Shown: positions 1-64,000 of the stretch, one piece after another
Layout of the letters: each line of letters starts with the position of its first letter
Numbering within the stretch: position 1 is the stretch's first letter
From: Allobosea sp. Root381
GTDB taxonomy: Bacteria > Pseudomonadota > Alphaproteobacteria > Rhizobiales > Beijerinckiaceae
DNA: 64,000 bases
Reading direction: 5' to 3'
Assembly: GCF_001429395.1 (NCBI RefSeq)
Contig: NZ_LMJT01000017.1
Coordinates: forward strand, 389-64,388
Position numbers and translations under genes: made by a program
The notes under the pieces: generated by a model
Seen by the model: only the letters and a program-made list of their open reading frames with translations
Database searches by the model: none
What the model was told of the DNA's origin: nothing

Positions 1-3000
1 GGCACCGCCCTCGAGCAGGTCGTCGCCGGCCTCGCCGTGGAGCTCGTCGTCGCCGTCGCCGCCCTCGACAATGTCGTTGCCGGCCCCCGCCAGCACGAAA
101 TCGTCGCCATCGCCGGCGAGGATCACGTCGTCGCCGGCCGTGCCGGCGATTTCGTCATCACCGGGCGTGCCCAGGGTAGGGCCGCCCGGCACAGGGGCGT
201 CGGCCAGCGACACCACCGTGACATCGTCGAAGGAGACGCCCTCGCTGCCCCAGGAATAGAGGCCGAAGGTGCCCTTGGTCAGCCCGCGATCCTCGATCGC
301 ATAAGGGAAAAGCGCCTCGCCATCGACATAGGCCGAGATGCGGTTGTCGACGATGTCGAGGCGCAGCGCGGTATCCTTGCCGACCGCATATTTGTGCCAG
401 GCTTGGCCGAGCACCTCCTCGATGCCGTCCTGCAGGCGCAGCAGGGTCCAGACCTGATGCTGGTGGTTGAGTTCGAGCTTATAATAGTTGTTCGGGTCCT
501 GATAATGAAAGACGAGTCCGAGCCCATCGTCGTCCGGGGTGCGGAAGGAAAGCTCGATCGAGTAATCCTTCCAGTCATAGGCGCCTTCCGTATCGTACAC
601 GGCGATGGTACCTTTGCGCAGGATGTAATTGCCATCCCCGAGCGGGCTCCAACCCTTCTGCCAGATGTCGGCGTTGTTGGGACCGCCAGCGGTGAGCTGC
701 TCGCTGTAGATGTTTGACTTCTGGACAAGCCTGCCGTTCTCGACCACCCAGTTCGAAGGCCCGCCGATGGTGCCCTCGTCGAGGATCGACCAGACGCTGT
801 CGAGCGCACCGTCCTGGAAGCGATCCTGCATCAGCACGGCATCATGGCCGACGACATCGACCGCGACGAGATCGGTCGCGACCTTGCCGGCTGCGTCGAC
901 GACCTCAAGCAGAACCTGCCTGGTGCCGATGGGCAGCGCCACAGTGGCTTCCGCGGTCTCGGCCACCACGGTGCCATCGACGAGCCAGCGATAGGTAACG
1001 ATCGAATCGGGCCCGAAGGAGGACTTCGCCGAGAGATTGACCAGGGCGAAATCCTCGCCTTGCGAGGCGACGGCACGCATATCACCCTCGCCATGGGCCG
1101 TCAGATCGAGGCGGTTGACCACGACATCGTCGAAGATCGAGCTCTTCTGGCCGCTCGAATAGACGCCGACGGTTCCGCCCGAGAGCGGATCGGTATCCGT
1201 CACCGGCCCGCCGAAGACGCTTTTGCCCTCGAGCAGGATGTCGATCCGGCCACCAGAGACGATCACGCGCAGATCGAGCGCATCGTTGAAGCGATAGCCG
1301 GCCGCCGTCTGCGCCAGCACGGTCTCGACGCCGTCCTTGACCCGCACGAGGCTGCGCGAGAGGCCCTCGTTGTCCATGACGAAGCGATAGTGGTTCTGCG
1401 CATCCTGATAGTAGAAGACCACGCCGATATCGTCGTTGTCGGTCGATTTCAGCGTGACCTCGTAGCTGTAGTCGCTCCAGCCCTTCGCGTCCTCGGCGTT
1501 CCAGACCAGGAGCTTGCCCGCGGCGTCGCTACGGTCATGCAGCGCGCCCTCGCCGGAGGCGGGTGCGTCGGGCGCATGGATCGAGCCCTTCACGCTCCAG
1601 CCGTCCAGGCTCTCGGCCAGGTTCTGGTCCCAGAGCGTCAGCGAACCACCGCCGAAGCTCGGCGCGAGGCTGCCGTCGTCGAAATCGAACTGCACGGCAT
1701 GGGCGGGATCGACCTGGGCTTCCTGCATGATGCCGCCGGCCTTGGCGCCGCCGAGCGCGGTGATCTCGGCCGTGCTCATCACCTTGTCGGTGAAGAAGAC
1801 GCTGTTCACGAAGCCGGGCAGCGTCTCCATGTTCCACTGGAAGTGGCCCTCGTCCGAGAAGATCAGGAAGCCCTTCTCCGGATCGATCTGGTAGCGCGCG
1901 GTCGGCATCGACTGCGTGCCGACGAGCACGCCCTGCAGGTACTTGCTCAGCGTCACCGTGCCGTCGCCGTTGTCGGAAACCGTCAGCGCGATGCGCTGCC
2001 ACTGATCGACCGCGAACTTGCCGGTGTAGCTGCCATTGATGCCGATGCCGCCGGCCATGTTCACCAGGAAGTCGGCATCGCTGAGATTGGTCGGGTCGGT
2101 CTGGAGCAGGGCCATCCAGTGATTGGTCGCCTTCGGCGCGAACACGTCCCAGATGATGGTGTAGCTGCGGATCGGGCCGCCATCAGCCGGTGCGAAGCCG
2201 GGCTTGACCAGATAGCCCTCATCCGGACGCGTCGCCGGGAAGGCCATGATCTCGTCGTCGCCGCCGGGCAGCGGGATCGCGCCGAGGTCCTCGGGCGTGC
2301 CGAAATGCGTCTCCTCGAAGATGCTCTCGGGCTCGACCACGGAGAAGCTGCCGTCGCCATGGCTGGGCGCCAAGGGATCGGCCGGGTCGAAATCGAACTG
2401 GACGGCATGGCCGCCGGCCGGAGCCACCGGCAGGATGCCGTCGGCGTCTGCCTTCCCGAGAGCGCTGACCTCGGCCGCGGTCAGCGGCTTGTCGGCGAAC
2501 ATGACGCTGCTGACGTAGCCGGACTGGGTCTGCAGGTTCGAGCCGTTGGGGGCATTGTCGGAGAAGATCAGGAAGCCCTTCTCGGGATCGATCTGGAAGC
2601 GCGCGGTCGGCATCGACTGCGTGCCGAGCAGCACGCCATCGAGATATTTGGCAAGCGTGGCATTGCCGTTGCCGAGATCGGTGACCGTCAACACGACACG
2701 CTGCCAGGCGCCGTAATGAAACGTGCCCTTGTAGTCGCCGTTGATGCCGATGCCGCCGGACATGTTGATCAGGAAATCGGCGTCGTTGCTGGAGGATTGC
2801 GCCGGGTCGGTCTGGAGGAAAGCGAACCACTTGCCGCGGTTCTCGACCGGGACCAGCACGTCCATGGCCAGCGTATAGCTCTTGATCGGCGCGGAGGAGC
2901 CGAAATCCGGCCGGATCAGGAAGCCTTCGGTCGTCGGCGCGGTGGCCGGGAAGGACATCACGCTGCCGGTGCCGCCCGGCAGGGCCGGCAGGCCGAACTG

Positions 3001-4647
3001 CTCAGGCGTGTCGAAGGCGATCTGCTCCGAGAGGTCGGGCCCGCGGGGAACCGGCGGCTTGCTCCAGCCATCGGCATTGCCGTCGTTGAAATTGTCGACA
3101 AGCAGGGTATCGGCGTCGGACACCACCACCCGCACCTCGTCGATCGAGACCTTGCCGCTGCGGTCGGTGACGACGAGGGTGAAATCATGCTTGCCGGCCG
3201 CGAGATCGAGCGTCGCGGTCGGGCCGGTCGCGACCACCCGGCCATCGGCATCGCGCCACTCATAGGACTGCGCGAGAGCGGGATTGAGGGTGCTGCTGCC
3301 GTCAAGCGACACCTGCATGCGATCGGCACCGGCCGGGGCCGCCGCGAAGACGTCGCCGCCCGCCTTGGCCTGGGCGTAGAGCTCAGGGGTGCCGAGATCG
3401 AGCCCGGTGATCTCCTGCTGATGATCGCGATACGGCCCGGTCAGGCCATCGCGATCGAGTTCCTCCTTGCCGCGATAGCCGGTGAGGTACTCGTCGCGCT
3501 CGGCAAAATAGGTCGAGGTGAAGATGCGGCCATTGTCCGGATCGATGGTGATGAGCCGGATCGCGCCCTCGCCGCCGCCGGTGACGATCTCGTTGGCGGA
3601 CCCGCTCTGGTAGTCCGCCAGCATCTCGACGACGCTGTTGCCGAATTGGGAGTAGCTGATGTTGGTCTCGGCGGAATCACCGAGCACATGACCCGACAGC
3701 GTCATGACGACGTTCGGATATTTGCTGGTCAGTTCGCGATAGACCGCCTCGCCGTCATTGGCGCCTTCAGCCGAATTGGCGACGCCATAGCCGGTGACCG
3801 GCGCGGCGCCGATGGTCGAGGCCATGGCGTCGCTACGGCCGGCATAGGTCGTCAGCGTGTGGGAGGCGATGATGACGCGATGGTCGAGATTGGCTTCGAT
3901 GACGTCGCCCGCCCAGCGCATCACGTCGTCGCGCGGCGCGAATTCCAGGCTCAGCACCAGCCACTTCGTGCCGTCCGGCGCGGTGAAGCTGTGATAGCTG
4001 TTGGCCGAGCGCTCGGGTTCGGCATCGTAGACGCCGCGAAAGGTGCCGGGATTGGTCGCGGCCTGCTTCTCGGGCGAGAACAGGTTGTCGAGGAAAGTGG
4101 TCGAATGATCCGCGGCCGAGCCGCCTGCGGCCTGGTCGTGGTTCCCGGGCAGGATCGAATAGGCGATCTTGCCGTCGAGCTTGCGGATCGCCGCTTCGGC
4201 GATCGCCCATTGCGCGGCGTTGTTGTGATCGGTGACGTCGCCGAGACCGACCACGAAGTCGAGGTTCAGGCTATCGGCATTGTTCGCGAGCCACTGCGTC
4301 ATCTCGCCGAAGATGTGGCTCTTGGCGGCGTTCGAGGTGTAGTTCTGCGTGTCCGGCAGCGCCGCGATGGTGAAGGCGTTTGTACCCGCCGCATTGACGC
4401 GGACATTGTCGCTGACCGTGCTGCCGTCGCCCGCTGTCGCCGTGACGACGAGATCGGCATAGCCGAGGCCGAGCGCGCTCACCGTGAGGACGCCGTCCAC
4501 GATTGCGGCCGACACGGCGGTGCCGTCGCTGCTCGCGACCGAGAACGTCGTATAGCTGTCGCCAAAGGCCGCTTTGAGATCGACCTGCTTGGTTGCGTCG
4601 GCACCGATGCGCAGCAGCATGTCGTTGATGGGGTTCAAGTGGGCCAT
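1..4647 (-). CDS. Secreted RTX metallophosphoesterase with PKD and LamG-like domains (3' end beyond window)
   Basis: The minus-strand frame stays open from ATG 4647 (SD GGAGAGG just upstream) to the window edge, at least 1549 residues. An N-terminal Ig/invasin-like stretch is followed by a calcineurin-type phosphoesterase with DTQ (about residue 99), GLGDVTD, GNHD (about 168), ASHT and SGHV (about 317). This is the usual metal-ligand set, with the Gln variant of DxH that is common in LamG-linked relatives. Next come PKD-like segments and at least four LamG/jelly-roll domains (LamG around 2220-2880 and 1535-2210, then two concanavalin-like domains). The visible end enters RTX nonapeptides of the GGDGDDELHGEAG type. 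There is no Sec signal, so export by a type I system is likely and the operon at 11925-17378 is the obvious candidate. Function is inferred to be an extracellular, calcium-folded phosphodiesterase or nucleotidase bound to carbohydrate. It is divergent from the LysR gene. Confidence 0.85.
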   Translation of the reverse strand, partial: MAHLNPINDMLLRIGADATKQVDLKAAFGDSYTTFSVASSDGTAVSAAIVDGVLTVSALGLGYADLVVTATAGDGSTVSDNVRVNAAGTNAFTIAALPDTQNYTSNAAKSHIFGEMTQWLANNADSLNLDFVVGLGDVTDHNNAAQWAIAEAAIRKLDGKIAYSILPGNHDQAAGGSAADHSTTFLDNLFSPEKQAATNPGTFRGVYDAEPERSANSYHSFTAPDGTKWLVLSLEFAPRDDVMRWAGDVIEANLDHRVIIASHTLTTYAGRSDAMASTIGAAPVTGYGVANSAEGANDGEAVYRELTSKYPNVVMTLSGHVLGDSAETNISYSQFGNSVVEMLADYQSGSANEIVTGGGEGAIRLITIDPDNGRIFTSTYFAERDEYLTGYRGKEELDRDGLTGPYRDHQQEITGLDLGTPELYAQAKAGGDVFAAAPAGADRMQVSLDGSSTLNPALAQSYEWRDADGRVVATGPTATLDLAAGKHDFTLVVTDRSGKVSIDEVRVVVSDADTLLVDNFNDGNADGWSKPPVPRGPDLSEQIAFDTPEQFGLPALPGGTGSVMSFPATAPTTEGFLIRPDFGSSAPIKSYTLAMDVLVPVENRGKWFAFLQTDPAQSSSNDADFLINMSGGIGINGDYKGTFHYGAWQRVVLTVTDLGNGNATLAKYLDGVLLGTQSMPTARFQIDPEKGFLIFSDNAPNGSNLQTQSGYVSSVMFADKPLTAAEVSALGKADADGILPVAPAGGHAVQFDFDPADPLAPSHGDGSFSVVEPESIFEETHFGTPEDLGAIPLPGGDDEIMAFPATRPDEGYLVKPGFAPADGGPIRSYTIIWDVFAPKATNHWMALLQTDPTNLSDADFLVNMAGGIGINGSYTGKFAVDQWQRIALTVSDNGDGTVTLSKYLQGVLVGTQSMPTARYQIDPEKGFLIFSDEGHFQWNMETLPGFVNSVFFTDKVMSTAEITALGGAKAGGIMQEAQVDPAHAVQFDFDDGSLAPSFGGGSLTLWDQNLAESLDGWSVKGSIHAPDAPASGEGALHDRSDAAGKLLVWNAEDAKGWSDYSYEVTLKSTDNDDIGVVFYYQDAQNHYRFVMDNEGLSRSLVRVKDGVETVLAQTAAGYRFNDALDLRVIVSGGRIDILLEGKSVFGGPVTDTDPLSGGTVGVYSSGQKSSIFDDVVVNRLDLTAHGEGDMRAVASQGEDFALVNLSAKSSFGPDSIVTYRWLVDGTVVAETAEATVALPIGTRQVLLEVVDAAGKVATDLVAVDVVGHDAVLMQDRFQDGALDSVWSILDEGTIGGPSNWVVENGRLVQKSNIYSEQLTAGGPNNADIWQKGWSPLGDGNYILRKGTIAVYDTEGAYDWKDYSIELSFRTPDDDGLGLVFHYQDPNNYYKLELNHQHQVWTLLRLQDGIEEVLGQAWHKYAVGKDTALRLDIVDNRISAYVDGEALFPYAIEDRGLTKGTFGLYSWGSEGVSFDDVTVVSLADAPVPGGPTLGTPGDDEIAGTAGDDVILAGDGDDFVLAGAGNDIVEGGDGDDELHGEAGDDLLEGGA

Positions 4648-4770
4648 GGTCGATCCTCTCCGCACAACACAGTCGGGTGATGCCCGGAGCTTTGGAGAGG
4701 GCGGGCCGCGCAATCCAATAGAAACGGCCAATGGGTTTCATAGGTCGGTAACCATGCCGGGAACCGGCTC

Positions 4771-5676
4771 GTGAACGACGCGCAGCTGCGTTGCTTCCAC
4801 GTCGCCGCGACGGAAGGCAGCATCACGCGTGCGGCGGCGCGTCTCGGCATCAGCCAGCCGACGGTGTCCTCGCAGATCAAGATCCTGGAGGAGGGCTACG
4901 GCGTTCAGCTGTTCCGGCGCGTCGGCCGCACGATCGAGCTCACCGATTTCGGCATCCATCTCAAGGCGGTGACGGAGCGGCTCTACGCCGCGCAGGAGGA
5001 GGCACGCGAGCTCCTCGTCGGCCACCAGAACCTCAGCAAGGGCCATCTGCGGATCGGCGCGGTCGGCCCCTATCACGTCCTGCCGGTGCTGCAGGAGCTG
5101 CGCCTGCGCTATCCGGAGGTGACATTCTCGCTACGCGTCGGCAACTCGGCCGCGATCTTCGAGGCGATGTCGCGCTATGACATTGACATCGGCATCATGG
5201 CCGACCTCAAGCCGGGGGACAGCAAGCTTCACATCCAGCTGCTGCGACGCGACGAAATCGCCGTCCTCGTCCACCGCGACCACCCCTTTGCCGAACGCGA
5301 ATGCGTCTCGCGCGCAGAGCTGGTCGGCGAGACCATCATCATTCGCGAGCCCGGCTCGGTGACACGCAGCGCCTTCCTCAACGCCCTGGTCGCGGCCGAT
5401 CTTGCGATGCCGCGCTTCCTGGACATCGAATCCCGCGAGGCGACCAAGGAGGCCGTGGCCTGCGGCTTCGGCATCGCGCCGGTGCTTCGATCCGAAGCCG
5501 GCGAGGACCGACGTTGCGTCCTCGTTCCGATCGAACCGCCCGCGCCGTTCTTTGACGAGTATGTCGCCTGTTCACGGGAGCTCGTCCGAACTCCGTTGAT
5601 CAAGGCGTTCCTCGAAGCGGCCAGCAAGGTCTGCGATAGACGAACCAGCGCCAATGAGCACCGTCTTCGCTGTTGA
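4771..5676 (+). CDS. LysR-family transcriptional regulator
   Basis: This 301-residue protein starts at GTG 4771. Residues 1-60 form the winged HTH (motifs SITRAAARLGISQPTVS and LFRRVGRTIELT), and residues 90-290 form the periplasmic-binding-like effector domain. The gene is divergent from the RTX phosphoesterase with a 123-bp gap, so by the usual LysR logic it is a candidate regulator of that gene. N-termini of this style (NDAQLRCFHVAATEGS) also occur in LysR proteins beside phosphonate genes, which would fit a phosphorus theme, but this is only a resemblance. The effector is unknown. No good SD is seen before the GTG. Confidence 0.9.
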   Translation: MNDAQLRCFHVAATEGSITRAAARLGISQPTVSSQIKILEEGYGVQLFRRVGRTIELTDFGIHLKAVTERLYAAQEEARELLVGHQNLSKGHLRIGAVGPYHVLPVLQELRLRYPEVTFSLRVGNSAAIFEAMSRYDIDIGIMADLKPGDSKLHIQLLRRDEIAVLVHRDHPFAERECVSRAELVGETIIIREPGSVTRSAFLNALVAADLAMPRFLDIESREATKEAVACGFGIAPVLRSEAGEDRRCVLVPIEPPAPFFDEYVACSRELVRTPLIKAFLEAASKVCDRRTSANEHRLRC

Positions 5677-5914
5677 ATCGATCGTGATGTGACGAGGGAC
5701 AATCAAGCCAGATCTCGCGGCGGCGGCGGATCCGTTGCATGCGGACATGGTCGTCGGTCCCAGCGCGCCGCTTCGTCATCATGAGCAGTTCGCGCCCGGT
5801 CGGATGAGCCCATCGGCGAGTTTGCGGGTCGCTGGACCCATGGACTCGTCGAGGCGATTGGCAAGATAGGCCTCGGATATGACTTCGCTATTGGCGGCGC
5901 GAAGCGAAGCACGC

Positions 5915-6919
5915 TTAGCCAAGGCGTGATTGCTCACGAAACTGACGCGGCGTCACGCCTGAGATCCGTCGGAAAGCGCGGCTGAAATGTGCCGGATCGG
6001 TGTAGCCGGAGGAGAAGGCAACATCGATGATCCTGCAATCGGTGTCTTGCAGCAGCCGGCTCGCATGCTCGTAGCGGACCGTATCGAGGATGTCCGAATA
6101 GGACAGGCCGACATGGGCGAGCTTGCGTTGGAGCGTGCGCGTGCTGACGCCCGCGATCTCGGCGACGTCGGCAAGTGCCGTTGTTCGCTCGTCGAGATAG
6201 GCCGGCAGCATGAGCTTGAGCAGTTCGACGATGTCGTAGGCGGAAGGGCCGGCCTCATGGTCCCGCGGCGGCGCAAACGACGCGGTCGAACGGTTGGGTA
6301 GGCTGAGGAGCGAGATCGGCACGCTGACCCAGGCGGCATGCTGATCCGACAGAAACCGCACATTCGGCCAGGAGGACCGCGTCGCCGGGCTCGGCGCATA
6401 AGACGATTCGAAGGCGATTGCCGTGGGCATCCAGTCGGGCCCCGCGAACTGGCGGACGATGTAGACCGAGAAGATATTCTGGATCCATTGCGCGTATTTC
6501 AGGTGCAGGCGCCCGCTCGTCACGGCAAGCCTGCTGCAGACCCGCACATGATCCGCGTCATGTTCGATCCACATGCTCAGAATGGTGTCCTCCCGCGACG
6601 CCTCTTGGCAGGCATGCCGGAGCGCGACGAGCAGCGTCGGCGAATGCGCGATCAGGGCCCGTGTCCTTTCCCTCATATGGGAGAAATGCAGGCGCTGGGC
6701 GGCGAGAAAGCCGAAATCCTCGATGCCCTGGCTCTTCTGAGCGGTCTCGACGAAGCGCAGCGCCGGCAGGAGCGGCAGATAGAGCTCGCTCTTCTCGGCC
6801 AGCGACGAGGGCAGCCGGGACTTCTCCAGGAGCATATCCGTCGGAGCGCCGATATCGTCGAGGATGCTGACGAAAGGCAACAGGAACTGGCCACGCGTCA
6901 AAGGGATGTCAGCCATCAA
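5915..6919 (-). CDS. AraC-family transcriptional regulator (arabinose-binding-like N-domain)
   Basis: This 334-residue regulator has a roughly 200-residue N-terminal domain of the Arabinose_bd type (PF12625; OruR/VirS-like relatives). A C-terminal AraC double HTH lies at about residues 235-330 (DVAEIAGVSTRTLQRKL, then DVAFSSGYTDPAHFSRAFRR and GVTPRQFRE). It is transcribed away from the envelope cluster at 7531-11538. The 611-bp gap between them contains a triple-TGGC site (7009-7031) that recurs before the second barrel gene, so the likely targets are those genes and possibly itself. The ligand is unknown. Confidence 0.92.
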   Translation of the reverse strand: MMADIPLTRGQFLLPFVSILDDIGAPTDMLLEKSRLPSSLAEKSELYLPLLPALRFVETAQKSQGIEDFGFLAAQRLHFSHMRERTRALIAHSPTLLVALRHACQEASREDTILSMWIEHDADHVRVCSRLAVTSGRLHLKYAQWIQNIFSVYIVRQFAGPDWMPTAIAFESSYAPSPATRSSWPNVRFLSDQHAAWVSVPISLLSLPNRSTASFAPPRDHEAGPSAYDIVELLKLMLPAYLDERTTALADVAEIAGVSTRTLQRKLAHVGLSYSDILDTVRYEHASRLLQDTDCRIIDVAFSSGYTDPAHFSRAFRRISGVTPRQFREQSRLG

Positions 6920-7008
6920 ATCACGCCGTTGTCACAGGGTCGATACGTCCTTTGGCCGCGATTTCGCGTGGAACGCGCCGGAGAAACAGAGAATAACCCG
7001 CTTGCGGG

Positions 7009-7035
7009 TGGCGCAAAATGGCAAGACTGGCAACC
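7009..7035 (+). promoter_or_regulatory. Candidate AraC-type operator, copy 1 (three phased TGGC boxes)
   Basis: TGGC occurs at 7009, 7019 and 7028, about one helical turn apart, with core AAATGGCAAGACTGGC. The same block recurs at 8589-8615 with two or three differences. Helically phased direct repeats are typical of AraC-family binding sites, and the nearest regulator gene (5915-6919) is of that family. The regulator-site pairing is inference. Confidence 0.5.
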
Positions 7036-7204
7036 CGTTTATACAGCAAATACTCCAGATAGAGCCTGCCGGCTAAGCCGAAAGTGACCAGCCCTGTGGA
7101 GTATCCACTATTCAAAACGATCCATTGACGGAAATTCAGCCATGAGGGCGCCGCCCGTGCGGTGGCTCTCATGGCGTCGAGCCGGTCTCGACGGCGGGGA
7201 AATT

Positions 7205-7420
7205 CAAGGAGAAACCGTGCGCCGGCTCGTTATCGATTTGATGTCGGTAACATCGCGTAGACCAGCCCGGGCGTCCGGCCTGCGGCTGCACCGTGATCGC
7301 CGGGGGCGTCGAGACACACGCCGAATCCTCGCTGCTCTCCCAGCTCTACCGGCTCGGCGTTCCCCTTCCTGTTCGCAGAGTGGGCGCTTGCCTGTCTTCC
7401 AGCCATCACATGGCCAGTGA
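7205..7420 (+). pseudogene. Truncated copy of the 5' end of the 8800-9582 barrel gene
   Basis: SD AAGGAGAAA and GTG 7217 open a frame reading VRRLVIDLMSVTSRRPARAS. The gene at 8800 begins after the same SD with VRRLAIGLISASLHMPAWAS. The two DNAs align without gaps for about 80 bp at roughly 70 percent identity, then diverge. From there the frame runs to 7420 with Arg/Pro-rich sequence unlike any barrel. It is best read as the leftover start of a tandem duplicate; a short expressed leader peptide is the alternative. Confidence 0.4.
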
Positions 7421-7530
7421 GCGTCATCGCAAACTGCGCAAAGCCCCAGTCTGCGGGCGACCGTCCTTCGATTGAATTGCCGGGCCATCCGCAGATGGCT
7501 CTCTGAGATTGCCTACCAAGGAGTTTTTGA

Positions 7531-8349
7531 ATGCTATCGCGATTCGACCAACGGGCTGCGCTCTCGGCCTTGGCCTTGGTTGCTCAAGGCATTGGCCTGG
7601 GCGGTGCGCAGGCACAGGAAGCGAATGCCGATCTGGCGAAAAAGCTCAGCAATCCGGTGTCATCGCTGATCAGCGTGCCCTTTCAATTCAACTATGACCG
7701 GGGCTTCGGACCGAACCGGGGCGACCGGAAAATACTCGACATCCAACCTGTCATCCCGTTCTCATTGAACGAGGACTGGAACGTCATCTCCCGCACCATC
7801 GTCCCTGTCGTCTGGCAGCATGACATCGCAGGCCGCTCCGGCAACCAGTCCGGTCTTGGCGACGTCACGCAAAGCTTTTTTGTTTCCCCGACGCAGCCGA
7901 CCGCCGCCGGCATCATCTGGGGAGCCGGCCCCGTCTTCCTTCTTCCGACCGCAAGCGACGAATTGCTCGGCGGCGGCAAGTTCGGGATGGGTCTGACTGC
8001 CGTCGTCCTGAAGCAGGAAGGGCCATGGACGGTCGGGGCGCTTGCAAACCACATCTGGTCGGTTGCGGGGAAAGGAGACAGGTCCGACATCAGCGCAACC
8101 TACTTGCAGCCCTTCATCTCCTACAGGACATCCGACGCCTGGACGTTCACGCTCAATACCGAGAGCACTTACGACTGGGAGGCCGAACAATGGTCGGTGC
8201 CGATCAATCTCCAGGTTTCGAAACTCGTGACCTTCGGCAGGCAGCCGGTGAGTCTGACCGCGGGCATACGCTATTGGGCGGCCGCACCCAAGAATGGACC
8301 GAACGGCTGGGGTCCCCGCCTGGGGTTGACCTTCCTGTTTCCCACATAG
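7531..8349 (+). CDS. Outer-membrane beta-barrel protein, MetA phenol-degradation/transporter-like
   Basis: This 272-residue protein has a good SD (AAGGAG, 7 nt before ATG 7531) and a signal peptide ending about AQA-QEA. The remainder is alternating beta-strand sequence with blocks such as NYDRGFGPNRGDRKILDIQPV, VPVVWQHDI, and LPTASDELLGGGKFGMG. These resemble the Phenol_MetA_deg/transporter family (PF13557), and the chain ends in a barrel strand LGLTFLFPT. It is first in the AraC-linked cluster and probably a small outer-membrane channel. The substrate is not deducible. Stop at 8349 is followed by a 450-bp gap. Confidence 0.85.
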   Translation: MLSRFDQRAALSALALVAQGIGLGGAQAQEANADLAKKLSNPVSSLISVPFQFNYDRGFGPNRGDRKILDIQPVIPFSLNEDWNVISRTIVPVVWQHDIAGRSGNQSGLGDVTQSFFVSPTQPTAAGIIWGAGPVFLLPTASDELLGGGKFGMGLTAVVLKQEGPWTVGALANHIWSVAGKGDRSDISATYLQPFISYRTSDAWTFTLNTESTYDWEAEQWSVPINLQVSKLVTFGRQPVSLTAGIRYWAAAPKNGPNGWGPRLGLTFLFPT

Positions 8350-8588
8350 GGAAAATTCGGCGATCCAGCGCATTCGGGCGCGTCGCGGTGGCCCTGATAT
8401 GCGCGCTGCGGCGCCGCGGGCTCCCTCAGCTGGCCGATCCATCGGCATCCGGCCCGGACCGCCGTTTCGGCGTCAGCTCGAAGACCGCAGGAACTGGCAG
8501 GGACCAAGGGGCTTTCACCAATTGGATCACGCCGTACAGGCTTTCGCCGGAATCACCACCGAAACGGTGGGAGAATGACCGCTCTCGA

Positions 8589-8615
8589 TTGGCGCGAAAT
8601 GGCAAGACTGGCGAC
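8589..8615 (+). promoter_or_regulatory. Candidate AraC-type operator, copy 2
   Basis: The core AAATGGCAAGACTGGC is identical to 7017-7032, flanked by a third TGGC on the left (8589-8592). It lies about 185 bp before GTG 8800; copy 1 lies about 182 bp before the degenerate GTG 7217. Sequence between the motif and the start is not conserved, so the motif itself appears to be under selection. Confidence 0.5.
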
Positions 8616-8645
8616 CTGCCGATGGCCGAAATGATCTGAACAGAG

Positions 8646-8680
8646 TCCAACCGCCGATCGGAAAACAATCGGCGGTTGGA
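8646..8680. promoter_or_regulatory. Perfect 13-bp inverted repeat in the leader of the 8800 gene
   Basis: Arms TCCAACCGCCGAT (8646-8658) and its exact complement (8668-8680) enclose a 9-nt loop. There is no T-tract, so it is not a classical terminator. It sits between the putative operator and the coding start, so an mRNA leader structure or a second protein-binding dyad are both possible. Confidence 0.5.
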
Positions 8681-8799
8681 AGCGTCTGCGCCCGCTGGTG
8701 ACCAGCCTCGCGAAAGCTCGGTCATGTAGGCGCTTCGCATGTGCGTGCGCCCGCGCCATCGGGACCATGCCGACACCAGAGAAATGCCAAGGAGAAATA

Positions 8800-9582
8800 G
8801 TGCGCCGTCTCGCGATAGGGTTGATTTCGGCATCGTTGCATATGCCGGCCTGGGCTTCCGATCTACAGCAGCCCGTCGGGCCGACGGCCCCCGTGGTTGC
8901 GGCGGCGCCGAGCTTCTCCGTCACGAGCTATATCTGGGCGACCGCGATCGATGGACGGAGCGCGACATTCCCGCCGCTGCCCGCCGCCGACATCAGCTTG
9001 CGGTTCCGCGACGTGCTCAAGGAACTGAACGGCGCGCTGATGGCATCTGCCGAGATGCGCATCGACCGCTGGAGCTTCCTGATCGACGGGCAGTTCTCGC
9101 AAGTAACGACCGGCGGCAAACTGCCCGGCCCGTTCTTTTCGGCGCTGAAGCTGCGCTCGCAGACCACGACCGTTCAGGGCTCCGTCTTCTACCGGGCTTA
9201 TGAAGACACGACCGTATCGGTGGATCTGGGGGGCGGCATCCGGTTCTGGAACCTCAACAACAAGCTGGAGGTCCTGCCCGGCCTCGCCAATCTTCGTATC
9301 GATCACCGCGAATCCGAGATATGGGCCGATCCCATCATCGGCGCTCGCCTCGGAGTAAAGCTCGGCGGACCATGGAGCTTGACGGTGGCAGGCGATGTCG
9401 GCGGCTTCGGTGTCGGCTCGCACCTGACCTGGCAGGCGCTGGGCAGCGTCAACTACGCCTGGAGCGAGAAGCTGACACTGAAGGCAGGTTACCGGGCGCT
9501 CCATGTCGATTATCGCAACAGCGGTTTCTCGTATGATGTGACGCAGCACGGCCCCGCGATTGCGGCAACATACCGGTTCTGA
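8800..9582 (+). CDS. Outer-membrane beta-barrel protein (Omp25/OmpW-like fold)
   Basis: GTG 8800 was chosen because AGGAGA lies just upstream and it yields a clean signal peptide (RRLAIGLISASLHMPAWAS) cut before DLQQP. An upstream in-frame ATG (8698) would add a long basic leader without SD. The 260-residue product has eight or more amphipathic strands (SFSVTSYIWATAIDG, FRDVLKELNGALMASAEMR, GSVFYRAYEDTTVSVDLGGGIRFW) and ends in AATYRF, the terminal aromatic signal for BAM assembly. It shares its promoter motif with the region before 7531. Specific function unknown. Confidence 0.85.
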   Translation: MRRLAIGLISASLHMPAWASDLQQPVGPTAPVVAAAPSFSVTSYIWATAIDGRSATFPPLPAADISLRFRDVLKELNGALMASAEMRIDRWSFLIDGQFSQVTTGGKLPGPFFSALKLRSQTTTVQGSVFYRAYEDTTVSVDLGGGIRFWNLNNKLEVLPGLANLRIDHRESEIWADPIIGARLGVKLGGPWSLTVAGDVGGFGVGSHLTWQALGSVNYAWSEKLTLKAGYRALHVDYRNSGFSYDVTQHGPAIAATYRF

Positions 9583-9622
9583 CCGCCAATCCGCGAACTC
9601 GGCGATATCGAAAGGAATGGGA

Positions 9623-10456
9623 ATGTCCATGACTGCGAATGCGCTTCGGACCGCAGGCGTTTCCGCGCTTGCGCTGCTTGCGATCTGCGGGCAGGCCTTG
9701 GGGCAATCGGGCGAAGCGCAGCCCAAGGTCACCGACCCGCATTTCAAGATCGCGCCGGGTTATCTCCAGCGATCCGACCTGCCGAACAGCCTGGTTCTGC
9801 TCGGCCCGCCGCCGGAGAAGGGCTCCGCCGCGCTGGCCCGGGACGAGGAAGCGCGCCGGGCGACGATCCCCTTGCGAAACGGCGAGCGCTGGAAGCTCGC
9901 CCGCACGGACGCAGACCTCGCCTTTCCGCAGGCAGCCGACAACTTTTCCTGTGCGATGGGCGTGAAGATCGACGGCGAGCAGACCCCGCGCCTCTACGCG
10001 ATGATGCAGAAGATGCTGTCGGATGTCGGCCTCTCCACCTATGGCGTGAAGAACAAGTACAACCGGGTCCGCCCCTTCGTGACGCATGAGGAAGCGACCT
10101 GCCGCACCGATCAGGAGGCCATTCTGCGGAGCGACGGCTCCTACCCGTCCGGCCACACGGCGGCCGGCTGGGGCTGGGCTCTCATCTTCGCGCAGATCAA
10201 CCCCGAGCGCTCGGACGCGCTGCTCAGGCGCGGCCTCGAATTCGGCCAGAGCCGCGTGGTCTGCAACGCGCATTGGCAGAGCGACGTCGATGCGGGGCGG
10301 ATCATGGGTGCGGCGACGGTCGCACGGCTGCAGACCGATGCGACCTTCCTCGCCGACCTCGAGGCCGCGAAATCGGAGGTGAAGGCCGCCAAGGCGAAGC
10401 AGGTGCTCCCGGCCCCCGCATGCGCCGCGGAGGCCGCAGCCCTATCGGGGCAGTGA
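9623..10456 (+). CDS. Periplasmic class A nonspecific acid phosphatase (PAP2 superfamily)
   Basis: The 277-residue protein has a Sec signal ending about GQALGQ and the full phosphatase signature: K143-x6-R150-P, PSGH (175-178), and SR-x5-H217-x3-D221. These are the active-site residues of the PhoN/PhoC vanadium-haloperoxidase-like family, which removes phosphate from organic phosphomonoesters in the periplasm. ATGs at 9617, 9623 and 9629 are in frame; AAAGG at 9611-9615 best fits 9623. The gene follows the barrel gene by 40 bp, so co-transcription is likely. Together with a channel it suggests uptake of a phosphorylated compound or phosphate scavenging (inference). Confidence 0.92.
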   Translation: MSMTANALRTAGVSALALLAICGQALGQSGEAQPKVTDPHFKIAPGYLQRSDLPNSLVLLGPPPEKGSAALARDEEARRATIPLRNGERWKLARTDADLAFPQAADNFSCAMGVKIDGEQTPRLYAMMQKMLSDVGLSTYGVKNKYNRVRPFVTHEEATCRTDQEAILRSDGSYPSGHTAAGWGWALIFAQINPERSDALLRRGLEFGQSRVVCNAHWQSDVDAGRIMGAATVARLQTDATFLADLEAAKSEVKAAKAKQVLPAPACAAEAAALSGQ

Positions 10457-10524
10457 CCGAGCCGGGGCGCGCTGCGCACCACTTCCAGACAAATCGATCA
10501 AAGACGCCAATGAGGTACCGTTCA

Positions 10525-11538
10525 ATGCGAATGACGCTGGTCTACAGCCTGGGTTTCCTGGTTCTCGCGCCCTGCGTGGCGTCCTCACAGTCCGTTCCGG
10601 TCAATGTCGACAACTTCAAGCGCGCCGAGACCGACTTCTACATGGGCAAAACGGCGGATGCCGGTGGCTTCGGCAAGTTCGCCCATAACCGGACGCCGAC
10701 GCCGATCGACAACCAGCCTGTGGTTCGGATGAACCGGGATACGCTCTATTCCCAGGCGCTCTTCGATCTCGACGCAGGCCCGGTGACCATCACGCTTCCC
10801 GATGCCGGCAAGCGCTTCATCTCGATGCAGGTCATCAGCCAGGACCATTACACCCCGATGGTGGTCTACAAGCCGGGCCGCACGACGCTCACCAAGGACA
10901 AGGTCGGCACCCGTTATGTGTTCGTCGCGGTCCGGATCCTCGTCGATCCCAACGACGCCAAGGACCTCGCGCAGGTTCACGCCCTGCAGGATGCGCTGAA
11001 GGTGGAGCAGAAGTCGGCGGGCAAGTTCGAGGCCCCGAAATGGGATCTGGCGCAACAGAAGAAGATCCGCGACGCGCTCGAAGCCCTTGCTGCGGCGACC
11101 GGCAGTTTCACCGATGCTTTCGGCCCGAAGGGCAAGGTCGATCCGGTCAAGCACCTGCTCGGCACGGCAGCCGGCTGGGGCGGCAACCCCGACAAGGACG
11201 CATCCTACCTCTCGTCCACCCCGACCGGGAATGATGGCAAGACGGTCTACAAGCTCAAGGTCAAGGATGTCCCTGTCGACGCGTTCTGGTCGATCAGCGT
11301 CTATAACGACAAGGGCTTCTTCCAGAAGAACGATTACGACGCCTATTCGGTCAACAGCATCACCGGCAAGACGAGCACCGACGGCGCGATCGACATTCAG
11401 TTCGGCGGCTGCGACGGCAAGATCGCCAATTGCCTGCCGATTACGCAGGGATGGAATTATACATTTCGGCTCTACCGCCCTCAAGCAACGATCCTGAACG
11501 GCACGTGGAAGATGCCGGAGGCGCAGCCTGTATTGTAG
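10525..11538 (+). CDS. Secreted DUF1254/DUF1214 protein
   Basis: About 337 residues with a signal peptide (MTLVYSLGFLVLAPCVASS). An N-terminal DUF1254 domain (TDFYMGKTADAGGFGKF, PVVRMNRDTLYSQALFDL) and a C-terminal DUF1214 domain (VDAFWSISVYNDKGFF, YSVNSITGKTSTDGAIDIQF, LYRPQATILNGTWKMPEAQ) are the usual pair. The biochemical role of the family is not established. ATG 10510 is also in frame; 10525 is preferred because GAGG lies 9 nt upstream. It is the last gene of the AraC-linked cluster, 68 bp after the phosphatase, and a strong hairpin follows. Confidence 0.85.
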   Translation: MRMTLVYSLGFLVLAPCVASSQSVPVNVDNFKRAETDFYMGKTADAGGFGKFAHNRTPTPIDNQPVVRMNRDTLYSQALFDLDAGPVTITLPDAGKRFISMQVISQDHYTPMVVYKPGRTTLTKDKVGTRYVFVAVRILVDPNDAKDLAQVHALQDALKVEQKSAGKFEAPKWDLAQQKKIRDALEALAAATGSFTDAFGPKGKVDPVKHLLGTAAGWGGNPDKDASYLSSTPTGNDGKTVYKLKVKDVPVDAFWSISVYNDKGFFQKNDYDAYSVNSITGKTSTDGAIDIQFGGCDGKIANCLPITQGWNYTFRLYRPQATILNGTWKMPEAQPVL

Positions 11539-11617
11539 AAGGCATCAGCCTCGTCCGTTCGGTCCGGCAAGCAGCGGTAACGTCCCGCCCAGGCTTTCCG
11601 TTGGTCGAATGGTGTAA

Positions 11618-11645
11618 CCGGAACGGCGGACGCCCGCCGTTCCGG
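11618..11645. terminator. Strong hairpin between convergent operons
   Basis: Perfect 12-bp arms CCGGAACGGCGG / CCGCCGTTCCGG with loop ACGC, 80 bp after the DUF1254 stop and 280 bp after the hlyD-like stop. No T-tract follows on either strand, so it may act as a structural or factor-assisted terminator for both. Confidence 0.55.
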
Positions 11646-11707
11646 GGCCGCTGCAGGTCAGTCGGCTCGGATCTGCTTCCCGGCCCATGTCGGGATCGTT
11701 ACCGTGC

Positions 11708-11842
11708 ATGGCCATGGCGGTGGCTTTGGCTAAAGTGTTCCTGCTGGCGACAACCGCGGCGCTCACGCCATCGCCCGGTCAGCAGCGGGATCGAAGCCGG
11801 GCGAAAGGCAATGCCACTTGCACCTGCGAGTGTTCACGGTGA
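11708..11842 (+). CDS. Possible 44-residue exported peptide with CTCEC tail
   Basis: The frame starts ATG GCC ATG and encodes a hydrophobic signal-like N-terminus (AVALAKVFLLATTAALTPS), then a basic stretch and the cysteine-rich tail ATCTCECSR. There is no convincing SD, and it lies after the terminator-like hairpin. It is reported only because the signal-plus-cysteines layout is suggestive; chance is quite possible. Confidence 0.2.
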   Translation: MAMAVALAKVFLLATTAALTPSPGQQRDRSRAKGNATCTCECSR

Positions 11843-11924
11843 CGCCCCGGATGTGAAAAGTCCCGGTTCAGGCGGTCGATGATACGCCCGCTTGCTGAAG
11901 ACGCCTCAATGGGATGGCGTGCTG

Positions 11925-13274
11925 TCATCGTTCCCGGAAGACGCGGCTGGCGTGGTCGGCTACCGGCTTGACCAGATAGGACAGCGCCGTGCGGTCCTCG
12001 GTCGTGATCAGCACCTCGACGGGCATGCCCGGGACGAGCGTCTTGCCGACGAGACCCGTCTGCCCCTCCGCCGTGAGCTCGACCTCGGCGGTGTAATAGG
12101 TCGCACCGCTCTGCGGGTCACGGCTGGTGGCGGGAGAGACGTGGCGGACAAGGCCGGGCAGCTCCGGCGTCGTGTTGCGGTTGAAGGCAGCGAAGCGAAG
12201 GCGTGCGGGCTGGCCGGTGCGGACCTGGTCGATGTCCGACGGCGCGATCCGGACCTCGACGATCAACCTGGCCGAGCGCGGCACGATGGTCGCGACCTTG
12301 GCGGCCGGCGTGATGACGCCCCCCACGGTGAAGACGTTCAGCTCGTTGATGATGCCTGAAACCGGCGAGCGGATTTCCGTCCGCGAAAGACGGTCCTCCG
12401 ACGCGACGCGGCGATCGGAGAGTTCGGAGATCTTCGCAGCCACCGCGGTCAGCTCGCGCTGCGCCTCGGTCCGGGCGGTCTCGTCGACCGCCATGATCTG
12501 AAGCCGTGTCTCGTTGATGCGAAGCTTGGACCTGGCGATCATGGTGTCGATCTCGCCGCGTTCGCCGAGCAGGCGGGCCCATTCGCGGTTGATGTTGAAG
12601 ACCTTCACCCCGTCGATGAAGCCCTTCGCGAAGAGGCCGAGATATTTGTTGCGCTCCAGTTCGACGAGGCGCAGCTCCTCGTTCTTGGCGGCCCTGCGGG
12701 CCTCCAGCCCCTTCACCTCCTCGCCCGACTGGACGATGGTGATTTCAAGCAGCTCCTTGCGGCTGTCGCGGTTCTGCTTGTTGCCGGCGAAGAGACGGTG
12801 CTCGCCCGCCAGGATCTGGCCGGCGCCGTCCGAGAGTTCGGCGAGTCCCGCGGGCTCGTCCATCGCATCGAGGCCGTCGCGCTCGGCGGTCAGGCGGGCG
12901 CGCTTGCCGAGGTTCTCGGCAAGCTGGGAGCGGATGATCGAGAGCTCGGTGCGGATCTGCACATCGTCCAGGCTGAGCAGGATCTGGCCCTCCTCGACCG
13001 CATCGCCCTGGCGGATCTCGATCGCCTTCACGATGCCGCCGTCGCGATGCTGGATCTCCTTGAGGTTCTGGTCGACCTTGACGGTTCCCTGGCCGAGCAC
13101 GGCGCCGGCGAGCCGCGCGGTCGCGGCCCAGCCGCCGAAGCCGAGCACCAGCCCGGCGCCTAGAACCAGGCCCGCCACGACATGGCCGCGCAGTGAAAAG
13201 GAGGTCCGGCCTTGCCCCGCCGGCAGCGAGCGGGCCTTCTCGATCACATGACGATCGAAGTTCAGCGCATTCAT
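11925..13274 (-). CDS. Type I secretion periplasmic adaptor (HlyD/PrtE family)
   Basis: The 449-residue product has one N-terminal transmembrane segment (about 28-50), a lipoyl-like half (GTVKVDQNLKEIQHRDGGIV), a long alpha-hairpin (about 95-290) and the second lipoyl/beta-barrel part with RSPVSGIINELNVFTVGGVI and LVPGMPVEVLITT. These are the standard parts of the membrane-fusion protein that bridges the ABC ATPase and TolC. ATG 13274 lies 20 bp after the preceding RTX gene in the same operon. Upstream extension in this frame overlaps that gene and was rejected. No TolC gene is in the window. Confidence 0.93.
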   Translation of the reverse strand: MNALNFDRHVIEKARSLPAGQGRTSFSLRGHVVAGLVLGAGLVLGFGGWAATARLAGAVLGQGTVKVDQNLKEIQHRDGGIVKAIEIRQGDAVEEGQILLSLDDVQIRTELSIIRSQLAENLGKRARLTAERDGLDAMDEPAGLAELSDGAGQILAGEHRLFAGNKQNRDSRKELLEITIVQSGEEVKGLEARRAAKNEELRLVELERNKYLGLFAKGFIDGVKVFNINREWARLLGERGEIDTMIARSKLRINETRLQIMAVDETARTEAQRELTAVAAKISELSDRRVASEDRLSRTEIRSPVSGIINELNVFTVGGVITPAAKVATIVPRSARLIVEVRIAPSDIDQVRTGQPARLRFAAFNRNTTPELPGLVRHVSPATSRDPQSGATYYTAEVELTAEGQTGLVGKTLVPGMPVEVLITTEDRTALSYLVKPVADHASRVFRER

Positions 13275-13293
13275 GAGGACACCACCCGAGAGT

Positions 13294-15600
13294 TCAATCG
13301 TAATAGTAGAAGCGGTGCGAGCCGGAGATCTCGATCGAGAACTCTCTTGCGCCATCCTGCTCCACGGTCACGTCGATGAAGGTCGATTCCTTGTCGCCGG
13401 CCTTCTCGATGCGGAAGCGGAAGGGCCGGTCGTCGTCATCGTCGTCGTCGTGATAGATGCGGCCGAAATTCTCCGGATCGTCCGGACGGTCGTCATCATC
13501 ATCATCATCGTCCTCGTCATCGTCATCGTCACGGCGCCGCAGCGTGTATTGCTTCACCACGATCTTGTCGCCGACCTCGAGATCGAGGATGCGGTGGATC
13601 AGCTCGCCCGCTTCCTCATCGGCGTCGCGCCCCTCGACCTCGAACTTGAAGGTGTCGCAGCCTTCCCCGCCCGAAAGAGTGACAGCAGCCTGGCTTCCGA
13701 CCACGAAGGTGTCGTTACCGGCGCCGCCGACCACGATCTCGAAGCTGTCGATGCGGTCCCTGCCGGCCTCCTCGCCACGCAGATCGCCCCTGACGAGATC
13801 GACGAGCGTGTCGGTCCGCAGCAGGCTGAGATCGAGCGTGTCCTGCCCCGCGCCGCCTTTGTAGACATCCGAAACGCAATCGGCATCGACGATGACGGTG
13901 TCGTCGCCCTCGCCGCCATCGACGTGGTCGCGCCCGGCGCCGCCGGACAGCACATCGTTGCCGGCCGAGCCATGCAATTCGTCATCGCCGTCGCCGCCGG
14001 AGAGATAGTCGTCGCCCTCGCCGCCGATCAGGCAGTCGTTCCCGGCTTCGCCGAAGAGCGCGTCGTTGCCCGCGCCGCCTTCGAGGCGGTCATTGCCGGC
14101 GCCGCCGAACAGCACGTCATTGCCGGAATCGCCTGCTAGATTGTCGTCGCCGTCATTGCCTTCGATGACGTCGTCGCCGTCGCCGCCATGGAGCTCGTCA
14201 TTTCCGTCGCCGCCGAACAGGAAATCGCGCCCCTCATCGCCGAAGATCACGTCATCGCCAACACCGCCGGAGATGTGGTCGTCGCCCGAACCGCCGAACA
14301 GGCGATCATTGCCGGCGCCGCCAAAGATCACGTCGTTACCGGCATCGCCATAGATGACGTCGTCGCCATCCTCGCCATGGAGCTGGTCGTTGCCCGCTCC
14401 ACCCCGGATGATGTCGTTTCCGGCCCCGCCGAAGACGATGTCGTCGCCGTCGCCGCCCTCGATCACGTCATTGCCGTCGCCGCCATAGATGACGTCGTTG
14501 CCGGCGCCGCCAAGGAGTACGTCGTCGCCGCCGCGGCCGTCGATCAGGTCGTTGCCGCCGCGCCCCTCGATATGGTCGCGGCATTCGGTGCCGATCAGCT
14601 CGTCGCTGCCCTGCGTGCCGACCTGCACCAGCACCTCGACGACGTCGAAGCCTGCGGTCTGCTGCACGGAGTAACGCCCATCGGTGATCTGGTAGCTCAG
14701 CGTGACCGGGCCGAAATAGCCGGGCTCCGGCGTGTAGATCCAGCCATCGGCCGTCTGCGAGATCTGGCCGCGCGAGGCGAGCAGGTTGATCACCCGCAGC
14801 GCGTCGCCATCGGCGTCGCTCGAGCCGAGAAGCAGCATGGCCATGGTCAGCGTCACCGTCTGGCAACCACCGAGATCGGCCAGGCGCAAGGCGGGGCCGA
14901 CCCGGGGCGGCCGGTTGCGGACGCCGGGCTCGGGGCCCGGCCCCGGTCCCGGACCTGGCCCCGGGCCGGGATCATGGCCGTCATCGTCGTAGCCCGGCCC
15001 AGGCCCCGGGCCGAACGGCGGCCAGCCGCCGAAATCCGGCACGCGCACCGCGGGGTCGATCGATACCCCCGGCAGCGCACCGAAGCCGCCTGAGCCCGAC
15101 GCCCAGAAGGAAACCCGGAAGCCGTTGTCGTTGCTCGCGCCGAAGCCTTCCGGCGGCTGCATCCCGATCGGCACGAAGGGATAGCTCGCGAAATCGAACG
15201 CCGGCGAATCGATGTTGAGGTAGTCCGGCAGTCCGGGCAGGGGCTGCCCCGGACCACCGGAGCCGATCGCCTGATCGAACTCGCGGCCGATCGAGCCGGT
15301 TTCGTCCTCCGGCGCCGGCTCGTCCGGCCGTCGCTCCTTCTCCTCCGCCTGCGCGGCGTGGCGCTCGTCGGGCGGGGCGGCGCCGGCCTCATCTTCGCCG
15401 GTCGCCGGCTTGGGCGGCGGGGGAGCCTCGGCCGCATCCCGCGCGAACAGGCTCTGCACGAAGGAGGCGAGCGCGATCACCGCCCCGACCAGGACGACCG
15501 CGATGCGCGACCGTGCCGGCGGCGCCTCGCCGCCCTGCGCATAGATCTGCGCGGCTGATGGAGCCTCTTGCGTGCGGCGCGCGGCCTTGACGTCGATCAT
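13294..15600 (-). CDS. Membrane-anchored RTX calcium-binding protein in a type I secretion operon
   Basis: 768 residues. Order: cytoplasmic start, one transmembrane segment (about 33-52, IAVVLVGAVIALASFVQSLF), an acidic/proline stretch, a Pro-Gly linker (about 195-235), a cadherin-like domain (about 250-325) and about 20 RTX nonapeptides (330-570). A C-terminal beta part is interrupted by two aspartate tracts (about 690-730), and the chain ends SGSHRFYYYD. The start overlaps the stop of the ABC ATPase gene by 4 nt (ATGA), and the hlyD-like gene follows 20 bp later, so it is translationally coupled to the exporter. An N-terminal membrane anchor is unusual for a type I substrate. It may be a retained substrate, an assembly factor, or a surface-linked scaffold. 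Function unknown. Confidence 0.88.
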   Translation of the reverse strand: MIDVKAARRTQEAPSAAQIYAQGGEAPPARSRIAVVLVGAVIALASFVQSLFARDAAEAPPPPKPATGEDEAGAAPPDERHAAQAEEKERRPDEPAPEDETGSIGREFDQAIGSGGPGQPLPGLPDYLNIDSPAFDFASYPFVPIGMQPPEGFGASNDNGFRVSFWASGSGGFGALPGVSIDPAVRVPDFGGWPPFGPGPGPGYDDDGHDPGPGPGPGPGPGPEPGVRNRPPRVGPALRLADLGGCQTVTLTMAMLLLGSSDADGDALRVINLLASRGQISQTADGWIYTPEPGYFGPVTLSYQITDGRYSVQQTAGFDVVEVLVQVGTQGSDELIGTECRDHIEGRGGNDLIDGRGGDDVLLGGAGNDVIYGGDGNDVIEGGDGDDIVFGGAGNDIIRGGAGNDQLHGEDGDDVIYGDAGNDVIFGGAGNDRLFGGSGDDHISGGVGDDVIFGDEGRDFLFGGDGNDELHGGDGDDVIEGNDGDDNLAGDSGNDVLFGGAGNDRLEGGAGNDALFGEAGNDCLIGGEGDDYLSGGDGDDELHGSAGNDVLSGGAGRDHVDGGEGDDTVIVDADCVSDVYKGGAGQDTLDLSLLRTDTLVDLVRGDLRGEEAGRDRIDSFEIVVGGAGNDTFVVGSQAAVTLSGGEGCDTFKFEVEGRDADEEAGELIHRILDLEVGDKIVVKQYTLRRRDDDDDEDDDDDDDDRPDDPENFGRIYHDDDDDDDRPFRFRIEKAGDKESTFIDVTVEQDGAREFSIEISGSHRFYYYD
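13491..13530. repeat. Trinucleotide tract encoding poly-aspartate
   Basis: CGTCATCATC-type GTC/ATC triplet repeats, read on the minus strand as Asp codons. A shorter tract of the same kind lies at about 13429-13452. Such tracts can expand or contract in whole codons without a frameshift. Confidence 0.7.
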
Positions 15601-17378
15601 GCCGACACCCGCTGGTTGAGGGCTTCAGGAGAGAACGCACCGACATTCGGCAGGCCGGGTGCAGGCCTCGCTGCCTCCTTGGGCGCAGCCGTTCCGGGCT
15701 TGATGATCTGGTCGCGCGGGCCGAAGGCGCTGAGCTTGCCGCCCTGGATCACGCCGACATAATCGACCGCGATCAGCGCGCTGGGGCGATGCGCCACGAT
15801 CACCACGATGGCGCCGCGGGCCTTGAGTTGCTCCACCGCCCGCGTCAGCGCCGCCTCGCCTTCGCCGTCGAGATTGGAGTTGGGCTCGTCCATGACGACG
15901 AGGAAGGGGTTGCCGTAGAGCGCGCGCGCCAGTCCGATACGCTGGCGCTGGCCCGCGGAGAGAGCCGCCCCTTGCGAACCGAGCGGCGTGCGATAGCCGC
16001 CGGGGAGCCGCACCACCATGTCGTGGATGCCGGCCGCGGTCGCAGCCGTGACCACGGCCCGCGAATCCCCGGCTTCGGCCAGGCGAGAGATGTTCTCCTC
16101 CACCGTGGCGTCGAGCAGCCCGACCTCCTGCGGAAGATAACCCATTGCCCGGCCGAGATCCTCCTCCGGCCACTGGTCGAGCTCGGCGCCGTCGAGCCGC
16201 ACGGCGCCGCGCAGGGTCGGCCAGATGCCGGTAAGCGCGCGGACCAGCGTGGTCTTGCCGCCGCCGCTGGGGCCGATGATGCCGAGCGCCTTGCCGGCCT
16301 CGACCTCGAAGCTGATATCGCTGAGCAGCACCTGGCCGCTGCCCGGCGCCGCGACCGTGATGCGCTCGACCCTGAGGCCGCGATGCGGCGCCGGCAGCGG
16401 CATCGGCTCGCCGGCCTTGCTGAGCGCGACGATGGTCTCGCGCAGCCTGGCGAAGCTCTGCCGCGCCGCAACGAAGGGCTTCCAGTTGGCGATCGCCTGG
16501 TCGACCGGCGCCAGGGCGCGGGAGGAGGCGACCGACGCCGCGATGATCGCGCCGGCCGAAAGCTCCCCGCCGATCGTCAGGAAGGCGCCGAGGCCCAGCA
16601 CCGCCGATTGCAGCACCATCCTCAAAACCTTGGAGACCGCGCCGAAGGAACCGGACACGTCGCTGGCGCGGGTCTGCAGGTCGAGATGCTCGGCATTGGC
16701 GGCGGCGAAACGGCGCGCGGCGCGCTCCGCCATGCCCATCGCCTTGATCACGTCGGCGTTGCGCGCGTTGGAATCGGCGATCGCGTTGCGAGCCATCGCG
16801 GCCTGCCGGGCCTGCGTCGTGCTGCGCCGCGCCATCACCTCGGCGCCCAGCGTCATCAGCGTCAGCACCACCGCGCCGGCGAGCGTCAAGGCGCCGAGCC
16901 AGGGATGCAGCAGGTAGATGAAGACGAGATAGATCGGGATCCAGGGCAGGTCGAACAGCGCGCCGGGCCCCTGGCTGGAGAGGAAACCACGCACCGTGTC
17001 GACATCGCGGCCGCGCTCCAGCGCCTCGGTGCCGGAAAAGCCGAAGCGTGGCATGTCCATCGTCACGCGATGCGCGATCGGCGCGACATTATGGTCGAAG
17101 CGCGCGCCGACCCGGACCAGCATCCGCGTGCGGACGGCATCGAAGCCGCCCTGGAAGACATAGAGACCGAGCGCGATGACCGAGAGGGCGACCAGGGTCT
17201 GCACGCTGCCGCTGGTCAGGGCGCGGTCATAGACCTGCATCATGTAGAGCGAGCCGGTCAGGGCCAGAACGTTGATGACGCAGGAAATCCCGAGAAGGTA
17301 GGCGACGACCCCGCGCATCCCTTCGGTCAGTTTTGCGGCATCGCGCCGACGCGCGAGATTCAGGCTTTGACCCGACAT
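15597..17378 (-). CDS. Type I secretion ABC transporter permease/ATPase (PrtD family)
   Basis: 593 residues: six-helix membrane domain (about 20-310), then the nucleotide-binding domain with Walker A GPSGGGKTT (about 372), Q-loop LPQEVGLLD, signature LSAGQRQRIGLAR (about 474), Walker B FLVVMDEPNSNLD (about 496) and switch AHRPS. It lacks the peptidase-like N-domain of HlyB, as PrtD-type exporters do. It powers one-step export of C-terminally signalled RTX proteins. It is the first gene of the secretion operon, 78 bp after the peroxidase gene with a hairpin between. Likely substrates are the three RTX proteins of this window. Confidence 0.95.
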   Translation of the reverse strand: MSGQSLNLARRRDAAKLTEGMRGVVAYLLGISCVINVLALTGSLYMMQVYDRALTSGSVQTLVALSVIALGLYVFQGGFDAVRTRMLVRVGARFDHNVAPIAHRVTMDMPRFGFSGTEALERGRDVDTVRGFLSSQGPGALFDLPWIPIYLVFIYLLHPWLGALTLAGAVVLTLMTLGAEVMARRSTTQARQAAMARNAIADSNARNADVIKAMGMAERAARRFAAANAEHLDLQTRASDVSGSFGAVSKVLRMVLQSAVLGLGAFLTIGGELSAGAIIAASVASSRALAPVDQAIANWKPFVAARQSFARLRETIVALSKAGEPMPLPAPHRGLRVERITVAAPGSGQVLLSDISFEVEAGKALGIIGPSGGGKTTLVRALTGIWPTLRGAVRLDGAELDQWPEEDLGRAMGYLPQEVGLLDATVEENISRLAEAGDSRAVVTAATAAGIHDMVVRLPGGYRTPLGSQGAALSAGQRQRIGLARALYGNPFLVVMDEPNSNLDGEGEAALTRAVEQLKARGAIVVIVAHRPSALIAVDYVGVIQGGKLSAFGPRDQIIKPGTAAPKEAARPAPGLPNVGAFSPEALNQRVSA

Positions 17379-17417
17379 GGAACTGCACTCTCGAATGGGA
17401 GGTACTCGACCCGGATG

Positions 17418-17442
17418 CCGCCCCGGCGCGTGGCCGGGGCGG
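17418..17442 (-). terminator. Hairpin between the peroxidase and exporter genes
   Basis: Arms CCGCCCCGG / CCGGGGCGG with a 7-nt loop, 15 nt after the peroxidase stop on the same strand and 40 nt before the exporter start. No T-tract. Partial termination or 3'-end protection would let the abundant substrate be made in excess over the exporter (inference). Confidence 0.5.
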
Positions 17443-17456
17443 TGGTTGGCGACGCG

Positions 17457-20400
17457 TCAGAGCGTCACGTTGCCGGAGTTCAGGACGTGGGTGCCCTTGA
17501 GGCTGAGCTCGAAGTCGGCATCCGGGCCGCCATCGACATTGCCCCGCAGCACCGTGTACTCGCCGTCCTCACGGGTCTCGTAGGTGACCAGCAGCTGCGC
17601 AGAGGCGGTGAACTCGCTGCCGCTGACGATGGTGAAGGCCTGGTCGCCCGCCGTTCCGCGGTCGGCGTCGATCCCCGAGAGGTCGAGCCGGTCGCCCGGT
17701 TCGAAGTCCAGGATGGTGTCGCCATCGGCCGCCTGCCCGCTGGTGAAGCGGAAGGTGTCGTTGCCGGCACCGCCCTCCATCACGTTCACGGCGTCACTTG
17801 CGGTGATCGTGTCGTTGCCCGAGCCCGTCGCGACGTTCTCGATCGACCAGAGCGTGTCCGAGCCTGTCTGCGAGCTGTAGGCATTGCCGCGGCCCAGCAG
17901 CCCCGTTCCGAGATTGACCGTGATGTTGGCGGTGATCGCCGACATGTCGAGCGTGTCGATGCCGGTGCCGCCCTCGAGGTCATCCCCGTAATAGGTGTCG
18001 TTGCCGTCACCCGCGCTGGCGACGAAGAGGTCGTTGCCCGCACCGCCGACCACGAAGTCGTTGCCGGTGCCGCCTTCGAGCCGGTCGTCGCCTGCCCCGC
18101 CGAAGAGGCGGTCGTCGCCGGCATCGCCGAAGAGCAGGTCGTTGCCTTCGCCGCCGAAGGCGATGTCGTCGCCCCCGCCCATCGCCAGGACGTCGTTGCC
18201 GGCACCGCCTTCGGCCAGGTCCGCGCCCTCCCCGGCGGAGATGGCATCGTCGCCGCCATTCCCGATCAGGACGTCGTCACCGGCGAAGCCGACGATGCTG
18301 TCCGCGGCAGCCGAGCCGATCAGGACATCGGTCTGCGCCGTTCCCGTCCGCACCCCGCCGGAGGCCGGCGGCGCAGCGTTGTCGTCGTCGCAGCCACAAT
18401 CGTCTTCATCATCGTCATGGTCGTCGTCCTGATCGTCGTCGTCATTGACGCAGGTTTCGCCGTCGTCGTCCTCGTCCTCGTCCTCATCATCGTCATCGTC
18501 ATCGTCGTGATGATGGTCATCGTCATCGTCATCGCCGACCGACAGCACCGGATCGAAGTCACCCGAGAAGCAGATCTGGTGCTGGCCGTTGGAGAGCGTC
18601 GAGATGCCGGTCTCCGGATCGAAGCTACGCTCGTAGTCGGCAGGGTCGCTGCCGGCCGGCAGCTCGACCACATCCTGCGGGCGGAGGCTGCCGATGATCG
18701 TGTCGTTGCCGCCATTGGAGCGGAAGACGATGCGATGCGCCGAGGTCAGGGCCGAGATGTCGACGGTGTCGTCGCCCGCGCCGCCGTTGATCGTGATCGT
18801 GTTCACGTCGAGGCTGGTATTGGCAAAGTCGCCGATCACCTGGACCGTATCGTTGCCATTGTCCGTGTTGACGACGATTTCCTCGATGTTCCACAGCTCG
18901 GCGATGACCGCCGCATTCGTGGTGCCGCCCCTTGTGATCACGATCTCCGTGCCGGCGTTCAGCCCGGTAATGCCCGCCGCCTCCGCGGCCTCCCGGGAAT
19001 AGATCCGGTAGAACTCGGCGACGTTGTTGGCCGTGTTGCCGTTGATGACGAAGGTGTCGTCCGTCCCGGCCCCGCCATCGACGATGTCGCGCCCGTCGCT
19101 GCCGTTGAGGCTGTTCGCCTGGGCGTTGTTGGCGTTCCAGACGATGGTATCGTTGCCACCGCCGGCGAGGATGATGTCGTTGCCCAGGCCACCGTCGAAG
19201 GTGCTGGCGGCATCATTACCGATCAGGATGTTGTTGCCCGCCGTGCCATCGACCGTGCCGTTGACGTCGCGGGTCACGTTCACGGTGGCATTGGCGGTAT
19301 CGCCGGGGGCGCCGGTGGCGGTGTAGGTGAAGCTGCCTCCGGCGTTTCCGGTCGTGGGATCGGTGAAGCTCACCGAGCTCGCATTGTGCGAAAGGTTGGT
19401 CAGGCTGTTGGCGTTGCCGACGCCCGTGATGCTGATCGGGCTGTCGGGATCGACATCGTTGGCGAGAAGGGCCCATTTCGGCACCACAATGCTCGTCGTG
19501 CCGCTGATATTGGTGATGACCGTATCGTTGTTGGCCACCACATCGTCGTCCACCGGCACGACATTGATGCTGGCGACGGCGACATTGCTGTCGACGATAC
19601 CGTCATTGACCGTGATCTCGATCAGGCGCTGGCCTGCCGCGGGCGCGTCGCTGGTGTTCTCGAATCGGACGGCCTGGATCGCGGACTGGTAGGCGGCGAG
19701 CGACGCCTCGCCGGACAGCGTCAAGGTGATGATGCCCGCCACGCTGGTGTTGATCGCCGCAGTGATTCCCTGCGGCAGCGCCCCCTGGACGAAGAGCCGA
19801 TCCCCTGCGGAAGCGTTGGTCAGCACGATCCGCGCCGAGGCGATCTCGCTGCCGTCGTCGGTGATGCCCGGACGGTTGGCGATCGCAGCCCCCGCCCCGT
19901 TCTCCGTGTAGCTCGTCTGGAGATCGGTCGTCGGCGCGGCCGAGGGCACGAAGAGATCGACCCGCAGGTTGTCGATCACGACGCTCTCATTGCCGTTGTC
20001 GATGCCCGACACCTCGAACCGAATCTTGGCAGCAGCGGTGAACGGCCCGACGAGATCGAAGGTCGGAGTGCTGCTAACACTGCCCCCGATCGTACCGAGC
20101 GGCTCGAAGGTCGTGCCGTCGGCCGAGAAGAAGACCGTGACCTGCTCCCCGGCATCGAGATTGTTCGCCACGGCGCTGAAGCTCAGCTGAGCCGATGCGG
20201 CGGTGGACAGGTCGAGCTCCCTCGTGATGATCGCGCCGTTGCCGGTCCCGAAGCGCAGCGCCGATCCGGCCAGCGTGATCTGGCCGTTGTTGCTCACATT
20301 CGCCCCGTCGTCGCTCTCCGTCCAGTCCGGTCCCCAGGCGATCGAGCCGGAGGAATTGCCATAGCCTCCCTGGCCGAAGCTGGTGGCGTAGTTGCCAGCG

Positions 20401-23400
20401 GCGCTGAAGGCATGGAGCTTCAGCTCCGGCGGCGAGAAGGTGATCGTCTCATCGGCGAATTGCAGCTTCTCGATGTTGTAGAGCCGGTCGACACCGTCCG
20501 AGACGCGGTTGCGCCCGGTTACGGGATCGATCGCGCCGCCCGTCTGGCTGATATGCGCGACCGTGATGCTGCCATCCGCGTTCGAGGTGATCTCGTAATT
20601 CTCGCGCACATCCCAGTAGACCGCGGTATCGACATCATCCGCGGACCCGCCGTCGAGAATCTCGCGGACGATCGACAGCCGCTCCGGCGAGATCACGCCG
20701 CTGACCATGAGCTCGGGCAGCGTCTTGCCGTTCCAGGCATCGACCGTGGCGTTCTGGATCACCTGCGTCAGCGAGTCGACGGAAGCAAGCTGGTTGCCAT
20801 CTTCGTCGCTGATCTTGACGCGGACGTTGAGATAGCGGTCACCATCGATGATGTCGTCGCCGCCGCGGCCCTCGATCACGTCGCTGCCGCCGCCGCCGAG
20901 CAGGATGTTGCCGCCGACGAAGATGTCCTCGATCGTGCCGGTCTTTCCGTCTTCCCAGGAGCCGTCGGCCCAGTATTGGCCATTGACCATCAAGTCGCCG
21001 GTGACGATCTGGTCGAGCCCGGCGATGCGGTCGATCGCGGCGCGGTTCAGCTCGTTGTAGCGGAAGCCCGTCTCCGGCGTCGGATCGGTGGTGGTGCCGC
21101 CCTCCGCACCGTTTCCGGCGCGGTCGTCGCCGCGCAGCACGTCGTTATGCTGCCAGCCGGAAAGGCCTTCCACCTGGCTGAAGCGGTCGCGCAGCACCTC
21201 GTTCGGCAGGGTCGTGAAGATGTCGACCTTCATGTCGGAGTTGGCGCCGGTCTGCTCGCCCTTGTGGGTCACCCAGTCATGGCCCCACATGCCGATGAAC
21301 TTCTGGATGCCCGCGCCGCCGAACATGATGTCGTCGCCCGAATCCGCGTCGTAGTCGGTGTCGCCGGATCCGCCGTTGAGCACGTCATGGCCGAGGATGG
21401 TCGAGTTGAAGAACAGCTCGCCATTGTCGCCGGCGATGTAGTCGAAGCCGCCTCCGGCCTCGACCCAGTCGTCGCCCTCGTTGCCGAACAGCATGTTGAT
21501 GCCGTCGCCGCCGACGATGAAGTCGTTGTCCTCGCCGCCGCGGATCTCGCCGTCATCGGCACCGGAGACCAGGTAGTCCTGGCCGTCGCCGCCGAAGATC
21601 AGCGACATGCCGGTACCGTCGACGATCACGTCATGCCCGGCCTCGCCCTTGAGCACGCTGACTGCGCCGATATCGGTCCCGGCCGAGGTGATGATGTCGT
21701 TGCCCTCGCCGCCATTGATCGAGTCGACGCCATAGCCGGCCTCGATGCGGTCATTGCCCGCGCCGCCCCAGACGGTGTCGTCGCCGCCGCCCGCGACGAT
21801 GTGGTCGTCGCCGCTGGTGCCCTGGATGACGATGTGGTCGTTGCCGTTGAAGCGGAAGTAGTTGGTCCCGCGTTCGACCAGGCTGGAGATCGCCTGCAGC
21901 ACGGGGTTGTCGTGCTGCGGATCGACCTGCCCGGTCATCTGCATCTGCTTGAGGTAGTCGACGTAGAAGACGTGGTCGGGCACCGAGAAGATGTCGGCCG
22001 GCAGGGCCAGTCCCTGCTCGCCGAGATTGGTGTTGCGCATGACGATCTTCGCCAGCGAGTTGTTCTCGAGCTCGGTGAGGAAGTTCAGCCCCTGGGCCCG
22101 CGACAGGTAGTAGAACCGGTCGGAGTCCTGCAGGTTCTCCATCTGCAGCTGGAAGACGAAGGAGAAGGTCGAGCCCAGCATGCCGCCGAAGGCCATCTTC
22201 TTCTCGGCCAGGCCGCCGACCCAGAGGTCGACATTGTCCAGGCCGCCGCGTTTCTCGGCATAGGCGCCGGTGCCGTTGAGGAATTCCAGGCGATCACTGG
22301 GGGCGTTCACGCCGCCGAAGACCAGATTGATTGCCGCGTCGCGCTTCGCCTCGGCGGTCGTCGCCGAAGTGACGGTCGAATGCGTGCCATAGGCGGCGAT
22401 GAAGTTGATGATCGATTCCGGATTCTTGAGGTTCGTCGCGAAATCCGACCAGCTCGTATAGGGCCGCAGCAGCGTGTCGCCGTTGGCCAGCTCCTGGAAC
22501 TGGGCGCGAGCCTGGTTCAGCGTCGGCATGCCGGTGTCACGGCCGCGGGCGATGTTGATCGCGGCGAGATCGAGCGGGATGCCGACGAGCTGGTTGCGCA
22601 GGACGTCGGTGACGAATTCGTCGATCTCGTTGCCGCGCTGGGCTGACATGCCCAGCGCGATCGCGCCCGCCATCTGCGCCTGCGTCACATCCGTGGTCTC
22701 GAAGGCAAGCGGGTTCAGGAAAGCGTCGAACAGCCGCATCTTGTCGGGAGAGCCGTCCGCGAAGATGCGGTCGACGCTCTGGTTCAGCATGGAATGACCG
22801 AACCGATAGACCACATTCGCGAACTCGGCGAAGATCGCCGGGTTGAGGTCGACATCCGGCTCGACGATGAAGAGGTCGACGTCCGGCTGGATCTTGCGGG
22901 CGAACTCCTCGAAGACGAGGTGCTGGTACTGCATCTCGGTGGCGACGCGCGCCGCCTGGAACAGACGCTCGCCGTCCCAGCTGCCATCGGCGTGCTTCCA
23001 CGAGGCGATGAACTCCGCATCGCCCGATGCCGTGATCGTCGCCTTGATCTCCTCGACCTGTCGGTTGTGCTCGGCATGGAAAATGTAGTGGACGGCGGTC
23101 AGGCCGATGTTCTCGTTGCCGCGGCCGTCACCCGTGATGAAATGCGCATCGAGCATTTCGTTGTCGTAGGAGGTCTGCTGACCGCGCTCATTGAAGGCGC
23201 CGGAATATCCAGTCGCGCTGTCGCTGTCGGCCTGCAGCACGCCGCCGATCAGCACTGGCACCGCCGCATGAGCGATGTCGTCTAGGAAGGCGTTGGGCAG
23301 GCGGACGGCGCTGGCGAGACTCGCCGGCGCCGTGGGTGTGCCGGAGATGACGAGGTCGTCGGCGGTGTTCGGCACCCCGTCGGGGCCGACACCGACGATC

Positions 23401-24698
23401 ACCTGCGCGTAGCCCGTGTCCGGATCCGGGATGAACCTGCCATAGGGGTCGGTTCGCAGCAGCGGAACTTTGCCGACATCGGCGTCGGTGAGTTCGATGC
23501 CGAGCATCGTTCGCGCCTGGTCCTTGATGTCCTTCCAGGTCGCCAGGCCGCCATTGGCGCCTTCGAGCAGCAGGCCGGTGGCGACGGGCTTACCGTCCGG
23601 GCCGAGCTCGTATTCCCGCAGGAAGACCTGGTGCGAAGCATGCGAGGTGTAGGTCTGGTTCTGGTCGACCCATGGCGTGGTGACGTTGGCCGCCTCGTCA
23701 TCAACGGAGACGCGCGTCAGCACCATGAAGTTCGTGTGCGGCGTGGCCGGGTTGTAGAGCGGGTCGTCCGGCTGGAGCGGGATGTAGACGGTGCCGTTCC
23801 CGCCCTTCTTCACGAGGTCGAGGCCGTGATCGAAGAACTGGCCGAAGAGCGTGAACCAGGAATTATAGGGCGCGGAGAGGCCCTCATCCGGCGCGACGTT
23901 CGGCAGCAGAACGGTGTTGCCGTCAAGCTCGACCCCATGCTGGTCGAGCAGCGCCGCCAGCGCTCCGGCATCAGCCAGGGCATCGTCGCGCCCCTGCGTG
24001 GCGGCCGTCACGGCGTTGCTTGCGATCTCAAGCGCCGCGAGCAGAGGCTGCAGCTCGGCGATCGTTTCGGCTGCGGCAATGTCCTCCAAAACTTGATTAT
24101 GGGCCTCCTGAGCCGTGAGCAGTGCCGCCTCGGCCGCGTCGAGCGCCGCGAGAGCACCCGGCTGAGCCTGATGGGCGGCCCGGATCTGGGTCACGAGCCC
24201 GGGAATCTGCGCTTCCGATACGCCCGCATGGCGCAGCGCCGCAGCGATGGCGGCGGGATTGTCGAGCGTCTGGTCGACGATCAGGTTCGAGATGATGCGC
24301 GGATCCGCATCGACGACGGTGCCGGGAGCCAACTGGCCGGGCGCCAGCGCCGTGCCGCCGGTCGAGGCGTAGTTGTTGTTGTTGAGCCAGACCGGATTGG
24401 TCGGCGTCCCGAACATCAGGGCGTCGTCCTCCTCGTTGACCCAGTTCGGCTGCGTCAGCTGCGGGAAGGGCTCGCCCGAGGCGCCCCAGCGCTCACGGCC
24501 GGGCACGAGGTTGTTGTAGCTGCCATCGACGGTGCGCAACCCGTTTGGCAGCAGCGGATTGTCCACGAGTTCCCTGAGAGCATCGCCGATCTGGTCGATG
24601 CTGTCGGTGCCGGAGACGCCAGCGATCATCGCGCTGTGCTGCTCGGCAATTTCGATCTGCTTGAGAATGAACTGGAGATCGTGCGCGTTGAGCTTCAT
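17457..24698 (-). CDS. Giant secreted RTX heme peroxidase (animal-peroxidase family, MopA-like)
   Basis: 2413 residues from ATG 24698 (SD TGAGG, about 6 nt before). Residues 45-760 are an animal-type heme peroxidase. The distal GQFFDH motif puts Gln287 and His291 in place, an AEHNR segment lies near 545, and YRFGHS carries the proximal His635. An Ala-rich helical insert lies at 180-250. After it come an RTX block (about 955-1200), beta-sandwich and cadherin-like domains (about 1430-1800), a beta region, an Asp/His/Cys-rich stretch (about 2054-2106), a second RTX block, and the C-terminal export region ending HVLNSGNVTL. This architecture (peroxidase plus hemolysin-type repeats) is that of bacterial peroxicins and of MopA, linked to Mn(II) oxidation in Aurantimonas and Erythrobacter. 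Mn oxidation here is inference. The adjacent exporter is the likely secretion route. Confidence 0.92.
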   Translation of the reverse strand: MKLNAHDLQFILKQIEIAEQHSAMIAGVSGTDSIDQIGDALRELVDNPLLPNGLRTVDGSYNNLVPGRERWGASGEPFPQLTQPNWVNEEDDALMFGTPTNPVWLNNNNYASTGGTALAPGQLAPGTVVDADPRIISNLIVDQTLDNPAAIAAALRHAGVSEAQIPGLVTQIRAAHQAQPGALAALDAAEAALLTAQEAHNQVLEDIAAAETIAELQPLLAALEIASNAVTAATQGRDDALADAGALAALLDQHGVELDGNTVLLPNVAPDEGLSAPYNSWFTLFGQFFDHGLDLVKKGGNGTVYIPLQPDDPLYNPATPHTNFMVLTRVSVDDEAANVTTPWVDQNQTYTSHASHQVFLREYELGPDGKPVATGLLLEGANGGLATWKDIKDQARTMLGIELTDADVGKVPLLRTDPYGRFIPDPDTGYAQVIVGVGPDGVPNTADDLVISGTPTAPASLASAVRLPNAFLDDIAHAAVPVLIGGVLQADSDSATGYSGAFNERGQQTSYDNEMLDAHFITGDGRGNENIGLTAVHYIFHAEHNRQVEEIKATITASGDAEFIASWKHADGSWDGERLFQAARVATEMQYQHLVFEEFARKIQPDVDLFIVEPDVDLNPAIFAEFANVVYRFGHSMLNQSVDRIFADGSPDKMRLFDAFLNPLAFETTDVTQAQMAGAIALGMSAQRGNEIDEFVTDVLRNQLVGIPLDLAAINIARGRDTGMPTLNQARAQFQELANGDTLLRPYTSWSDFATNLKNPESIINFIAAYGTHSTVTSATTAEAKRDAAINLVFGGVNAPSDRLEFLNGTGAYAEKRGGLDNVDLWVGGLAEKKMAFGGMLGSTFSFVFQLQMENLQDSDRFYYLSRAQGLNFLTELENNSLAKIVMRNTNLGEQGLALPADIFSVPDHVFYVDYLKQMQMTGQVDPQHDNPVLQAISSLVERGTNYFRFNGNDHIVIQGTSGDDHIVAGGGDDTVWGGAGNDRIEAGYGVDSINGGEGNDIITSAGTDIGAVSVLKGEAGHDVIVDGTGMSLIFGGDGQDYLVSGADDGEIRGGEDNDFIVGGDGINMLFGNEGDDWVEAGGGFDYIAGDNGELFFNSTILGHDVLNGGSGDTDYDADSGDDIMFGGAGIQKFIGMWGHDWVTHKGEQTGANSDMKVDIFTTLPNEVLRDRFSQVEGLSGWQHNDVLRGDDRAGNGAEGGTTTDPTPETGFRYNELNRAAIDRIAGLDQIVTGDLMVNGQYWADGSWEDGKTGTIEDIFVGGNILLGGGGSDVIEGRGGDDIIDGDRYLNVRVKISDEDGNQLASVDSLTQVIQNATVDAWNGKTLPELMVSGVISPERLSIVREILDGGSADDVDTAVYWDVRENYEITSNADGSITVAHISQTGGAIDPVTGRNRVSDGVDRLYNIEKLQFADETITFSPPELKLHAFSAAGNYATSFGQGGYGNSSGSIAWGPDWTESDDGANVSNNGQITLAGSALRFGTGNGAIITRELDLSTAASAQLSFSAVANNLDAGEQVTVFFSADGTTFEPLGTIGGSVSSTPTFDLVGPFTAAAKIRFEVSGIDNGNESVVIDNLRVDLFVPSAAPTTDLQTSYTENGAGAAIANRPGITDDGSEIASARIVLTNASAGDRLFVQGALPQGITAAINTSVAGIITLTLSGEASLAAYQSAIQAVRFENTSDAPAAGQRLIEITVNDGIVDSNVAVASINVVPVDDDVVANNDTVITNISGTTSIVVPKWALLANDVDPDSPISITGVGNANSLTNLSHNASSVSFTDPTTGNAGGSFTYTATGAPGDTANATVNVTRDVNGTVDGTAGNNILIGNDAASTFDGGLGNDIILAGGGNDTIVWNANNAQANSLNGSDGRDIVDGGAGTDDTFVINGNTANNVAEFYRIYSREAAEAAGITGLNAGTEIVITRGGTTNAAVIAELWNIEEIVVNTDNGNDTVQVIGDFANTSLDVNTITINGGAGDDTVDISALTSAHRIVFRSNGGNDTIIGSLRPQDVVELPAGSDPADYERSFDPETGISTLSNGQHQICFSGDFDPVLSVGDDDDDDHHHDDDDDDDEDEDEDDDGETCVNDDDDQDDDHDDDEDDCGCDDDNAAPPASGGVRTGTAQTDVLIGSAAADSIVGFAGDDVLIGNGGDDAISAGEGADLAEGGAGNDVLAMGGGDDIAFGGEGNDLLFGDAGDDRLFGGAGDDRLEGGTGNDFVVGGAGNDLFVASAGDGNDTYYGDDLEGGTGIDTLDMSAITANITVNLGTGLLGRGNAYSSQTGSDTLWSIENVATGSGNDTITASDAVNVMEGGAGNDTFRFTSGQAADGDTILDFEPGDRLDLSGIDADRGTAGDQAFTIVSGSEFTASAQLLVTYETREDGEYTVLRGNVDGGPDADFELSLKGTHVLNSGNVTL
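18385..18540. repeat. GTC/ATC triplet-rich tract encoding Asp/His/Cys-rich segment
   Basis: Read on the minus strand this encodes runs of Asp and Glu with a triple His and CGC and single Cys residues, inside the peroxidase gene. It is the same triplet type as the tract in the exporter-operon RTX gene, so length variation between strains is expected. Confidence 0.65.
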
Positions 24699-24879
24699 GG
24701 CAGCCTCACCTAACGAAAGTCGCAGAAGAGATGCAGTGCGCGGCAATCGAAATTGCCGGAACATCCCAGATTAATTGTTCGTTAAGCGAATATGCCGATA
24801 TTTTATTAGAATGATTATCGAGAAAGGTCGCACGATTTTCTGCGACGTATTGCCGTATTACAAACTAGCCTCTAGGCCC

Positions 24880-24901
24880 GCCGATCAACTAGTCGATCGG
24901 C
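24880..24901. promoter_or_regulatory. 22-bp near-perfect palindrome in a divergent promoter region
   Basis: Arms GCCGATC and GATCGGC around ACTAGT; only one position pair breaks the symmetry. It lies 58 bp before the kinase start (24960) and 182 bp before the peroxidase start (24698). NarL/LuxR-type regulators bind such dyads, so the response regulator at 26380 is a candidate (inference). Confidence 0.45.
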
Positions 24902-24959
24902 AGGCTTCAACCTAGACCTTGGACCAGGGTGTCCGGCTGATGATCGCAGCGTCCGCGGA

Positions 24960-26414
24960 ATGCTCGTGAAGGAGGCGAGCCCACCTTCCCTGCCGGTACC
25001 GCCGCGTGACATCGCGACGCTGCCGGAGCTGCGCCTCTCGACGCAGTTCCTGCTGACCGGTGGGCTCTTGCTGCTCCTCGCGATGGTGGGTGCCGGAATC
25101 GCCGTGACGCGCCTCGTCGCCGAAGCGACCATCAACCACACGGCCGCGTACTCCGCCGTCTTCGTCCAGAGCATCGTCGCCCCCTTCGCCGAAGAGCTCG
25201 GCCGGCAGGGCACCCTGTCGCCATCATCCCTGAGCCGGCTCGACGAATTGATGGCCGGGCCGGCGATCAGCGAGCGTTTTCCCTATCTCGAGATCTGGCT
25301 GCGCGACGGCACGGTAGCCTATTCCAACTCGCCCGAGATCATCGGCCGGAAGTTCACGCCGCCGACGGCACTGAGCGAAGCCTTCGCCGGCGAGGTCGTC
25401 TCCGACTTCACCGACCTGCAGACCGCCGAGCATCGCAGCCGTGGCTTCGAGGCGACCTTCCTGGAGGTCTATACGCCCGTACTCGCCGCCTCCGGCGAGA
25501 TCGTCGCTGTGGCCGAGATCCACGAGATCAAGCAACCTCTCCAAGACGGGCTCGCCCGCATCAGGCTGATCAGCTGGCTCGCGGTCGCTGCCAGCACATT
25601 GGTCATCATGGCCGGGCTCTACGGCGTCGTCAGGCGCGGCACGCGCACCATCGAGCGCCAGCAGGCCGCACTTCTCGTCCGCGCCGCGGAGGCAGAGCAA
25701 TTCGCGGCGGCCAATCGCGCGCTCGGCGTCAGGCTACGCAACGCCTCCGCCCGGACGGTCGAGATCCACGAGAACACGATCCGCCGTCTCGGCGCCGACC
25801 TGCATGACGGGCCCGCCCAACTCGTCGGCTTCGCACAGCTCAAGCTCGACGAGTTCGCCGCGGCGTCGAGCCCGGGCGCGCGGACGCGGCTGCGGGAAAT
25901 GATCCGGACCGCGCTGGCCGAGGCGATCCACGAGATCCGCGCGATCGCCAGCGGGGCGCTTCTTCCGGAACTGCACGCGCTCACCTTGTCCGAGGTCATC
26001 TCGCGGGCGGTACAGGCCCATGTCATGCGCACCGGCGCGCAGGTCGCGCTGGAGGCCGTACCCATTGTCGTGGATGTCGCCGATGCCGCACGCGCCTGCG
26101 TCTATCGCTTCGTCCAGGAAGGGCTGAACAACGCCTACCGGCATGCTGCCGGCGGCGGGTGCACGGTCAGCTGCAGCCTCGATGGCAACTGGCTCGGCAT
26201 CACCGTCAGCAGCCGCGGCCGGACGCCGCCGGCGGCGCGGGACGAGGCAGCGGGTCCGCGCCTCGGCCTTATCGGCATGCGCGAGCGGATCGAAAGCCTC
26301 GGCGGCACGCTCACGCTCGAAACCGACGACCGGGGCAGGACGCGCGTGACCATGTCGATCGAGCTCCAGGGAGGGTTGCTTGCAGACGAACAAGACCAGG
26401 GTCGTGATCATTGA
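24960..26414 (+). CDS. NarL-type sensor histidine kinase with periplasmic sensor domain
   Basis: 484 residues: TM1 about 29-50, periplasmic Cache-like domain 51-195, TM2 about 198-220, a linker helix, HisKA_3 dimerisation domain with phospho-acceptor in GADLHDGPAQLV (about His281) and a HATPase domain with FVQEGLNNAYRHA and GLIGMRERIESLGG. The response regulator starts inside its 3' end (35-bp overlap), so the two form one unit. It is divergent from the RTX peroxidase, with the palindrome at 24880 between them. The SD before ATG 24960 is weak. Signal unknown. Confidence 0.92.
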   Translation: MLVKEASPPSLPVPPRDIATLPELRLSTQFLLTGGLLLLLAMVGAGIAVTRLVAEATINHTAAYSAVFVQSIVAPFAEELGRQGTLSPSSLSRLDELMAGPAISERFPYLEIWLRDGTVAYSNSPEIIGRKFTPPTALSEAFAGEVVSDFTDLQTAEHRSRGFEATFLEVYTPVLAASGEIVAVAEIHEIKQPLQDGLARIRLISWLAVAASTLVIMAGLYGVVRRGTRTIERQQAALLVRAAEAEQFAAANRALGVRLRNASARTVEIHENTIRRLGADLHDGPAQLVGFAQLKLDEFAAASSPGARTRLREMIRTALAEAIHEIRAIASGALLPELHALTLSEVISRAVQAHVMRTGAQVALEAVPIVVDVADAARACVYRFVQEGLNNAYRHAAGGGCTVSCSLDGNWLGITVSSRGRTPPAARDEAAGPRLGLIGMRERIESLGGTLTLETDDRGRTRVTMSIELQGGLLADEQDQGRDH

Positions 26415-27018
26415 TGATCACTCGATCTTCCGCAGCGGGGTGGTGCAGGCGCTGAGCGGCGCGGGCGACATCGTCATCGATGCCGAGGGAGCGAGCGCGG
26501 ACGAGGCGCTTGTCCTCTGCGAGCGCCATGCCCCGCAAGTTGCCCTGCTCGACCTCTCCATGCCGGGCAACGGCCTGGAGGCGGCTGCGGCCTTGCGCAA
26601 GCACTCCCCGGACACGAGGGTGGTGATCCTGACGGTGTCCGAAGACGAGGAGACCTTGGTCGATGCGCTCGACGCCGGCGTTGCCGGATATGCCCTCAAG
26701 GGTATCTCGGCCTCCGAGCTCGCCGAGGTGATCCGGACGGTGATGCGGGGCGAAACCTATCTGCCGCCGAGCATGGCAGCCCGGCTGGTCAAGAGCCTGC
26801 GTACCATCAGCCCGGAGCTCGAGAGGCTGAACAGTCTCTCGGCGCGGGAACGCCTGGTGCTGCGCCTGATAGCCCAGGGTTTCACCAACCAGGAGGTGGC
26901 CGAAGCCACCGGCGGCACCATCAAGACGGTCAAGTTCCACGTCTCCAACATCCTGGAGAAGCTGTCGTTAAGGAACAGAACCGAGGCAGCAATCTTCTTC
27001 CAGAAGAATGGTCAATGA
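26380..27018 (+). CDS. NarL/LuxR-type response regulator
   Basis: 212 residues from TTG 26380, with SD GGGAGGG a few nt upstream inside the kinase gene. The receiver has the acidic pair Asp12-Asp13, phospho-acceptor Asp58 (LLDLSMPG) and the conserved Lys near 108. The LuxR-type HTH lies at about 148-205 (ERLVLRLIAQGFTNQEVAE, TVKFHVSNILEKL). It is the cognate partner of the kinase at 24960. Candidate targets are the peroxidase/secretion genes and its own operon through the 24880 palindrome, and possibly the convergent autotransporter. Confidence 0.93.
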   Translation: MQTNKTRVVIIDDHSIFRSGVVQALSGAGDIVIDAEGASADEALVLCERHAPQVALLDLSMPGNGLEAAAALRKHSPDTRVVILTVSEDEETLVDALDAGVAGYALKGISASELAEVIRTVMRGETYLPPSMAARLVKSLRTISPELERLNSLSARERLVLRLIAQGFTNQEVAEATGGTIKTVKFHVSNILEKLSLRNRTEAAIFFQKNGQ

Positions 27019-27201
27019 CGAGCGGGTCCTTCTTGTTGCCCCGTCAGCCTGTTCACACCTGCGTTGCGGCCGGCCTCGGGCGCCAGCCGGCGGCTCGGCT
27101 GGACTGGTCGAGGTAACGCGGCATGCGGTCTCGACCGATCGGCAGTGGACACCGGCCTCCCGCCGGATAGACGCGTGGCGTCCCTGCACAGCCCGGCGGT
27201 T

Positions 27202-30200
27202 TCAGAACGGAACGGCCATGCGCACGCTGAACTCCTGATTGGCGAAGTCCTTTGCCAGCTGGGCCTTGTATTCGGCCCGCAGCTCATAGCCCGCCTTTGC
27301 GAAGAGATGCAGTCCCGTCCCCAGGTTGAAGAGCTTGTCCGGCATCGACGAGGTTGAGGCGAAGGTGATGCCTGGCCCGCCATCTTCCGAGAACGATACC
27401 CGCTGGCTGAGCCCGTCGCCGCTCAGGAACGTGCCGCCGATCGAAACATACGGCCGAAGCCATTGGTCTTTGCCCAGGTCGATCCGGGCACCCGCTTCCA
27501 GCGTCGGCTCGAATGCCATGCTCCACTCCCGGATGGCATCGGCCCGGAAGGTCGCTCCACTTCCCGAAAGCGTATAGCCGGGCATGTGGGTGTGGAGCAG
27601 GTCGAGATCTGCTGAGGGCCGCAGGTACCAGCCGTCGAAGGCCAGTTCATAGGCAGCCCGCAGGCGAAGCCCGGCCGTCCAGACCTCCGTGTTATTGCGC
27701 GCGTTCCAGCTATTATCGCCGACGAAGAAGTTCGTGTCGGAATCGAAGCTGCCGTAACCGCCATGAAGCGCGCCTGCGAGCAGCCATGGGCCGGCCTGAT
27801 GCTTCAGGGAGATCGCGACATCGGCCCCCTTGCCGTCGATGGAGGTGAGCCTGTCGCTCGTGCGCATCCTGCTCAGGTTGTAGGAGGCGGTCGCGCCCAG
27901 GAACCAGTCCGGGCTCAATTCCCACTGCCCGCCGACCCGATAGCTCAGGCCATTCTGGGTGGAGCCGTCGTTCCCGACGCCGTTGGCGTAGATCATGCGG
28001 GAACCGACGATGCGGCCCCATACGCATTGCGTCTCGCGCAAGCTGGTGCTGCTGCCTTCGAACAGCGGACAGCTCAGGGCCGCCGTGAGGGACTTGCGCG
28101 CATCCAGTGTCTGGTTCACCGCGGACTGGCCGTGATCCTCCGTGGCTGTCAGGCTGTTGATCGCCCGGCCATATTGCTCGGCCGTGTCGATATTGGCGAG
28201 GTCCGCGAAGGTGCCCGCCATGGTGACATTGCCCGAGTTCCAGGCCTGCTGAAGGCTGCCGAGCAGCGAACGCTCGGTGTTCGTCAGGCTTCCCCTGGCC
28301 TTTCCGACGAAATCCGCCGATGGCGAGATGGCAATGCTGTTGCCGTTCCGCGAGGCCGACCAGGAGACCGGGCTTTCCGGGCTGACGCCTGCGGTCTCGG
28401 GGTTGTTGGTCGAGATCGAGGAGGCCGAAACCACCGTGAAGCTGCTGCCAGGCAGCAGCCCATCGACGGAGTAGGGCCGGATCGCGACGCCGTCGATGGT
28501 GAGCTTGGCCGTCTTCAGGAGGTCCGCGTTCTGGGCGCCTGCCGGCGCGACGCTGTTCACGTCGACGCGCAGCCGGCCGGCGAGATGGGTGTCGACGTTC
28601 TTGACCGTGGCGGTCGCGATCTGGCCGACCCCGCCGACGTCGAACGTACCGCCATTGTAGAACCAGCCGCTGCGATTACTGATGTTGATCGTTCCGCTTC
28701 CGGCGCTGATATAGGTGCCGCCGACCTCGTTGCGGAACTCGTTCCATTCGTTCGTGCCGCGATAGGTCAGGTTGATATCGCCCACCAGCGTTCCGTAGTT
28801 GAGCACTTTCTCCTGGCCGAAGGTCGAGATCACCGCCTGGTTGGAGACCGCGCTGACATGGGAGCCGGCACCGATCACGATGGTGTTGAACTGGCCGCCA
28901 TCCACGACGATGGCGGCGCCATCGCCCGCCCCGCCGCGAAGGACGCCGGAGTAGTCGACGGTGATGTTGCCGCCATAGCGGCTTTCGTCGAGCAGCCCGT
29001 CGATCTTCTGGAAGCCGCTCTGAGCGAAGATGCCGTAGGAGCCGGCGCCGGTCGTCTGAATGTTGCCCTTCAGATGAACCGAGATCTCGCCCCCTGTTCC
29101 GCGCGATGCGCTTCGCTTGTCGAGATTCTCCGTGATCTTGGTCAGGACGCTGTTGACCGTATCGGTATCGTTACCCAGCAGCCTGACGACGCCCTGGAAC
29201 TCCTCCGGAACCTTGTCGATATTGTCGAGAACCGTGCCGCTGCCGCCAGTCTTGCTGATGATGCCGGCCAGAACGGACGCCGTCGCTTCAAGGGTGCTGC
29301 GGACCGTCTTGTCGGTCTTCAGCAGGTCGCTGACCATACCGCCGCCGCCGCCAAGCGTCTGGGCGAAGATCCCGTGAGCCTCGGCGCCCTTCGTGTCGAT
29401 CCTGACGGTTCCGTCCCGACTGCCGATCTCGATGAAACCGCCATCGCCGCTGGACCGGCCTTCGCCGCCGAACACCGGCAGCGTCCAGCCTTGCAACACC
29501 GAGGCGCCGCCATAGCCGCCGCCGCCGCCGATCGTCTGGGCGAAGACCGCTATCGAATTGTCGCCGGTCGTTTGGATCGCGGCATTGTTGCTGAACATGA
29601 CATGGATGTTGCCTCCGTTGCCGGCTGCGCCGCCCTTGCCGCCGTAGGAGGCCGCGTACTTGACGCCGCCGGGGCTGCCGGCGGCATTGGAGATGCCGCC
29701 GCCGCCGCCGATGGACTGGGCGAGGATGCCGAAGGCGGCCTCGCCGGTTGTCCGGATCGGGCCACCATGATTCACCTTCACGGTCCCGCCCGCGCCCGAG
29801 GCACCGCCCGAGCCGCCGAGCGTGAAGCTGCCGGATTTGGAAGATGGCTTCTTGTCGCTCGAACCCTGCGCAGCCGCCGGCACCTTCTCGATGCCGACCG
29901 CCTTCAGCAGGGCCGCGATCGTGCTGGCCGAGGCCGCCTTCTCGTCGCCGCTGCCGGCCGAGCCCGCGTCGGAGGCCGATGCGGGGTTCATCAGGAAGGC
30001 GCCGCCGCCGCCGCCGATGCTCTGGGCCACGACCGCATGCGCCTCGTTGCCGCGCGTCTCGACCGTGCCATAGTTGTTCACGGTGACCTCGCCGCCATTG
30101 CCGCCGGTTCCGCCATTGCCGCCGACCGTCAGGTTAAGGACGAGATTCTTGTTGTCGCTGCTGAGCGCACCCACGCCGACGCCGCCGCCGCCGCCGACCG

Positions 30201-33200
30201 ACTGGGCATAGATCCCGTATGAGGCCTCGCCCGCGGTCCTGATCGTGCCCTCATTGGTCAGGGTGACCTGCCCGCCGAGATTGCCGTGGCCGCCTTTGCC
30301 GCCGAGCGTTCCGCCGAGATTGGTCTTGTTGCTGCCGGATGAATAGGCGAGCCCGCCCTGTCCACCGCCGCCGCCGACCGATTGCGCGAAGACGCCATGC
30401 GAGACGTCGCCGCCGGTCACGACCAGGCCGCTGTGATTGAGGAGCACGGTGCCACCGACATTGCCGCTGCCGCCGTCGCCACCCATGGAGAGGGTCAGCG
30501 ACACGTCCGGCCGCTTCACCGACCCCTTCGACTGCTTGTCGAGGTAGTCGGTGATGTTTTTGCCGAAGGATTGCGCCTGCTTGTAGAAATCGGATTTCTT
30601 GAAGGAGTCAGCGAGGGACTTGTAGGTATCCGAGTTCTGGATGTCCTTGATGAGGGCGTCGAGATTTTCCTTCGTCTCGGCGTTCTTCTTGTCGCCCGCC
30701 CATTCCTGATAGGCGTCCACGCCGACGGCCTTCTTCAAGGTCGCCCAGAGTTCGCCGACGGTATCGGGCGTATCATCGGGCGCTGCCGTCAGGTTGCCGC
30801 CATTGCCGCCGCCGCCGCCGACCGACTGCAGGAAGATGCCGTGCGAGGCATCCCCGCGGGTCTCGATCGTGCCGGCGTTGGAGACATCCACGACGCCGCC
30901 GGTGCCACCGGTGCCACCCCTTCCACCAAATGAGAGGCTGACCGACAACGTGCCTTCCGCCGCCGCGCTGCCACCGCCGCCCATGCCGCCGCCGCCGCCG
31001 ACACTCTGTGCGAACAGGCCGTCCGCCTGCGAGCTCTGGGTTCGGATCAGGCTCTGGGAGGACAGGATGGCCTGCACCTTGCCGCCATTGCCGCCGCTGC
31101 CGCCATTGCCGCCGATCGCGTTCACCATGGTGACGGAATCGGCCAGCGGCAACTTCTGCACCAGGCTGTTAAGCGTCTTGTCGAATGACAGGCCCGAGGC
31201 AGCCGATGCGTTCACGGCACCGCCATTGCCCCCGCCGCCGCCGATGCTCTGAAGCAGGATGCCCGTGGCGCCGGCGCCGCGTGTCTCCACCCGGCCGCGA
31301 TTCTCAACCAGAATGGGCCCGCCGTCGCCACCACCCTTGCTGCCGGTGCCACCGATGGTCTGGCCGAGCGCCACCGTGCGATAGAGGCTGAGCGCATCGG
31401 CCGAGGAAGAGGCCGAGCCGCCATTGCCGCCGCCGCCGCCTATGCTCTGCGCCTGAATGCCGAACGCCCCATCACCGTGGGTCGCGACACTGCCGTCATT
31501 GTAGACATGAACGAAATCCCCGGAGCCGCCGCCGCCGCCCGTGCCGCCGATGGTATTGGTGACGTTCAGGGCCGTGGCGCCCGGAGCGGCGATGGCCAGG
31601 CCATAGGCCAGCGCATTGCCGGCATTGCCGCCGCCGCCGCCGACGCTCTGCGCCTGAATGCCGATGGAGCCGACACCGAAGGTCTCGACGCCGGCATTCT
31701 TGTTGTAGACCTTGACGGTCCGGCCGTGGCCGCCAGCGCCACCGGAACCGCCGATGGCATTGGTGAGGGCGATCGAGGGCAGCGGCTGGCCGGAGGGCGT
31801 GACAGCCGGCAAGGCAAGGGCAAAGGCGCCCGCGCCACCGCCCGTGCCACCGCCGCCACCGATGCTGATGGCCTGAAGCCCGAGCGCGGCCTCCCCGCGG
31901 GTGATGATCGCGGAGCCGTTGTCGACCAGGACATGCCCGCCATTGCCGCCCATGCCGCCCGAGCCGCCCGTCGCAGACGAGGCGGACAGGCCGGGACCGG
32001 TTGATTTCGCCGATGCATAGCCGCCCGTGCCGCCGCCGCCGCCGACCGACTGCGCCAGCAGCGCGGTTGCGCCCTTGCCGGCCGTTTCGATGTTGCCCTG
32101 GCTGCTCCTGAACGTGACCTCGCCGCCAGCGCCGCCGCCGCCGCCCGCTCCCCCGAGAGCCACCGCCAGAAACGCCATCGAGCTCGACGCCACGCCACCG
32201 GTTCCGCCGCCGCCGCCGACGCTCTGCAGCAGAGCGCCATAGGCCGAATCGCCGGATGTGATGATGGATCCGCTATGCTTGAGCGTGACCGCGCCACCGA
32301 TGCCGCCCGTGCCACCCGTGCCGCCGCTGGTGAAGGGCAGGATGCCGCTGCTGCCGCCGGATCCGCCGCCGGAACCGCTCACCACCGGCTTGCTGAGATG
32401 GAAGGCGTCCAGCGCGCTGCCCCCGCCGACGCTCTGCGCCACGATGCCGGCCGAGCCGGTGCCGCGCGTTTCGATCCGCCCCGTATTCGTGATCTCGACC
32501 GTGCCGCCGAGCCCGGCGCCGCCGCCGTCACCACCGGAGGTGAAAGCCGCACCGCCGCCGTTTCCGCCGACGCCGCCCACTGACTGCGCCATCAGGCCGA
32601 GGCTGTAGTCGCCTCGGGTGGCGATCGAACCGTAATTCTTCGCATCGATGTTGCCGCCCCGGCCGCCGCGGCCGCCGGGCGTGCCCGAGGTGAAGGCGCC
32701 GTTCGCGCCGCCGCCGCCGATGCCTCCCACGCTCTGCAGGATCACCGCCGGAGAATTGGCCCCGTTCGTCGTCACCGAGCCGTAGTTGTTGAAGGAGACC
32801 TGTCCACCGCCGCCGGCGTTCGATGGATAGCCGCCGCTGTTGCTGGCGTGCCCACCGTTGCCGCCGAACGAGTTTACGGAGACGGCCGGCGCCAGAGCAC
32901 CCTGCACGGTGACCGCCGCCGAGCCCTCCAGGGTGACGCCGACGTCGCCGCCGCTGCCGCCCCGGTCCACGTCTACCCTGTAATCATAGGTGCCGTCGGC
33001 GGATCGCCTGCCATCCACCTTGCCGATGCCGGCCGCGCCGCCCTCGGACATCACATAGATGGCGGGAAGCGACAGATTCAGCGGATTATTGCCGCCGCCA
33101 TAGGCAGTGACGCGGGACGCAATCGACAATGTCACGCGCCCGCCATCGCCGCCGCGGGCGATGCCGGTCTCGCTTTCCGTCCAGGACGTGTATCCCAGCC

Positions 33201-33693
33201 CTCCGGTCCCGCCGCGGGAATAGACATGGATCAACGGGCTGGAGCGCTCATGCGCAGACGTCGCATAGCCGAGCCGCCCCGAAACCTCGGCGGATTGCGC
33301 CAAGATCAGCGAAACGACACCACCATTGCCCCCGCGCTGGCCTGGCAGATTGTGGAACACGCCCTTTGAATAGACGGAGCCTCCCGCCCCGCCGACGGAG
33401 CCGATTTCGAGGGCGGGCGAGGGAATGTTGAGGATGGGCGCATGCTGGACCCAGAACGAGGAGCCGCCATCCTTGCCCTCGGTTGCGGACGTCCAGAGAA
33501 ACGCGGTTTCGCCGTCTCGGCCATCCGCACCCCGCATGACCTGAGAGACCCGCCCCCCTTCAGCCTTCGCGCCGGACGCGACGAGAAGCGCAGCCAGGCT
33601 GGCGCCACCGAGAAGGATGCTCGACAGCCCGTTGGTGGCCAGCTGCACGCGCTTGCGCAGGCGCTTTCCGCCCTGCTCTCCTTGCAATCTCAC
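27202..33693 (-). CDS. Giant glycine-rich autotransporter (type V secretion)
   Basis: 2163 residues. GTG 33693 is preferred because it gives a proper long signal peptide (basic stretch, then NGLSSILLGGASLAALLVAS before GAKAEGG). Upstream there is only a TTG at 33789, with no ATG. The passenger is a beta-helix of 60-70-residue repeats built around AQSVGGGGGxGG turns alternating with G-x-I-x-T-x-G strands. Three helical insertions interrupt it (about nt 30480-30780, 29820-29990 and 29100-29340). The C-terminal 300 residues are the autotransporter barrel, ending SVRMAVPF. The product is a probable adhesin or surface-layer filament. It is convergent with the two-component system. Confidence 0.9.
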   Translation of the reverse strand: MRLQGEQGGKRLRKRVQLATNGLSSILLGGASLAALLVASGAKAEGGRVSQVMRGADGRDGETAFLWTSATEGKDGGSSFWVQHAPILNIPSPALEIGSVGGAGGSVYSKGVFHNLPGQRGGNGGVVSLILAQSAEVSGRLGYATSAHERSSPLIHVYSRGGTGGLGYTSWTESETGIARGGDGGRVTLSIASRVTAYGGGNNPLNLSLPAIYVMSEGGAAGIGKVDGRRSADGTYDYRVDVDRGGSGGDVGVTLEGSAAVTVQGALAPAVSVNSFGGNGGHASNSGGYPSNAGGGGQVSFNNYGSVTTNGANSPAVILQSVGGIGGGGANGAFTSGTPGGRGGRGGNIDAKNYGSIATRGDYSLGLMAQSVGGVGGNGGGAAFTSGGDGGGAGLGGTVEITNTGRIETRGTGSAGIVAQSVGGGSALDAFHLSKPVVSGSGGGSGGSSGILPFTSGGTGGTGGIGGAVTLKHSGSIITSGDSAYGALLQSVGGGGGTGGVASSSMAFLAVALGGAGGGGGAGGEVTFRSSQGNIETAGKGATALLAQSVGGGGGTGGYASAKSTGPGLSASSATGGSGGMGGNGGHVLVDNGSAIITRGEAALGLQAISIGGGGGTGGGAGAFALALPAVTPSGQPLPSIALTNAIGGSGGAGGHGRTVKVYNKNAGVETFGVGSIGIQAQSVGGGGGNAGNALAYGLAIAAPGATALNVTNTIGGTGGGGGSGDFVHVYNDGSVATHGDGAFGIQAQSIGGGGGNGGSASSSADALSLYRTVALGQTIGGTGSKGGGDGGPILVENRGRVETRGAGATGILLQSIGGGGGNGGAVNASAASGLSFDKTLNSLVQKLPLADSVTMVNAIGGNGGSGGNGGKVQAILSSQSLIRTQSSQADGLFAQSVGGGGGMGGGGSAAAEGTLSVSLSFGGRGGTGGTGGVVDVSNAGTIETRGDASHGIFLQSVGGGGGNGGNLTAAPDDTPDTVGELWATLKKAVGVDAYQEWAGDKKNAETKENLDALIKDIQNSDTYKSLADSFKKSDFYKQAQSFGKNITDYLDKQSKGSVKRPDVSLTLSMGGDGGSGNVGGTVLLNHSGLVVTGGDVSHGVFAQSVGGGGGQGGLAYSSGSNKTNLGGTLGGKGGHGNLGGQVTLTNEGTIRTAGEASYGIYAQSVGGGGGVGVGALSSDNKNLVLNLTVGGNGGTGGNGGEVTVNNYGTVETRGNEAHAVVAQSIGGGGGAFLMNPASASDAGSAGSGDEKAASASTIAALLKAVGIEKVPAAAQGSSDKKPSSKSGSFTLGGSGGASGAGGTVKVNHGGPIRTTGEAAFGILAQSIGGGGGISNAAGSPGGVKYAASYGGKGGAAGNGGNIHVMFSNNAAIQTTGDNSIAVFAQTIGGGGGYGGASVLQGWTLPVFGGEGRSSGDGGFIEIGSRDGTVRIDTKGAEAHGIFAQTLGGGGGMVSDLLKTDKTVRSTLEATASVLAGIISKTGGSGTVLDNIDKVPEEFQGVVRLLGNDTDTVNSVLTKITENLDKRSASRGTGGEISVHLKGNIQTTGAGSYGIFAQSGFQKIDGLLDESRYGGNITVDYSGVLRGGAGDGAAIVVDGGQFNTIVIGAGSHVSAVSNQAVISTFGQEKVLNYGTLVGDINLTYRGTNEWNEFRNEVGGTYISAGSGTINISNRSGWFYNGGTFDVGGVGQIATATVKNVDTHLAGRLRVDVNSVAPAGAQNADLLKTAKLTIDGVAIRPYSVDGLLPGSSFTVVSASSISTNNPETAGVSPESPVSWSASRNGNSIAISPSADFVGKARGSLTNTERSLLGSLQQAWNSGNVTMAGTFADLANIDTAEQYGRAINSLTATEDHGQSAVNQTLDARKSLTAALSCPLFEGSSTSLRETQCVWGRIVGSRMIYANGVGNDGSTQNGLSYRVGGQWELSPDWFLGATASYNLSRMRTSDRLTSIDGKGADVAISLKHQAGPWLLAGALHGGYGSFDSDTNFFVGDNSWNARNNTEVWTAGLRLRAAYELAFDGWYLRPSADLDLLHTHMPGYTLSGSGATFRADAIREWSMAFEPTLEAGARIDLGKDQWLRPYVSIGGTFLSGDGLSQRVSFSEDGGPGITFASTSSMPDKLFNLGTGLHLFAKAGYELRAEYKAQLAKDFANQEFSVRMAVPF

Positions 33694-33758
33694 GATAAAG
33701 TATCCCCGCCAATCCGCCGGGTAGCTTAGCTTGAGATTGGCAGTCTTGAAACAAGAAA

Positions 33759-33771
33759 CAACGTAACGTTG
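33759..33771. promoter_or_regulatory. Short dyad CAACGT-A-ACGTTG
   Basis: A perfect 6-bp inverted repeat with one central base, 66 bp upstream of the autotransporter GTG. Possible regulator site or part of the promoter. Confidence 0.35.
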
Positions 33772-33802
33772 AGAATTTAAAAGTAACAAATTGCAGTTAT
33801 AT

Positions 33803-33832
33803 GGAACGAATTGGAACGAATTGGAACTAATT
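33803..33832. repeat. Three tandem 10-bp repeats (GGAACGAATT)
   Basis: GGAACGAATT, GGAACGAATT and GGAACTAATT follow one another exactly, so identical faces recur each helical turn. They lie 110-140 bp upstream of the autotransporter start, a typical place for an activator array. Confidence 0.6.
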
Positions 33833-34114
33833 TACACCGAAACCGGTTGATCGCCCCCGATTCTCGATGGCCTTCTGGCCGCTCATTGATGATTCGTCGA
33901 CCGCCACCGCCGCGCATTGCCATTCGCATTCCGCGATGAATGATCTTCGCTAATCGCTGTTGGCGTCCGCTCGGGTATGAAGCGGAGATGCGCTCCGCCA
34001 CATACCCCTCGGAATCGGCTACTCCGCCGCCTTCGGCGAACGCACCCGCAACCACGCCAAACGAGGCCAGGCTCCGACGGAAACGCCGGCGACCAGCCGT
34101 AACGACCGAAACCG

Positions 34115-34789
34115 TCAGGGCTCGATGGCGCATCCCAGGCGTGAGAGCGTGGAATCGACCCAGCTACGGTCGTCCTTGCCCTCCAGGATCGCCTGCATCT
34201 TTTTCTCTTCCGCGACATGCTTCTTGTGGGCGGCTTCATAGATCGCCTCGGCATGATCGAAGGGCACGCAGAGGAGGCCGTCGGCATCACCGATCATGAG
34301 ATCGCCCGGCTCGATGACCATGCCCTGCAGCGAGATCGGAACGTTGATCTCGCCGGGCCCGTCCTTGTAGGGGCCGCGATGGCTGATCCCGGCCGCGTAG
34401 ATCGGCAGGTCGTTCTCGCGGATCCAGGCGGAGTCGCGCACCGCTCCGTGGAGCACGATCCCGGCGATGCCGCGGGTTTGCGCATGGGCGATCATGAGTT
34501 CGCCGATCAGTGAATTTGTGAGATCGCCGCCGGCATCCACGACGATGACGTCACCGGGAGCGGCGAGATCGAGCGCCTTGTGGATCATCAGATTGTCGCC
34601 TGGACGTGTCTTCACGGTGAGTGCCGGTCCGGCCATCACGCCACCGCGGTGAAGAGGCCGGAGCGATGCCCCGCCGGCGACCATGCGCGACATCGAATCG
34701 CTGATGTTGGCGACCGGAAGCGTGCGGAAACGCTTGACGAGATCGGCCTCGACCTGACGGCGGCGCTTGAGAATTCGAAATCCGATCAT
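34115..34789 (-). CDS. RraA-like aldolase (HMG/CHA aldolase family)
   Basis: 224 residues of the RraA/demethylmenaquinone-methyltransferase-like fold. The conserved GDVIVVDAGGDLTNSLIGEL block and GIAGIVLHGAVRDS place Arg118-Asp119 where the class II 4-hydroxy-4-methyl-2-oxoglutarate/4-carboxy-4-hydroxy-2-oxoadipate aldolases have their substrate and metal-water residues, which argues for an enzyme rather than an RNase E inhibitor. SD AAGGA precedes ATG 34789. It is the last gene of the TTT operon (80 bp after tctA), so it probably cleaves the imported or derived 4-hydroxy-2-oxo acid to pyruvate or oxaloacetate (inference). Confidence 0.85.
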   Translation of the reverse strand: MIGFRILKRRRQVEADLVKRFRTLPVANISDSMSRMVAGGASLRPLHRGGVMAGPALTVKTRPGDNLMIHKALDLAAPGDVIVVDAGGDLTNSLIGELMIAHAQTRGIAGIVLHGAVRDSAWIRENDLPIYAAGISHRGPYKDGPGEINVPISLQGMVIEPGDLMIGDADGLLCVPFDHAEAIYEAAHKKHVAEEKKMQAILEGKDDRSWVDSTLSRLGCAIEP

Positions 34790-34868
34790 GGAGTGTCCTT
34801 GGTTTAGAAGCTGGCCGGTACCAGGCTGAGAGAGCGTTTGCGCAGGAGCCGGGATTGCGCCGGCGCGG

Positions 34869-36383
34869 TCAGGTTGCGCCGGCTTCCTCCTGATCGACGC
34901 GGGCCTTGCCGCGGCGGATAGCCGGCAGGGCCATGCTGATCAGGAGCAGCAGCGAGATGGTCAGGAAGGTCAGGCTGATCGGGCTGCGCACGAAGATCGA
35001 GAGATCGCCTTCCGACAGGAGGAGCGCCCGACGGATGTTCTCCTCCATCATCGGGCCGAGCACGAAGCCCAGCACCAGCGGCGCGGGCGGGCATTTCAGC
35101 TTCGCCAGTACATAGCCCAGCACGCCGATCACCGCGCAGAGATAGACGTCGATCGCACTGTTGTTGAGGCTGTAGTTCCCGAGCGCGCAGAACATGACGA
35201 TCGCAGGAAAGAGCCAGCGATAGGGAATGCTGAGTAGCCGCACCCAAAGGCCGACGAGCGGCAGATTCAACGCGACAAGCAGAGCGTTGCCGATGAACAT
35301 GCTGGCGATGACGCCCCAGAAGAGTTCGGGGTTACGCGTCATGACGGACGGGCCCGGCTGTACGCCGTTCATGATCAGCGCACCGAGGATCAGGGCCATG
35401 GTCGCGCTGCCGGGAATTCCGAGGGTCAGGGTCGGGATGAAGGCCGTCTGCGCGGCCGCATTGTTGGCGGCCTCAGGCGCGGCGACGCCTTCGATCGCGC
35501 CCTGACCGAAACGGGACGGGTCCTTGGCGAGCTTCTTCTCGAGCATGTAGGAGGAGAAGGACGAGATCGACGGCCCCGTGCCGGGCAGGATGCCGAAGAA
35601 GGAGCCGATGGCCGTGCCGCGCAGCGTCGGCAGGAACGAGGCCTTCAGGTCGCTCCAGCGCGGCATCAGGCCGCCGACGTTCTTGGTGAAGACCTCGCGT
35701 GTCTCCTTCTGCTCCAGGTTTACGACGACCTCCGCGATCGCGAAGATTCCGACTGCGAGCACCGTGAAGCCGATGCCGTCCGCAAGTTCGGGCAGGCCGA
35801 AGGTGTAGCGTTCGACGCCCGAGTTCACGTCGGTGCCGACCAGGCCGATCAGCAGGCCGACCACGACCATGGCGAGCGCCTTGACCATGTCGCCATGACT
35901 CAGCACCGAGGCGGCGACGAGGCCGAGCACCATCAGGGCGAAGTAGTCCTCCGCGCCGAAGCGCAGCGCCCAGCCCGCGAGCGGCACGCCGAGCGCGACG
36001 ATCAGCAGCGTGCCGATGCAGCCGGCGACGAAGGACGAGATCGCGGCGATCGCGAGCGCGGCACCGGCCCGGCCGCGGCGCGCCATCTGGTAGCCGTCCA
36101 GGCAGGTGACGGCGGAGGAGGTCTCGCCGGGCAGGTTGACGAGAATTGCCGTGGTGGAGCCCCCATATTGGGCGCCGTAGTAGATGCCGGACAGCATGAT
36201 GACGGCCGAAACCGGCGGGAGCCCGAAGGTCATCGGGAGCAGCATCGAGATCGTCACCAGCGGGCCCACGCCCGGCAGTACGCCGATCAGCGTGCCCAGC
36301 AGCACGCCGAGGAAGCAATAGGCGAGGTTCTGCAGCGACAGCGCGACGCCGAAGCCGAGCACGAAATGATCGATGATCTCCAT
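34869..36383 (-). CDS. tctA: TTT transporter large permease TctA
   Basis: 504 residues with about 11-12 membrane segments and the family motifs GVLPGVGPLVTISMLLPMT, IYYGAQYGGSTTAILVNLPG and GTAIGSFFGILPGTG. It is the main channel of a tripartite tricarboxylate transporter that moves carboxylates with an ion gradient and receives substrate from the TctC binding protein. It starts 3 bp after the tctB stop. The operon partner enzymes suggest a hydroxy-carboxylate substrate. Confidence 0.95.
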   Translation of the reverse strand: MEIIDHFVLGFGVALSLQNLAYCFLGVLLGTLIGVLPGVGPLVTISMLLPMTFGLPPVSAVIMLSGIYYGAQYGGSTTAILVNLPGETSSAVTCLDGYQMARRGRAGAALAIAAISSFVAGCIGTLLIVALGVPLAGWALRFGAEDYFALMVLGLVAASVLSHGDMVKALAMVVVGLLIGLVGTDVNSGVERYTFGLPELADGIGFTVLAVGIFAIAEVVVNLEQKETREVFTKNVGGLMPRWSDLKASFLPTLRGTAIGSFFGILPGTGPSISSFSSYMLEKKLAKDPSRFGQGAIEGVAAPEAANNAAAQTAFIPTLTLGIPGSATMALILGALIMNGVQPGPSVMTRNPELFWGVIASMFIGNALLVALNLPLVGLWVRLLSIPYRWLFPAIVMFCALGNYSLNNSAIDVYLCAVIGVLGYVLAKLKCPPAPLVLGFVLGPMMEENIRRALLLSEGDLSIFVRSPISLTFLTISLLLLISMALPAIRRGKARVDQEEAGAT

Positions 36384-36386
36384 GGC

Positions 36387-36842
36387 TCAGAAATTCCACG
36401 CGAAGAGGCTGTAGGGCAGCTTCAACCCCCAGACGAAGACCGCAGCAGCGAAGGCCGACATCACGACCGTCAGGACGAGCACTTCCAGCGCCTTGAATTC
36501 GTGGCCGGCGCGGGCCGACACGAAGAACAGCGCAGCAAGCGCCGGCACGAGGCCCAACCGCTCCATCAGGAAGCCGAAGAGCAGGAGCGATCCGGTCAGC
36601 AGCGCAAGCGGCAGCCAGGCCCAGCCTCCATCGACAGGCAGACAGCTGCGCAGCCCCCTGATGAAGGTGACGATGCCGAAGCCGATCAGAACGAGGCTGA
36701 GGATGCGCGGGAAATAACCTGGCCCCATGTCGATCGTGGCGCCGAATTTGTAGCCGAGCGCGATCGCGAAGCCGAGCGCGCCGAGCCCCATGAACAGCAG
36801 GCCGGCCAGTGCGTCCTGGTTCTTGAAGATACTGGTTCTCAT
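36387..36842 (-). CDS. tctB: TTT transporter small permease TctB
   Basis: 151 residues with four predicted membrane segments and the TctB signature MDMGPGYFPRILSLVLIGFG. It pairs with TctA. The 165-bp gap to the upstream tctC gene contains two stem-loops, so it may be translated from a less abundant transcript than tctC. Confidence 0.92.
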   Translation of the reverse strand: MRTSIFKNQDALAGLLFMGLGALGFAIALGYKFGATIDMGPGYFPRILSLVLIGFGIVTFIRGLRSCLPVDGGWAWLPLALLTGSLLLFGFLMERLGLVPALAALFFVSARAGHEFKALEVLVLTVVMSAFAAAVFVWGLKLPYSLFAWNF

Positions 36843-36868
36843 GGCTGATTCCGAAGTGATGTCGGGAA

Positions 36869-36949
36869 AGCGCAGCGTGGCTGCGCTCCGTAACGACGTC
36901 TCAGGATCGGTGGGCGCGCCGTGCCGGCGCTGGCAAAATCCGCCAGCGC
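36869..36949 (-). terminator. Two stem-loops between tctC and tctB
   Basis: AGCGCAG/CTGCGCT (36869-36887, 5-nt loop) and an 8-bp perfect stem GCGCTGGC/GCCAGCGC (36927-36949, 7-nt loop). They follow the tctC stop in the direction of transcription. Such hairpins usually stabilise the binding-protein message or attenuate the permease genes. Confidence 0.5.
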
Positions 36950-37007
36950 TTGGCCGGCCGGGAGGCCGCCGAACTGCAGCCTGGGCATCCCGGCGCCCGC
37001 CTTCGGC

Positions 37008-37976
37008 TCAGTCGGCGACCTTCACATCCGCCGCCTTGATGACCTGCGTCCATTTCGGCACGTCGGATTTGATCAGTGCGCCGAACTCCTCGCTGCTGCC
37101 GCCCAGCGCTTCGGCACCAGCCGAGCGCAGCTTGGCCTGGGTGTCGGGCAGCTTCAGGATGGTGTTCAGTTCCTTGTTGAGGCGCGCGACGATAGGCGCA
37201 GGCGTACCTGCAGGTGCAGCCAAGCCCCACCAGGTCACGGCGTCGGAGTTCTTGATGCCTCTCTCGTCGAAGGTTGGAACATCCGGCAGGTCGGCGTCGC
37301 GCTTGGTCGCGAACAGGGCGATCGGGCGCAGCACGCCCTCCTTGATCTGCGCCATCGCCGAGGGCACCGACGAAATATAGATCTCGACGCGCCCGCCCAG
37401 GAGATCAGGCAGTGCCTGGGCTGCGCCCTTGTAGGGAATGTGCCGGAACTTGACCCCGGCAAGCTGCTGCAGGAGTTCGCCCGCCAGATGCGAGCTCGTC
37501 CCGACGCCAGGGGAGGCGAATGTCAACTTGCCGTCCTTGGCCTTCGCCGCGGCGATGAGATCCTCGACAGTCTTCAGGGGCGAGTCCTTGGCGACGACGA
37601 GCACCTGAGGCGCGGAGGCCGCGAGGCCGATCGGCGCGAAATCCTTGATCGGGTCGTAGTTGGCCTTGCCGAGGATCGGGTTGATGACGAGATTCGCGTT
37701 CTGCGCCAGGACGATCGTGTAGCCGTCCGCCGGCGCCTTGCCGGCAAGGCTCAGGCCGACGCTGCCGCCGCTGCCCGGCTTGTTGTCGACCACCAGCGTC
37801 CAGCCCGTAGCCTCGCCCAGTTTCTGGGCGATGACGCGCGCCACGACGTCGGTGCCGCCGCCCGGCGGAAACGGCACGACAAGCCGGATCGGCTTGTCCG
37901 GATATTGCTGGGCCTGTGCCGCCGTTGCGAGCGCCGAAATCGTCAGTGCGGCAAGTGCCTTGTAGATCATCCTCAT
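37008..37976 (-). CDS. tctC: TTT periplasmic substrate-binding protein TctC (Bug family)
   Basis: 322 residues with a signal peptide (ALAALTISALATAAQA) and the Bug fold: YPDKPIRLVVPFPPGGGTDVVAR, GKANYDPIKDFAPIG, SPGVGTSSHLAGELLQ and HIPYKGAAQALPDLLGG. It captures the carboxylate ligand and docks on TctA/TctB. It sits between the dehydrogenase gene and tctB. Confidence 0.94.
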   Translation of the reverse strand: MRMIYKALAALTISALATAAQAQQYPDKPIRLVVPFPPGGGTDVVARVIAQKLGEATGWTLVVDNKPGSGGSVGLSLAGKAPADGYTIVLAQNANLVINPILGKANYDPIKDFAPIGLAASAPQVLVVAKDSPLKTVEDLIAAAKAKDGKLTFASPGVGTSSHLAGELLQQLAGVKFRHIPYKGAAQALPDLLGGRVEIYISSVPSAMAQIKEGVLRPIALFATKRDADLPDVPTFDERGIKNSDAVTWWGLAAPAGTPAPIVARLNKELNTILKLPDTQAKLRSAGAEALGGSSEEFGALIKSDVPKWTQVIKAADVKVAD

Positions 37977-38022
37977 GATGTTTCCTCCCGTTGTTATGGT
38001 CGTCCGGTATCTGGTCCGGATC

Positions 38023-39024
38023 TTAGGCGGCGAGTTCGGTCAACCTCGCAAGGCTGGCCGCATCCGGCTCTTCGCCATCGAGCACCGCGATGACGTGTCG
38101 GGCGGCGATCTCGGCCATCGTCTTGGCCGATCCCGCGGTCACCCCTGCGATATGCGGGGTCCCGATAAGGTTGGGCAGCGTCCAGAGCGGACTGTCCTTC
38201 GCCGGCGGCTCGACCGCGAAACTGTCGAGGGCTGCTCCGGCGATCTGGCCTTCCAGCAATGCGGCCGACAGAGCCGCCTCGTTGATGAGGGCGCCGCGCG
38301 CCGTGTTGACGACGAAGGACGTCGGCTTCATCAGGCCGAACCGGCGCACATCGAGGAGATCGCGCGTGGCGTTGGTCAGCGGGCAATGCAGGCTGACGAT
38401 GTCGGCCTCCCCGATCAGGCGGTCGAGATCGCGTTCCGCCCCCCTGTCGAACTGAGCGATTGCTTCCCGGGCGTGGGGGTCATGCAGGATAACGGACATG
38501 CCGAGGCCCTGCGCCATCCGGGCGACATGCTGACCGATGGAGCCGAAGCCGACGAGTCCGATCACAGTGCCGGCGATATCACGCCCGATGAAGCTCGGCT
38601 TCGGCCATGTGCCGGCTTTGACGGCGTGGTCGAGGCGCGGGATATCCTTGAGCAGCGTCAGGGCGAGCGCGATGGTGTGCTCGGCGACGGCACGCGAATT
38701 CGAGCCCATGGCGCGAATGACGGGAATGTCTCGCGCGGCGGCGGCATGCAGGTCGATGTTGTCGACGCCGACGCCGTGCTTGGCGATGACCCGTAGCCGG
38801 GGAGAGGCCGAGATGATCGCCTCGTCCACCCTGCCCTGGCGGACGATCAGCGCATCGACCTGCAATTCGGCAGCGCGCTGCGCCACCTGCTCGCTGGGCG
38901 CATAGGCAGGCGAGAAGAAGACGTCCACGTCATGGGCGTTGAGAAGATGGATGGCGCTTTCGGCCAGCCGGTCATGCGTCACGAGCACACGCCTGCCACG
39001 GGTTGCGGCACTGGAATCGGTCAT
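38023..39024 (-). CDS. D-isomer-specific 2-hydroxyacid dehydrogenase
   Basis: 333 residues, NAD-linked. The Rossmann motif GLVGFGSIGQHVA lies at 156-168, and the catalytic triad is complete: Arg243 (NTARGALINEA), Glu272 (FAVEPP) and His291 (GTPHIAG). It interconverts a 2-hydroxy acid and a 2-oxo acid in the cytoplasm. First gene of the TTT operon and divergent from the LysR gene; a LysR-type dyad lies between. With the RraA-like aldolase downstream, a sequence oxidise then cleave is plausible. Confidence 0.92.
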   Translation of the reverse strand: MTDSSAATRGRRVLVTHDRLAESAIHLLNAHDVDVFFSPAYAPSEQVAQRAAELQVDALIVRQGRVDEAIISASPRLRVIAKHGVGVDNIDLHAAAARDIPVIRAMGSNSRAVAEHTIALALTLLKDIPRLDHAVKAGTWPKPSFIGRDIAGTVIGLVGFGSIGQHVARMAQGLGMSVILHDPHAREAIAQFDRGAERDLDRLIGEADIVSLHCPLTNATRDLLDVRRFGLMKPTSFVVNTARGALINEAALSAALLEGQIAGAALDSFAVEPPAKDSPLWTLPNLIGTPHIAGVTAGSAKTMAEIAARHVIAVLDGEEPDAASLARLTELAA

Positions 39025-39114
39025 CGATGCGTTTCCTCACGGCAGCTTCGTAGCCTGCTTCGCAGCAGGTTCGGTGCCCTTGACGCGTAGTATTGACCGA
39101 CGAACCGTTGCGCG

Positions 39115-39134
39115 TATGCTGAAATAATCGCATA
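39115..39134. promoter_or_regulatory. LysR-type box between dehydrogenase and LysR genes
   Basis: TATGC-N10-GCATA dyad, containing a T-N11-A core, 19 bp before the LysR ATG and about 90 bp before the dehydrogenase start. It is typical in form and place for the divergent LysR regulator's own site. Confidence 0.5.
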
Positions 39135-39152
39135 TATCAATGATTTTTTGTC

Positions 39153-40043
39153 ATGAAACATCCGATCGACGCCATTGAAGCCTTCATCCAGATCGCGGAG
39201 CTCGGAAGCTTCAACAAAGCGGCGGAGAAGCTCCACGTCACCCAGACCGGGCTGACGCGACGCATCCAGCGGCTGGAAGCGCATGTCGGCCTCAAGCTGA
39301 TCGACCGCACGACCCGCACCGTCGCATTGACGAGCATCGGGCGCGAGTTCCTGCCGGAAGCCAGGCGGATGATCGATGCCGTCGATCGGTCGTTCGAGCG
39401 GCTGAAGACCATGTCGCGCTTCTCGACCGGCGACATCACGATCGCCTCGGTCCCATCGCTGATGTATGGGCGCCTGCCCCGCATCCTGCGGAGCTATGCG
39501 ACGCTGCATCCGAGCAACCGCGTCGAGATTCTCGACCGGACCAGCACGTTGGTGATCGAGGCGGTGCGCCGGCGCCAGGCCGAGTTCGGCCTGCACGTCC
39601 AGCCTCCGAACCAGCAGGACCTTCACAACGAGATCCTGGTCCGCGACCCCTTCGTCGTCTACTGCCGGAACGACCATCCGCTGGCGGGGCGCGCGACCAT
39701 CGCCTGGGCGGACCTCGCCGGCCACGACCTGATCACGCTGGGCGGCAGCAGCGGCAACCGGCTGCTTATGGAGGCGCAGCTGTCACGCTCCGGCATCGAG
39801 GTCAAAACCAAATTCGTGGTCGAGTATTTCTCGAGCGCCATCGGGCTGGCTTCCGAAGGGCTGGGTATTGCAATTCTCGTCGCTTCCCTCATCGAGAACC
39901 TGCGTGCCGACCTTGCCCAGATCCCGCTGGTCGAGCCGATCGTCAACCGGCCGGTCTCGCTGATCCGCCGGCGCGGTGAAACACTGACCCCGGCAGCACA
40001 AGCGCTCTACACGATGATCGTTCGCGATCTCGGTCCGCTATAG
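39153..40043 (+). CDS. LysR-family regulator of the hydroxyacid TTT operon
   Basis: 296 residues: N-terminal HTH (FNKAAEKLHVTQTGLTRRI, KLIDRTTRTVALT) and effector domain (about 90-290). ATG 39153 lies 128 bp from the divergent dehydrogenase start, with a LysR-type dyad between them. Control of that operon by its substrate or a pathway intermediate is the natural reading. Confidence 0.93.
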   Translation: MKHPIDAIEAFIQIAELGSFNKAAEKLHVTQTGLTRRIQRLEAHVGLKLIDRTTRTVALTSIGREFLPEARRMIDAVDRSFERLKTMSRFSTGDITIASVPSLMYGRLPRILRSYATLHPSNRVEILDRTSTLVIEAVRRRQAEFGLHVQPPNQQDLHNEILVRDPFVVYCRNDHPLAGRATIAWADLAGHDLITLGGSSGNRLLMEAQLSRSGIEVKTKFVVEYFSSAIGLASEGLGIAILVASLIENLRADLAQIPLVEPIVNRPVSLIRRRGETLTPAAQALYTMIVRDLGPL

Positions 40044-40191
40044 CAGCCACAAAGGTCGACCCAGCGTTTCGGCGGGCATGTGGATCTTGGCGGTCAGTCC
40101 AACTCGGGAACGCCCCGTCTTCAACGCAGGACGCGTGTTGGTGAGGCCCAGATGAGTTGCCGGCAACGGCACGATCAAACGCCATATGCTG

Positions 40192-40857
40192 TCAAGCGTA
40201 TGCGACCCATCCACGGAATGTGAAGCCGACGTAGAAAAGGCCAATCTGGGTAAACCCGGCTTCGCGCAGAACCTGTTCGTCTTCTTCAGGCGAAAGGATC
40301 GGCAATTGCTCTGCGATAGCGGTTCGTGCCCTCTCAGCTTGCGATCGCTCGATGCCCGACGACGTCGCGAACGAGGCGTACCGGCTCATCCATAGATCAA
40401 TCTCGCCCTCCGGAATGCTGTAATGGGCGCATACGAACGGGGCGCCCGGCTTCAGGCGTCTCCGGACCTCCTCGAGGGTGCGTAAGCGTTCCCGGCGCTC
40501 GATAAAATGCAGGGTCAGGATGCACGCGGCGGCATCGAACGGCCCCGCGGGCGCGACGTCGATAAGCCCCAGGTGCAGCCGTGTACGGCACGCGAGGTCG
40601 CCGAGGGTGGTTTGCGCAAGCTCCAGCATAGGAGCGGAAGGATCAACCCCGACGAACGACCACTCAGGCTGTGCTTCGGCGAACACCTTGAGTTCGAGGC
40701 CGCCCCCGGCACCAAGCACCAGGATCTGCGCATCAATCGGAGCTCGTTCCGCAATGAGGAGCATGGCCATGCGCTGCATGTCGGCGTAACCGGGCACCAT
40801 GCGTGGTGGGTTCTCTGCGTAGCGTGCGGCGGCCTGACGGTCGGAGAATGCATCCAT
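40192..40857 (-). CDS. Class I SAM-dependent methyltransferase
   Basis: 221 residues with motif I ILVLGAGGGLELKVF (about 45-60), acidic motif II VGVDPSAPML, motif post-II LHLGLIDVAPAGPFDAA and the methyltransferase loop LEEVRRRLKPGAPFVCAHYS. The substrate cannot be told; resemblance is to small-molecule methyltransferases of the YjhP/UbiE type. Its N-terminus faces the Tat-protein gene across a 305-bp region with a palindrome. Confidence 0.88.
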   Translation of the reverse strand: MDAFSDRQAAARYAENPPRMVPGYADMQRMAMLLIAERAPIDAQILVLGAGGGLELKVFAEAQPEWSFVGVDPSAPMLELAQTTLGDLACRTRLHLGLIDVAPAGPFDAAACILTLHFIERRERLRTLEEVRRRLKPGAPFVCAHYSIPEGEIDLWMSRYASFATSSGIERSQAERARTAIAEQLPILSPEEDEQVLREAGFTQIGLFYVGFTFRGWVAYA

Positions 40858-41162
40858 GCCCCACCGCTACCACAGCGCAGTGGATGCTGCGAAGGTCCGC
40901 GGCGCGGCCGTGGCTTCCGCACTCAATGCTACCTCTCACTTATCTCAATGGCCGGAAAATTGAGATAAAATATTGATTTTGCATCGACTTTTCTCCGGAA
41001 ACCGCATGCCGTTTTTCGGGCCGATGCTTTAGCGTCCACAGGGATTGAGAGCCGTTGAAGGGATGTCTGATGCCGAGGCGCTGGGCAATTGAATGTCGCG
41101 TCGGTAAGCTGTTGTTTACCATGATCGGGTCTGTTCGCTCTCCTCAACAAAAGGAGAAGCAC
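40858..41162. promoter_or_regulatory. 305-bp divergent intergenic region
   Basis: It contains the palindrome at 40940-40968, an AT-rich patch just after it, and the SD AAAGGAG before ATG 41163. No gene is seen. Confidence 0.5.
40940..40968. promoter_or_regulatory. Perfect 10-bp-arm inverted repeat
   Basis: TTATCTCAAT and ATTGAGATAA flank a 9-nt GC-rich spacer. It lies 83 bp before the methyltransferase start and about 195 bp before the Tat-protein start, followed by AT-rich sequence. An operator shared by two divergent genes is more likely than a terminator, since no gene ends here. Confidence 0.5.
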
Positions 41163-41408
41163 ATGGATCGTCGCTCGTTCCTGACCGCCCTGTTCGGCGG
41201 TGCCGCGGCCACTGCCATCGGCGGGGTCGCCACCAGTCAGATCGCAGCCGCCGCATCGGCGCCCCTTCTCGAACGGACTGCGCTCGACGAACTCGAGGCG
41301 GAATTCACCCAGTACCGCGGACCCCGGCATCGCCGTCCGCGGCGTCAGGTTTGCGAGGTTCGCCGCAACCGCTTCGGGCGCCGCGTTCGCGTTTGCCGCT
41401 GGATCTGA
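41163..41408 (+). CDS. Small Tat-exported basic protein
   Basis: 81 residues with a strong SD (AAAGGAG, 8 nt before ATG). A twin-arginine signal (DRRSFLTALFGG, then GGVATSQIAAAASA) is followed by a short acidic region and a very basic tail rich in Arg, with two Cys and a terminal Trp (RRNRFGRRVRVCRWI). Small proteins of this make-up are frequent in rhizobial genomes and are sometimes called protamine-like; role unknown. Tat export of so small a peptide would suggest folding or oxidation before export, or simple mimicry of a Tat signal. Confidence 0.75.
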   Translation: MDRRSFLTALFGGAAATAIGGVATSQIAAAASAPLLERTALDELEAEFTQYRGPRHRRPRRQVCEVRRNRFGRRVRVCRWI

Positions 41409-41517
41409 AAAGGCTGCCCCGGCCCACCCGGCCGGGGCACTCCTTGGCTCTTCCTCTCGCCCCGACAGCCCTGTCCGGGCCTCGCCTCGGTCTTGGCCTG
41501 CTAATCGGCCTGTAGCG

Positions 41518-41988
41518 TCAGACTTCCTGAACGGCAGGCACGCGAACAGGCCTATGACGGAAACGTACCACTTTCTCTCTGCTGGCTCCTGCAACCACCC
41601 GGCTGACACCGGGCGCCTCCCGGAGCACGCTCCGCCAGGCGTTCTCCACCTCGGCCGTGAAGGCAACGCCAAGTCTTCGGCGCAGCGTCCACATCAAGGT
41701 TTCTTCGAGTTCGTGGTATCGGGAGCTTATCAGCCGGCAGACCTTGTCGGACGGCGCCAACGCCCTCACCGTGGGTCCGATCGCACCGAATGGCCCGGCA
41801 TGGGCCAATATGAACGCGAGCGCCCGTAAGAAGCTGCGTTCCTCAGGGGCGAAGTCCATGCAGAACACCCGATAGACGTCCGGATATGTCTCGAGCAGCC
41901 GGATGTTGAACATGATGTCCGCCTGCTCGGCTTCGGAGCCCATAGTCTCGAGGCTCGCCAAGGCGAGCGAAATGGCGCGGTCGCCCAT
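41518..41988 (-). CDS. Globin-fold protein lacking the heme proximal histidine
   Basis: 156 residues. ATG 41988 follows the autotransporter stop by 10 bp and has SD GAGGTGG. The chain aligns with the globin domain of flavohemoglobins: LLETYPDVYRVFCMDF matches the B-C-D region with CD1 Phe kept, and RYHELEETLMWTLRRRLG plus FTAEVENAWRSVL match helices G-H. At the proximal F8 position (ten residues before the aligned Tyr) there is Asp instead of His, and the B10 Tyr is Asn. Heme binding in the usual way is therefore unlikely. The arrangement indicates co-transcription and perhaps co-function with the autotransporter. A regulatory non-heme globin, as in RsbR N-domains, is one model. Confidence 0.75.
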   Translation of the reverse strand: MGDRAISLALASLETMGSEAEQADIMFNIRLLETYPDVYRVFCMDFAPEERSFLRALAFILAHAGPFGAIGPTVRALAPSDKVCRLISSRYHELEETLMWTLRRRLGVAFTAEVENAWRSVLREAPGVSRVVAGASREKVVRFRHRPVRVPAVQEV

Positions 41989-41998
41989 CGATCCCACC

Positions 41999-44900
41999 TC
42001 AGAATTTCGCACTGAAATTGGCCTTGAAGGATTGGTCCGCGCCGCCTGAGCCGAACTGGCCGCCATAGGAAACACCGAGCACGGCCGTGGGTGTCAGCGC
42101 GAAGTCGACACCGGCCTCCACCAGCGCCGCATCGCGCGCAATCGGCCCTCCGGCGATCGTGAACGGATTGCCGCCGCTGGCGAAGCGCATCGTCGTGGTC
42201 GAGGTCACGTCACCGAAGGCGTGGCGCCAGCCGACCATGCCCCTGGCCGTGACCGACGCGCCATTGACGTCGAACGTTGCGGAACCGCGCAGGCCGAGCG
42301 TGGTGAAGCCGGTCTGCGCATTGCTGGACCCAGCCGTCAGCGCCGCCGCGCCGCCGGTCTCGCGGAAGCTGTCCGTATGCAGATTGGCATAGGCGAGGTT
42401 GGCGAAAGGCTCGAAGCGGGTCGCCCCCATGGAGAAGCCATAGGCCAGCTCGCCGAAAACCTGCGCCGTCGCCGCGCCGTAGTCGCCCCCGAGGCTGTTG
42501 CCGATGCCGGGGAAGGCCAGGCGGCGGCTGGTCGAGACGTCGTGCCAACTATAGGCCGCCCCCGTACGCAAGGCGAGATTGCCCCATTGCGCGCCGCCAT
42601 AGACGCCGAAATGGTAGTTGTCGCTCGTGCCGGACGCGTAGCGCATTTTCGTATCGAAACTGCTGTGGCTGTAGCCTGCGACGGCACCGAAACGCCAGTT
42701 GTCGAAAGCCGGGACGTCCGCGCCGATGAAGAAGCCGCCGGTCGAGCGGATGACACGGGCGGCATTGTGATTGCTGCCGGCATGGCCCCAGGAGCCGAAG
42801 CCCTGCCCCCAGAAGGCGAGGCCGTCCCTGTTTCCGGCAACCGGCTTCGGCACGCCGTCCTGATAGGTAACGACGGGGCCTGAAGCTCCCACGCCGTCGA
42901 AGGCCCCGCGGAGGCGATCATTGACGGCGTTGCGGACGAAGCGGCTGTCCTCGATCAGCACGGTCTTCGCGGAAGCGTGGAGTTCACCCGAAAGCTGGTC
43001 GAAAGCGCTGCGCGCCTGCTCGGCCGAGAGGTTCAACACTGCGTCATGGACGGCGTTTCCGCTGCCGAGACTGTCGACGCCGCCGCCTGTCGCCCTCTGG
43101 TTGGCCGTGCTGCCGATCTCGGCGAAGCCGACATTGTTGCGTGTCATCGTCAGATAGACGTTGTTCTCGTCATAGCTGAGCGACGGATCGAGGAAGACGA
43201 GGCTCGAGGTCACGCCCTCGGAGAAGGTGCCTGTGACGCCTCGCCCCGCCGTCAGGATCGTGTATCGCGTCGATGCCGCATAAGCTCCGGTTCCGCTCAC
43301 GACCCGCACGGCGCCGCCGTCGATCACGGCCGACTCGGTGACGGCAAGACTGTCGGACTGCCCCGCCCCGTCGACCTCGACCTCATAGGTCGAGCCCATG
43401 CGGAAATGGATCGAACCGTTGACGGCCAGCGTGCCGATCGAGTTGCCGGGCGAGATGGTCGCGCCGGCACTGATGACCGTCGAACCTATCGTGCCGACGC
43501 CCGACAATACGGTACCGTTCTGCATGTCCAGCGAACCGCCGAGATTGCCCTCGACCGCCAGCCCGCCGCTGATGACCGCGGTGGAGCCGGTGAAGGCCGA
43601 GCTGTCGCCCGTCAGGCGCAGCAGGTTGCCGCCGCCGACAGCGACCTGGAAATCTCCCGATCCGGAAATTGAGCCGCGATAGGTGCCGCTGCCGGCCTGG
43701 CCGAACCGCAAGAAGGCATCCTGCGCGATCGAGACATTGCCGCCGAACAGATCGGTTCGGGAAATCAGGCCGCCTTGGCTGATCGTCCAGTCTAGCGCGC
43801 CGGCCCCGGCAAGAGTTAGCGTTCCGGCGCCGGTCTTCTCCATGGTGCCCCGGCCATGGATCTCCCCTTGGAACACGCCGTCTCCGGCCTGATCGAACAC
43901 GACATGGCCGTTGTTGCCGATATTGTTCCTGATGCTCCGGCTATTGCCGACGAGCGTGCCGGCCCGGACGAGGGTGTCGCCGCGGTAGCCGTTGTTGCCG
44001 GTTATGATCAGCGTGCCGTGGTCGTCCTTGACGAGGGCGCCGTCGCCGCGCAGCTCCGACGCGATCGTGGCGACGTAGGCGGAGCCCGCCCGCGAACCGT
44101 CGCCGACGCGGATGACCGTCTGCTCATCGGCCAGCGTGATGGCGTCGCCCTCGATGCGATAGCCATCGACGGCGAACTGCATGCCGCCCACGGAAACCGC
44201 GCCGTCGGCGCCGCTCACGGTCACGACGCCCGGAGCCGCCTGGAAGACCGCGAAGCGGCCGCCCCAACCATGGTTGGCCTCGCCGTTCGCGGTCGTCCAA
44301 TTGGTGGGACCGTTCCGCCAGATGCCGCTCCCACCGGCAATCGCGCCGTCGGAGATCGTGCCGGCACCGTCCCAGAACTGTATCGCCGGGCGGGGATCGG
44401 GACCTGGGCCCGGGCCCGGGTCCGGGTCGGCGCCGACGACGATGTTCACCTGATTGGCGATGGCGGTCTGGATCGCGATGTCACCGATGCCGTAGCGGCT
44501 ATCGTCCGGCACGCCGACGACCTCGAGCCCGTTGTCGGTCAAGGTTCCGCCATAGTTGAACAGGCGGTAGACGCCCTGGCCGAAATTGACCCCGGCACCG
44601 TCGTCGATGGTCAGCCTGCCATCGAGCGTGAGATGGCCCTCGACCTCGAAGAAGGCAGAGCTGCTCGGTGCATCGACCAGGATGTAGATGTCGGAATTGT
44701 TCTGGAGCGTCAGGCTCCCCATGGTCAGGGTGCGGTCATATTGCCCGACGAGCCGCCCGCCATCGGCGATGGCGACATTCCGCTCGATGCGGCCCGAGCC
44801 CGTCACCGTGCCGCCAAAGGCCACTTCGACATTCCCGCCATAGCGGCCATCGAAGGAGAGCCCGCCATCCCGGATGATTGCGCCGGGCGAGTCGAGGCTA

Positions 44901-46384
44901 TGGCCGGTCAGGCTCACCATGCCCCGGCCGACCTTGTTGATCACATGGTTATGGCCGGTGATGACGCCGGACAAGGTGCCGTAGTCGTTGTTGTCGAGCG
45001 TGATGCTGTCTTCGAGCAGCATGCTCTGGGCGATCGTGACGCCGTTCGACAATTCCAGGGCGCTGCGGGTGCCTGCCGCCCTTCGGAAGGTCACGTTGCC
45101 GCCGAGGCCGAAGGCATTGTCCCGGCCCGCCACGACCCTGCCGCCTTCGATCGATGTTCCGCCGATGTAGCTGTTTTCGGCAAGCAGCCAGAGCGTGCCG
45201 TCGCCATCCTTGCGCAGCCCGCCGAGTCCGCCGATTGCGCTCGAAATGGTCGAATCGCCATCCCGGACACCGATCATAAGGATGGCGTTCTCATCGAGGA
45301 TGATCGTTCCGCCGGCATTGCCCTGAATGCGATCGATCGTCTCGCTTCGAGCCAGGCGCAATGTGCCGCTGCTGCCGACCCGCAGTTGGCCGGTGTCGGC
45401 GATCGCATCGCCGCTGTCGAGCACCAGCGTGCCGTACTGGACGTTGGTGTCGCCGGTGAAGCTGTTCCGCCCGGTCAGGGTGAGCGTGCCGTTGCCATAT
45501 TTGACGAGCGGGCCCGAGCCCGAGATCGTGCCCGCCACGGTTGCGGAATGGCCGGGGCCGACATTGAGCATCGCTCCGGCGGTGCCCGAGATCAGCATGT
45601 TGTTCGCTAGGTTCAGCCCGTCGACATTGAAGGTCAGCTGCGAGGCCGACGAGCCGTTGGAGGAGAACGCGATCGCGCCCGTGCCGATGCCGGTGGCCGA
45701 GTTCAGCCTGATATCGCCGTAGGCGATCTCGGTGCCGCCGGAATAAGTGCTGTTGCCATTCAGAATGACCGCGCCGCTTCCGACCTTGCGAAGCCGCGAC
45801 GTTCCGGCGCCGTCGTGAAGACCCTCGATCGAGCCGATCGTCAGGGTGAAGGTCGCGGCGGTGCCGGCGCTGTCGTTCTGAACGGTGCCTCTGGTATTGG
45901 TGAAATTGTTGAATTCCAGATCCTGTCCCGCAAGGTCCAGAGTGCCGGCGCCGACCAGCGCGACCCTGGTTCCGTGGCGGGTAAAATACTCGCGCCCCGC
46001 AAGGCTCGGGCCGAACTGGAACCGCCCCTCCCACAGCCGCAGCAAGCCGGCGTGATTTCCCGGCGATGTCTGGATGCCCGAAATGGAATCGGGCGAAAAG
46101 ATCAGGGTGCCGTAGCTGGGGCCTACGCTGCCGATGTTGAGAGTCGAATTCGACTGCAGGAACCTTAGATTGCCGGCATAGGTCGCGGCAACGCCGCCCG
46201 CGGCCGAGATGGACGCCACAGCATTGGAGATGTCGATATCGTCATCATAGGTTCCGGTAGCCGTATAGCGATACTGGGCCTGCGCCGTGACGAGCGGCAG
46301 CAGAACACCCATCAGTGCAGTGGCGCAGAGAAGGCGGCTTTTTCGGGAAGAGACGGAATCCGTCACGCGGCTGGTGGCAAGCAT
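41999..46384 (-). CDS. Autotransporter with beta-strand repeat passenger
   Basis: 1461 residues: signal peptide (LLCATALMGVLLPLVTAQAQ), a passenger of autotransporter-associated beta-strand repeats (PATR type: G-x-G-TLxLTGxNSFTGDTxVxYG and close variants), a Pro-Gly linker near residue 660, a second repeat part, and the C-terminal translocator barrel (about 1180-1461). The barrel has GFGSWGHAGSNHNAARVIRS and ends SFKANFSAKF. It is probably an adhesin or a scaffold at the cell surface. It is followed at 10 bp by the globin-fold gene. The SD is weak. Convergent with the Tat-protein gene. Confidence 0.92.
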   Translation of the reverse strand: MLATSRVTDSVSSRKSRLLCATALMGVLLPLVTAQAQYRYTATGTYDDDIDISNAVASISAAGGVAATYAGNLRFLQSNSTLNIGSVGPSYGTLIFSPDSISGIQTSPGNHAGLLRLWEGRFQFGPSLAGREYFTRHGTRVALVGAGTLDLAGQDLEFNNFTNTRGTVQNDSAGTAATFTLTIGSIEGLHDGAGTSRLRKVGSGAVILNGNSTYSGGTEIAYGDIRLNSATGIGTGAIAFSSNGSSASQLTFNVDGLNLANNMLISGTAGAMLNVGPGHSATVAGTISGSGPLVKYGNGTLTLTGRNSFTGDTNVQYGTLVLDSGDAIADTGQLRVGSSGTLRLARSETIDRIQGNAGGTIILDENAILMIGVRDGDSTISSAIGGLGGLRKDGDGTLWLLAENSYIGGTSIEGGRVVAGRDNAFGLGGNVTFRRAAGTRSALELSNGVTIAQSMLLEDSITLDNNDYGTLSGVITGHNHVINKVGRGMVSLTGHSLDSPGAIIRDGGLSFDGRYGGNVEVAFGGTVTGSGRIERNVAIADGGRLVGQYDRTLTMGSLTLQNNSDIYILVDAPSSSAFFEVEGHLTLDGRLTIDDGAGVNFGQGVYRLFNYGGTLTDNGLEVVGVPDDSRYGIGDIAIQTAIANQVNIVVGADPDPGPGPGPDPRPAIQFWDGAGTISDGAIAGGSGIWRNGPTNWTTANGEANHGWGGRFAVFQAAPGVVTVSGADGAVSVGGMQFAVDGYRIEGDAITLADEQTVIRVGDGSRAGSAYVATIASELRGDGALVKDDHGTLIITGNNGYRGDTLVRAGTLVGNSRSIRNNIGNNGHVVFDQAGDGVFQGEIHGRGTMEKTGAGTLTLAGAGALDWTISQGGLISRTDLFGGNVSIAQDAFLRFGQAGSGTYRGSISGSGDFQVAVGGGNLLRLTGDSSAFTGSTAVISGGLAVEGNLGGSLDMQNGTVLSGVGTIGSTVISAGATISPGNSIGTLAVNGSIHFRMGSTYEVEVDGAGQSDSLAVTESAVIDGGAVRVVSGTGAYAASTRYTILTAGRGVTGTFSEGVTSSLVFLDPSLSYDENNVYLTMTRNNVGFAEIGSTANQRATGGGVDSLGSGNAVHDAVLNLSAEQARSAFDQLSGELHASAKTVLIEDSRFVRNAVNDRLRGAFDGVGASGPVVTYQDGVPKPVAGNRDGLAFWGQGFGSWGHAGSNHNAARVIRSTGGFFIGADVPAFDNWRFGAVAGYSHSSFDTKMRYASGTSDNYHFGVYGGAQWGNLALRTGAAYSWHDVSTSRRLAFPGIGNSLGGDYGAATAQVFGELAYGFSMGATRFEPFANLAYANLHTDSFRETGGAAALTAGSSNAQTGFTTLGLRGSATFDVNGASVTARGMVGWRHAFGDVTSTTTMRFASGGNPFTIAGGPIARDAALVEAGVDFALTPTAVLGVSYGGQFGSGGADQSFKANFSAKF

Positions 46385-46719
46385 GATGATACACTCGGCC
46401 TGTTGTGGAAGCTGGATTTCGAGCGGGGCGGAGCCGCGGAGGCACGCATCCGCTCGCCTGAACGAAGAGCCGGAAACGGCCGCGCAGATCAGAAGGCGAC
46501 GGCGCTATCTGGTGATCGCCCTGATGTCGGGCTCTTCCCTGGACCAATCTGTGGAACCGACATGGCGTCTAGACCTCCGCTCGAATGTCGAACGGCCTAG
46601 CAAGTTCGCCCATGGCCTACCCTGCATGTTCCAAGGGGATGCAGTAAAAAACTCAAATTCCCGATCAAGAAAGGCTATTAACGCTCTCCTTGAAGATTAT
46701 CGGCCTGCGATTTTCCTGT
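46385..46719. promoter_or_regulatory. 335-bp upstream region of the second autotransporter
   Basis: AT-rich between 46640 and 46719, where the promoter of the autotransporter could lie. A loose relative of the CCCCT/AGGGG palindrome (46619-46640, inner spacing 10 instead of 8) is present. No gene seen. Confidence 0.4.
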
Positions 46720-47274
46720 CTATTTTGCGTTTGACAATTTTTTCATTCGTGCAACATAGGGTAACATAGCATCCCGATATTGTTCGCCGCGCTTGCGGAC
46801 GTTGTCTAAGGCTTGTGCATGGGCGCGGAGCATCTCCCGAGCGGCCTGCTTCTGCGCCGTCGTCATCTTTGCGGCCTCGCCGAGCCTGGTCGCGAACTCG
46901 TCAATCATGGTCTCGAGCTCGACAGGCGGGATGGCGGCGATGAAGCCCGCCATGGTCTGGTCGAACGCGTCCTTCCAGGAGGTTCGGGTGAAGCCGGAGG
47001 CGGGGATGAGCCGCGAGGCCTCTTCATCGATCTCGAACCACTCCGCGGCCGCCTCTTCGTCGAAATAGACCGTCTTTCCGCTTTCCACGGAGAGCCGCTC
47101 GAGAATGGTAACGACGGTCCCGGCCTTGCGCATGTCCAGGGCGGCGGCTCCGGTCGGTACGAAGGCAAAAGCCAGCGCGGCTACAAGGGCAATTCCGGCA
47201 AGCAGATTGCCGACCCTCGGCACGGAATGCTCGCTTGCTCGCCGGCCCCCGGGCCAGATCTCGCTGTTCCTCAT
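46720..47274 (-). CDS. Secreted helical protein of unknown function
   Basis: 184 residues from ATG 47274 (SD GGGGTGG); signal peptide GIALVAALAFAFVPTGAAA. The mature part is acidic at first (SGKTVYFDEEAAAEWFEIDEE) and then strongly helical with a basic end (KMTTAQKQAAREMLRAHAQALDNVRKRGEQYRD would be one amphipathic helix). No family recognised. It is divergent from the molybdopterin-fold/kinase operon, and the palindrome at 47339 lies in between, so it may belong to the same regulon, for instance as an accessory sensor or output protein. Confidence 0.7.
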   Translation of the reverse strand: MRNSEIWPGGRRASEHSVPRVGNLLAGIALVAALAFAFVPTGAAALDMRKAGTVVTILERLSVESGKTVYFDEEAAAEWFEIDEEASRLIPASGFTRTSWKDAFDQTMAGFIAAIPPVELETMIDEFATRLGEAAKMTTAQKQAAREMLRAHAQALDNVRKRGEQYRDAMLPYVARMKKLSNAK

Positions 47275-47338
47275 CGCCACCCCAGTCTTTCGCCGCAACC
47301 AGTGCCGAAACGGCAATATTGGGAACGATTGACGGGCG

Positions 47339-47359
47339 CCCCCTCCGTTCACAGGGGGG
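47339..47359. promoter_or_regulatory. CCCCT-N8-AGGGG palindrome, copy 1
   Basis: CCCCCT-CCGTTCAC-GGGGG-type dyad in the divergent region, 60 bp before the molybdopterin-fold gene and 65 bp before the secreted helical gene. It shares 18-19 of 22 positions with the block at 50821-50842. Candidate site of the response regulator encoded at 49730 (inference). Confidence 0.55.
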
Positions 47360-47418
47360 ACGCGACATCGCGCGCTCCTATCCTGGCTCAGCTGCTCCCG
47401 AACCTTGAAAGACCTTCG

Positions 47419-47955
47419 ATGCGCCGGATTCGATGCGCGCGGCCCTCCTGGCCTTCGCGGTCCATGCTTGCCCTGCTGATCGCAACAGCGATGCTTGCCG
47501 TTCCCGCAAGTGCCGCAGAGTTCGCGCGCCCGGCGGGGCCTATACTCCTGAGCCTGACGGGCAAGATCGGGGCAATGAATTCCGACAAGGCGGCGCTCTT
47601 CGATGAAGGCATGCTGTCGTCGCTGCCGCGGCACCAGATCGTGACGAGCTCTCCCTGGACCGAGGGCATCAAGCGTTTCGAAGGCTTCCGGCTGAAGGAC
47701 CTGCTGGACAAGGTCTCTCCCGCAGGCAGCATCCTTCGCGCGGAAGGCATCAACGGCTACCGGATCGATATTCCCATCTCCGACGCGGAAGAATTCGGCG
47801 TGCTGATCGCGTCGCGGATGGACGGAAAGCCGCTGCTGCGGCGCGACAAGGGGCCGCTCTGGATCGTCTACCCACGTGACGCTGTGGCAGCCCTGCAGAT
47901 TGACCGCTATGATTCACGATGGGTGTGGCAGCTCGACAAGATAGAGATCAGATGA
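47419..47955 (+). CDS. Periplasmic molybdopterin-oxidoreductase-fold protein without cysteine
   Basis: 178 residues with a signal peptide (MLALLIATAMLAVPASA). The mature part resembles the molybdopterin-binding domain of YedY/sulfite-oxidase proteins (LLSLTGKIGAMNSDK, RFEGFRLKDLLDKV, GYRIDIPISD, GPLWIVYPRD) but is short and has no Cys at all, so the usual Mo-ligating thiolate is missing. Its stop overlaps the kinase start (ATGA), so it is translationally coupled to it. A ligand-sensing partner of the kinase fits better than an enzyme. ATG 47419 was chosen because the signal peptide follows directly. Confidence 0.8.
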   Translation: MRRIRCARPSWPSRSMLALLIATAMLAVPASAAEFARPAGPILLSLTGKIGAMNSDKAALFDEGMLSSLPRHQIVTSSPWTEGIKRFEGFRLKDLLDKVSPAGSILRAEGINGYRIDIPISDAEEFGVLIASRMDGKPLLRRDKGPLWIVYPRDAVAALQIDRYDSRWVWQLDKIEIR

Positions 47956-49733
47956 GCAGCGGGGCAGGAAAGCGGACGGCAACAGCTATTACCATTGCTG
48001 TCATCGCCGCCTGCGCCGTGCTTCTAAGCCTGGCCCTGCACCGATTGGTGAAAACAGAAGAGGACCTGTCCAGCTCCTTCGGCGAGAATGTGCTGTGGTT
48101 CATCTCCCAGGTTCATTTCGAGAACCATCGTCTTGCCTTGGCCGCCGAAGCCTGGAACCGCGGCCATCGGACGGACGCCGACGTGCGGGAACTCCAGCTC
48201 CGGCTCGACATGGCGTTCAGCCGCCTCGCCGTGCTCTCGGAAGGTGTCTATCGGAACGTGATCGCGCGGAATCTCGGCAGCGAGCCTTTGGCGACGGCGC
48301 TCTCTCACCTCAAGACGTTCGAGGAAGCCTTGGGCCGCGCGATGGTGTCACGGGCACCGCTCCCGCAGTCCCACATCGACAGTCTCCTCAACGATGCCGT
48401 CGTGTTCAGCGCGGCGTCGAACGACGTCATGACGGCGGACCGCGACGACCTCGCCGCGCAGCGCGACACATACAGGCGGAACCTGCTCGAGGCGATCACC
48501 GCCATACTGCTGATCTTCGGTTTCGGGATCTTCATCGTGGTGCGCCTGGTGAAGAGCCTCCGCTCGGTGGCTCTGGCCGAGGCTGCGCTCAGGCGCGACC
48601 GCGATTTCTCGAACCTGCTCCTGGAGTCGAGCGGTGACGGGGTCGCCGCCTTCGACATGGACGGCCGGTGCACGCATCTGAATGCCGTGATGAGCACGAT
48701 TTTTCCCGTTCCCGGCGGGGCCGATGTCGTGGGACACCTGATCAAGGATGCCTACCGGCTGCCGGACGGCCACATCATCCTGAACATGATACGGGACACG
48801 GTGGCGGGGCAAAGCCTTCACATGCCTGCTCACCCGGTCCCGAACGGCAACCGCTATGTCGAGAAGTTCACCCATCCGGTCCGGTCGGGAAACGCGATCG
48901 TCGGCGGCGTCCTGTTGATCCGGGATGTCACGGATGCACATCTCGCCCGGATGCAGTTGCTCGAGCATCGCGACCAGCTCGAGGCGACCGTCAAGCAGCG
49001 CACCGGCGATCTGGAGGACGCGCTCGAACGCGAGACGCGCCTGCGCGAGCTCTACAAGGGCTTCGTCTCGATGGTGTCGCACCAGTTCCGGACGCCGCTC
49101 TCGATCGTCGATTCCAGCGCCCAGCGCATGATCCGCCGCGGGAAGGAGATGAGCGAGGAGGAAATCCGCGAGCGGGCGGGCAAGATCAGAACGGCGATCC
49201 TGCGCTTGACAAGGCTGGTTTCGAGCACCCTCAACGCGGCGAAGCTGGATGCAGGGGAGATCGACTTCGCACCGCGCCGCTGCGATCTCGGGAAGCTCAT
49301 CGTGGAAGCCTGCGAACGCCAGAAGGAGGCGACCCCCAACCGGCGCTTCACGATGGCGCTGGAGCAGCTGCCCGACTGGGTATCCTGCGATCCGCTCCTG
49401 ATCGATCAGGTCGTGGCCAATCTCCTGTCCAATGCCGTCAAGTATTCGGCTCCGCCCGATCCGATCGAGATCACGGCCGAGCTGGACGATTGCTGGATCC
49501 ACATCAGCATCAGCGACCGCGGCGTCGGCATCCCCGACGATGAGCGCGACAAGCTCTTCGAACGGTTCTTTCGGGCGAGGACCTCGGCCGGCGTGGAAGG
49601 CACCGGCATCGGCCTGCATGTGGCGCGCACCATCGCCCGGCTGCACCAAGGCGATGTCGTCTCTCTTCCGCGGGTGGCGGGCGGCTCGACCTTCGTTCTC
49701 AGGATCCCGAGAGAGGAGGCACTGGCAGCATGA
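47952..49733 (+). CDS. PAS-containing sensor histidine kinase
   Basis: 593 residues: TM1 about 10-32, helical periplasmic domain about 33-178, TM2 about 180-203, PAS domain about 225-345, HisKA with MVSHQFRTPL (His377) and HATPase with NLLSNAVKYSAP, DRGVGIP and GTGIGLHVA. ATG 47952 overlaps the previous stop by 4 nt; an upstream GTG (47919) would overlap more and has no signal. It probably senses through the periplasmic molybdopterin-fold partner and phosphorylates the regulator encoded next, whose start overlaps its stop. Confidence 0.93.
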   Translation: MSSGAGKRTATAITIAVIAACAVLLSLALHRLVKTEEDLSSSFGENVLWFISQVHFENHRLALAAEAWNRGHRTDADVRELQLRLDMAFSRLAVLSEGVYRNVIARNLGSEPLATALSHLKTFEEALGRAMVSRAPLPQSHIDSLLNDAVVFSAASNDVMTADRDDLAAQRDTYRRNLLEAITAILLIFGFGIFIVVRLVKSLRSVALAEAALRRDRDFSNLLLESSGDGVAAFDMDGRCTHLNAVMSTIFPVPGGADVVGHLIKDAYRLPDGHIILNMIRDTVAGQSLHMPAHPVPNGNRYVEKFTHPVRSGNAIVGGVLLIRDVTDAHLARMQLLEHRDQLEATVKQRTGDLEDALERETRLRELYKGFVSMVSHQFRTPLSIVDSSAQRMIRRGKEMSEEEIRERAGKIRTAILRLTRLVSSTLNAAKLDAGEIDFAPRRCDLGKLIVEACERQKEATPNRRFTMALEQLPDWVSCDPLLIDQVVANLLSNAVKYSAPPDPIEITAELDDCWIHISISDRGVGIPDDERDKLFERFFRARTSAGVEGTGIGLHVARTIARLHQGDVVSLPRVAGGSTFVLRIPREEALAA

Positions 49734-50809
49734 GTGTTCATCGTTCGAGCATGACGGATGCGGCCTCCAGCCGGCAGAGAACCATTCTCTGCGTCGAGGA
49801 CGAACCGGATCTCCGCTCCGATATCGTCGAGGAGCTGGTTTCGGCGGGCTACCGCGTCATCGAGGCCGGCAATGGCCGGGAAGCGCTCATCAAGCTCGAA
49901 GACATCCGCCCGGATGCGATCCTGTGCGACATCACCATGCCTGAGCTCGGCGGCTACGAGCTGATGGCGAAGCTTCGGGCCGAACGTCCCGAACTCGCCG
50001 AAGTGCCCTTCATTTTTCTCACCGCGCTCGCCGACAAGGCGGAGGTGCTGAACGGCAAGAATGCCGGCGCCGACGACTATCTGGTCAAGCCAGTCGACTA
50101 TGATGACCTGCTGGCGACGCTCAAGGCGCGGCTTCGACTCGTCGACCGGATTCGTGACGCGTTCCTTGCCGATCTCCAGCGCCAGCAGCAGAGAATGATC
50201 GAGGAGGCGGTGCGCGACGGCGAGGTGGCGCTGGCCGCCTTGGCGGCGGCTCTGGACCGGCTGTCGATCGGCATCTTCCTGCTCGAGGAGACGGGCGAAG
50301 TCCGCATGGCCAACGAGGCGGGCCGGCAGCTGGCCGGAAAGGGCGACGGCTTGTCGCTGACGCCCACGGGGCTGCTCGCCCGTTCCAGCGCGTCCTCGCA
50401 ATCGTTGAGGGCTGCACTCGCCACGGTGTTGCGGGATGCCGGAACCAGCCAGACCCTCGCGGTCGCGCGTGACGAAGGGCATCCCCTCATCCTCCAGATC
50501 TCGTCGCTCAGCGTGCCGGGCAGCAACGCCCGCCATGCCATCGCGCTGGCGGTCGATCCCGACAGGCAGGCCGACATCTCAACGGAGCTTCTGGCTTCCC
50601 TGTTCGGCTGCACCTCGGCCGAAGCCCGGCTGGCTGCGGCTCTGGTCGCGGGCAAGAGGCTCGAGGAGATCGGAGAGGAGTTCGGTGTCAAGCAGACGAC
50701 GATCACCTTCCATCTGCAGAACCTCTTCCAGAAGACCCATACCAACCGGCAAGCCGATCTCGTCGCCCTCCTGATACGGGCCACGCTGCCATTATCGTTG
50801 AGCCATTGA
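49730..50809 (+). CDS. Response regulator with receiver, PAS-like and LuxR HTH domains
   Basis: 359 residues: receiver (about 17-135) with acidic pair in CVEDEPD and phospho-acceptor Asp67 (ILCDITMP), a coiled helix (140-165), a PAS-like domain (about 170-280, IGIFLLEETGEVRMANEAG) and a LuxR-type HTH (about 290-350, CTSAEARLAAALVAGKRLEEIGEEF, QTTITFHLQNLFQKT). ATGA overlap with the kinase. The inserted PAS domain suggests a second input. The palindrome occurring before the operon and right after it is a plausible target. Confidence 0.93.
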   Translation: MSVHRSSMTDAASSRQRTILCVEDEPDLRSDIVEELVSAGYRVIEAGNGREALIKLEDIRPDAILCDITMPELGGYELMAKLRAERPELAEVPFIFLTALADKAEVLNGKNAGADDYLVKPVDYDDLLATLKARLRLVDRIRDAFLADLQRQQQRMIEEAVRDGEVALAALAAALDRLSIGIFLLEETGEVRMANEAGRQLAGKGDGLSLTPTGLLARSSASSQSLRAALATVLRDAGTSQTLAVARDEGHPLILQISSLSVPGSNARHAIALAVDPDRQADISTELLASLFGCTSAEARLAAALVAGKRLEEIGEEFGVKQTTITFHLQNLFQKTHTNRQADLVALLIRATLPLSLSH

Positions 50810-50820
50810 AGCGGGCGAGT

Positions 50821-50842
50821 TCCCCTGCGTTCGCAGGGGGAA
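50821..50842. promoter_or_regulatory. CCCCT-N8-AGGGG palindrome, copy 2
   Basis: CCCCTGCGTTCGCAGGGG with perfect 8-bp arms and a TT centre, 12 bp after the regulator stop and 50 bp before the lipoprotein ATG. It could serve as an operator for the lipoprotein gene. It could also fold as a terminator hairpin, but the match to 47339-47359 favours a protein site. Confidence 0.55.
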
Positions 50843-50892
50843 GCCTCCGATTGTCCATGCTAGCGCCACCCGACGAATGAGGTGGTGCAACG

Positions 50893-51336
50893 ATGCGATC
50901 AAGACATTCCGTTTTCGCGCGGCAGGCATCGGCATCGGCGCGAATGGCCATACGTGCCTTGCAATCAGCGCGCGCGGTCGGGACATTCCTGAGCCTGGCT
51001 GTGCTCACAAATTGCCAGAGTTCACCGCAATCGAGTTTCGACAGCCCGGTCTTTTCAGACGAGACGCGCGCGCTGGAAAAACAGCTCGATGCGGAGGCTG
51101 CCGCGTTGGGAACGGCGCAAGCGCTCATGAGCATGCCTGCCGCATGGGACCCGACCGGAGCCGCAAGCCTGGTGACGATCCCTGCCGGCCTGGCTGCCCG
51201 AGAAGCGTTCCGGCGGCAGGCGGACGCAAGAATGGAGGCTCAGTTGGCAAAGGACCAGGCGGAGTTCTATCGCAGATACGGCCTGAACCCCGACGGGAGC
51301 CCCAGCGGGCGCAAGGGGCCCTTGTCCGTAGACTAA
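50893..51336 (+). CDS. Putative small lipoprotein
   Basis: 147 residues; SD GAGGTGG six nt before ATG 50893. A signal sequence ends in a lipobox-like LAVLTNC, giving lipidated Cys near 41. The mature part is helical and Ala/Gln-rich (ETRALEKQLDAEAAALGTAQALM), then basic. No family recognised. Downstream of the two-component operon with the shared palindrome between, so probably a regulon member. Confidence 0.65.
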   Translation: MRSRHSVFARQASASARMAIRALQSARAVGTFLSLAVLTNCQSSPQSSFDSPVFSDETRALEKQLDAEAAALGTAQALMSMPAAWDPTGAASLVTIPAGLAAREAFRRQADARMEAQLAKDQAEFYRRYGLNPDGSPSGRKGPLSVD

Positions 51337-51406
51337 GGCATCGGCCCGAAAGTACCCTGCGGCTTCCGATAAAATCGGTGCAATATCAAAGATCTATGCT
51401 CAGGAA

Positions 51407-52120
51407 TCATTGAGCCTGGATTGGGTGCGTCTGCACCAACGCATTCGTGTCGCGCTGGCGCCACGCCACGCTCATGCGGAGAGCCGCCTGCGCGGCTCCA
51501 AATCCGTTATCGACGTTGACGCAGACCAGTCCAGGGGCGCAGCTGGCAAGCGCGGAGTGTAGCGCGACTTGCCCACCCTGTGCGACGCCGCGGCCGACAG
51601 ATGTCGGCACCGCGATGATCGGCGCCGGAACCAGGCCTGCGAGGACGCTGAACAGGGCGCCTTCCATGCCCGCGACAGCGATGATGAGCCGCGCCGCACG
51701 GATTTCCTCGACGCGCTCAAGCAGGCGCCAGAGCCCGGCCACGCCGACATCCGCCACAATCTCGCAACCGACGCCGCAGAAGGCCAGTGTCCGGGCTGCC
51801 TCGCCGACGACCGGCATGTCCGAGAGGCCGGCGGCGACGATCATGATGCCGGAAGGTCTCGTGGCCGGCACCGCGCCGAAGAAGGCAGTCCGCGAGCGCT
51901 CATCGTAATCGAGCTCTGCCTGTAGCTCGGCCGGAAGCTCCGCGACGCACTCGGCCGCGAACAGCGTGATCAGCAGGGGCTTGCCCACCTGCCTGGCCTG
52001 CAGGAGTATATCGACGATCTGCTCGCGCGACTTGCCCTCGGCATAGACGGCCTCGGGCAACCCTGTTCGCGCCGTCCGATCCCAGTCGATCACAGCTCGT
52101 TCCGGCACAATTGCGCTCAT
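51407..52120 (-). CDS. larB: NPN cofactor biosynthesis carboxylase/hydrolase LarB
   Basis: 237 residues with a PurE-like C-terminal domain (GMEGALFSVLAGLVPAPIIA, PTSVGRGVAQGGQVALHS). LarB carboxylates the pyridinium ring of nicotinic acid adenine dinucleotide at C5 and cleaves the phosphoanhydride, giving the dicarboxylate mononucleotide for LarE. Its start overlaps the larE stop (4 nt), and it ends the operon. Confidence 0.93.
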   Translation of the reverse strand: MSAIVPERAVIDWDRTARTGLPEAVYAEGKSREQIVDILLQARQVGKPLLITLFAAECVAELPAELQAELDYDERSRTAFFGAVPATRPSGIMIVAAGLSDMPVVGEAARTLAFCGVGCEIVADVGVAGLWRLLERVEEIRAARLIIAVAGMEGALFSVLAGLVPAPIIAVPTSVGRGVAQGGQVALHSALASCAPGLVCVNVDNGFGAAQAALRMSVAWRQRDTNALVQTHPIQAQ

Positions 52121-52920
52121 GGACCGGCGTTCCTCACGAAGGCGCTGCCGGTACGATAGGGCGAGATGCCTATGAACGTCCTGTCTTCGGCGGCGCTCGC
52201 GCGCATCATTACGGCCTCCAGCGCCGCCTGCTCGCCGGCAGCCAGAACGCGGCCGACCTCGAGATGAACCCCGTCGCGGCGCAGCCGGACGCGCACCGTC
52301 TCGTCCTGCCCGATGCAGGCGCGCGCCTCGCGCTCCGTCCGGTCTATGAAGGCGAGATCGCGCTGCACGATCGCTATGCCCGTCTCGATGCGGCTGGCGA
52401 GGCAGGGCTGGGCCGGCAGTTCCGCGAACTGCGTCAGGCCGAGGCTGCGCGCAATCGCCCGGATCGTCGCCTTGTCGATACGCGCCGCAACGAAGGGATG
52501 CAGCACGTCATGCTCGCCGGCGGCGATCAGGCCGGGGCGATGTTCCGCCATGTCGTCCAGATTCGTGCCCGAGGCAATGGTCCGCTCGGTCGTCGCGCGG
52601 ATGGTGCCATAGAGGTTCGACTTGCAGAAATAGCAGCGATTATAGGGGTTGGCACGATACCGCGGATCGTTCTGCTCTCCGGCGTCGAGGATCGTCAGAT
52701 CCCACCCCTCAGTCGCGGCATGGCTATCGATCACCGCCCGCGCCGAGGACGGCACGGCCGGCGAGACGGCGTGAATCATGATCGGCCGCACCTCGGAATG
52801 CCGGTGCGCGACCGAGGCCAGCGTCATGCTGTCGACGCCGCCGCTGACCGCGATCGCGAGCGGAGGCGCCTCGCGCAGATTGGCGAGCAGCCGTGACAGC
52901 GCCCGATCGGCCTCCTCCAT
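52117..52920 (-). CDS. larE: NPN cofactor biosynthesis sulfur transferase LarE
   Basis: 267 residues, PP-loop ATP pyrophosphatase fold: AVSGGVDSMTLA (SGGVDS at 26-31), the NRCYFCKSNLY block (Cys96, Cys99) and PCLASRIETG with Cys173, which matches the sacrificial Cys176 of Lactobacillus plantarum LarE. LarE turns both carboxylates of the pyridinium intermediate into thiocarboxylates. The single Cys in the last motif suggests the sacrificial-sulfur type rather than an iron-sulfur type. Overlaps larC by 1 nt and larB by 4 nt. Confidence 0.94.
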   Translation of the reverse strand: MEEADRALSRLLANLREAPPLAIAVSGGVDSMTLASVAHRHSEVRPIMIHAVSPAVPSSARAVIDSHAATEGWDLTILDAGEQNDPRYRANPYNRCYFCKSNLYGTIRATTERTIASGTNLDDMAEHRPGLIAAGEHDVLHPFVAARIDKATIRAIARSLGLTQFAELPAQPCLASRIETGIAIVQRDLAFIDRTEREARACIGQDETVRVRLRRDGVHLEVGRVLAAGEQAALEAVMMRASAAEDRTFIGISPYRTGSAFVRNAGP

Positions 52921-54248
52921 CAGCCCCGCTCCCGCTGCGCCGTAAGGCGGCGCTCGGCCAATGTCGCGGCCGCGCTGAGCGCATCGCTCTCGACCTTGAC
53001 GGTCGTCGCGCCGTCGGGCCGCTGCGCCTGCTTGAATCGCAATCCCTGCGCGGTCAGTCCATTCTCGCGCGGCAGGATCGTGCGGCGGATCTCGTGCCAG
53101 CGCAGGCCAAGCGTGGAACTCTGCAGAAAGGCCTCGCGGCCGACCGCCTCGCGTCTCTCCGGCTCGACGAGCAGCGAGAAGGTGATGAGCGGGCGTCCCT
53201 TCTTGCCGATGGCCGGTACCAGCCGCAGGTCGCGCACACCGGCAAGGGCACGCAGCCTGTCCGCAGCTTCCGCGATCTCCTCGCCCGTCATGTCGTCGAT
53301 GTCGAAGCTGAGTTCTAGCAGGGGCTCGACCTCCTGCTCGGCGGCCGCCGGCTCGAACAGGCTGGCGCGCAGCACGTTGGGCATGCCAGGCAGGGTCCGC
53401 GTGCCGGCGCCGTAGCCGACCCCGAGCAGGCGCATCTGCGCGGGCCGGGCGCTGCCGCTGCCGGCGAGGAAACGGAGGATGGCCGCGCCGGTCGGCGTGA
53501 CGCGCTCGCCGCTCACGCCGTCATCGCGCCAGGCGAAGCCGGTGAGGATATCCGCCGTCGCGGGTGCCGGCACCGGCAACAGCCCATGCGCGGTCCTGAC
53601 GAGCCCGCCGCCCAGCGGCAATGGATCGACGGTCCAGCTCGCACCGTCGAGCGCGGCCGCGATGCTGCCGGCGGCGACGACGTCCATCAGCGAATCCCAA
53701 TCGCCGATCTCGTGGAAATGCACCTCCTCGACAGGCATGCGGTGCATGCGCGCCTCGGCCTCGGCGAGGATGGTCAGGATCGCAATGGCAGCGTCCGCGG
53801 TCCCCGGGCTCAGCCGTGCCGCGCGGATCGTCTGGCGCATGCCAGCGAAGGTGCCGGAGCCATGGCCATGAGAGTGGTCGTGGCGATGGATGTGGTGACC
53901 GCCGTGAGCATGGTCCGCGGCGCGTGGCTCGGCCCCATGGTGATGCCCGTCATCGTGCCCATGACCGTGCCCGTGTCCATGGCGGTGATGCCGGCCCTGC
54001 CCCTCGTCGTGACCGGCGGTATCGCCGGAGGTCGGCTCCGCCGCTGCAAGCGAGAAGTGGCGGGCAGCGATGCCGCCCGAGAGTATGTCGGCGAGCCGTA
54101 CCACCCCGGCGCCTCCGGGCAGAACAGCCGCGACATCGGACAGGACGCGGCTCTCCAGATCGGGCCGTGCCGCCAGCATCGCAGCGACGAACATGTCGCC
54201 GGCGATGCCTCCCACCGGGTCGAGATGGACATGGAGAGGCGTGTTCAT
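52920..54248 (-). CDS. larC: NPN cofactor nickel insertase LarC (His-rich)
   Basis: About 442 residues. N-terminal LarC1 part (HLDPVGGIAGDMFVAAMLAA), a His-rich segment (about 78-130) with many HGHGH and HDH clusters, EVHFHEIGDWDSLMDVVAA, and a C-terminal LarC2 part with FDIDDMTGEEIAEAADRL and GKKGRPLITFSLLVEP. LarC inserts Ni into the dithiocarboxylated pincer using CTP. Here it is one continuous frame, unlike the split larC1/C2 of L. plantarum. GTG 54254 is an alternative start. The His stretch probably buffers Ni. Confidence 0.93.
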   Translation of the reverse strand: MNTPLHVHLDPVGGIAGDMFVAAMLAARPDLESRVLSDVAAVLPGGAGVVRLADILSGGIAARHFSLAAAEPTSGDTAGHDEGQGRHHRHGHGHGHGHDDGHHHGAEPRAADHAHGGHHIHRHDHSHGHGSGTFAGMRQTIRAARLSPGTADAAIAILTILAEAEARMHRMPVEEVHFHEIGDWDSLMDVVAAGSIAAALDGASWTVDPLPLGGGLVRTAHGLLPVPAPATADILTGFAWRDDGVSGERVTPTGAAILRFLAGSGSARPAQMRLLGVGYGAGTRTLPGMPNVLRASLFEPAAAEQEVEPLLELSFDIDDMTGEEIAEAADRLRALAGVRDLRLVPAIGKKGRPLITFSLLVEPERREAVGREAFLQSSTLGLRWHEIRRTILPRENGLTAQGLRFKQAQRPDGATTVKVESDALSAAATLAERRLTAQRERG

Positions 54249-54259
54249 GGCCACCCGCT

Positions 54260-55582
54260 TCAGTGGCCGGCTGGCCAGGGATCAAGCAGGCGGCCATCGG
54301 CGCCGAACCGCATCGGCTCGGGCTCGCCCATGATCTCGACGCCCGGGCGCGAGGCGATCTGCGGCAGCAAAGCCTCGGAAGCGTAGAGATATTCCAGGTG
54401 CAGCGTGTTGGGGATGCGGATCATGGTGATGGCATCGGGCGTATGCGACTCGCAGGTCTTCACCGCTGCCTGGATCGCGGTCTGGTCGTCGGGCATCGCC
54501 ATCGGCAACGAGGCCGCGATCAGCACGCCGGAGGTCAGCGAGTTCGTATAGACGGATTCGCGGTCGAATCTGTTGAAGAGGCGGTCAGTGATCACGTCCG
54601 CACGAGCGACGCCATTGGCATTGCCCTGGCTCTTGTCGGTGACGTCGAGCACCACGATCCGCGAGACGGAAGGACCACCCTTGATCGCAGTGGTCGAAGG
54701 CCGCCCCGTGATGTTGGGGTCCATGCCGCTGCCGGAGAATTCCTTGCCGACATAGTCGACCAGGAGCACGTCCAGCGGGCCCGAGGCGAGCGGCTGGTCG
54801 AGCGGGCCGAGCGGAAGGCGCGGCATGTTGCGCATTGCCTCCGCGAGATAGATGCGCTCCTTCTCGATCATGCCCTCGGTCGGCAGAACGACCACCTTCG
54901 ACAGCCGGTCATAGGCATTCTCGACCGTGCCGATGCCGAACAGCACCTTGCAGGTCGCGAGCTTGACCCGCGCCATCTCGACGACGAAGCGGCCGACATA
55001 GTTGAAGCCCCAGGCGTGGCAGTTGTCCGCGCCCGACTGCTTGCCGAGCCCGATCGAGAGCATCTTGGCGAGCCCGCTCTCGTTCTCCCAGCGGAAGGCG
55101 CTGTGCGGCTTGATGCGGTTGAACAGCACGATGCCGTCCGCCTCATAAGCGAGTTTGTCGATGCGCACCGACATGCCGTTGTCGAGCACGCCGACCTCGA
55201 CCGTCTCCATGCTGGAGCGGATCGGGCAACCGGCGCTCGCCTCGGTGACGCCGAGCTGGGCGAGCACCTTGGTCTGGCCCTCTGCGGTGGCACCGCCGTG
55301 GCTGCCCATGGAGGGTACAATAAAGGGCTCGGCGCCGAGCGCGCGCAACTCCGCGACGATGGCGCGCACCAGTTCCGGCAGGCTGGCGAGGCCGCGGCTG
55401 CCGACGGTAAGCGCCACCGACATGCCCGGACGAATGCTCTCGCGCACGAAGCCTGCGCCCGCCATCGCCTCGCGGACCCCGACCGCGGGATCGGCAACGT
55501 CCTGCGCCTCGAAATGCTGCCGCACCAGCGCCATGCGCGGCGGCTTCACGTTCTCGACAAGCTTTACGTAGCTCGGGCGCAT
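54260..55582 (-). CDS. larA: LarA-family nickel-pincer racemase/epimerase
   Basis: 440 residues of the lactate-racemase family (DUF2088/Lar_N type). His95 (SMGSHGGAT), His160 (RIKPHSAF), Lys173 (GLAKM) and His189 (DNCHAWG) match the spacing of His108, His174, Lys184 and His200 in LarA: 65, 13 and 16 residues here against 66, 10 and 16. These are the catalytic bases, the lysine that carries the cofactor and a Ni ligand. The enzyme thus should be active with NPN. Its neighbours (TTT importer, sugar-acid kinase) suggest a 2-hydroxy sugar acid rather than lactate. Symbol given by family; the exact LarA homologue class is not known. Confidence 0.88.
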   Translation of the reverse strand: MRPSYVKLVENVKPPRMALVRQHFEAQDVADPAVGVREAMAGAGFVRESIRPGMSVALTVGSRGLASLPELVRAIVAELRALGAEPFIVPSMGSHGGATAEGQTKVLAQLGVTEASAGCPIRSSMETVEVGVLDNGMSVRIDKLAYEADGIVLFNRIKPHSAFRWENESGLAKMLSIGLGKQSGADNCHAWGFNYVGRFVVEMARVKLATCKVLFGIGTVENAYDRLSKVVVLPTEGMIEKERIYLAEAMRNMPRLPLGPLDQPLASGPLDVLLVDYVGKEFSGSGMDPNITGRPSTTAIKGGPSVSRIVVLDVTDKSQGNANGVARADVITDRLFNRFDRESVYTNSLTSGVLIAASLPMAMPDDQTAIQAAVKTCESHTPDAITMIRIPNTLHLEYLYASEALLPQIASRPGVEIMGEPEPMRFGADGRLLDPWPAGH

Positions 55583-55629
55583 ATCTTTCTCTCCGGAGCG
55601 AAGTGGCGGTTCGCCGCCCTACTGCGCTC

Positions 55630-57129
55630 CTATTCCTTGAACACGACTTCGCGCTTTCGGGACATCCCGGGCAGCAGCACGACCAGGAGGCTCACGACCG
55701 CAATCGCCAGCAGCGATGCGGTCAGGGGCCGGGTCAGGAACTGGGTCGCGTCGCCGCGGAACAGCAACATGGAGCGACGCAGGTTTTCCTCCAGCATCGG
55801 GCCGAGAATGAAGCCGAGCAGCAGCGGGGCGGGCTCGCAGTTCAGCTTGTAGAGGAGATAGCCGAACACCCCCATCCCTGCCATCACCAACACATCCGCA
55901 CCGGCATTGTTCACGCTGAACACACCGATCGCGGAGAACACGACGATCGCCGGGAACAGGTAGTTGTAGGGGACTGTCAGCAGGCGGACCCAGATGCCGA
56001 TGAGCGGCAGGTTGAGGATCACCAGCATCAGGTTGCCGACCCACATCGAGGCGATCAGGCCCCAGAACAGGTCCGGCTTCTCGTTGATGAAGGCCGGCCC
56101 GGGGGTGATGCCGTGGACGATCAGCGCACCGACCATCAGCGCCATCACCGGATTGGACGGGATGCCGAGCGTCAGCATGGGAATGAAGGAGGACTGGGCG
56201 CCGGCATTGTTGGCGCTTTCCGGCCCGGCCACACCTTCGATGGCGCCCTGTCCGAACTCCTTGGGGTTCTTGGCGAACTTCTTTTCCACCGCATAGGAGG
56301 CGAAGGAGGAGAGCAAGGCGCCGCCGCCGGGAAGGATGCCGAGCAGGGAGCCCAGCCCCGTGCCGCGCAGCACCGGCGCGGCGATCCGGCGGAAATCCTC
56401 GCGGCTCAGCATCAGGGAGCCGACCTTCGCGACCCCGACCGAGCGCTGTTCCGGGTTCTCCAGGTTCCGCACGATCTCACCGATGCCGTAGATGCCCATC
56501 GCCAGCGCGACGAACTGCAGGCCATCGCTCAGGTTCTCGAGTCCGAAGGTGAAGCGGGCCTCGGTGGTGTAGACGTCGCGGCCGACGAGGCCGAGCAGCA
56601 GACCCAGAATGATCATCGCCAGCGCCTTCAGCAGCGAGCCGGAGGCCAGCGTGATCGACGCGATCAGCCCGAGCACCATCAGGGCGAAATATTCGGGCGG
56701 GCCGAACTGCAGCGCGAGATTGGCCAAAGGCGGTGCGAACAGCGCGATGAAGAGCGTCGTGACCGTGCCCGCGAAGAACGAGCCGAGCGCTGCTGTCGCC
56801 AGCGCTGTTCCAGCGCGGCCCTTCCTTGCCATCTGGTAGCCGTCGATCGCAGTCACGACCGAGGTGCTTTCGCCTGGCAGGTTGATCAGGATCGCCGTGG
56901 TCGAACCGCCATACTGCGCGCCGTAATAGATGCCGGCGAGCATGATCAGCGCGGACACCGGCTCCAGCCCGAAGGTGATCGGCAGCAGCATCGCGATGGT
57001 GGCGACGGGGCCGAGGCCGGGCAGGACGCCGATCAGCGTGCCGAAGAGCGCACCGATGAAGCAGTAGAACAGGTTGGTGACGCTCAGGCTCGTGGACAGG
57101 CCGAGCGCGAGATTGCTGAAAAGATCCAC
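55630..57129 (-). CDS. tctA: TTT transporter large permease TctA (second set)
   Basis: 499 residues with about 11-12 membrane segments: GVLPGLGPVATIAMLLPIT, IYYGAQYGGSTTAILINLPG and GTGLGSLLGILPGGGALL. It shares the same architecture with the copy at 34869 but is clearly diverged, so this is a paralogue for another ligand. It lies 47 bp upstream of larA on the same strand, so importer and racemase are probably one transcript. Confidence 0.94.
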   Translation of the reverse strand: MDLFSNLALGLSTSLSVTNLFYCFIGALFGTLIGVLPGLGPVATIAMLLPITFGLEPVSALIMLAGIYYGAQYGGSTTAILINLPGESTSVVTAIDGYQMARKGRAGTALATAALGSFFAGTVTTLFIALFAPPLANLALQFGPPEYFALMVLGLIASITLASGSLLKALAMIILGLLLGLVGRDVYTTEARFTFGLENLSDGLQFVALAMGIYGIGEIVRNLENPEQRSVGVAKVGSLMLSREDFRRIAAPVLRGTGLGSLLGILPGGGALLSSFASYAVEKKFAKNPKEFGQGAIEGVAGPESANNAGAQSSFIPMLTLGIPSNPVMALMVGALIVHGITPGPAFINEKPDLFWGLIASMWVGNLMLVILNLPLIGIWVRLLTVPYNYLFPAIVVFSAIGVFSVNNAGADVLVMAGMGVFGYLLYKLNCEPAPLLLGFILGPMLEENLRRSMLLFRGDATQFLTRPLTASLLAIAVVSLLVVLLPGMSRKREVVFKE

Positions 57130-57142
57130 AATTCGATCCTCG

Positions 57143-57613
57143 TCAGGACAGCCAGGAGCCGAGCATGGGGATAGGCAGGCCTAGCCCGAGGATGAAGACG
57201 GCCCAGGTGAACAGCACGAGTCCGGCCGCAAGCGCGATAGCCGCGCGCCAGCCGACCTGTCCACTCGCCATCGCCGAGAGAATCGTCGCGATGCCGACGC
57301 AGGGGCCGAGCCCCAGCCGCCCCAGCCCCAGGCCGAAGACGAGAACCGAAGCGACGACCAGAAGGAGGCCGCGCCAGGCGATGGCCGACGGCGCGATCGC
57401 CTCGCTCGCCAGCGCCCGAAGCAGGATGGCGAGGCCGATCAGGGCGAGCAGCCCGGACAGCACCAGGGGGAAATAGCCGGCGCCCATTCGCAGGGCGGTG
57501 CCCAGGGACAGATCCTGCGCGAGATAGGCGAAGCCACCTGCGGCGGCCATGAACATCAAGCCGGACAGGCCGTCCTGGCTGAGCAGGGCCTTCCTGAAGC
57601 TGTTGCCGGTCAT
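57143..57613 (-). CDS. tctB: TTT transporter small permease TctB (second set)
   Basis: 156 residues, four membrane segments, signature ALRMGAGYFPLVLSGLLALIG. ATG 57613 chosen since it opens directly on MTGNSFRKALLSQDGLSGLMF, which matches the first set; an upstream start would overlap the intergenic hairpin. It starts 13 bp before tctA in the operon. Confidence 0.9.
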   Translation of the reverse strand: MTGNSFRKALLSQDGLSGLMFMAAAGGFAYLAQDLSLGTALRMGAGYFPLVLSGLLALIGLAILLRALASEAIAPSAIAWRGLLLVVASVLVFGLGLGRLGLGPCVGIATILSAMASGQVGWRAAIALAAGLVLFTWAVFILGLGLPIPMLGSWLS

Positions 57614-57638
57614 GGGTGATCCATTCGAAGATAAAGAG

Positions 57639-57665
57639 GCGTGGGCGGCAACGCGCCGCCCACGC
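57639..57665 (-). terminator. Hairpin between tctC and tctB (second set)
   Basis: Perfect 11-bp arms GCGTGGGCGGC / GCCGCCCACGC with loop AACGC, 10 nt after the tctC stop. It has no T-tract and probably acts as a 3' stabiliser or attenuator that keeps the binding protein more abundant than the permease. Confidence 0.55.
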
Positions 57666-57674
57666 ATGATCGCA

Positions 57675-58646
57675 TTACTGGGGCTTGATGTTGCCCTTTT
57701 CGATGACTTCCTTCCACTGCACGGTCATCGACTTGATCAGGTCGGTGAACTGAGCAGGCGTCGTGCTGATCGGGGTCATCCCGAGTTCCTGCATCTTCTT
57801 GACCGTCTCGGGCGCCTTCATGAAGGCCTGGATCTCGGTCGAGAGCTTCTCGACGACGGCATCGGGCGTGGCGGCCGGAGCCAGGAAGCCGTGCCAGGCG
57901 GTCGCCTCGAAGCCGGGGACGAATTCGGCCACGGTCGGCATGTCCTTGTCGAACGCCTCGCGCTCGGGCGTCGCAACGGCCAGGGCCAGGAGCTTGCCGG
58001 ACTTCACCTGCGGCAGCAGCAGTGGCACGTTGTCGAAGGCGAGCTCGACGCTGCCGGAGAGCAGGTCGGGCAGCATCGCGCTGGAGCCGCGATAGGGGAT
58101 ATGGACCATCTTCACGCCGGTGCGCTGCATGAACAGCTCGCCAGCAAGGTGCTGGGTCGTGCCGACGCCGGCGGAACCGAAGCTGACCTTGTCGGGATTG
58201 GCCTTCAGATAGGTGATGAGATCGGGCACCGTGCGCGCCGGAATCTTGCTCGGATTGATGACGAGCACGTTCGGAACGACGCTGACCTGGGTGATCGGCT
58301 TCAGGTCGCGCAGCGTCTGATAGGGGAACTTCGCGCCGTAGAGCGTGGGATGGACGGCCAGGTTCGACGTCGAGGCCAGCACCAGTGTGTAGCCGTCGGG
58401 CGCGGATTTCACGACCTTCTCGACGCCGGACACGCCACCGCCGCCGCCGATGTTCTCGACGACGAAGGGCTGGCCCAGTTTCTTATGCAGATGCTCGGCA
58501 GCGAGGCGCGCGATGATGTCGGCGGTGCCGCCAGCCGTGAAAGGCACCACGATGGTGACCGGCTTGCTCGGATAGGCCGGCTGCGCCAGCGCCGGGGCGC
58601 CCAAGGCGAGCGACAGACAGGCCGCCGCGATCGTTTTGAAAACCAT
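57675..58646 (-). CDS. tctC: TTT periplasmic substrate-binding protein TctC (second set)
   Basis: 323 residues; ATG 58646 has an ideal SD (GGAGG, about 5 nt before) and opens a Sec signal (FKTIAAACLSLALGAPALA). Bug fold: YPSKPVTIVVPFTAGGTADIIAR, SAGVGTTQHLAGELFMQ and HIPYRGSSAMLPDLLSG. It binds the imported carboxylate. Extra codons upstream of 58646 were rejected. The gap of 175 bp to gntR may hold its own promoter. Confidence 0.94.
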   Translation of the reverse strand: MVFKTIAAACLSLALGAPALAQPAYPSKPVTIVVPFTAGGTADIIARLAAEHLHKKLGQPFVVENIGGGGGVSGVEKVVKSAPDGYTLVLASTSNLAVHPTLYGAKFPYQTLRDLKPITQVSVVPNVLVINPSKIPARTVPDLITYLKANPDKVSFGSAGVGTTQHLAGELFMQRTGVKMVHIPYRGSSAMLPDLLSGSVELAFDNVPLLLPQVKSGKLLALAVATPEREAFDKDMPTVAEFVPGFEATAWHGFLAPAATPDAVVEKLSTEIQAFMKAPETVKKMQELGMTPISTTPAQFTDLIKSMTVQWKEVIEKGNIKPQ

Positions 58647-58820
58647 GATTCCTCCAGTTCTTTTCCACGCGGCCTTGTGTTCGGACGCTTGATGAAAATG
58701 GCGAGGCCGCTGAGACACGCCGGAAGCCGCTGCTGGCGGCACGGCGGGGAACCTGCTCAGTTGTCGTATATTTGTCAAGTCATGTCGGGACGCCGCGCAA
58801 CGCGACAGCCATATCGGTCG

Positions 58821-59594
58821 TCAAAGCGAAAGATCGAGGGCCTTGCCCTCGAAGATTCGGTCGCGCGAGCCCTCAAGATGGCTGCGCATCGTCTCGCGCG
58901 CGAGCGTGGCATCGCGATGCCTGATGGCTTCGAAGATCGCCTGATGTTCCGCGAATACGCCGTCCAACCCGGATTTCGGGCCCATCAGCGACACGCCGTG
59001 GAGCTTCATCCCGACCGCGATGTGATCCTTCAGGGCGAGCATCGAAGAGATGTAATAGTGATTGTTCGTGGCGTGGGCGATCGCGCAGTGGAAGGCGAAA
59101 TCCGCGTCTTCCCGATGAAGGTGAGCACGCGTCGCGTTCTGCATCAGATCAAGCGCGGAAGCGATTGCTCCGAGCGCGGCGTCATTGCGACGAAGTGCCG
59201 CGTAATGGGCGTGATCCGGCTCGATTGTAAGCCGAAACTCATAGCAGCGTTGAATGTCCGCGATCGTCTCGACCGGCGAGAACCCGATCGGCGGGGCTTC
59301 CTCGACGCGCATCCTGACGAAGCTGCCGGCCCCCTGCCGCGAATAGACCAACCCCTCGTTGCGCAGCCGCCGCAGCGCCTCGCGCACGATCGGCCGCGAA
59401 ACCAGCAATGTCGCTGCCAGTTCGTGCTCGCCGGGCAATTTCTCGTCCGGCTTGTAGTCTCCCCGTCCGATCTTGGCGCGAATGAACTGATAGGCCCGTT
59501 CGACCAGCGGTGTGCGATGCGCACGCTCGCTCATCTCATCGGGGCTGTTCGGCCCGTAGTCCACATCTGCTTCAGAAGCGGCACGAGCCGGCAT
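58821..59594 (-). CDS. GntR-family regulator (FadR/FCD subfamily)
   Basis: 257 residues: winged HTH (about 28-95; GEHELAATLLVSRPIVREALRRLRNEGLV, SRQGAGSFV) and an FCD effector domain (about 105-245) with the usual metal/ligand histidines (HCAIAHATNNHYY, EHQAIFEAIRHRD). It lies between the importer/lar operon (same strand) and the divergent kinase operon. A dyad at 59734-59753 is suited to repress the latter and itself. Likely effector: a sugar acid or phosphorylated intermediate. Confidence 0.92.
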   Translation of the reverse strand: MPARAASEADVDYGPNSPDEMSERAHRTPLVERAYQFIRAKIGRGDYKPDEKLPGEHELAATLLVSRPIVREALRRLRNEGLVYSRQGAGSFVRMRVEEAPPIGFSPVETIADIQRCYEFRLTIEPDHAHYAALRRNDAALGAIASALDLMQNATRAHLHREDADFAFHCAIAHATNNHYYISSMLALKDHIAVGMKLHGVSLMGPKSGLDGVFAEHQAIFEAIRHRDATLARETMRSHLEGSRDRIFEGKALDLSL

Positions 59595-59733
59595 GACAGG
59601 TTTCCGGAATCAATCTCATTGCTGCGGTCAGGCAGCTCGGGAGTATTACAATGCGAGTTCCCAGCCCGTTCGCCAACGGCATTCTTGGCGGCTGGGCACG
59701 GTTTGCATCGCCCGGCAGATTGTCACGATGAGA

Positions 59734-59753
59734 TCAACATTACAACATGTTGA
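59734..59753. promoter_or_regulatory. Candidate GntR operator
   Basis: TCAACAT-N6-ATGTTGA, perfect 7-bp arms, in the 235-bp gap between gntR and the kinase gene. TTGACA at 59750-59755 followed after 17 bp by TAACCA at 59773 forms a promoter-like pair overlapping the dyad, which suits repression. Confidence 0.5.
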
Positions 59754-59829
59754 CATTGCGGGGTGCGCCTCATAACCAATGGCCCGATCAACGAGGACAT
59801 GGCGCCGTGCGCCGGAGGATTCGTCATCG

Positions 59830-60990
59830 GTGGCTAAGCCAGCAGCTGCGAGCCATGCCCTGCCTGTCGCTTCGGAGCCGTCCGCAGCAAAGTTGCGCAT
59901 GCTCGCCGACGACCTCACCGGCGCGCTGGACAGTGCCGCGGCCTTCGCCACGCCCGAGCAACCGGTCGCCGTGTCGTGGCATGGCCTGCCGGATCTGGTC
60001 GGAGCCGTTGCGTGTGACAGCGCGTCCCGGGAGCTTTCGGCCGAGCGGGCCAGAGCTTCGGTGAGTGCCATCGCCCCAGCCCTCTGGCAGGCGTTTCCCG
60101 GTCTTGCCTTCAAGAAGATCGACAGCCTTTTGCGCGGGCAGGAAGCCGCAGAGATCACCGCCATCCTCGCAATCTTGCGCCCGGCGCATTGCATCGTCGC
60201 TCCGGCCTTCCCGGCGCAGGGGCGGATCGCCCGTGGCGGGCGCCAGGGCGTTATCGCCGCGGAGGGCTGGCGGCCCGTCCCCTGCGACCTCGTCGCAGAG
60301 CTGAGGGGCGACGGGCTCGATGTCGTGCAAGCTGCTCCCGGAGCTGCGATCCCGCCCGGCGTCAGTTTCTGGGATGCCGAGACCGACGATGACCTCGATG
60401 CCGTCGTCGCGGCCGGCCGGGGGCAGCGAAATACGTTATGGGTCGGCAGCGCCGGCCTGGCTGCTGCCCTCGCTCGCGCGGCCGGCTTCGCCCGGCAGGC
60501 GCCAACCGCGCTTCCTCGGCCTATTCTCGGGCTCGTGGGTTCCGAGCACGGGGCGATGCGCGCGCAGCTTGCCCGGCTAGGCTCTCTCCATCACTTGCTT
60601 CCAATGATGGGCGGCGAGGACGCAGTCGCCGCCGGGTTAGCCCGGGACGAGATCGCCTTTGTGAGCATCGATCTTGCGGCGGGCATGCCGAGGGCAGAGG
60701 CAAACAGGTTGATCGAAGCGCGTTTTGCCGAACTGCTGACCCGGCTCGACCGGCCGGGAACGCTGTTTGCCTCCGGCGGGGAGACCTTGCGCGGCCTTTG
60801 CGACGCGCTTGGTGCGGAGCGCCTCGATGTAACCGGCGAGATCGTGCCGGGCGTCCCGCGCTCGAGCATGCGCGGTGGGCGCTGGGACGGCATCACCGTC
60901 ATATCGAAATCCGGGGCCTTCGGCGGTCCCGATCTCCTGAAGCAGCTGGCCGCGGGCGATCCCGCGGGCCTCGCCGGAGCGGCAGCATGA
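59830..60990 (+). CDS. Four-carbon acid sugar kinase (DUF1537; DtnK/OtnK type)
   Basis: 386 residues from GTG 59830, preferred for GGAGG 11 nt before it and for lying downstream of the promoter-like pair; an in-frame ATG at 59779 lacks an SD and TTG 59893 is another option. Domains: N-terminal DUF1537 (LADDLTGALDSA, FKKIDSLLRGQEAAEITAIL, VAPAFPAQGR) and C-terminal NBD_C (FASGGETLRGLCDALG, SKSGAFGGPDLL). The family phosphorylates D-threonate, erythronate, 3-oxo-tetronate and related acids at O4. Coupled to PdxA2 by ATGA overlap, the classical D-threonate/D-erythronate pair. Confidence 0.9.
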   Translation: MAKPAAASHALPVASEPSAAKLRMLADDLTGALDSAAAFATPEQPVAVSWHGLPDLVGAVACDSASRELSAERARASVSAIAPALWQAFPGLAFKKIDSLLRGQEAAEITAILAILRPAHCIVAPAFPAQGRIARGGRQGVIAAEGWRPVPCDLVAELRGDGLDVVQAAPGAAIPPGVSFWDAETDDDLDAVVAAGRGQRNTLWVGSAGLAAALARAAGFARQAPTALPRPILGLVGSEHGAMRAQLARLGSLHHLLPMMGGEDAVAAGLARDEIAFVSIDLAAGMPRAEANRLIEARFAELLTRLDRPGTLFASGGETLRGLCDALGAERLDVTGEIVPGVPRSSMRGGRWDGITVISKSGAFGGPDLLKQLAAGDPAGLAGAAA

Positions 60991-62027
60991 AACCACATCT
61001 CGCAATCACCATGGGCGATCCCGCCGGCGTCGGCCCGGAGATCATCATCAAGGCCTGCCTGGCGCTGAAGGACCGGCTGGCGAGCGGCGAACTGCGCCTG
61101 CTCGTCATCGGCAGCAACGCTGCGCTGTTCGAAGCCCGAAGCATGATGGGCGCGGCGATCGACATCCCCGAGGTGTCCGAAGGTGACGTCTGGCCGAACC
61201 TCGCCTGCCTGCAGGCGGGCCCCGAGGGAGAGCCGATCCGCCCGGGTGTTCTGTCGTCGGATGGCGGCCGCTTCGCCTATCTCGCCGTGGAAAAGGCAGT
61301 GCGGCTGGCGCAAACCGGCCGCATCCAGGGCATCGTCACCGCACCGCTGAACAAGGAAGCGCTGAACAAGGCAGGCTACAAATTCGCCGGCCACACCGAC
61401 ATGCTGGCGACGCTGACCGAGTCCAAAGGCTCGGTGATGATGCTGGCCCATGGCAACATGCGCGTCAGCCATGTCACGACTCATGTCGCGCTCAAGGACG
61501 TGCCCGGCAAGCTGACGCCGGAGCGCCTGCGCTATGTCATCGAGCGCACCGACGAGGCGCTCCAGGCGCTCGCGCCCGGCCGCCGCAAGATCGCGATCGC
61601 CGCCCTCAACCCGCATGCCGGCGAAGGCGGGCTCTTCGGCAAGGAGGACGACGAGGTTTCGGCCCCTTCCATCGCCAAGGCGGTTGCCGACGGGTTCGAC
61701 GTCGTCGGGCCGGTGCCGGGTGACACGGTCTTCGTCAAGCTGCGCGCGGGCCAGTATGATGCCGTGGTCGCGATGTATCACGACCAGGGACATATCCCGG
61801 TCAAGCTGCTCGGCTTCAACGTCAACCCCGAGACCGGCAAATGGGACGCGCTCTCGGGCGTCAACATCACGCTTGGCCTGCCGATAGTCCGGGTTTCGGT
61901 CGACCACGGCACCGCTTTCGACATCGCGGGCAAGGGCATCGCCAACGAACTCAGCCTGATCGAGGCCATCGAATACGCCGAGAAGCTGGCCGCCGCACGC
62001 GGCCTTGCCGCGACGGCCGCAGCCTGA
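60987..62027 (+). CDS. pdxA2: PdxA2-type 4-phospho-acid-sugar dehydrogenase
   Basis: 346 residues of the PdxA family: MGDPAGVGPEIIIKA, VTAPLNKEALNKAGYKFAGHTDML with the metal His, ALNPHAGEGGLFGKEDDEV and MYHDQGHIPVKLLGF. Next to a DUF1537 kinase the enzyme acts on 4-phospho-D-threonate (or -erythronate), oxidising C3 with NAD and losing CO2 to give dihydroxyacetone phosphate, rather than in vitamin B6 synthesis. The start overlaps the kinase stop. Confidence 0.92.
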   Translation: MKPHLAITMGDPAGVGPEIIIKACLALKDRLASGELRLLVIGSNAALFEARSMMGAAIDIPEVSEGDVWPNLACLQAGPEGEPIRPGVLSSDGGRFAYLAVEKAVRLAQTGRIQGIVTAPLNKEALNKAGYKFAGHTDMLATLTESKGSVMMLAHGNMRVSHVTTHVALKDVPGKLTPERLRYVIERTDEALQALAPGRRKIAIAALNPHAGEGGLFGKEDDEVSAPSIAKAVADGFDVVGPVPGDTVFVKLRAGQYDAVVAMYHDQGHIPVKLLGFNVNPETGKWDALSGVNITLGLPIVRVSVDHGTAFDIAGKGIANELSLIEAIEYAEKLAAARGLAATAAA

Positions 62028-62040
62028 CGGGAGCCGACAC

Positions 62041-63192
62041 ATGACCATCCACACCCCCGTCGCGACTAGCCTCGCCACCCCGATCGCGCTGCAGCGCCCG
62101 CATGTCATCGAGTTCGGCGCCGGCACCGCGCCACTGGCAGGCCGCTGGGCGGCCGGCCGGGGCTTCCGTCGCATCCTGGTGGTGGCCGACGCCTTCAATG
62201 CCGGCCGTGTCGACGTGCTCGGCCTCGAGGGCGAGGTCACGGTTTTCGGCACCGTCAAGCCGGAGCCGGACGTCCCAAACCTGGACGAGGCGCTGGCGCT
62301 GGCCGCCGAGGTCAAGCCCGACCTCGTCATCGGCTTCGGCGGCGGCAGTGCCATGGATCTGGCCAAGCTCGTCGCGGTGCTGCCCGGCTCAGGCCAGACG
62401 CTGCACGAGGTCGTCGGCCCCGAGAAGGTGGCGAAGAAGGGCGCGGCCCTGATGCAGGTGCCGACCACCTCCGGCACCGGCAGCGAGGCCGGCACGCGCG
62501 CGCTCGTCACCGACCCGGCGACGCAGAACAAGCTCGCGGTGCAGAGCCTCTTCATGCTCGCCGACATCGCGATCATCGATCCCGCGCTGACGCTGACCGT
62601 GCCGTCCGCCGTGACCGCGGCGACGGGCGTCGACGCGATGGCGCATTGCGTCGAGGCCTTCACCAGCAAGAAGGCGCACCCGCTGATCGACATGTATGCG
62701 CTCGAGGGCGTCAGGCTGGTCGGCCGCTTCCTTGGCCGCGCCATCGCCGACGGCTCCGATATCGAGGCCCGCGCCGGCCTGTCGCTCGCCTCGCTCTATG
62801 GCGGCTATTGCCTGGGCCCGGTCAACACGACCTCGGGCCACGCCGTCGCCTATCCGCTCGGCACGCGCCACCACATCGCGCACGGCGCCGCCAACGCGCT
62901 GATCTTCCCGCACACACTGGCCTATAACGCGCCGGTCGCGCCGGAGAAGACGGCGGCGATTCTCGCCGCGCTCGGCCTGCCGGCCTCCTCGCGCCAGGAG
63001 GAGGTCTTCGCCTCCGCACATCGGTACTGCGCTGAACTCGGCTGCGAGATGAAGCTTTCGGCGCTGAAAGTGCCGGAGGATGACCTGCCGGTCATGGCCG
63101 GCGAGGCCCACGCAATCCGCCGCCTTCTCGACAACAATCCGCGCGATCTCAGCCGCGACGACATCCTCGCGATGTATCGCGCCGCGTACTGA
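62041..63192 (+). CDS. Iron-containing (group III) alcohol dehydrogenase
   Basis: 383 residues; SD GGAG, ATG 62041. NAD site GFGGGSAMDLAKLVAV, then PTTSGTGSEA and metal ligands in GVDAMAHCVEAF, SGHAVAYPLG and HHIAHGAANAL. The family reduces aldehydes and oxo acids or oxidises hydroxy acids; here it may handle a C4 or C3 hydroxy/oxo acid of the pathway. Follows pdxA2 by 13 bp, so one operon. Confidence 0.92.
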   Translation: MTIHTPVATSLATPIALQRPHVIEFGAGTAPLAGRWAAGRGFRRILVVADAFNAGRVDVLGLEGEVTVFGTVKPEPDVPNLDEALALAAEVKPDLVIGFGGGSAMDLAKLVAVLPGSGQTLHEVVGPEKVAKKGAALMQVPTTSGTGSEAGTRALVTDPATQNKLAVQSLFMLADIAIIDPALTLTVPSAVTAATGVDAMAHCVEAFTSKKAHPLIDMYALEGVRLVGRFLGRAIADGSDIEARAGLSLASLYGGYCLGPVNTTSGHAVAYPLGTRHHIAHGAANALIFPHTLAYNAPVAPEKTAAILAALGLPASSRQEEVFASAHRYCAELGCEMKLSALKVPEDDLPVMAGEAHAIRRLLDNNPRDLSRDDILAMYRAAY

Positions 63193-63233
63193 ACCGCGCC
63201 ATCCGCCTCTCCTCTTCGCCAAGGCATGCAGAC

Positions 63234-64000
63234 ATGAGCAAGATCAAGGGTACCTTCGTCGCCATCGTCACCCCCTTCGACAAGGACGAGGCCATCGACG
63301 CCGCCGCCCTGCGCCGCCAGGTCGAGCGCCAGGTCGGGGCCGGCAACGGCATCTTCTGCGCCGGCACCAATGGCGAGTTCTATGCGCTCTCCTTCGAGGA
63401 GAAGGTCGAGGTCGCACGCATCTGTGTCGAGGCCGCGGCCGGCCGCCTCGAGGTGCTCGCCCATATCGGCGAGATCTCCACGCAGCAGACCATCGCGCTC
63501 GGCAAGCAGGTCGAGAAGCTCGGCGTGCGCGCCGTCTCGGCGATCACGCCCTCCTTCATCGCCTGCTCGCAGGAGGAGCTGATCGAGCATTACCGGAAGG
63601 TCGCGGACGCGCTGTCCCTGCCGGTCTATCTCTACAACATCCCCGCCCGCACCGGGAACACGATCGAGCCCGAGACGGCCCGCATCCTCGCCGATCACCC
63701 GAACATCATCGGTATCAAGGACAGCGCCGGCTCGCAGGAGAGCCTCGACGGCTTCCTGGAGATCGCTCGCGAGCGTGACGATTTCGACGTGCTGGTCGGC
63801 CCGGACTCGCTGATCCTGCACGGGCTCAAGAACGGCGCGACCGGCAACATCTCGGGCCTCGGCAACGTCTCGCCAGTCACGGTGAATGCGATCGGCACGA
63901 ATTTCGACAAGGGCGACATGGAAGCCGCCGAGGCTGCGCAGACCCGCTTCAGCGCGCTGCGCAAGGACCTGTACGCCTTCGGCTTCCCGCCGGCGATGGT
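63234..64000 (+). CDS. DapA-family aldolase/lyase (3' end beyond window)
   Basis: At least 255 residues. TIM-barrel of the dihydrodipicolinate synthase/N-acetylneuraminate lyase superfamily: GTNGEFYALSFEEK (with Asn-Gly in place of Thr-Thr), YNIPARTGN with Tyr134, and IIGIKDSAG with Schiff-base Lys162. It condenses or cleaves a 2-oxo acid (pyruvate type). In this catabolic operon a lyase or dehydratase on a sugar-acid is more likely than lysine synthesis. ATG 63234 follows the dehydrogenase by 41 bp. Confidence 0.9.
   Translation, partial: MSKIKGTFVAIVTPFDKDEAIDAAALRRQVERQVGAGNGIFCAGTNGEFYALSFEEKVEVARICVEAAAGRLEVLAHIGEISTQQTIALGKQVEKLGVRAVSAITPSFIACSQEELIEHYRKVADALSLPVYLYNIPARTGNTIEPETARILADHPNIIGIKDSAGSQESLDGFLEIARERDDFDVLVGPDSLILHGLKNGATGNISGLGNVSPVTVNAIGTNFDKGDMEAAEAAQTRFSALRKDLYAFGFPPAM

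Follow-up and report, generated by a model that had tools for sequence, protein, structure and literature searches.

We report here a gene pair in which a globin-fold protein with altered heme-ligand residues is encoded directly behind a classical autotransporter gene, in a stretch of 64,000 nucleotides from Allobosea sp. Root381 that as a whole is called the window in what follows. That the globin gene is real, that its product is homologous to globins, that its B10, E7 and F8 positions are altered, that its linkage to the adhesin has a single origin, that its context is conserved and that it evolves under purifying selection were all computed directly. The explanation that we favour, with a confidence somewhat short of even, is that a mobile operon for a type V adhesin acquired a heme globin on a single occasion and that this globin became, in one of its lineages, a heme-independent cytoplasmic partner. 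Under this explanation the operon, which moves horizontally and has the order autotransporter-globin-SapC-IalB, would have received a canonical heme-binding single-domain globin immediately after its autotransporter gene, and in the branch to which the window belongs the heme-ligand residues would have been replaced and other residues fixed. The altered globin would then most likely be a heme-independent cytoplasmic protein-binding partner, an adaptor or a regulator, co-translated with the adhesin and acting by protein contact within the adhesin system, with a partner protein and an effect on adhesin expression or export that are both putative. That the captured globin is by now a dedicated heme-free accessory of surface-protein display, with a task in secretion or in the control of secretion and no longer in the chemistry of heme or gases, is a more doubtful extension of the same idea.

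The pair lies on the minus strand and consists of three features.

41518..41988, minus strand: globin-fold protein of 156 amino acids with altered heme-ligand positions (N28 = B10, F42 = CD1, E49 = E7, D81 = F8)
41989..42001, minus strand: junction, in which the stop codon TGA (42001-41999) overlaps the ribosome-binding sequence GAGGTGG and the globin ATG follows at 10 bp
41999..46384, minus strand: classical autotransporter (type Va) of 1461 amino acids, with a signal region by eye, a PATR-repeat passenger and a complete beta-barrel

The globin frame opens with an ATG at position 41988, and the AGGTGG ahead of it overlaps the autotransporter stop codon, just as an earlier note on this DNA had described it (a globin gene 10 bp behind the stop, with a strong SD sequence). 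From this spacing and the overlapping ribosome-binding site we infer that the globin is co-transcribed and co-translated with the autotransporter. The scan for terminators at the locus gave nothing above shuffled sequences, and the promoter scan gave weak promoter-like sites only, upstream of the autotransporter. The autotransporter matched the Pfam Autotransporter beta-domain PF03797 over its full length (E = 1.9e-65), the PATR repeats and TIGR01414 (E = 1.2e-51), and it has the passenger and the C-terminal 12-strand beta-barrel domain that define the classical type, the barrel ending in F. It thus resembles PATR-repeat autotransporters of the classical type Va in its signal region, repeat passenger and beta-barrel, but differs from them in having a globin gene behind it, most of its relatives being accompanied by genes of the SapC and IalB families as well. 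The globin has no signal peptide by eye and is presumably cytoplasmic. The window globin aside, the Pfam search of the genome found no second globin.

Assignment of the 156-residue protein to the globins depends mainly on profile comparisons. As a single sequence its match to the Pfam Globin family is below threshold (E = 0.047), and phmmer against the PDB gave E = 5.4e-7. The profile of the seven-member family made up of this protein and its six orthologues (see below) matched HGbRL (E = 4.2e-19), HGbI (E = 3.3e-16) and Vitreoscilla hemoglobin (E = 6e-7), and also leghemoglobin and hemoglobin zeta. The likeness to the HGbI, HGbRL and Vitreoscilla hemoglobin group (M family) covers residues 2-130 (E from 4e-19 to 6e-7) and includes the predicted helical layout and the CD1 Phe, whereas the window globin lacks the F8 His, the B10 Tyr, the E7 Gln and the YGV of the FG region, and differs further by residues that are invariant in its own clade and by its setting in an adhesin operon. 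Structure prediction from the window sequence by itself reached a pLDDT of 38, and an AlphaFold model from the seven-row alignment was used instead (mean pLDDT 65, pTM 0.62, helical core at 70-88 pLDDT), a moderate model from which the filling of the pocket is not readable. The best PDB matches listed for it were all globins, with HGbI first by Foldseek and a best VIA-align Z of 11.6; since Z values of up to 13 can occur for helical bundles, the case for a globin is carried more by the sequence profile. Profile and model taken together place the protein encoded at 41518-41988, by descent, in the globin superfamily.

Relatives with the same alterations are few. The genus-wide search (67 genomes) yielded three orthologues with 43-46% identity, well apart from the ordinary globins, and an alignment scan of named genomes yielded six loci, these three included, in Rhizobiales isolate AFS012373, Bosea sp. 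ASV33, Bosea sp. 47.2.35, Rhizobium sp. ASV20, Mesorhizobium soli and Brucella pseudintermedia. No match was found when genome contigs were scanned with the window globin as the lone query, the profile picked up the window member only among 385 genomes from the class and 239 from the phylum, and a profile search of 394 genomes of the Brucella family recovered two known members together with two further genomes, G907 and G1004. The altered-globin family is rare.

The alignment bore out that, as noticed earlier from the letters, F8 His has become Asp (Asp81) and B10 Tyr has become Asn (Asn28) with CD1 Phe kept (Phe42); E7 Gln has in addition become Glu49. The corresponding distal residues of HGbI are Tyr29(B10) and Gln50(E7) (PMC4476040). 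In the alignment of 83 unlinked ordinary globins of related genomes, F8 is His in every one and B10 is Tyr in 82. B10 Tyr is absent from all seven altered members (N, H, H, A, A, A, A) and F8 His from six of them (D, D, N, R, R, R), the exception being the member of Bosea sp. 47.2.35, which retains both F8 His and E7 Gln. The FG motif YGV, conserved and heme-contacting in other globins, is gone in all seven, its Gly being replaced by Arg85. The earlier note's idea of a degenerate globin beside a type V secretion gene is supported, with heme probably absent, and we infer heme-independence for six of the seven members, the one in Bosea sp. 47.2.35 having kept its F8 His.

An unlikely alternative is that the altered globin still binds heme through a substitute axial ligand, such as a helix E/F residue (Cys or Lys) or, weakly, an Arg, Asp or Asn, and that it keeps a role related to gas or redox chemistry. 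Ligand switching is seen in the subgroup of HGbRL, the closest solved relative, in which heme is hexacoordinated by Lys52(E10) and His (PMC4476040), and retention of heme would agree with the CD1 Phe kept in six of the seven members (Leu in M. soli only), with the Cys84 near F11 found in four, with the F8 His of one member and with the heme type of the linked canonical globins described below. Members differ at F8, however, where D, N, R and H all occur, and no alternative ligand is common to all seven, since Cys84 is F or G in the other three and E10 is variously S, R, K or Q; moreover B10, E7 and YGV have been lost together, as would be expected if contact with heme had become irrelevant.

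The variability of the F8 and B10 residues could also mean that a former heme globin is decaying and that the gene is a pseudogene on its way out, and the M. soli copy, whose frame (L092 9923-10474) runs on in frame into a degraded IalB gene, could be taken in the same sense. We consider this very improbable, because the dN/dS values (NG86) of the globin in three recent pairs (0.20, 0.15 and 0.19) argue against decay. The frames are open in all seven members and 30 alignment columns are invariant across them, including ones that are new relative to other globins: L32, Y39, R40, S80, R85, R104 and L122 are invariant in the seven and rare elsewhere among globins. Open frames, purifying selection and new invariant residues together largely refute the pseudogene reading.

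In all seven genomes the altered globin is on the same strand as, and downstream of, an autotransporter gene homologous to that of the window (33-63% identity for the orthologues). No gene lies between the two in the window and in Bosea sp. 47.2.35, one predicted membrane gene does in AFS012373 and Brucella, and two to three genes do in ASV33, ASV20 and M. soli, including DoxX and lipoprotein-like ones. SapC (PF07277) is found downstream of the altered globin at four loci and IalB (PF06776) at five, with a remnant in M. soli, the window pair being without adjoining SapC and IalB genes. The two further genomes of the Brucella family search, G907 with two loci and G1004 with one, have an autotransporter, then a globin after 9-10 bp (L101, L102 and L103), a spacing matching that of the window, then SapC and IalB; their globins are canonical, with Tyr B10, Gln E7 and His F8. 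Over the ten linked loci an autotransporter is present in all, with its barrel in nine, SapC in seven and IalB in nine (one being the remnant). The unit is thus larger than the pair and comprises autotransporter, globin, SapC and IalB. The neighbourhood survey also established that the pair extends beyond the genome in which it had been noticed, with seven altered-globin loci in seven genomes and three canonical-globin loci in two more. In Bosea sp. 47.2.35 the autotransporter frame (L093 8602-9990) has only 451 amino acids, with the passenger joined in frame to the last barrel residues, by deletion or by assembly collapse, and the globin behind it is intact. With F8 His and E7 Gln kept and so short a frame in front of it, this member shows that the tie of the globin to a complete adhesin is a loose one; this and the lack of SapC and IalB beside the window pair weigh against the explanation that we favour.

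Maximum-likelihood analysis of 87 globins joined the ten adhesin-linked ones in a single group (UFBoot/SH-aLRT 100/100) and nested the altered seven inside it, again at 100/100. The stem of the altered seven is long (1.39 in the quick tree), and the window globin is itself a long branch. Because the ten linked globins form one group with the altered seven nested in it, the tree indicates a single origin of the linkage within the sampled set, involving a globin of the heme type, and a later loss of the ligand residues. Autotransporters are common in the genus, with a strong match in 37 of 67 genomes. Control neighbourhoods were examined. None of 84 other globins had such a linkage within 1.5 kb; this distance would miss loci with three intervening genes, for which reason the control was widened to 26 larger regions around other canonical globins, and autotransporter, SapC and IalB were absent from all of them. 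With the canonical linked globin as query, searches of plasmids gave, in the region inspected, only unlinked globins or unannotated neighbourhoods. Conserved context, a single clade and a clean control set put the adhesin-globin pairing above chance. The clade spans the whole transition within the same operon type, from canonical members with His and Tyr, through one that has kept His and lost Tyr, to members that have lost both, which opens the how and why of heme loss in a globin to direct tests on closely related members that share a conserved genomic partner.

The module seems to travel. Between AFS012373 and Brucella (L089 250-11907 against L094), and likewise between ASV33 and ASV20 (L090 5728-11890 against L091), DNA identity stays within 78-87% through the module and ends at the IalB stop codon, and the synonymous divergence of the globin is only 0.3-0.4. 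Because identity of this level ends at IalB and synonymous divergence is low, the module has probably moved between genera as a defined block, and recently by appearance. Movement as a block would also be expected if the globin were merely carried along on a mobile adhesin cassette, with an unrelated job and no functional link to it, a possibility that we hold to be fairly unlikely even though many autotransporter-SapC and autotransporter-IalB loci lack a globin. All ten linked globins are on the same strand and downstream of the adhesin despite amino-acid identities down to about 37-50%, canonical and altered members alike show the spacing of translational coupling, and SapC, IalB and the accessory genes turn over more than the order of adhesin and globin does.

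Non-heme globins are known, of the phycocyanin and RsbR types, and the earlier note had likened the window protein to the sensory non-heme globins of RsbR. This comparison did not hold beyond a likeness in fold and in loss of the ligand, namely a globin fold without proximal His: the window protein is a single domain of 156 amino acids without STAS, its sole Pfam match being to Globin, it has a separate origin among the single-domain heme globins of adhesin operons, its nearest solved relatives are HGbRL, HGbI and Vitreoscilla hemoglobin, its nearest sequences are His-bearing globins of the same operon type, and no stressosome genes were seen nearby. The Rsbr_N profile matched none of the seven members at E ≤ 1, in a search whose HMMER filters drop weak matches, and the Foldseek and VIA lists for the globin model contained no RsbR entry, a result with which similarity of fold is still compatible. 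That the protein is a stress sensor of the RsbR or stressosome type, acting on a sigma/anti-sigma system, seems to us exceedingly improbable. The N-terminal domains of RsbR are non-heme globins according to the literature, and in Rhizobium sp. ASV20 the module is followed immediately by genes for an ECF sigma factor, a FecR-like regulator, an STN-type TonB receptor and iron ABC transport (L091 12499-19596), but the sigma set occurs at this locus only and the aligned block stops before it. The globin-coupled sensors (HemAT, globin-diguanylate cyclases and HGbRL with Roadblock/LC7) have in common with the window protein a globin domain possibly used for signalling, and differ from it in carrying an output domain in the same polypeptide.

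Several genes beside the window pair have homologues at the other loci or may bear on its regulation.

46720..47274, minus strand: 184-amino-acid protein with a signal-like N-terminus and no Pfam family
47419..47955, plus strand: secreted-type protein with an oxidoreductase molybdopterin-binding domain, divergent
47919..49733, plus strand: sensor histidine kinase (PAS, HisKA, HATPase), divergent
49730..50809, plus strand: response regulator with a LuxR-type HTH
50893..51336, plus strand: small lipoprotein-like protein

Homologues of the 184-amino-acid protein precede the autotransporter in AFS012373 (L055/L089), Bosea sp. 47.2.35 (L057/L093) and Brucella (L094), and a homologue of the small lipoprotein-like protein sits between autotransporter and globin in ASV33 (L056/L090) and M. 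soli (L092). Sensor kinase and response regulator are kept in divergent orientation in the window, AFS012373 (L055) and Brucella (L094), and the kinase is a candidate regulator of the module.

The open-licence literature yielded no description of a globin in an autotransporter-SapC-IalB operon, nor of a series from canonical to ligand-less globins within one, so that the pairing with type V secretion, already suspected to be undescribed, apparently is so in that literature. The pairing hints at a gas-binding protein repurposed inside a surface-adhesion gene module, and it offers a way into the functions, so far undescribed, that SapC and IalB proteins have beside large surface adhesins.

In several Alphaproteobacteria, SapC-family genes directly follow the genes of very large type V-secreted surface proteins.

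L134 (G000:C15:80599-81255): SapC-family gene
L127 5965-6747: SapC-family gene
L128 5968-6768: SapC-family gene
L129 5995-6720: SapC-family gene
L131 4953-5720: SapC-family gene

Their partners are autotransporters or filamentous-hemagglutinin-like proteins, at L134 with a probable FhaC-like partner, and SapC has the look of a cytoplasmic protein that generally accompanies very large type V-secreted adhesins. In one genome (G251, L084 7072-12561) an orthologue of the window autotransporter is followed directly by IalB, without a globin. In other genomes of the genus (L059, L060 and L061) a gene similar to the window frame 15597-17378 is followed within about 10 bp, or overlapped, by the gene of an ordinary globin that has its His; this neighbourhood recurs and is separate from the adhesin operon.
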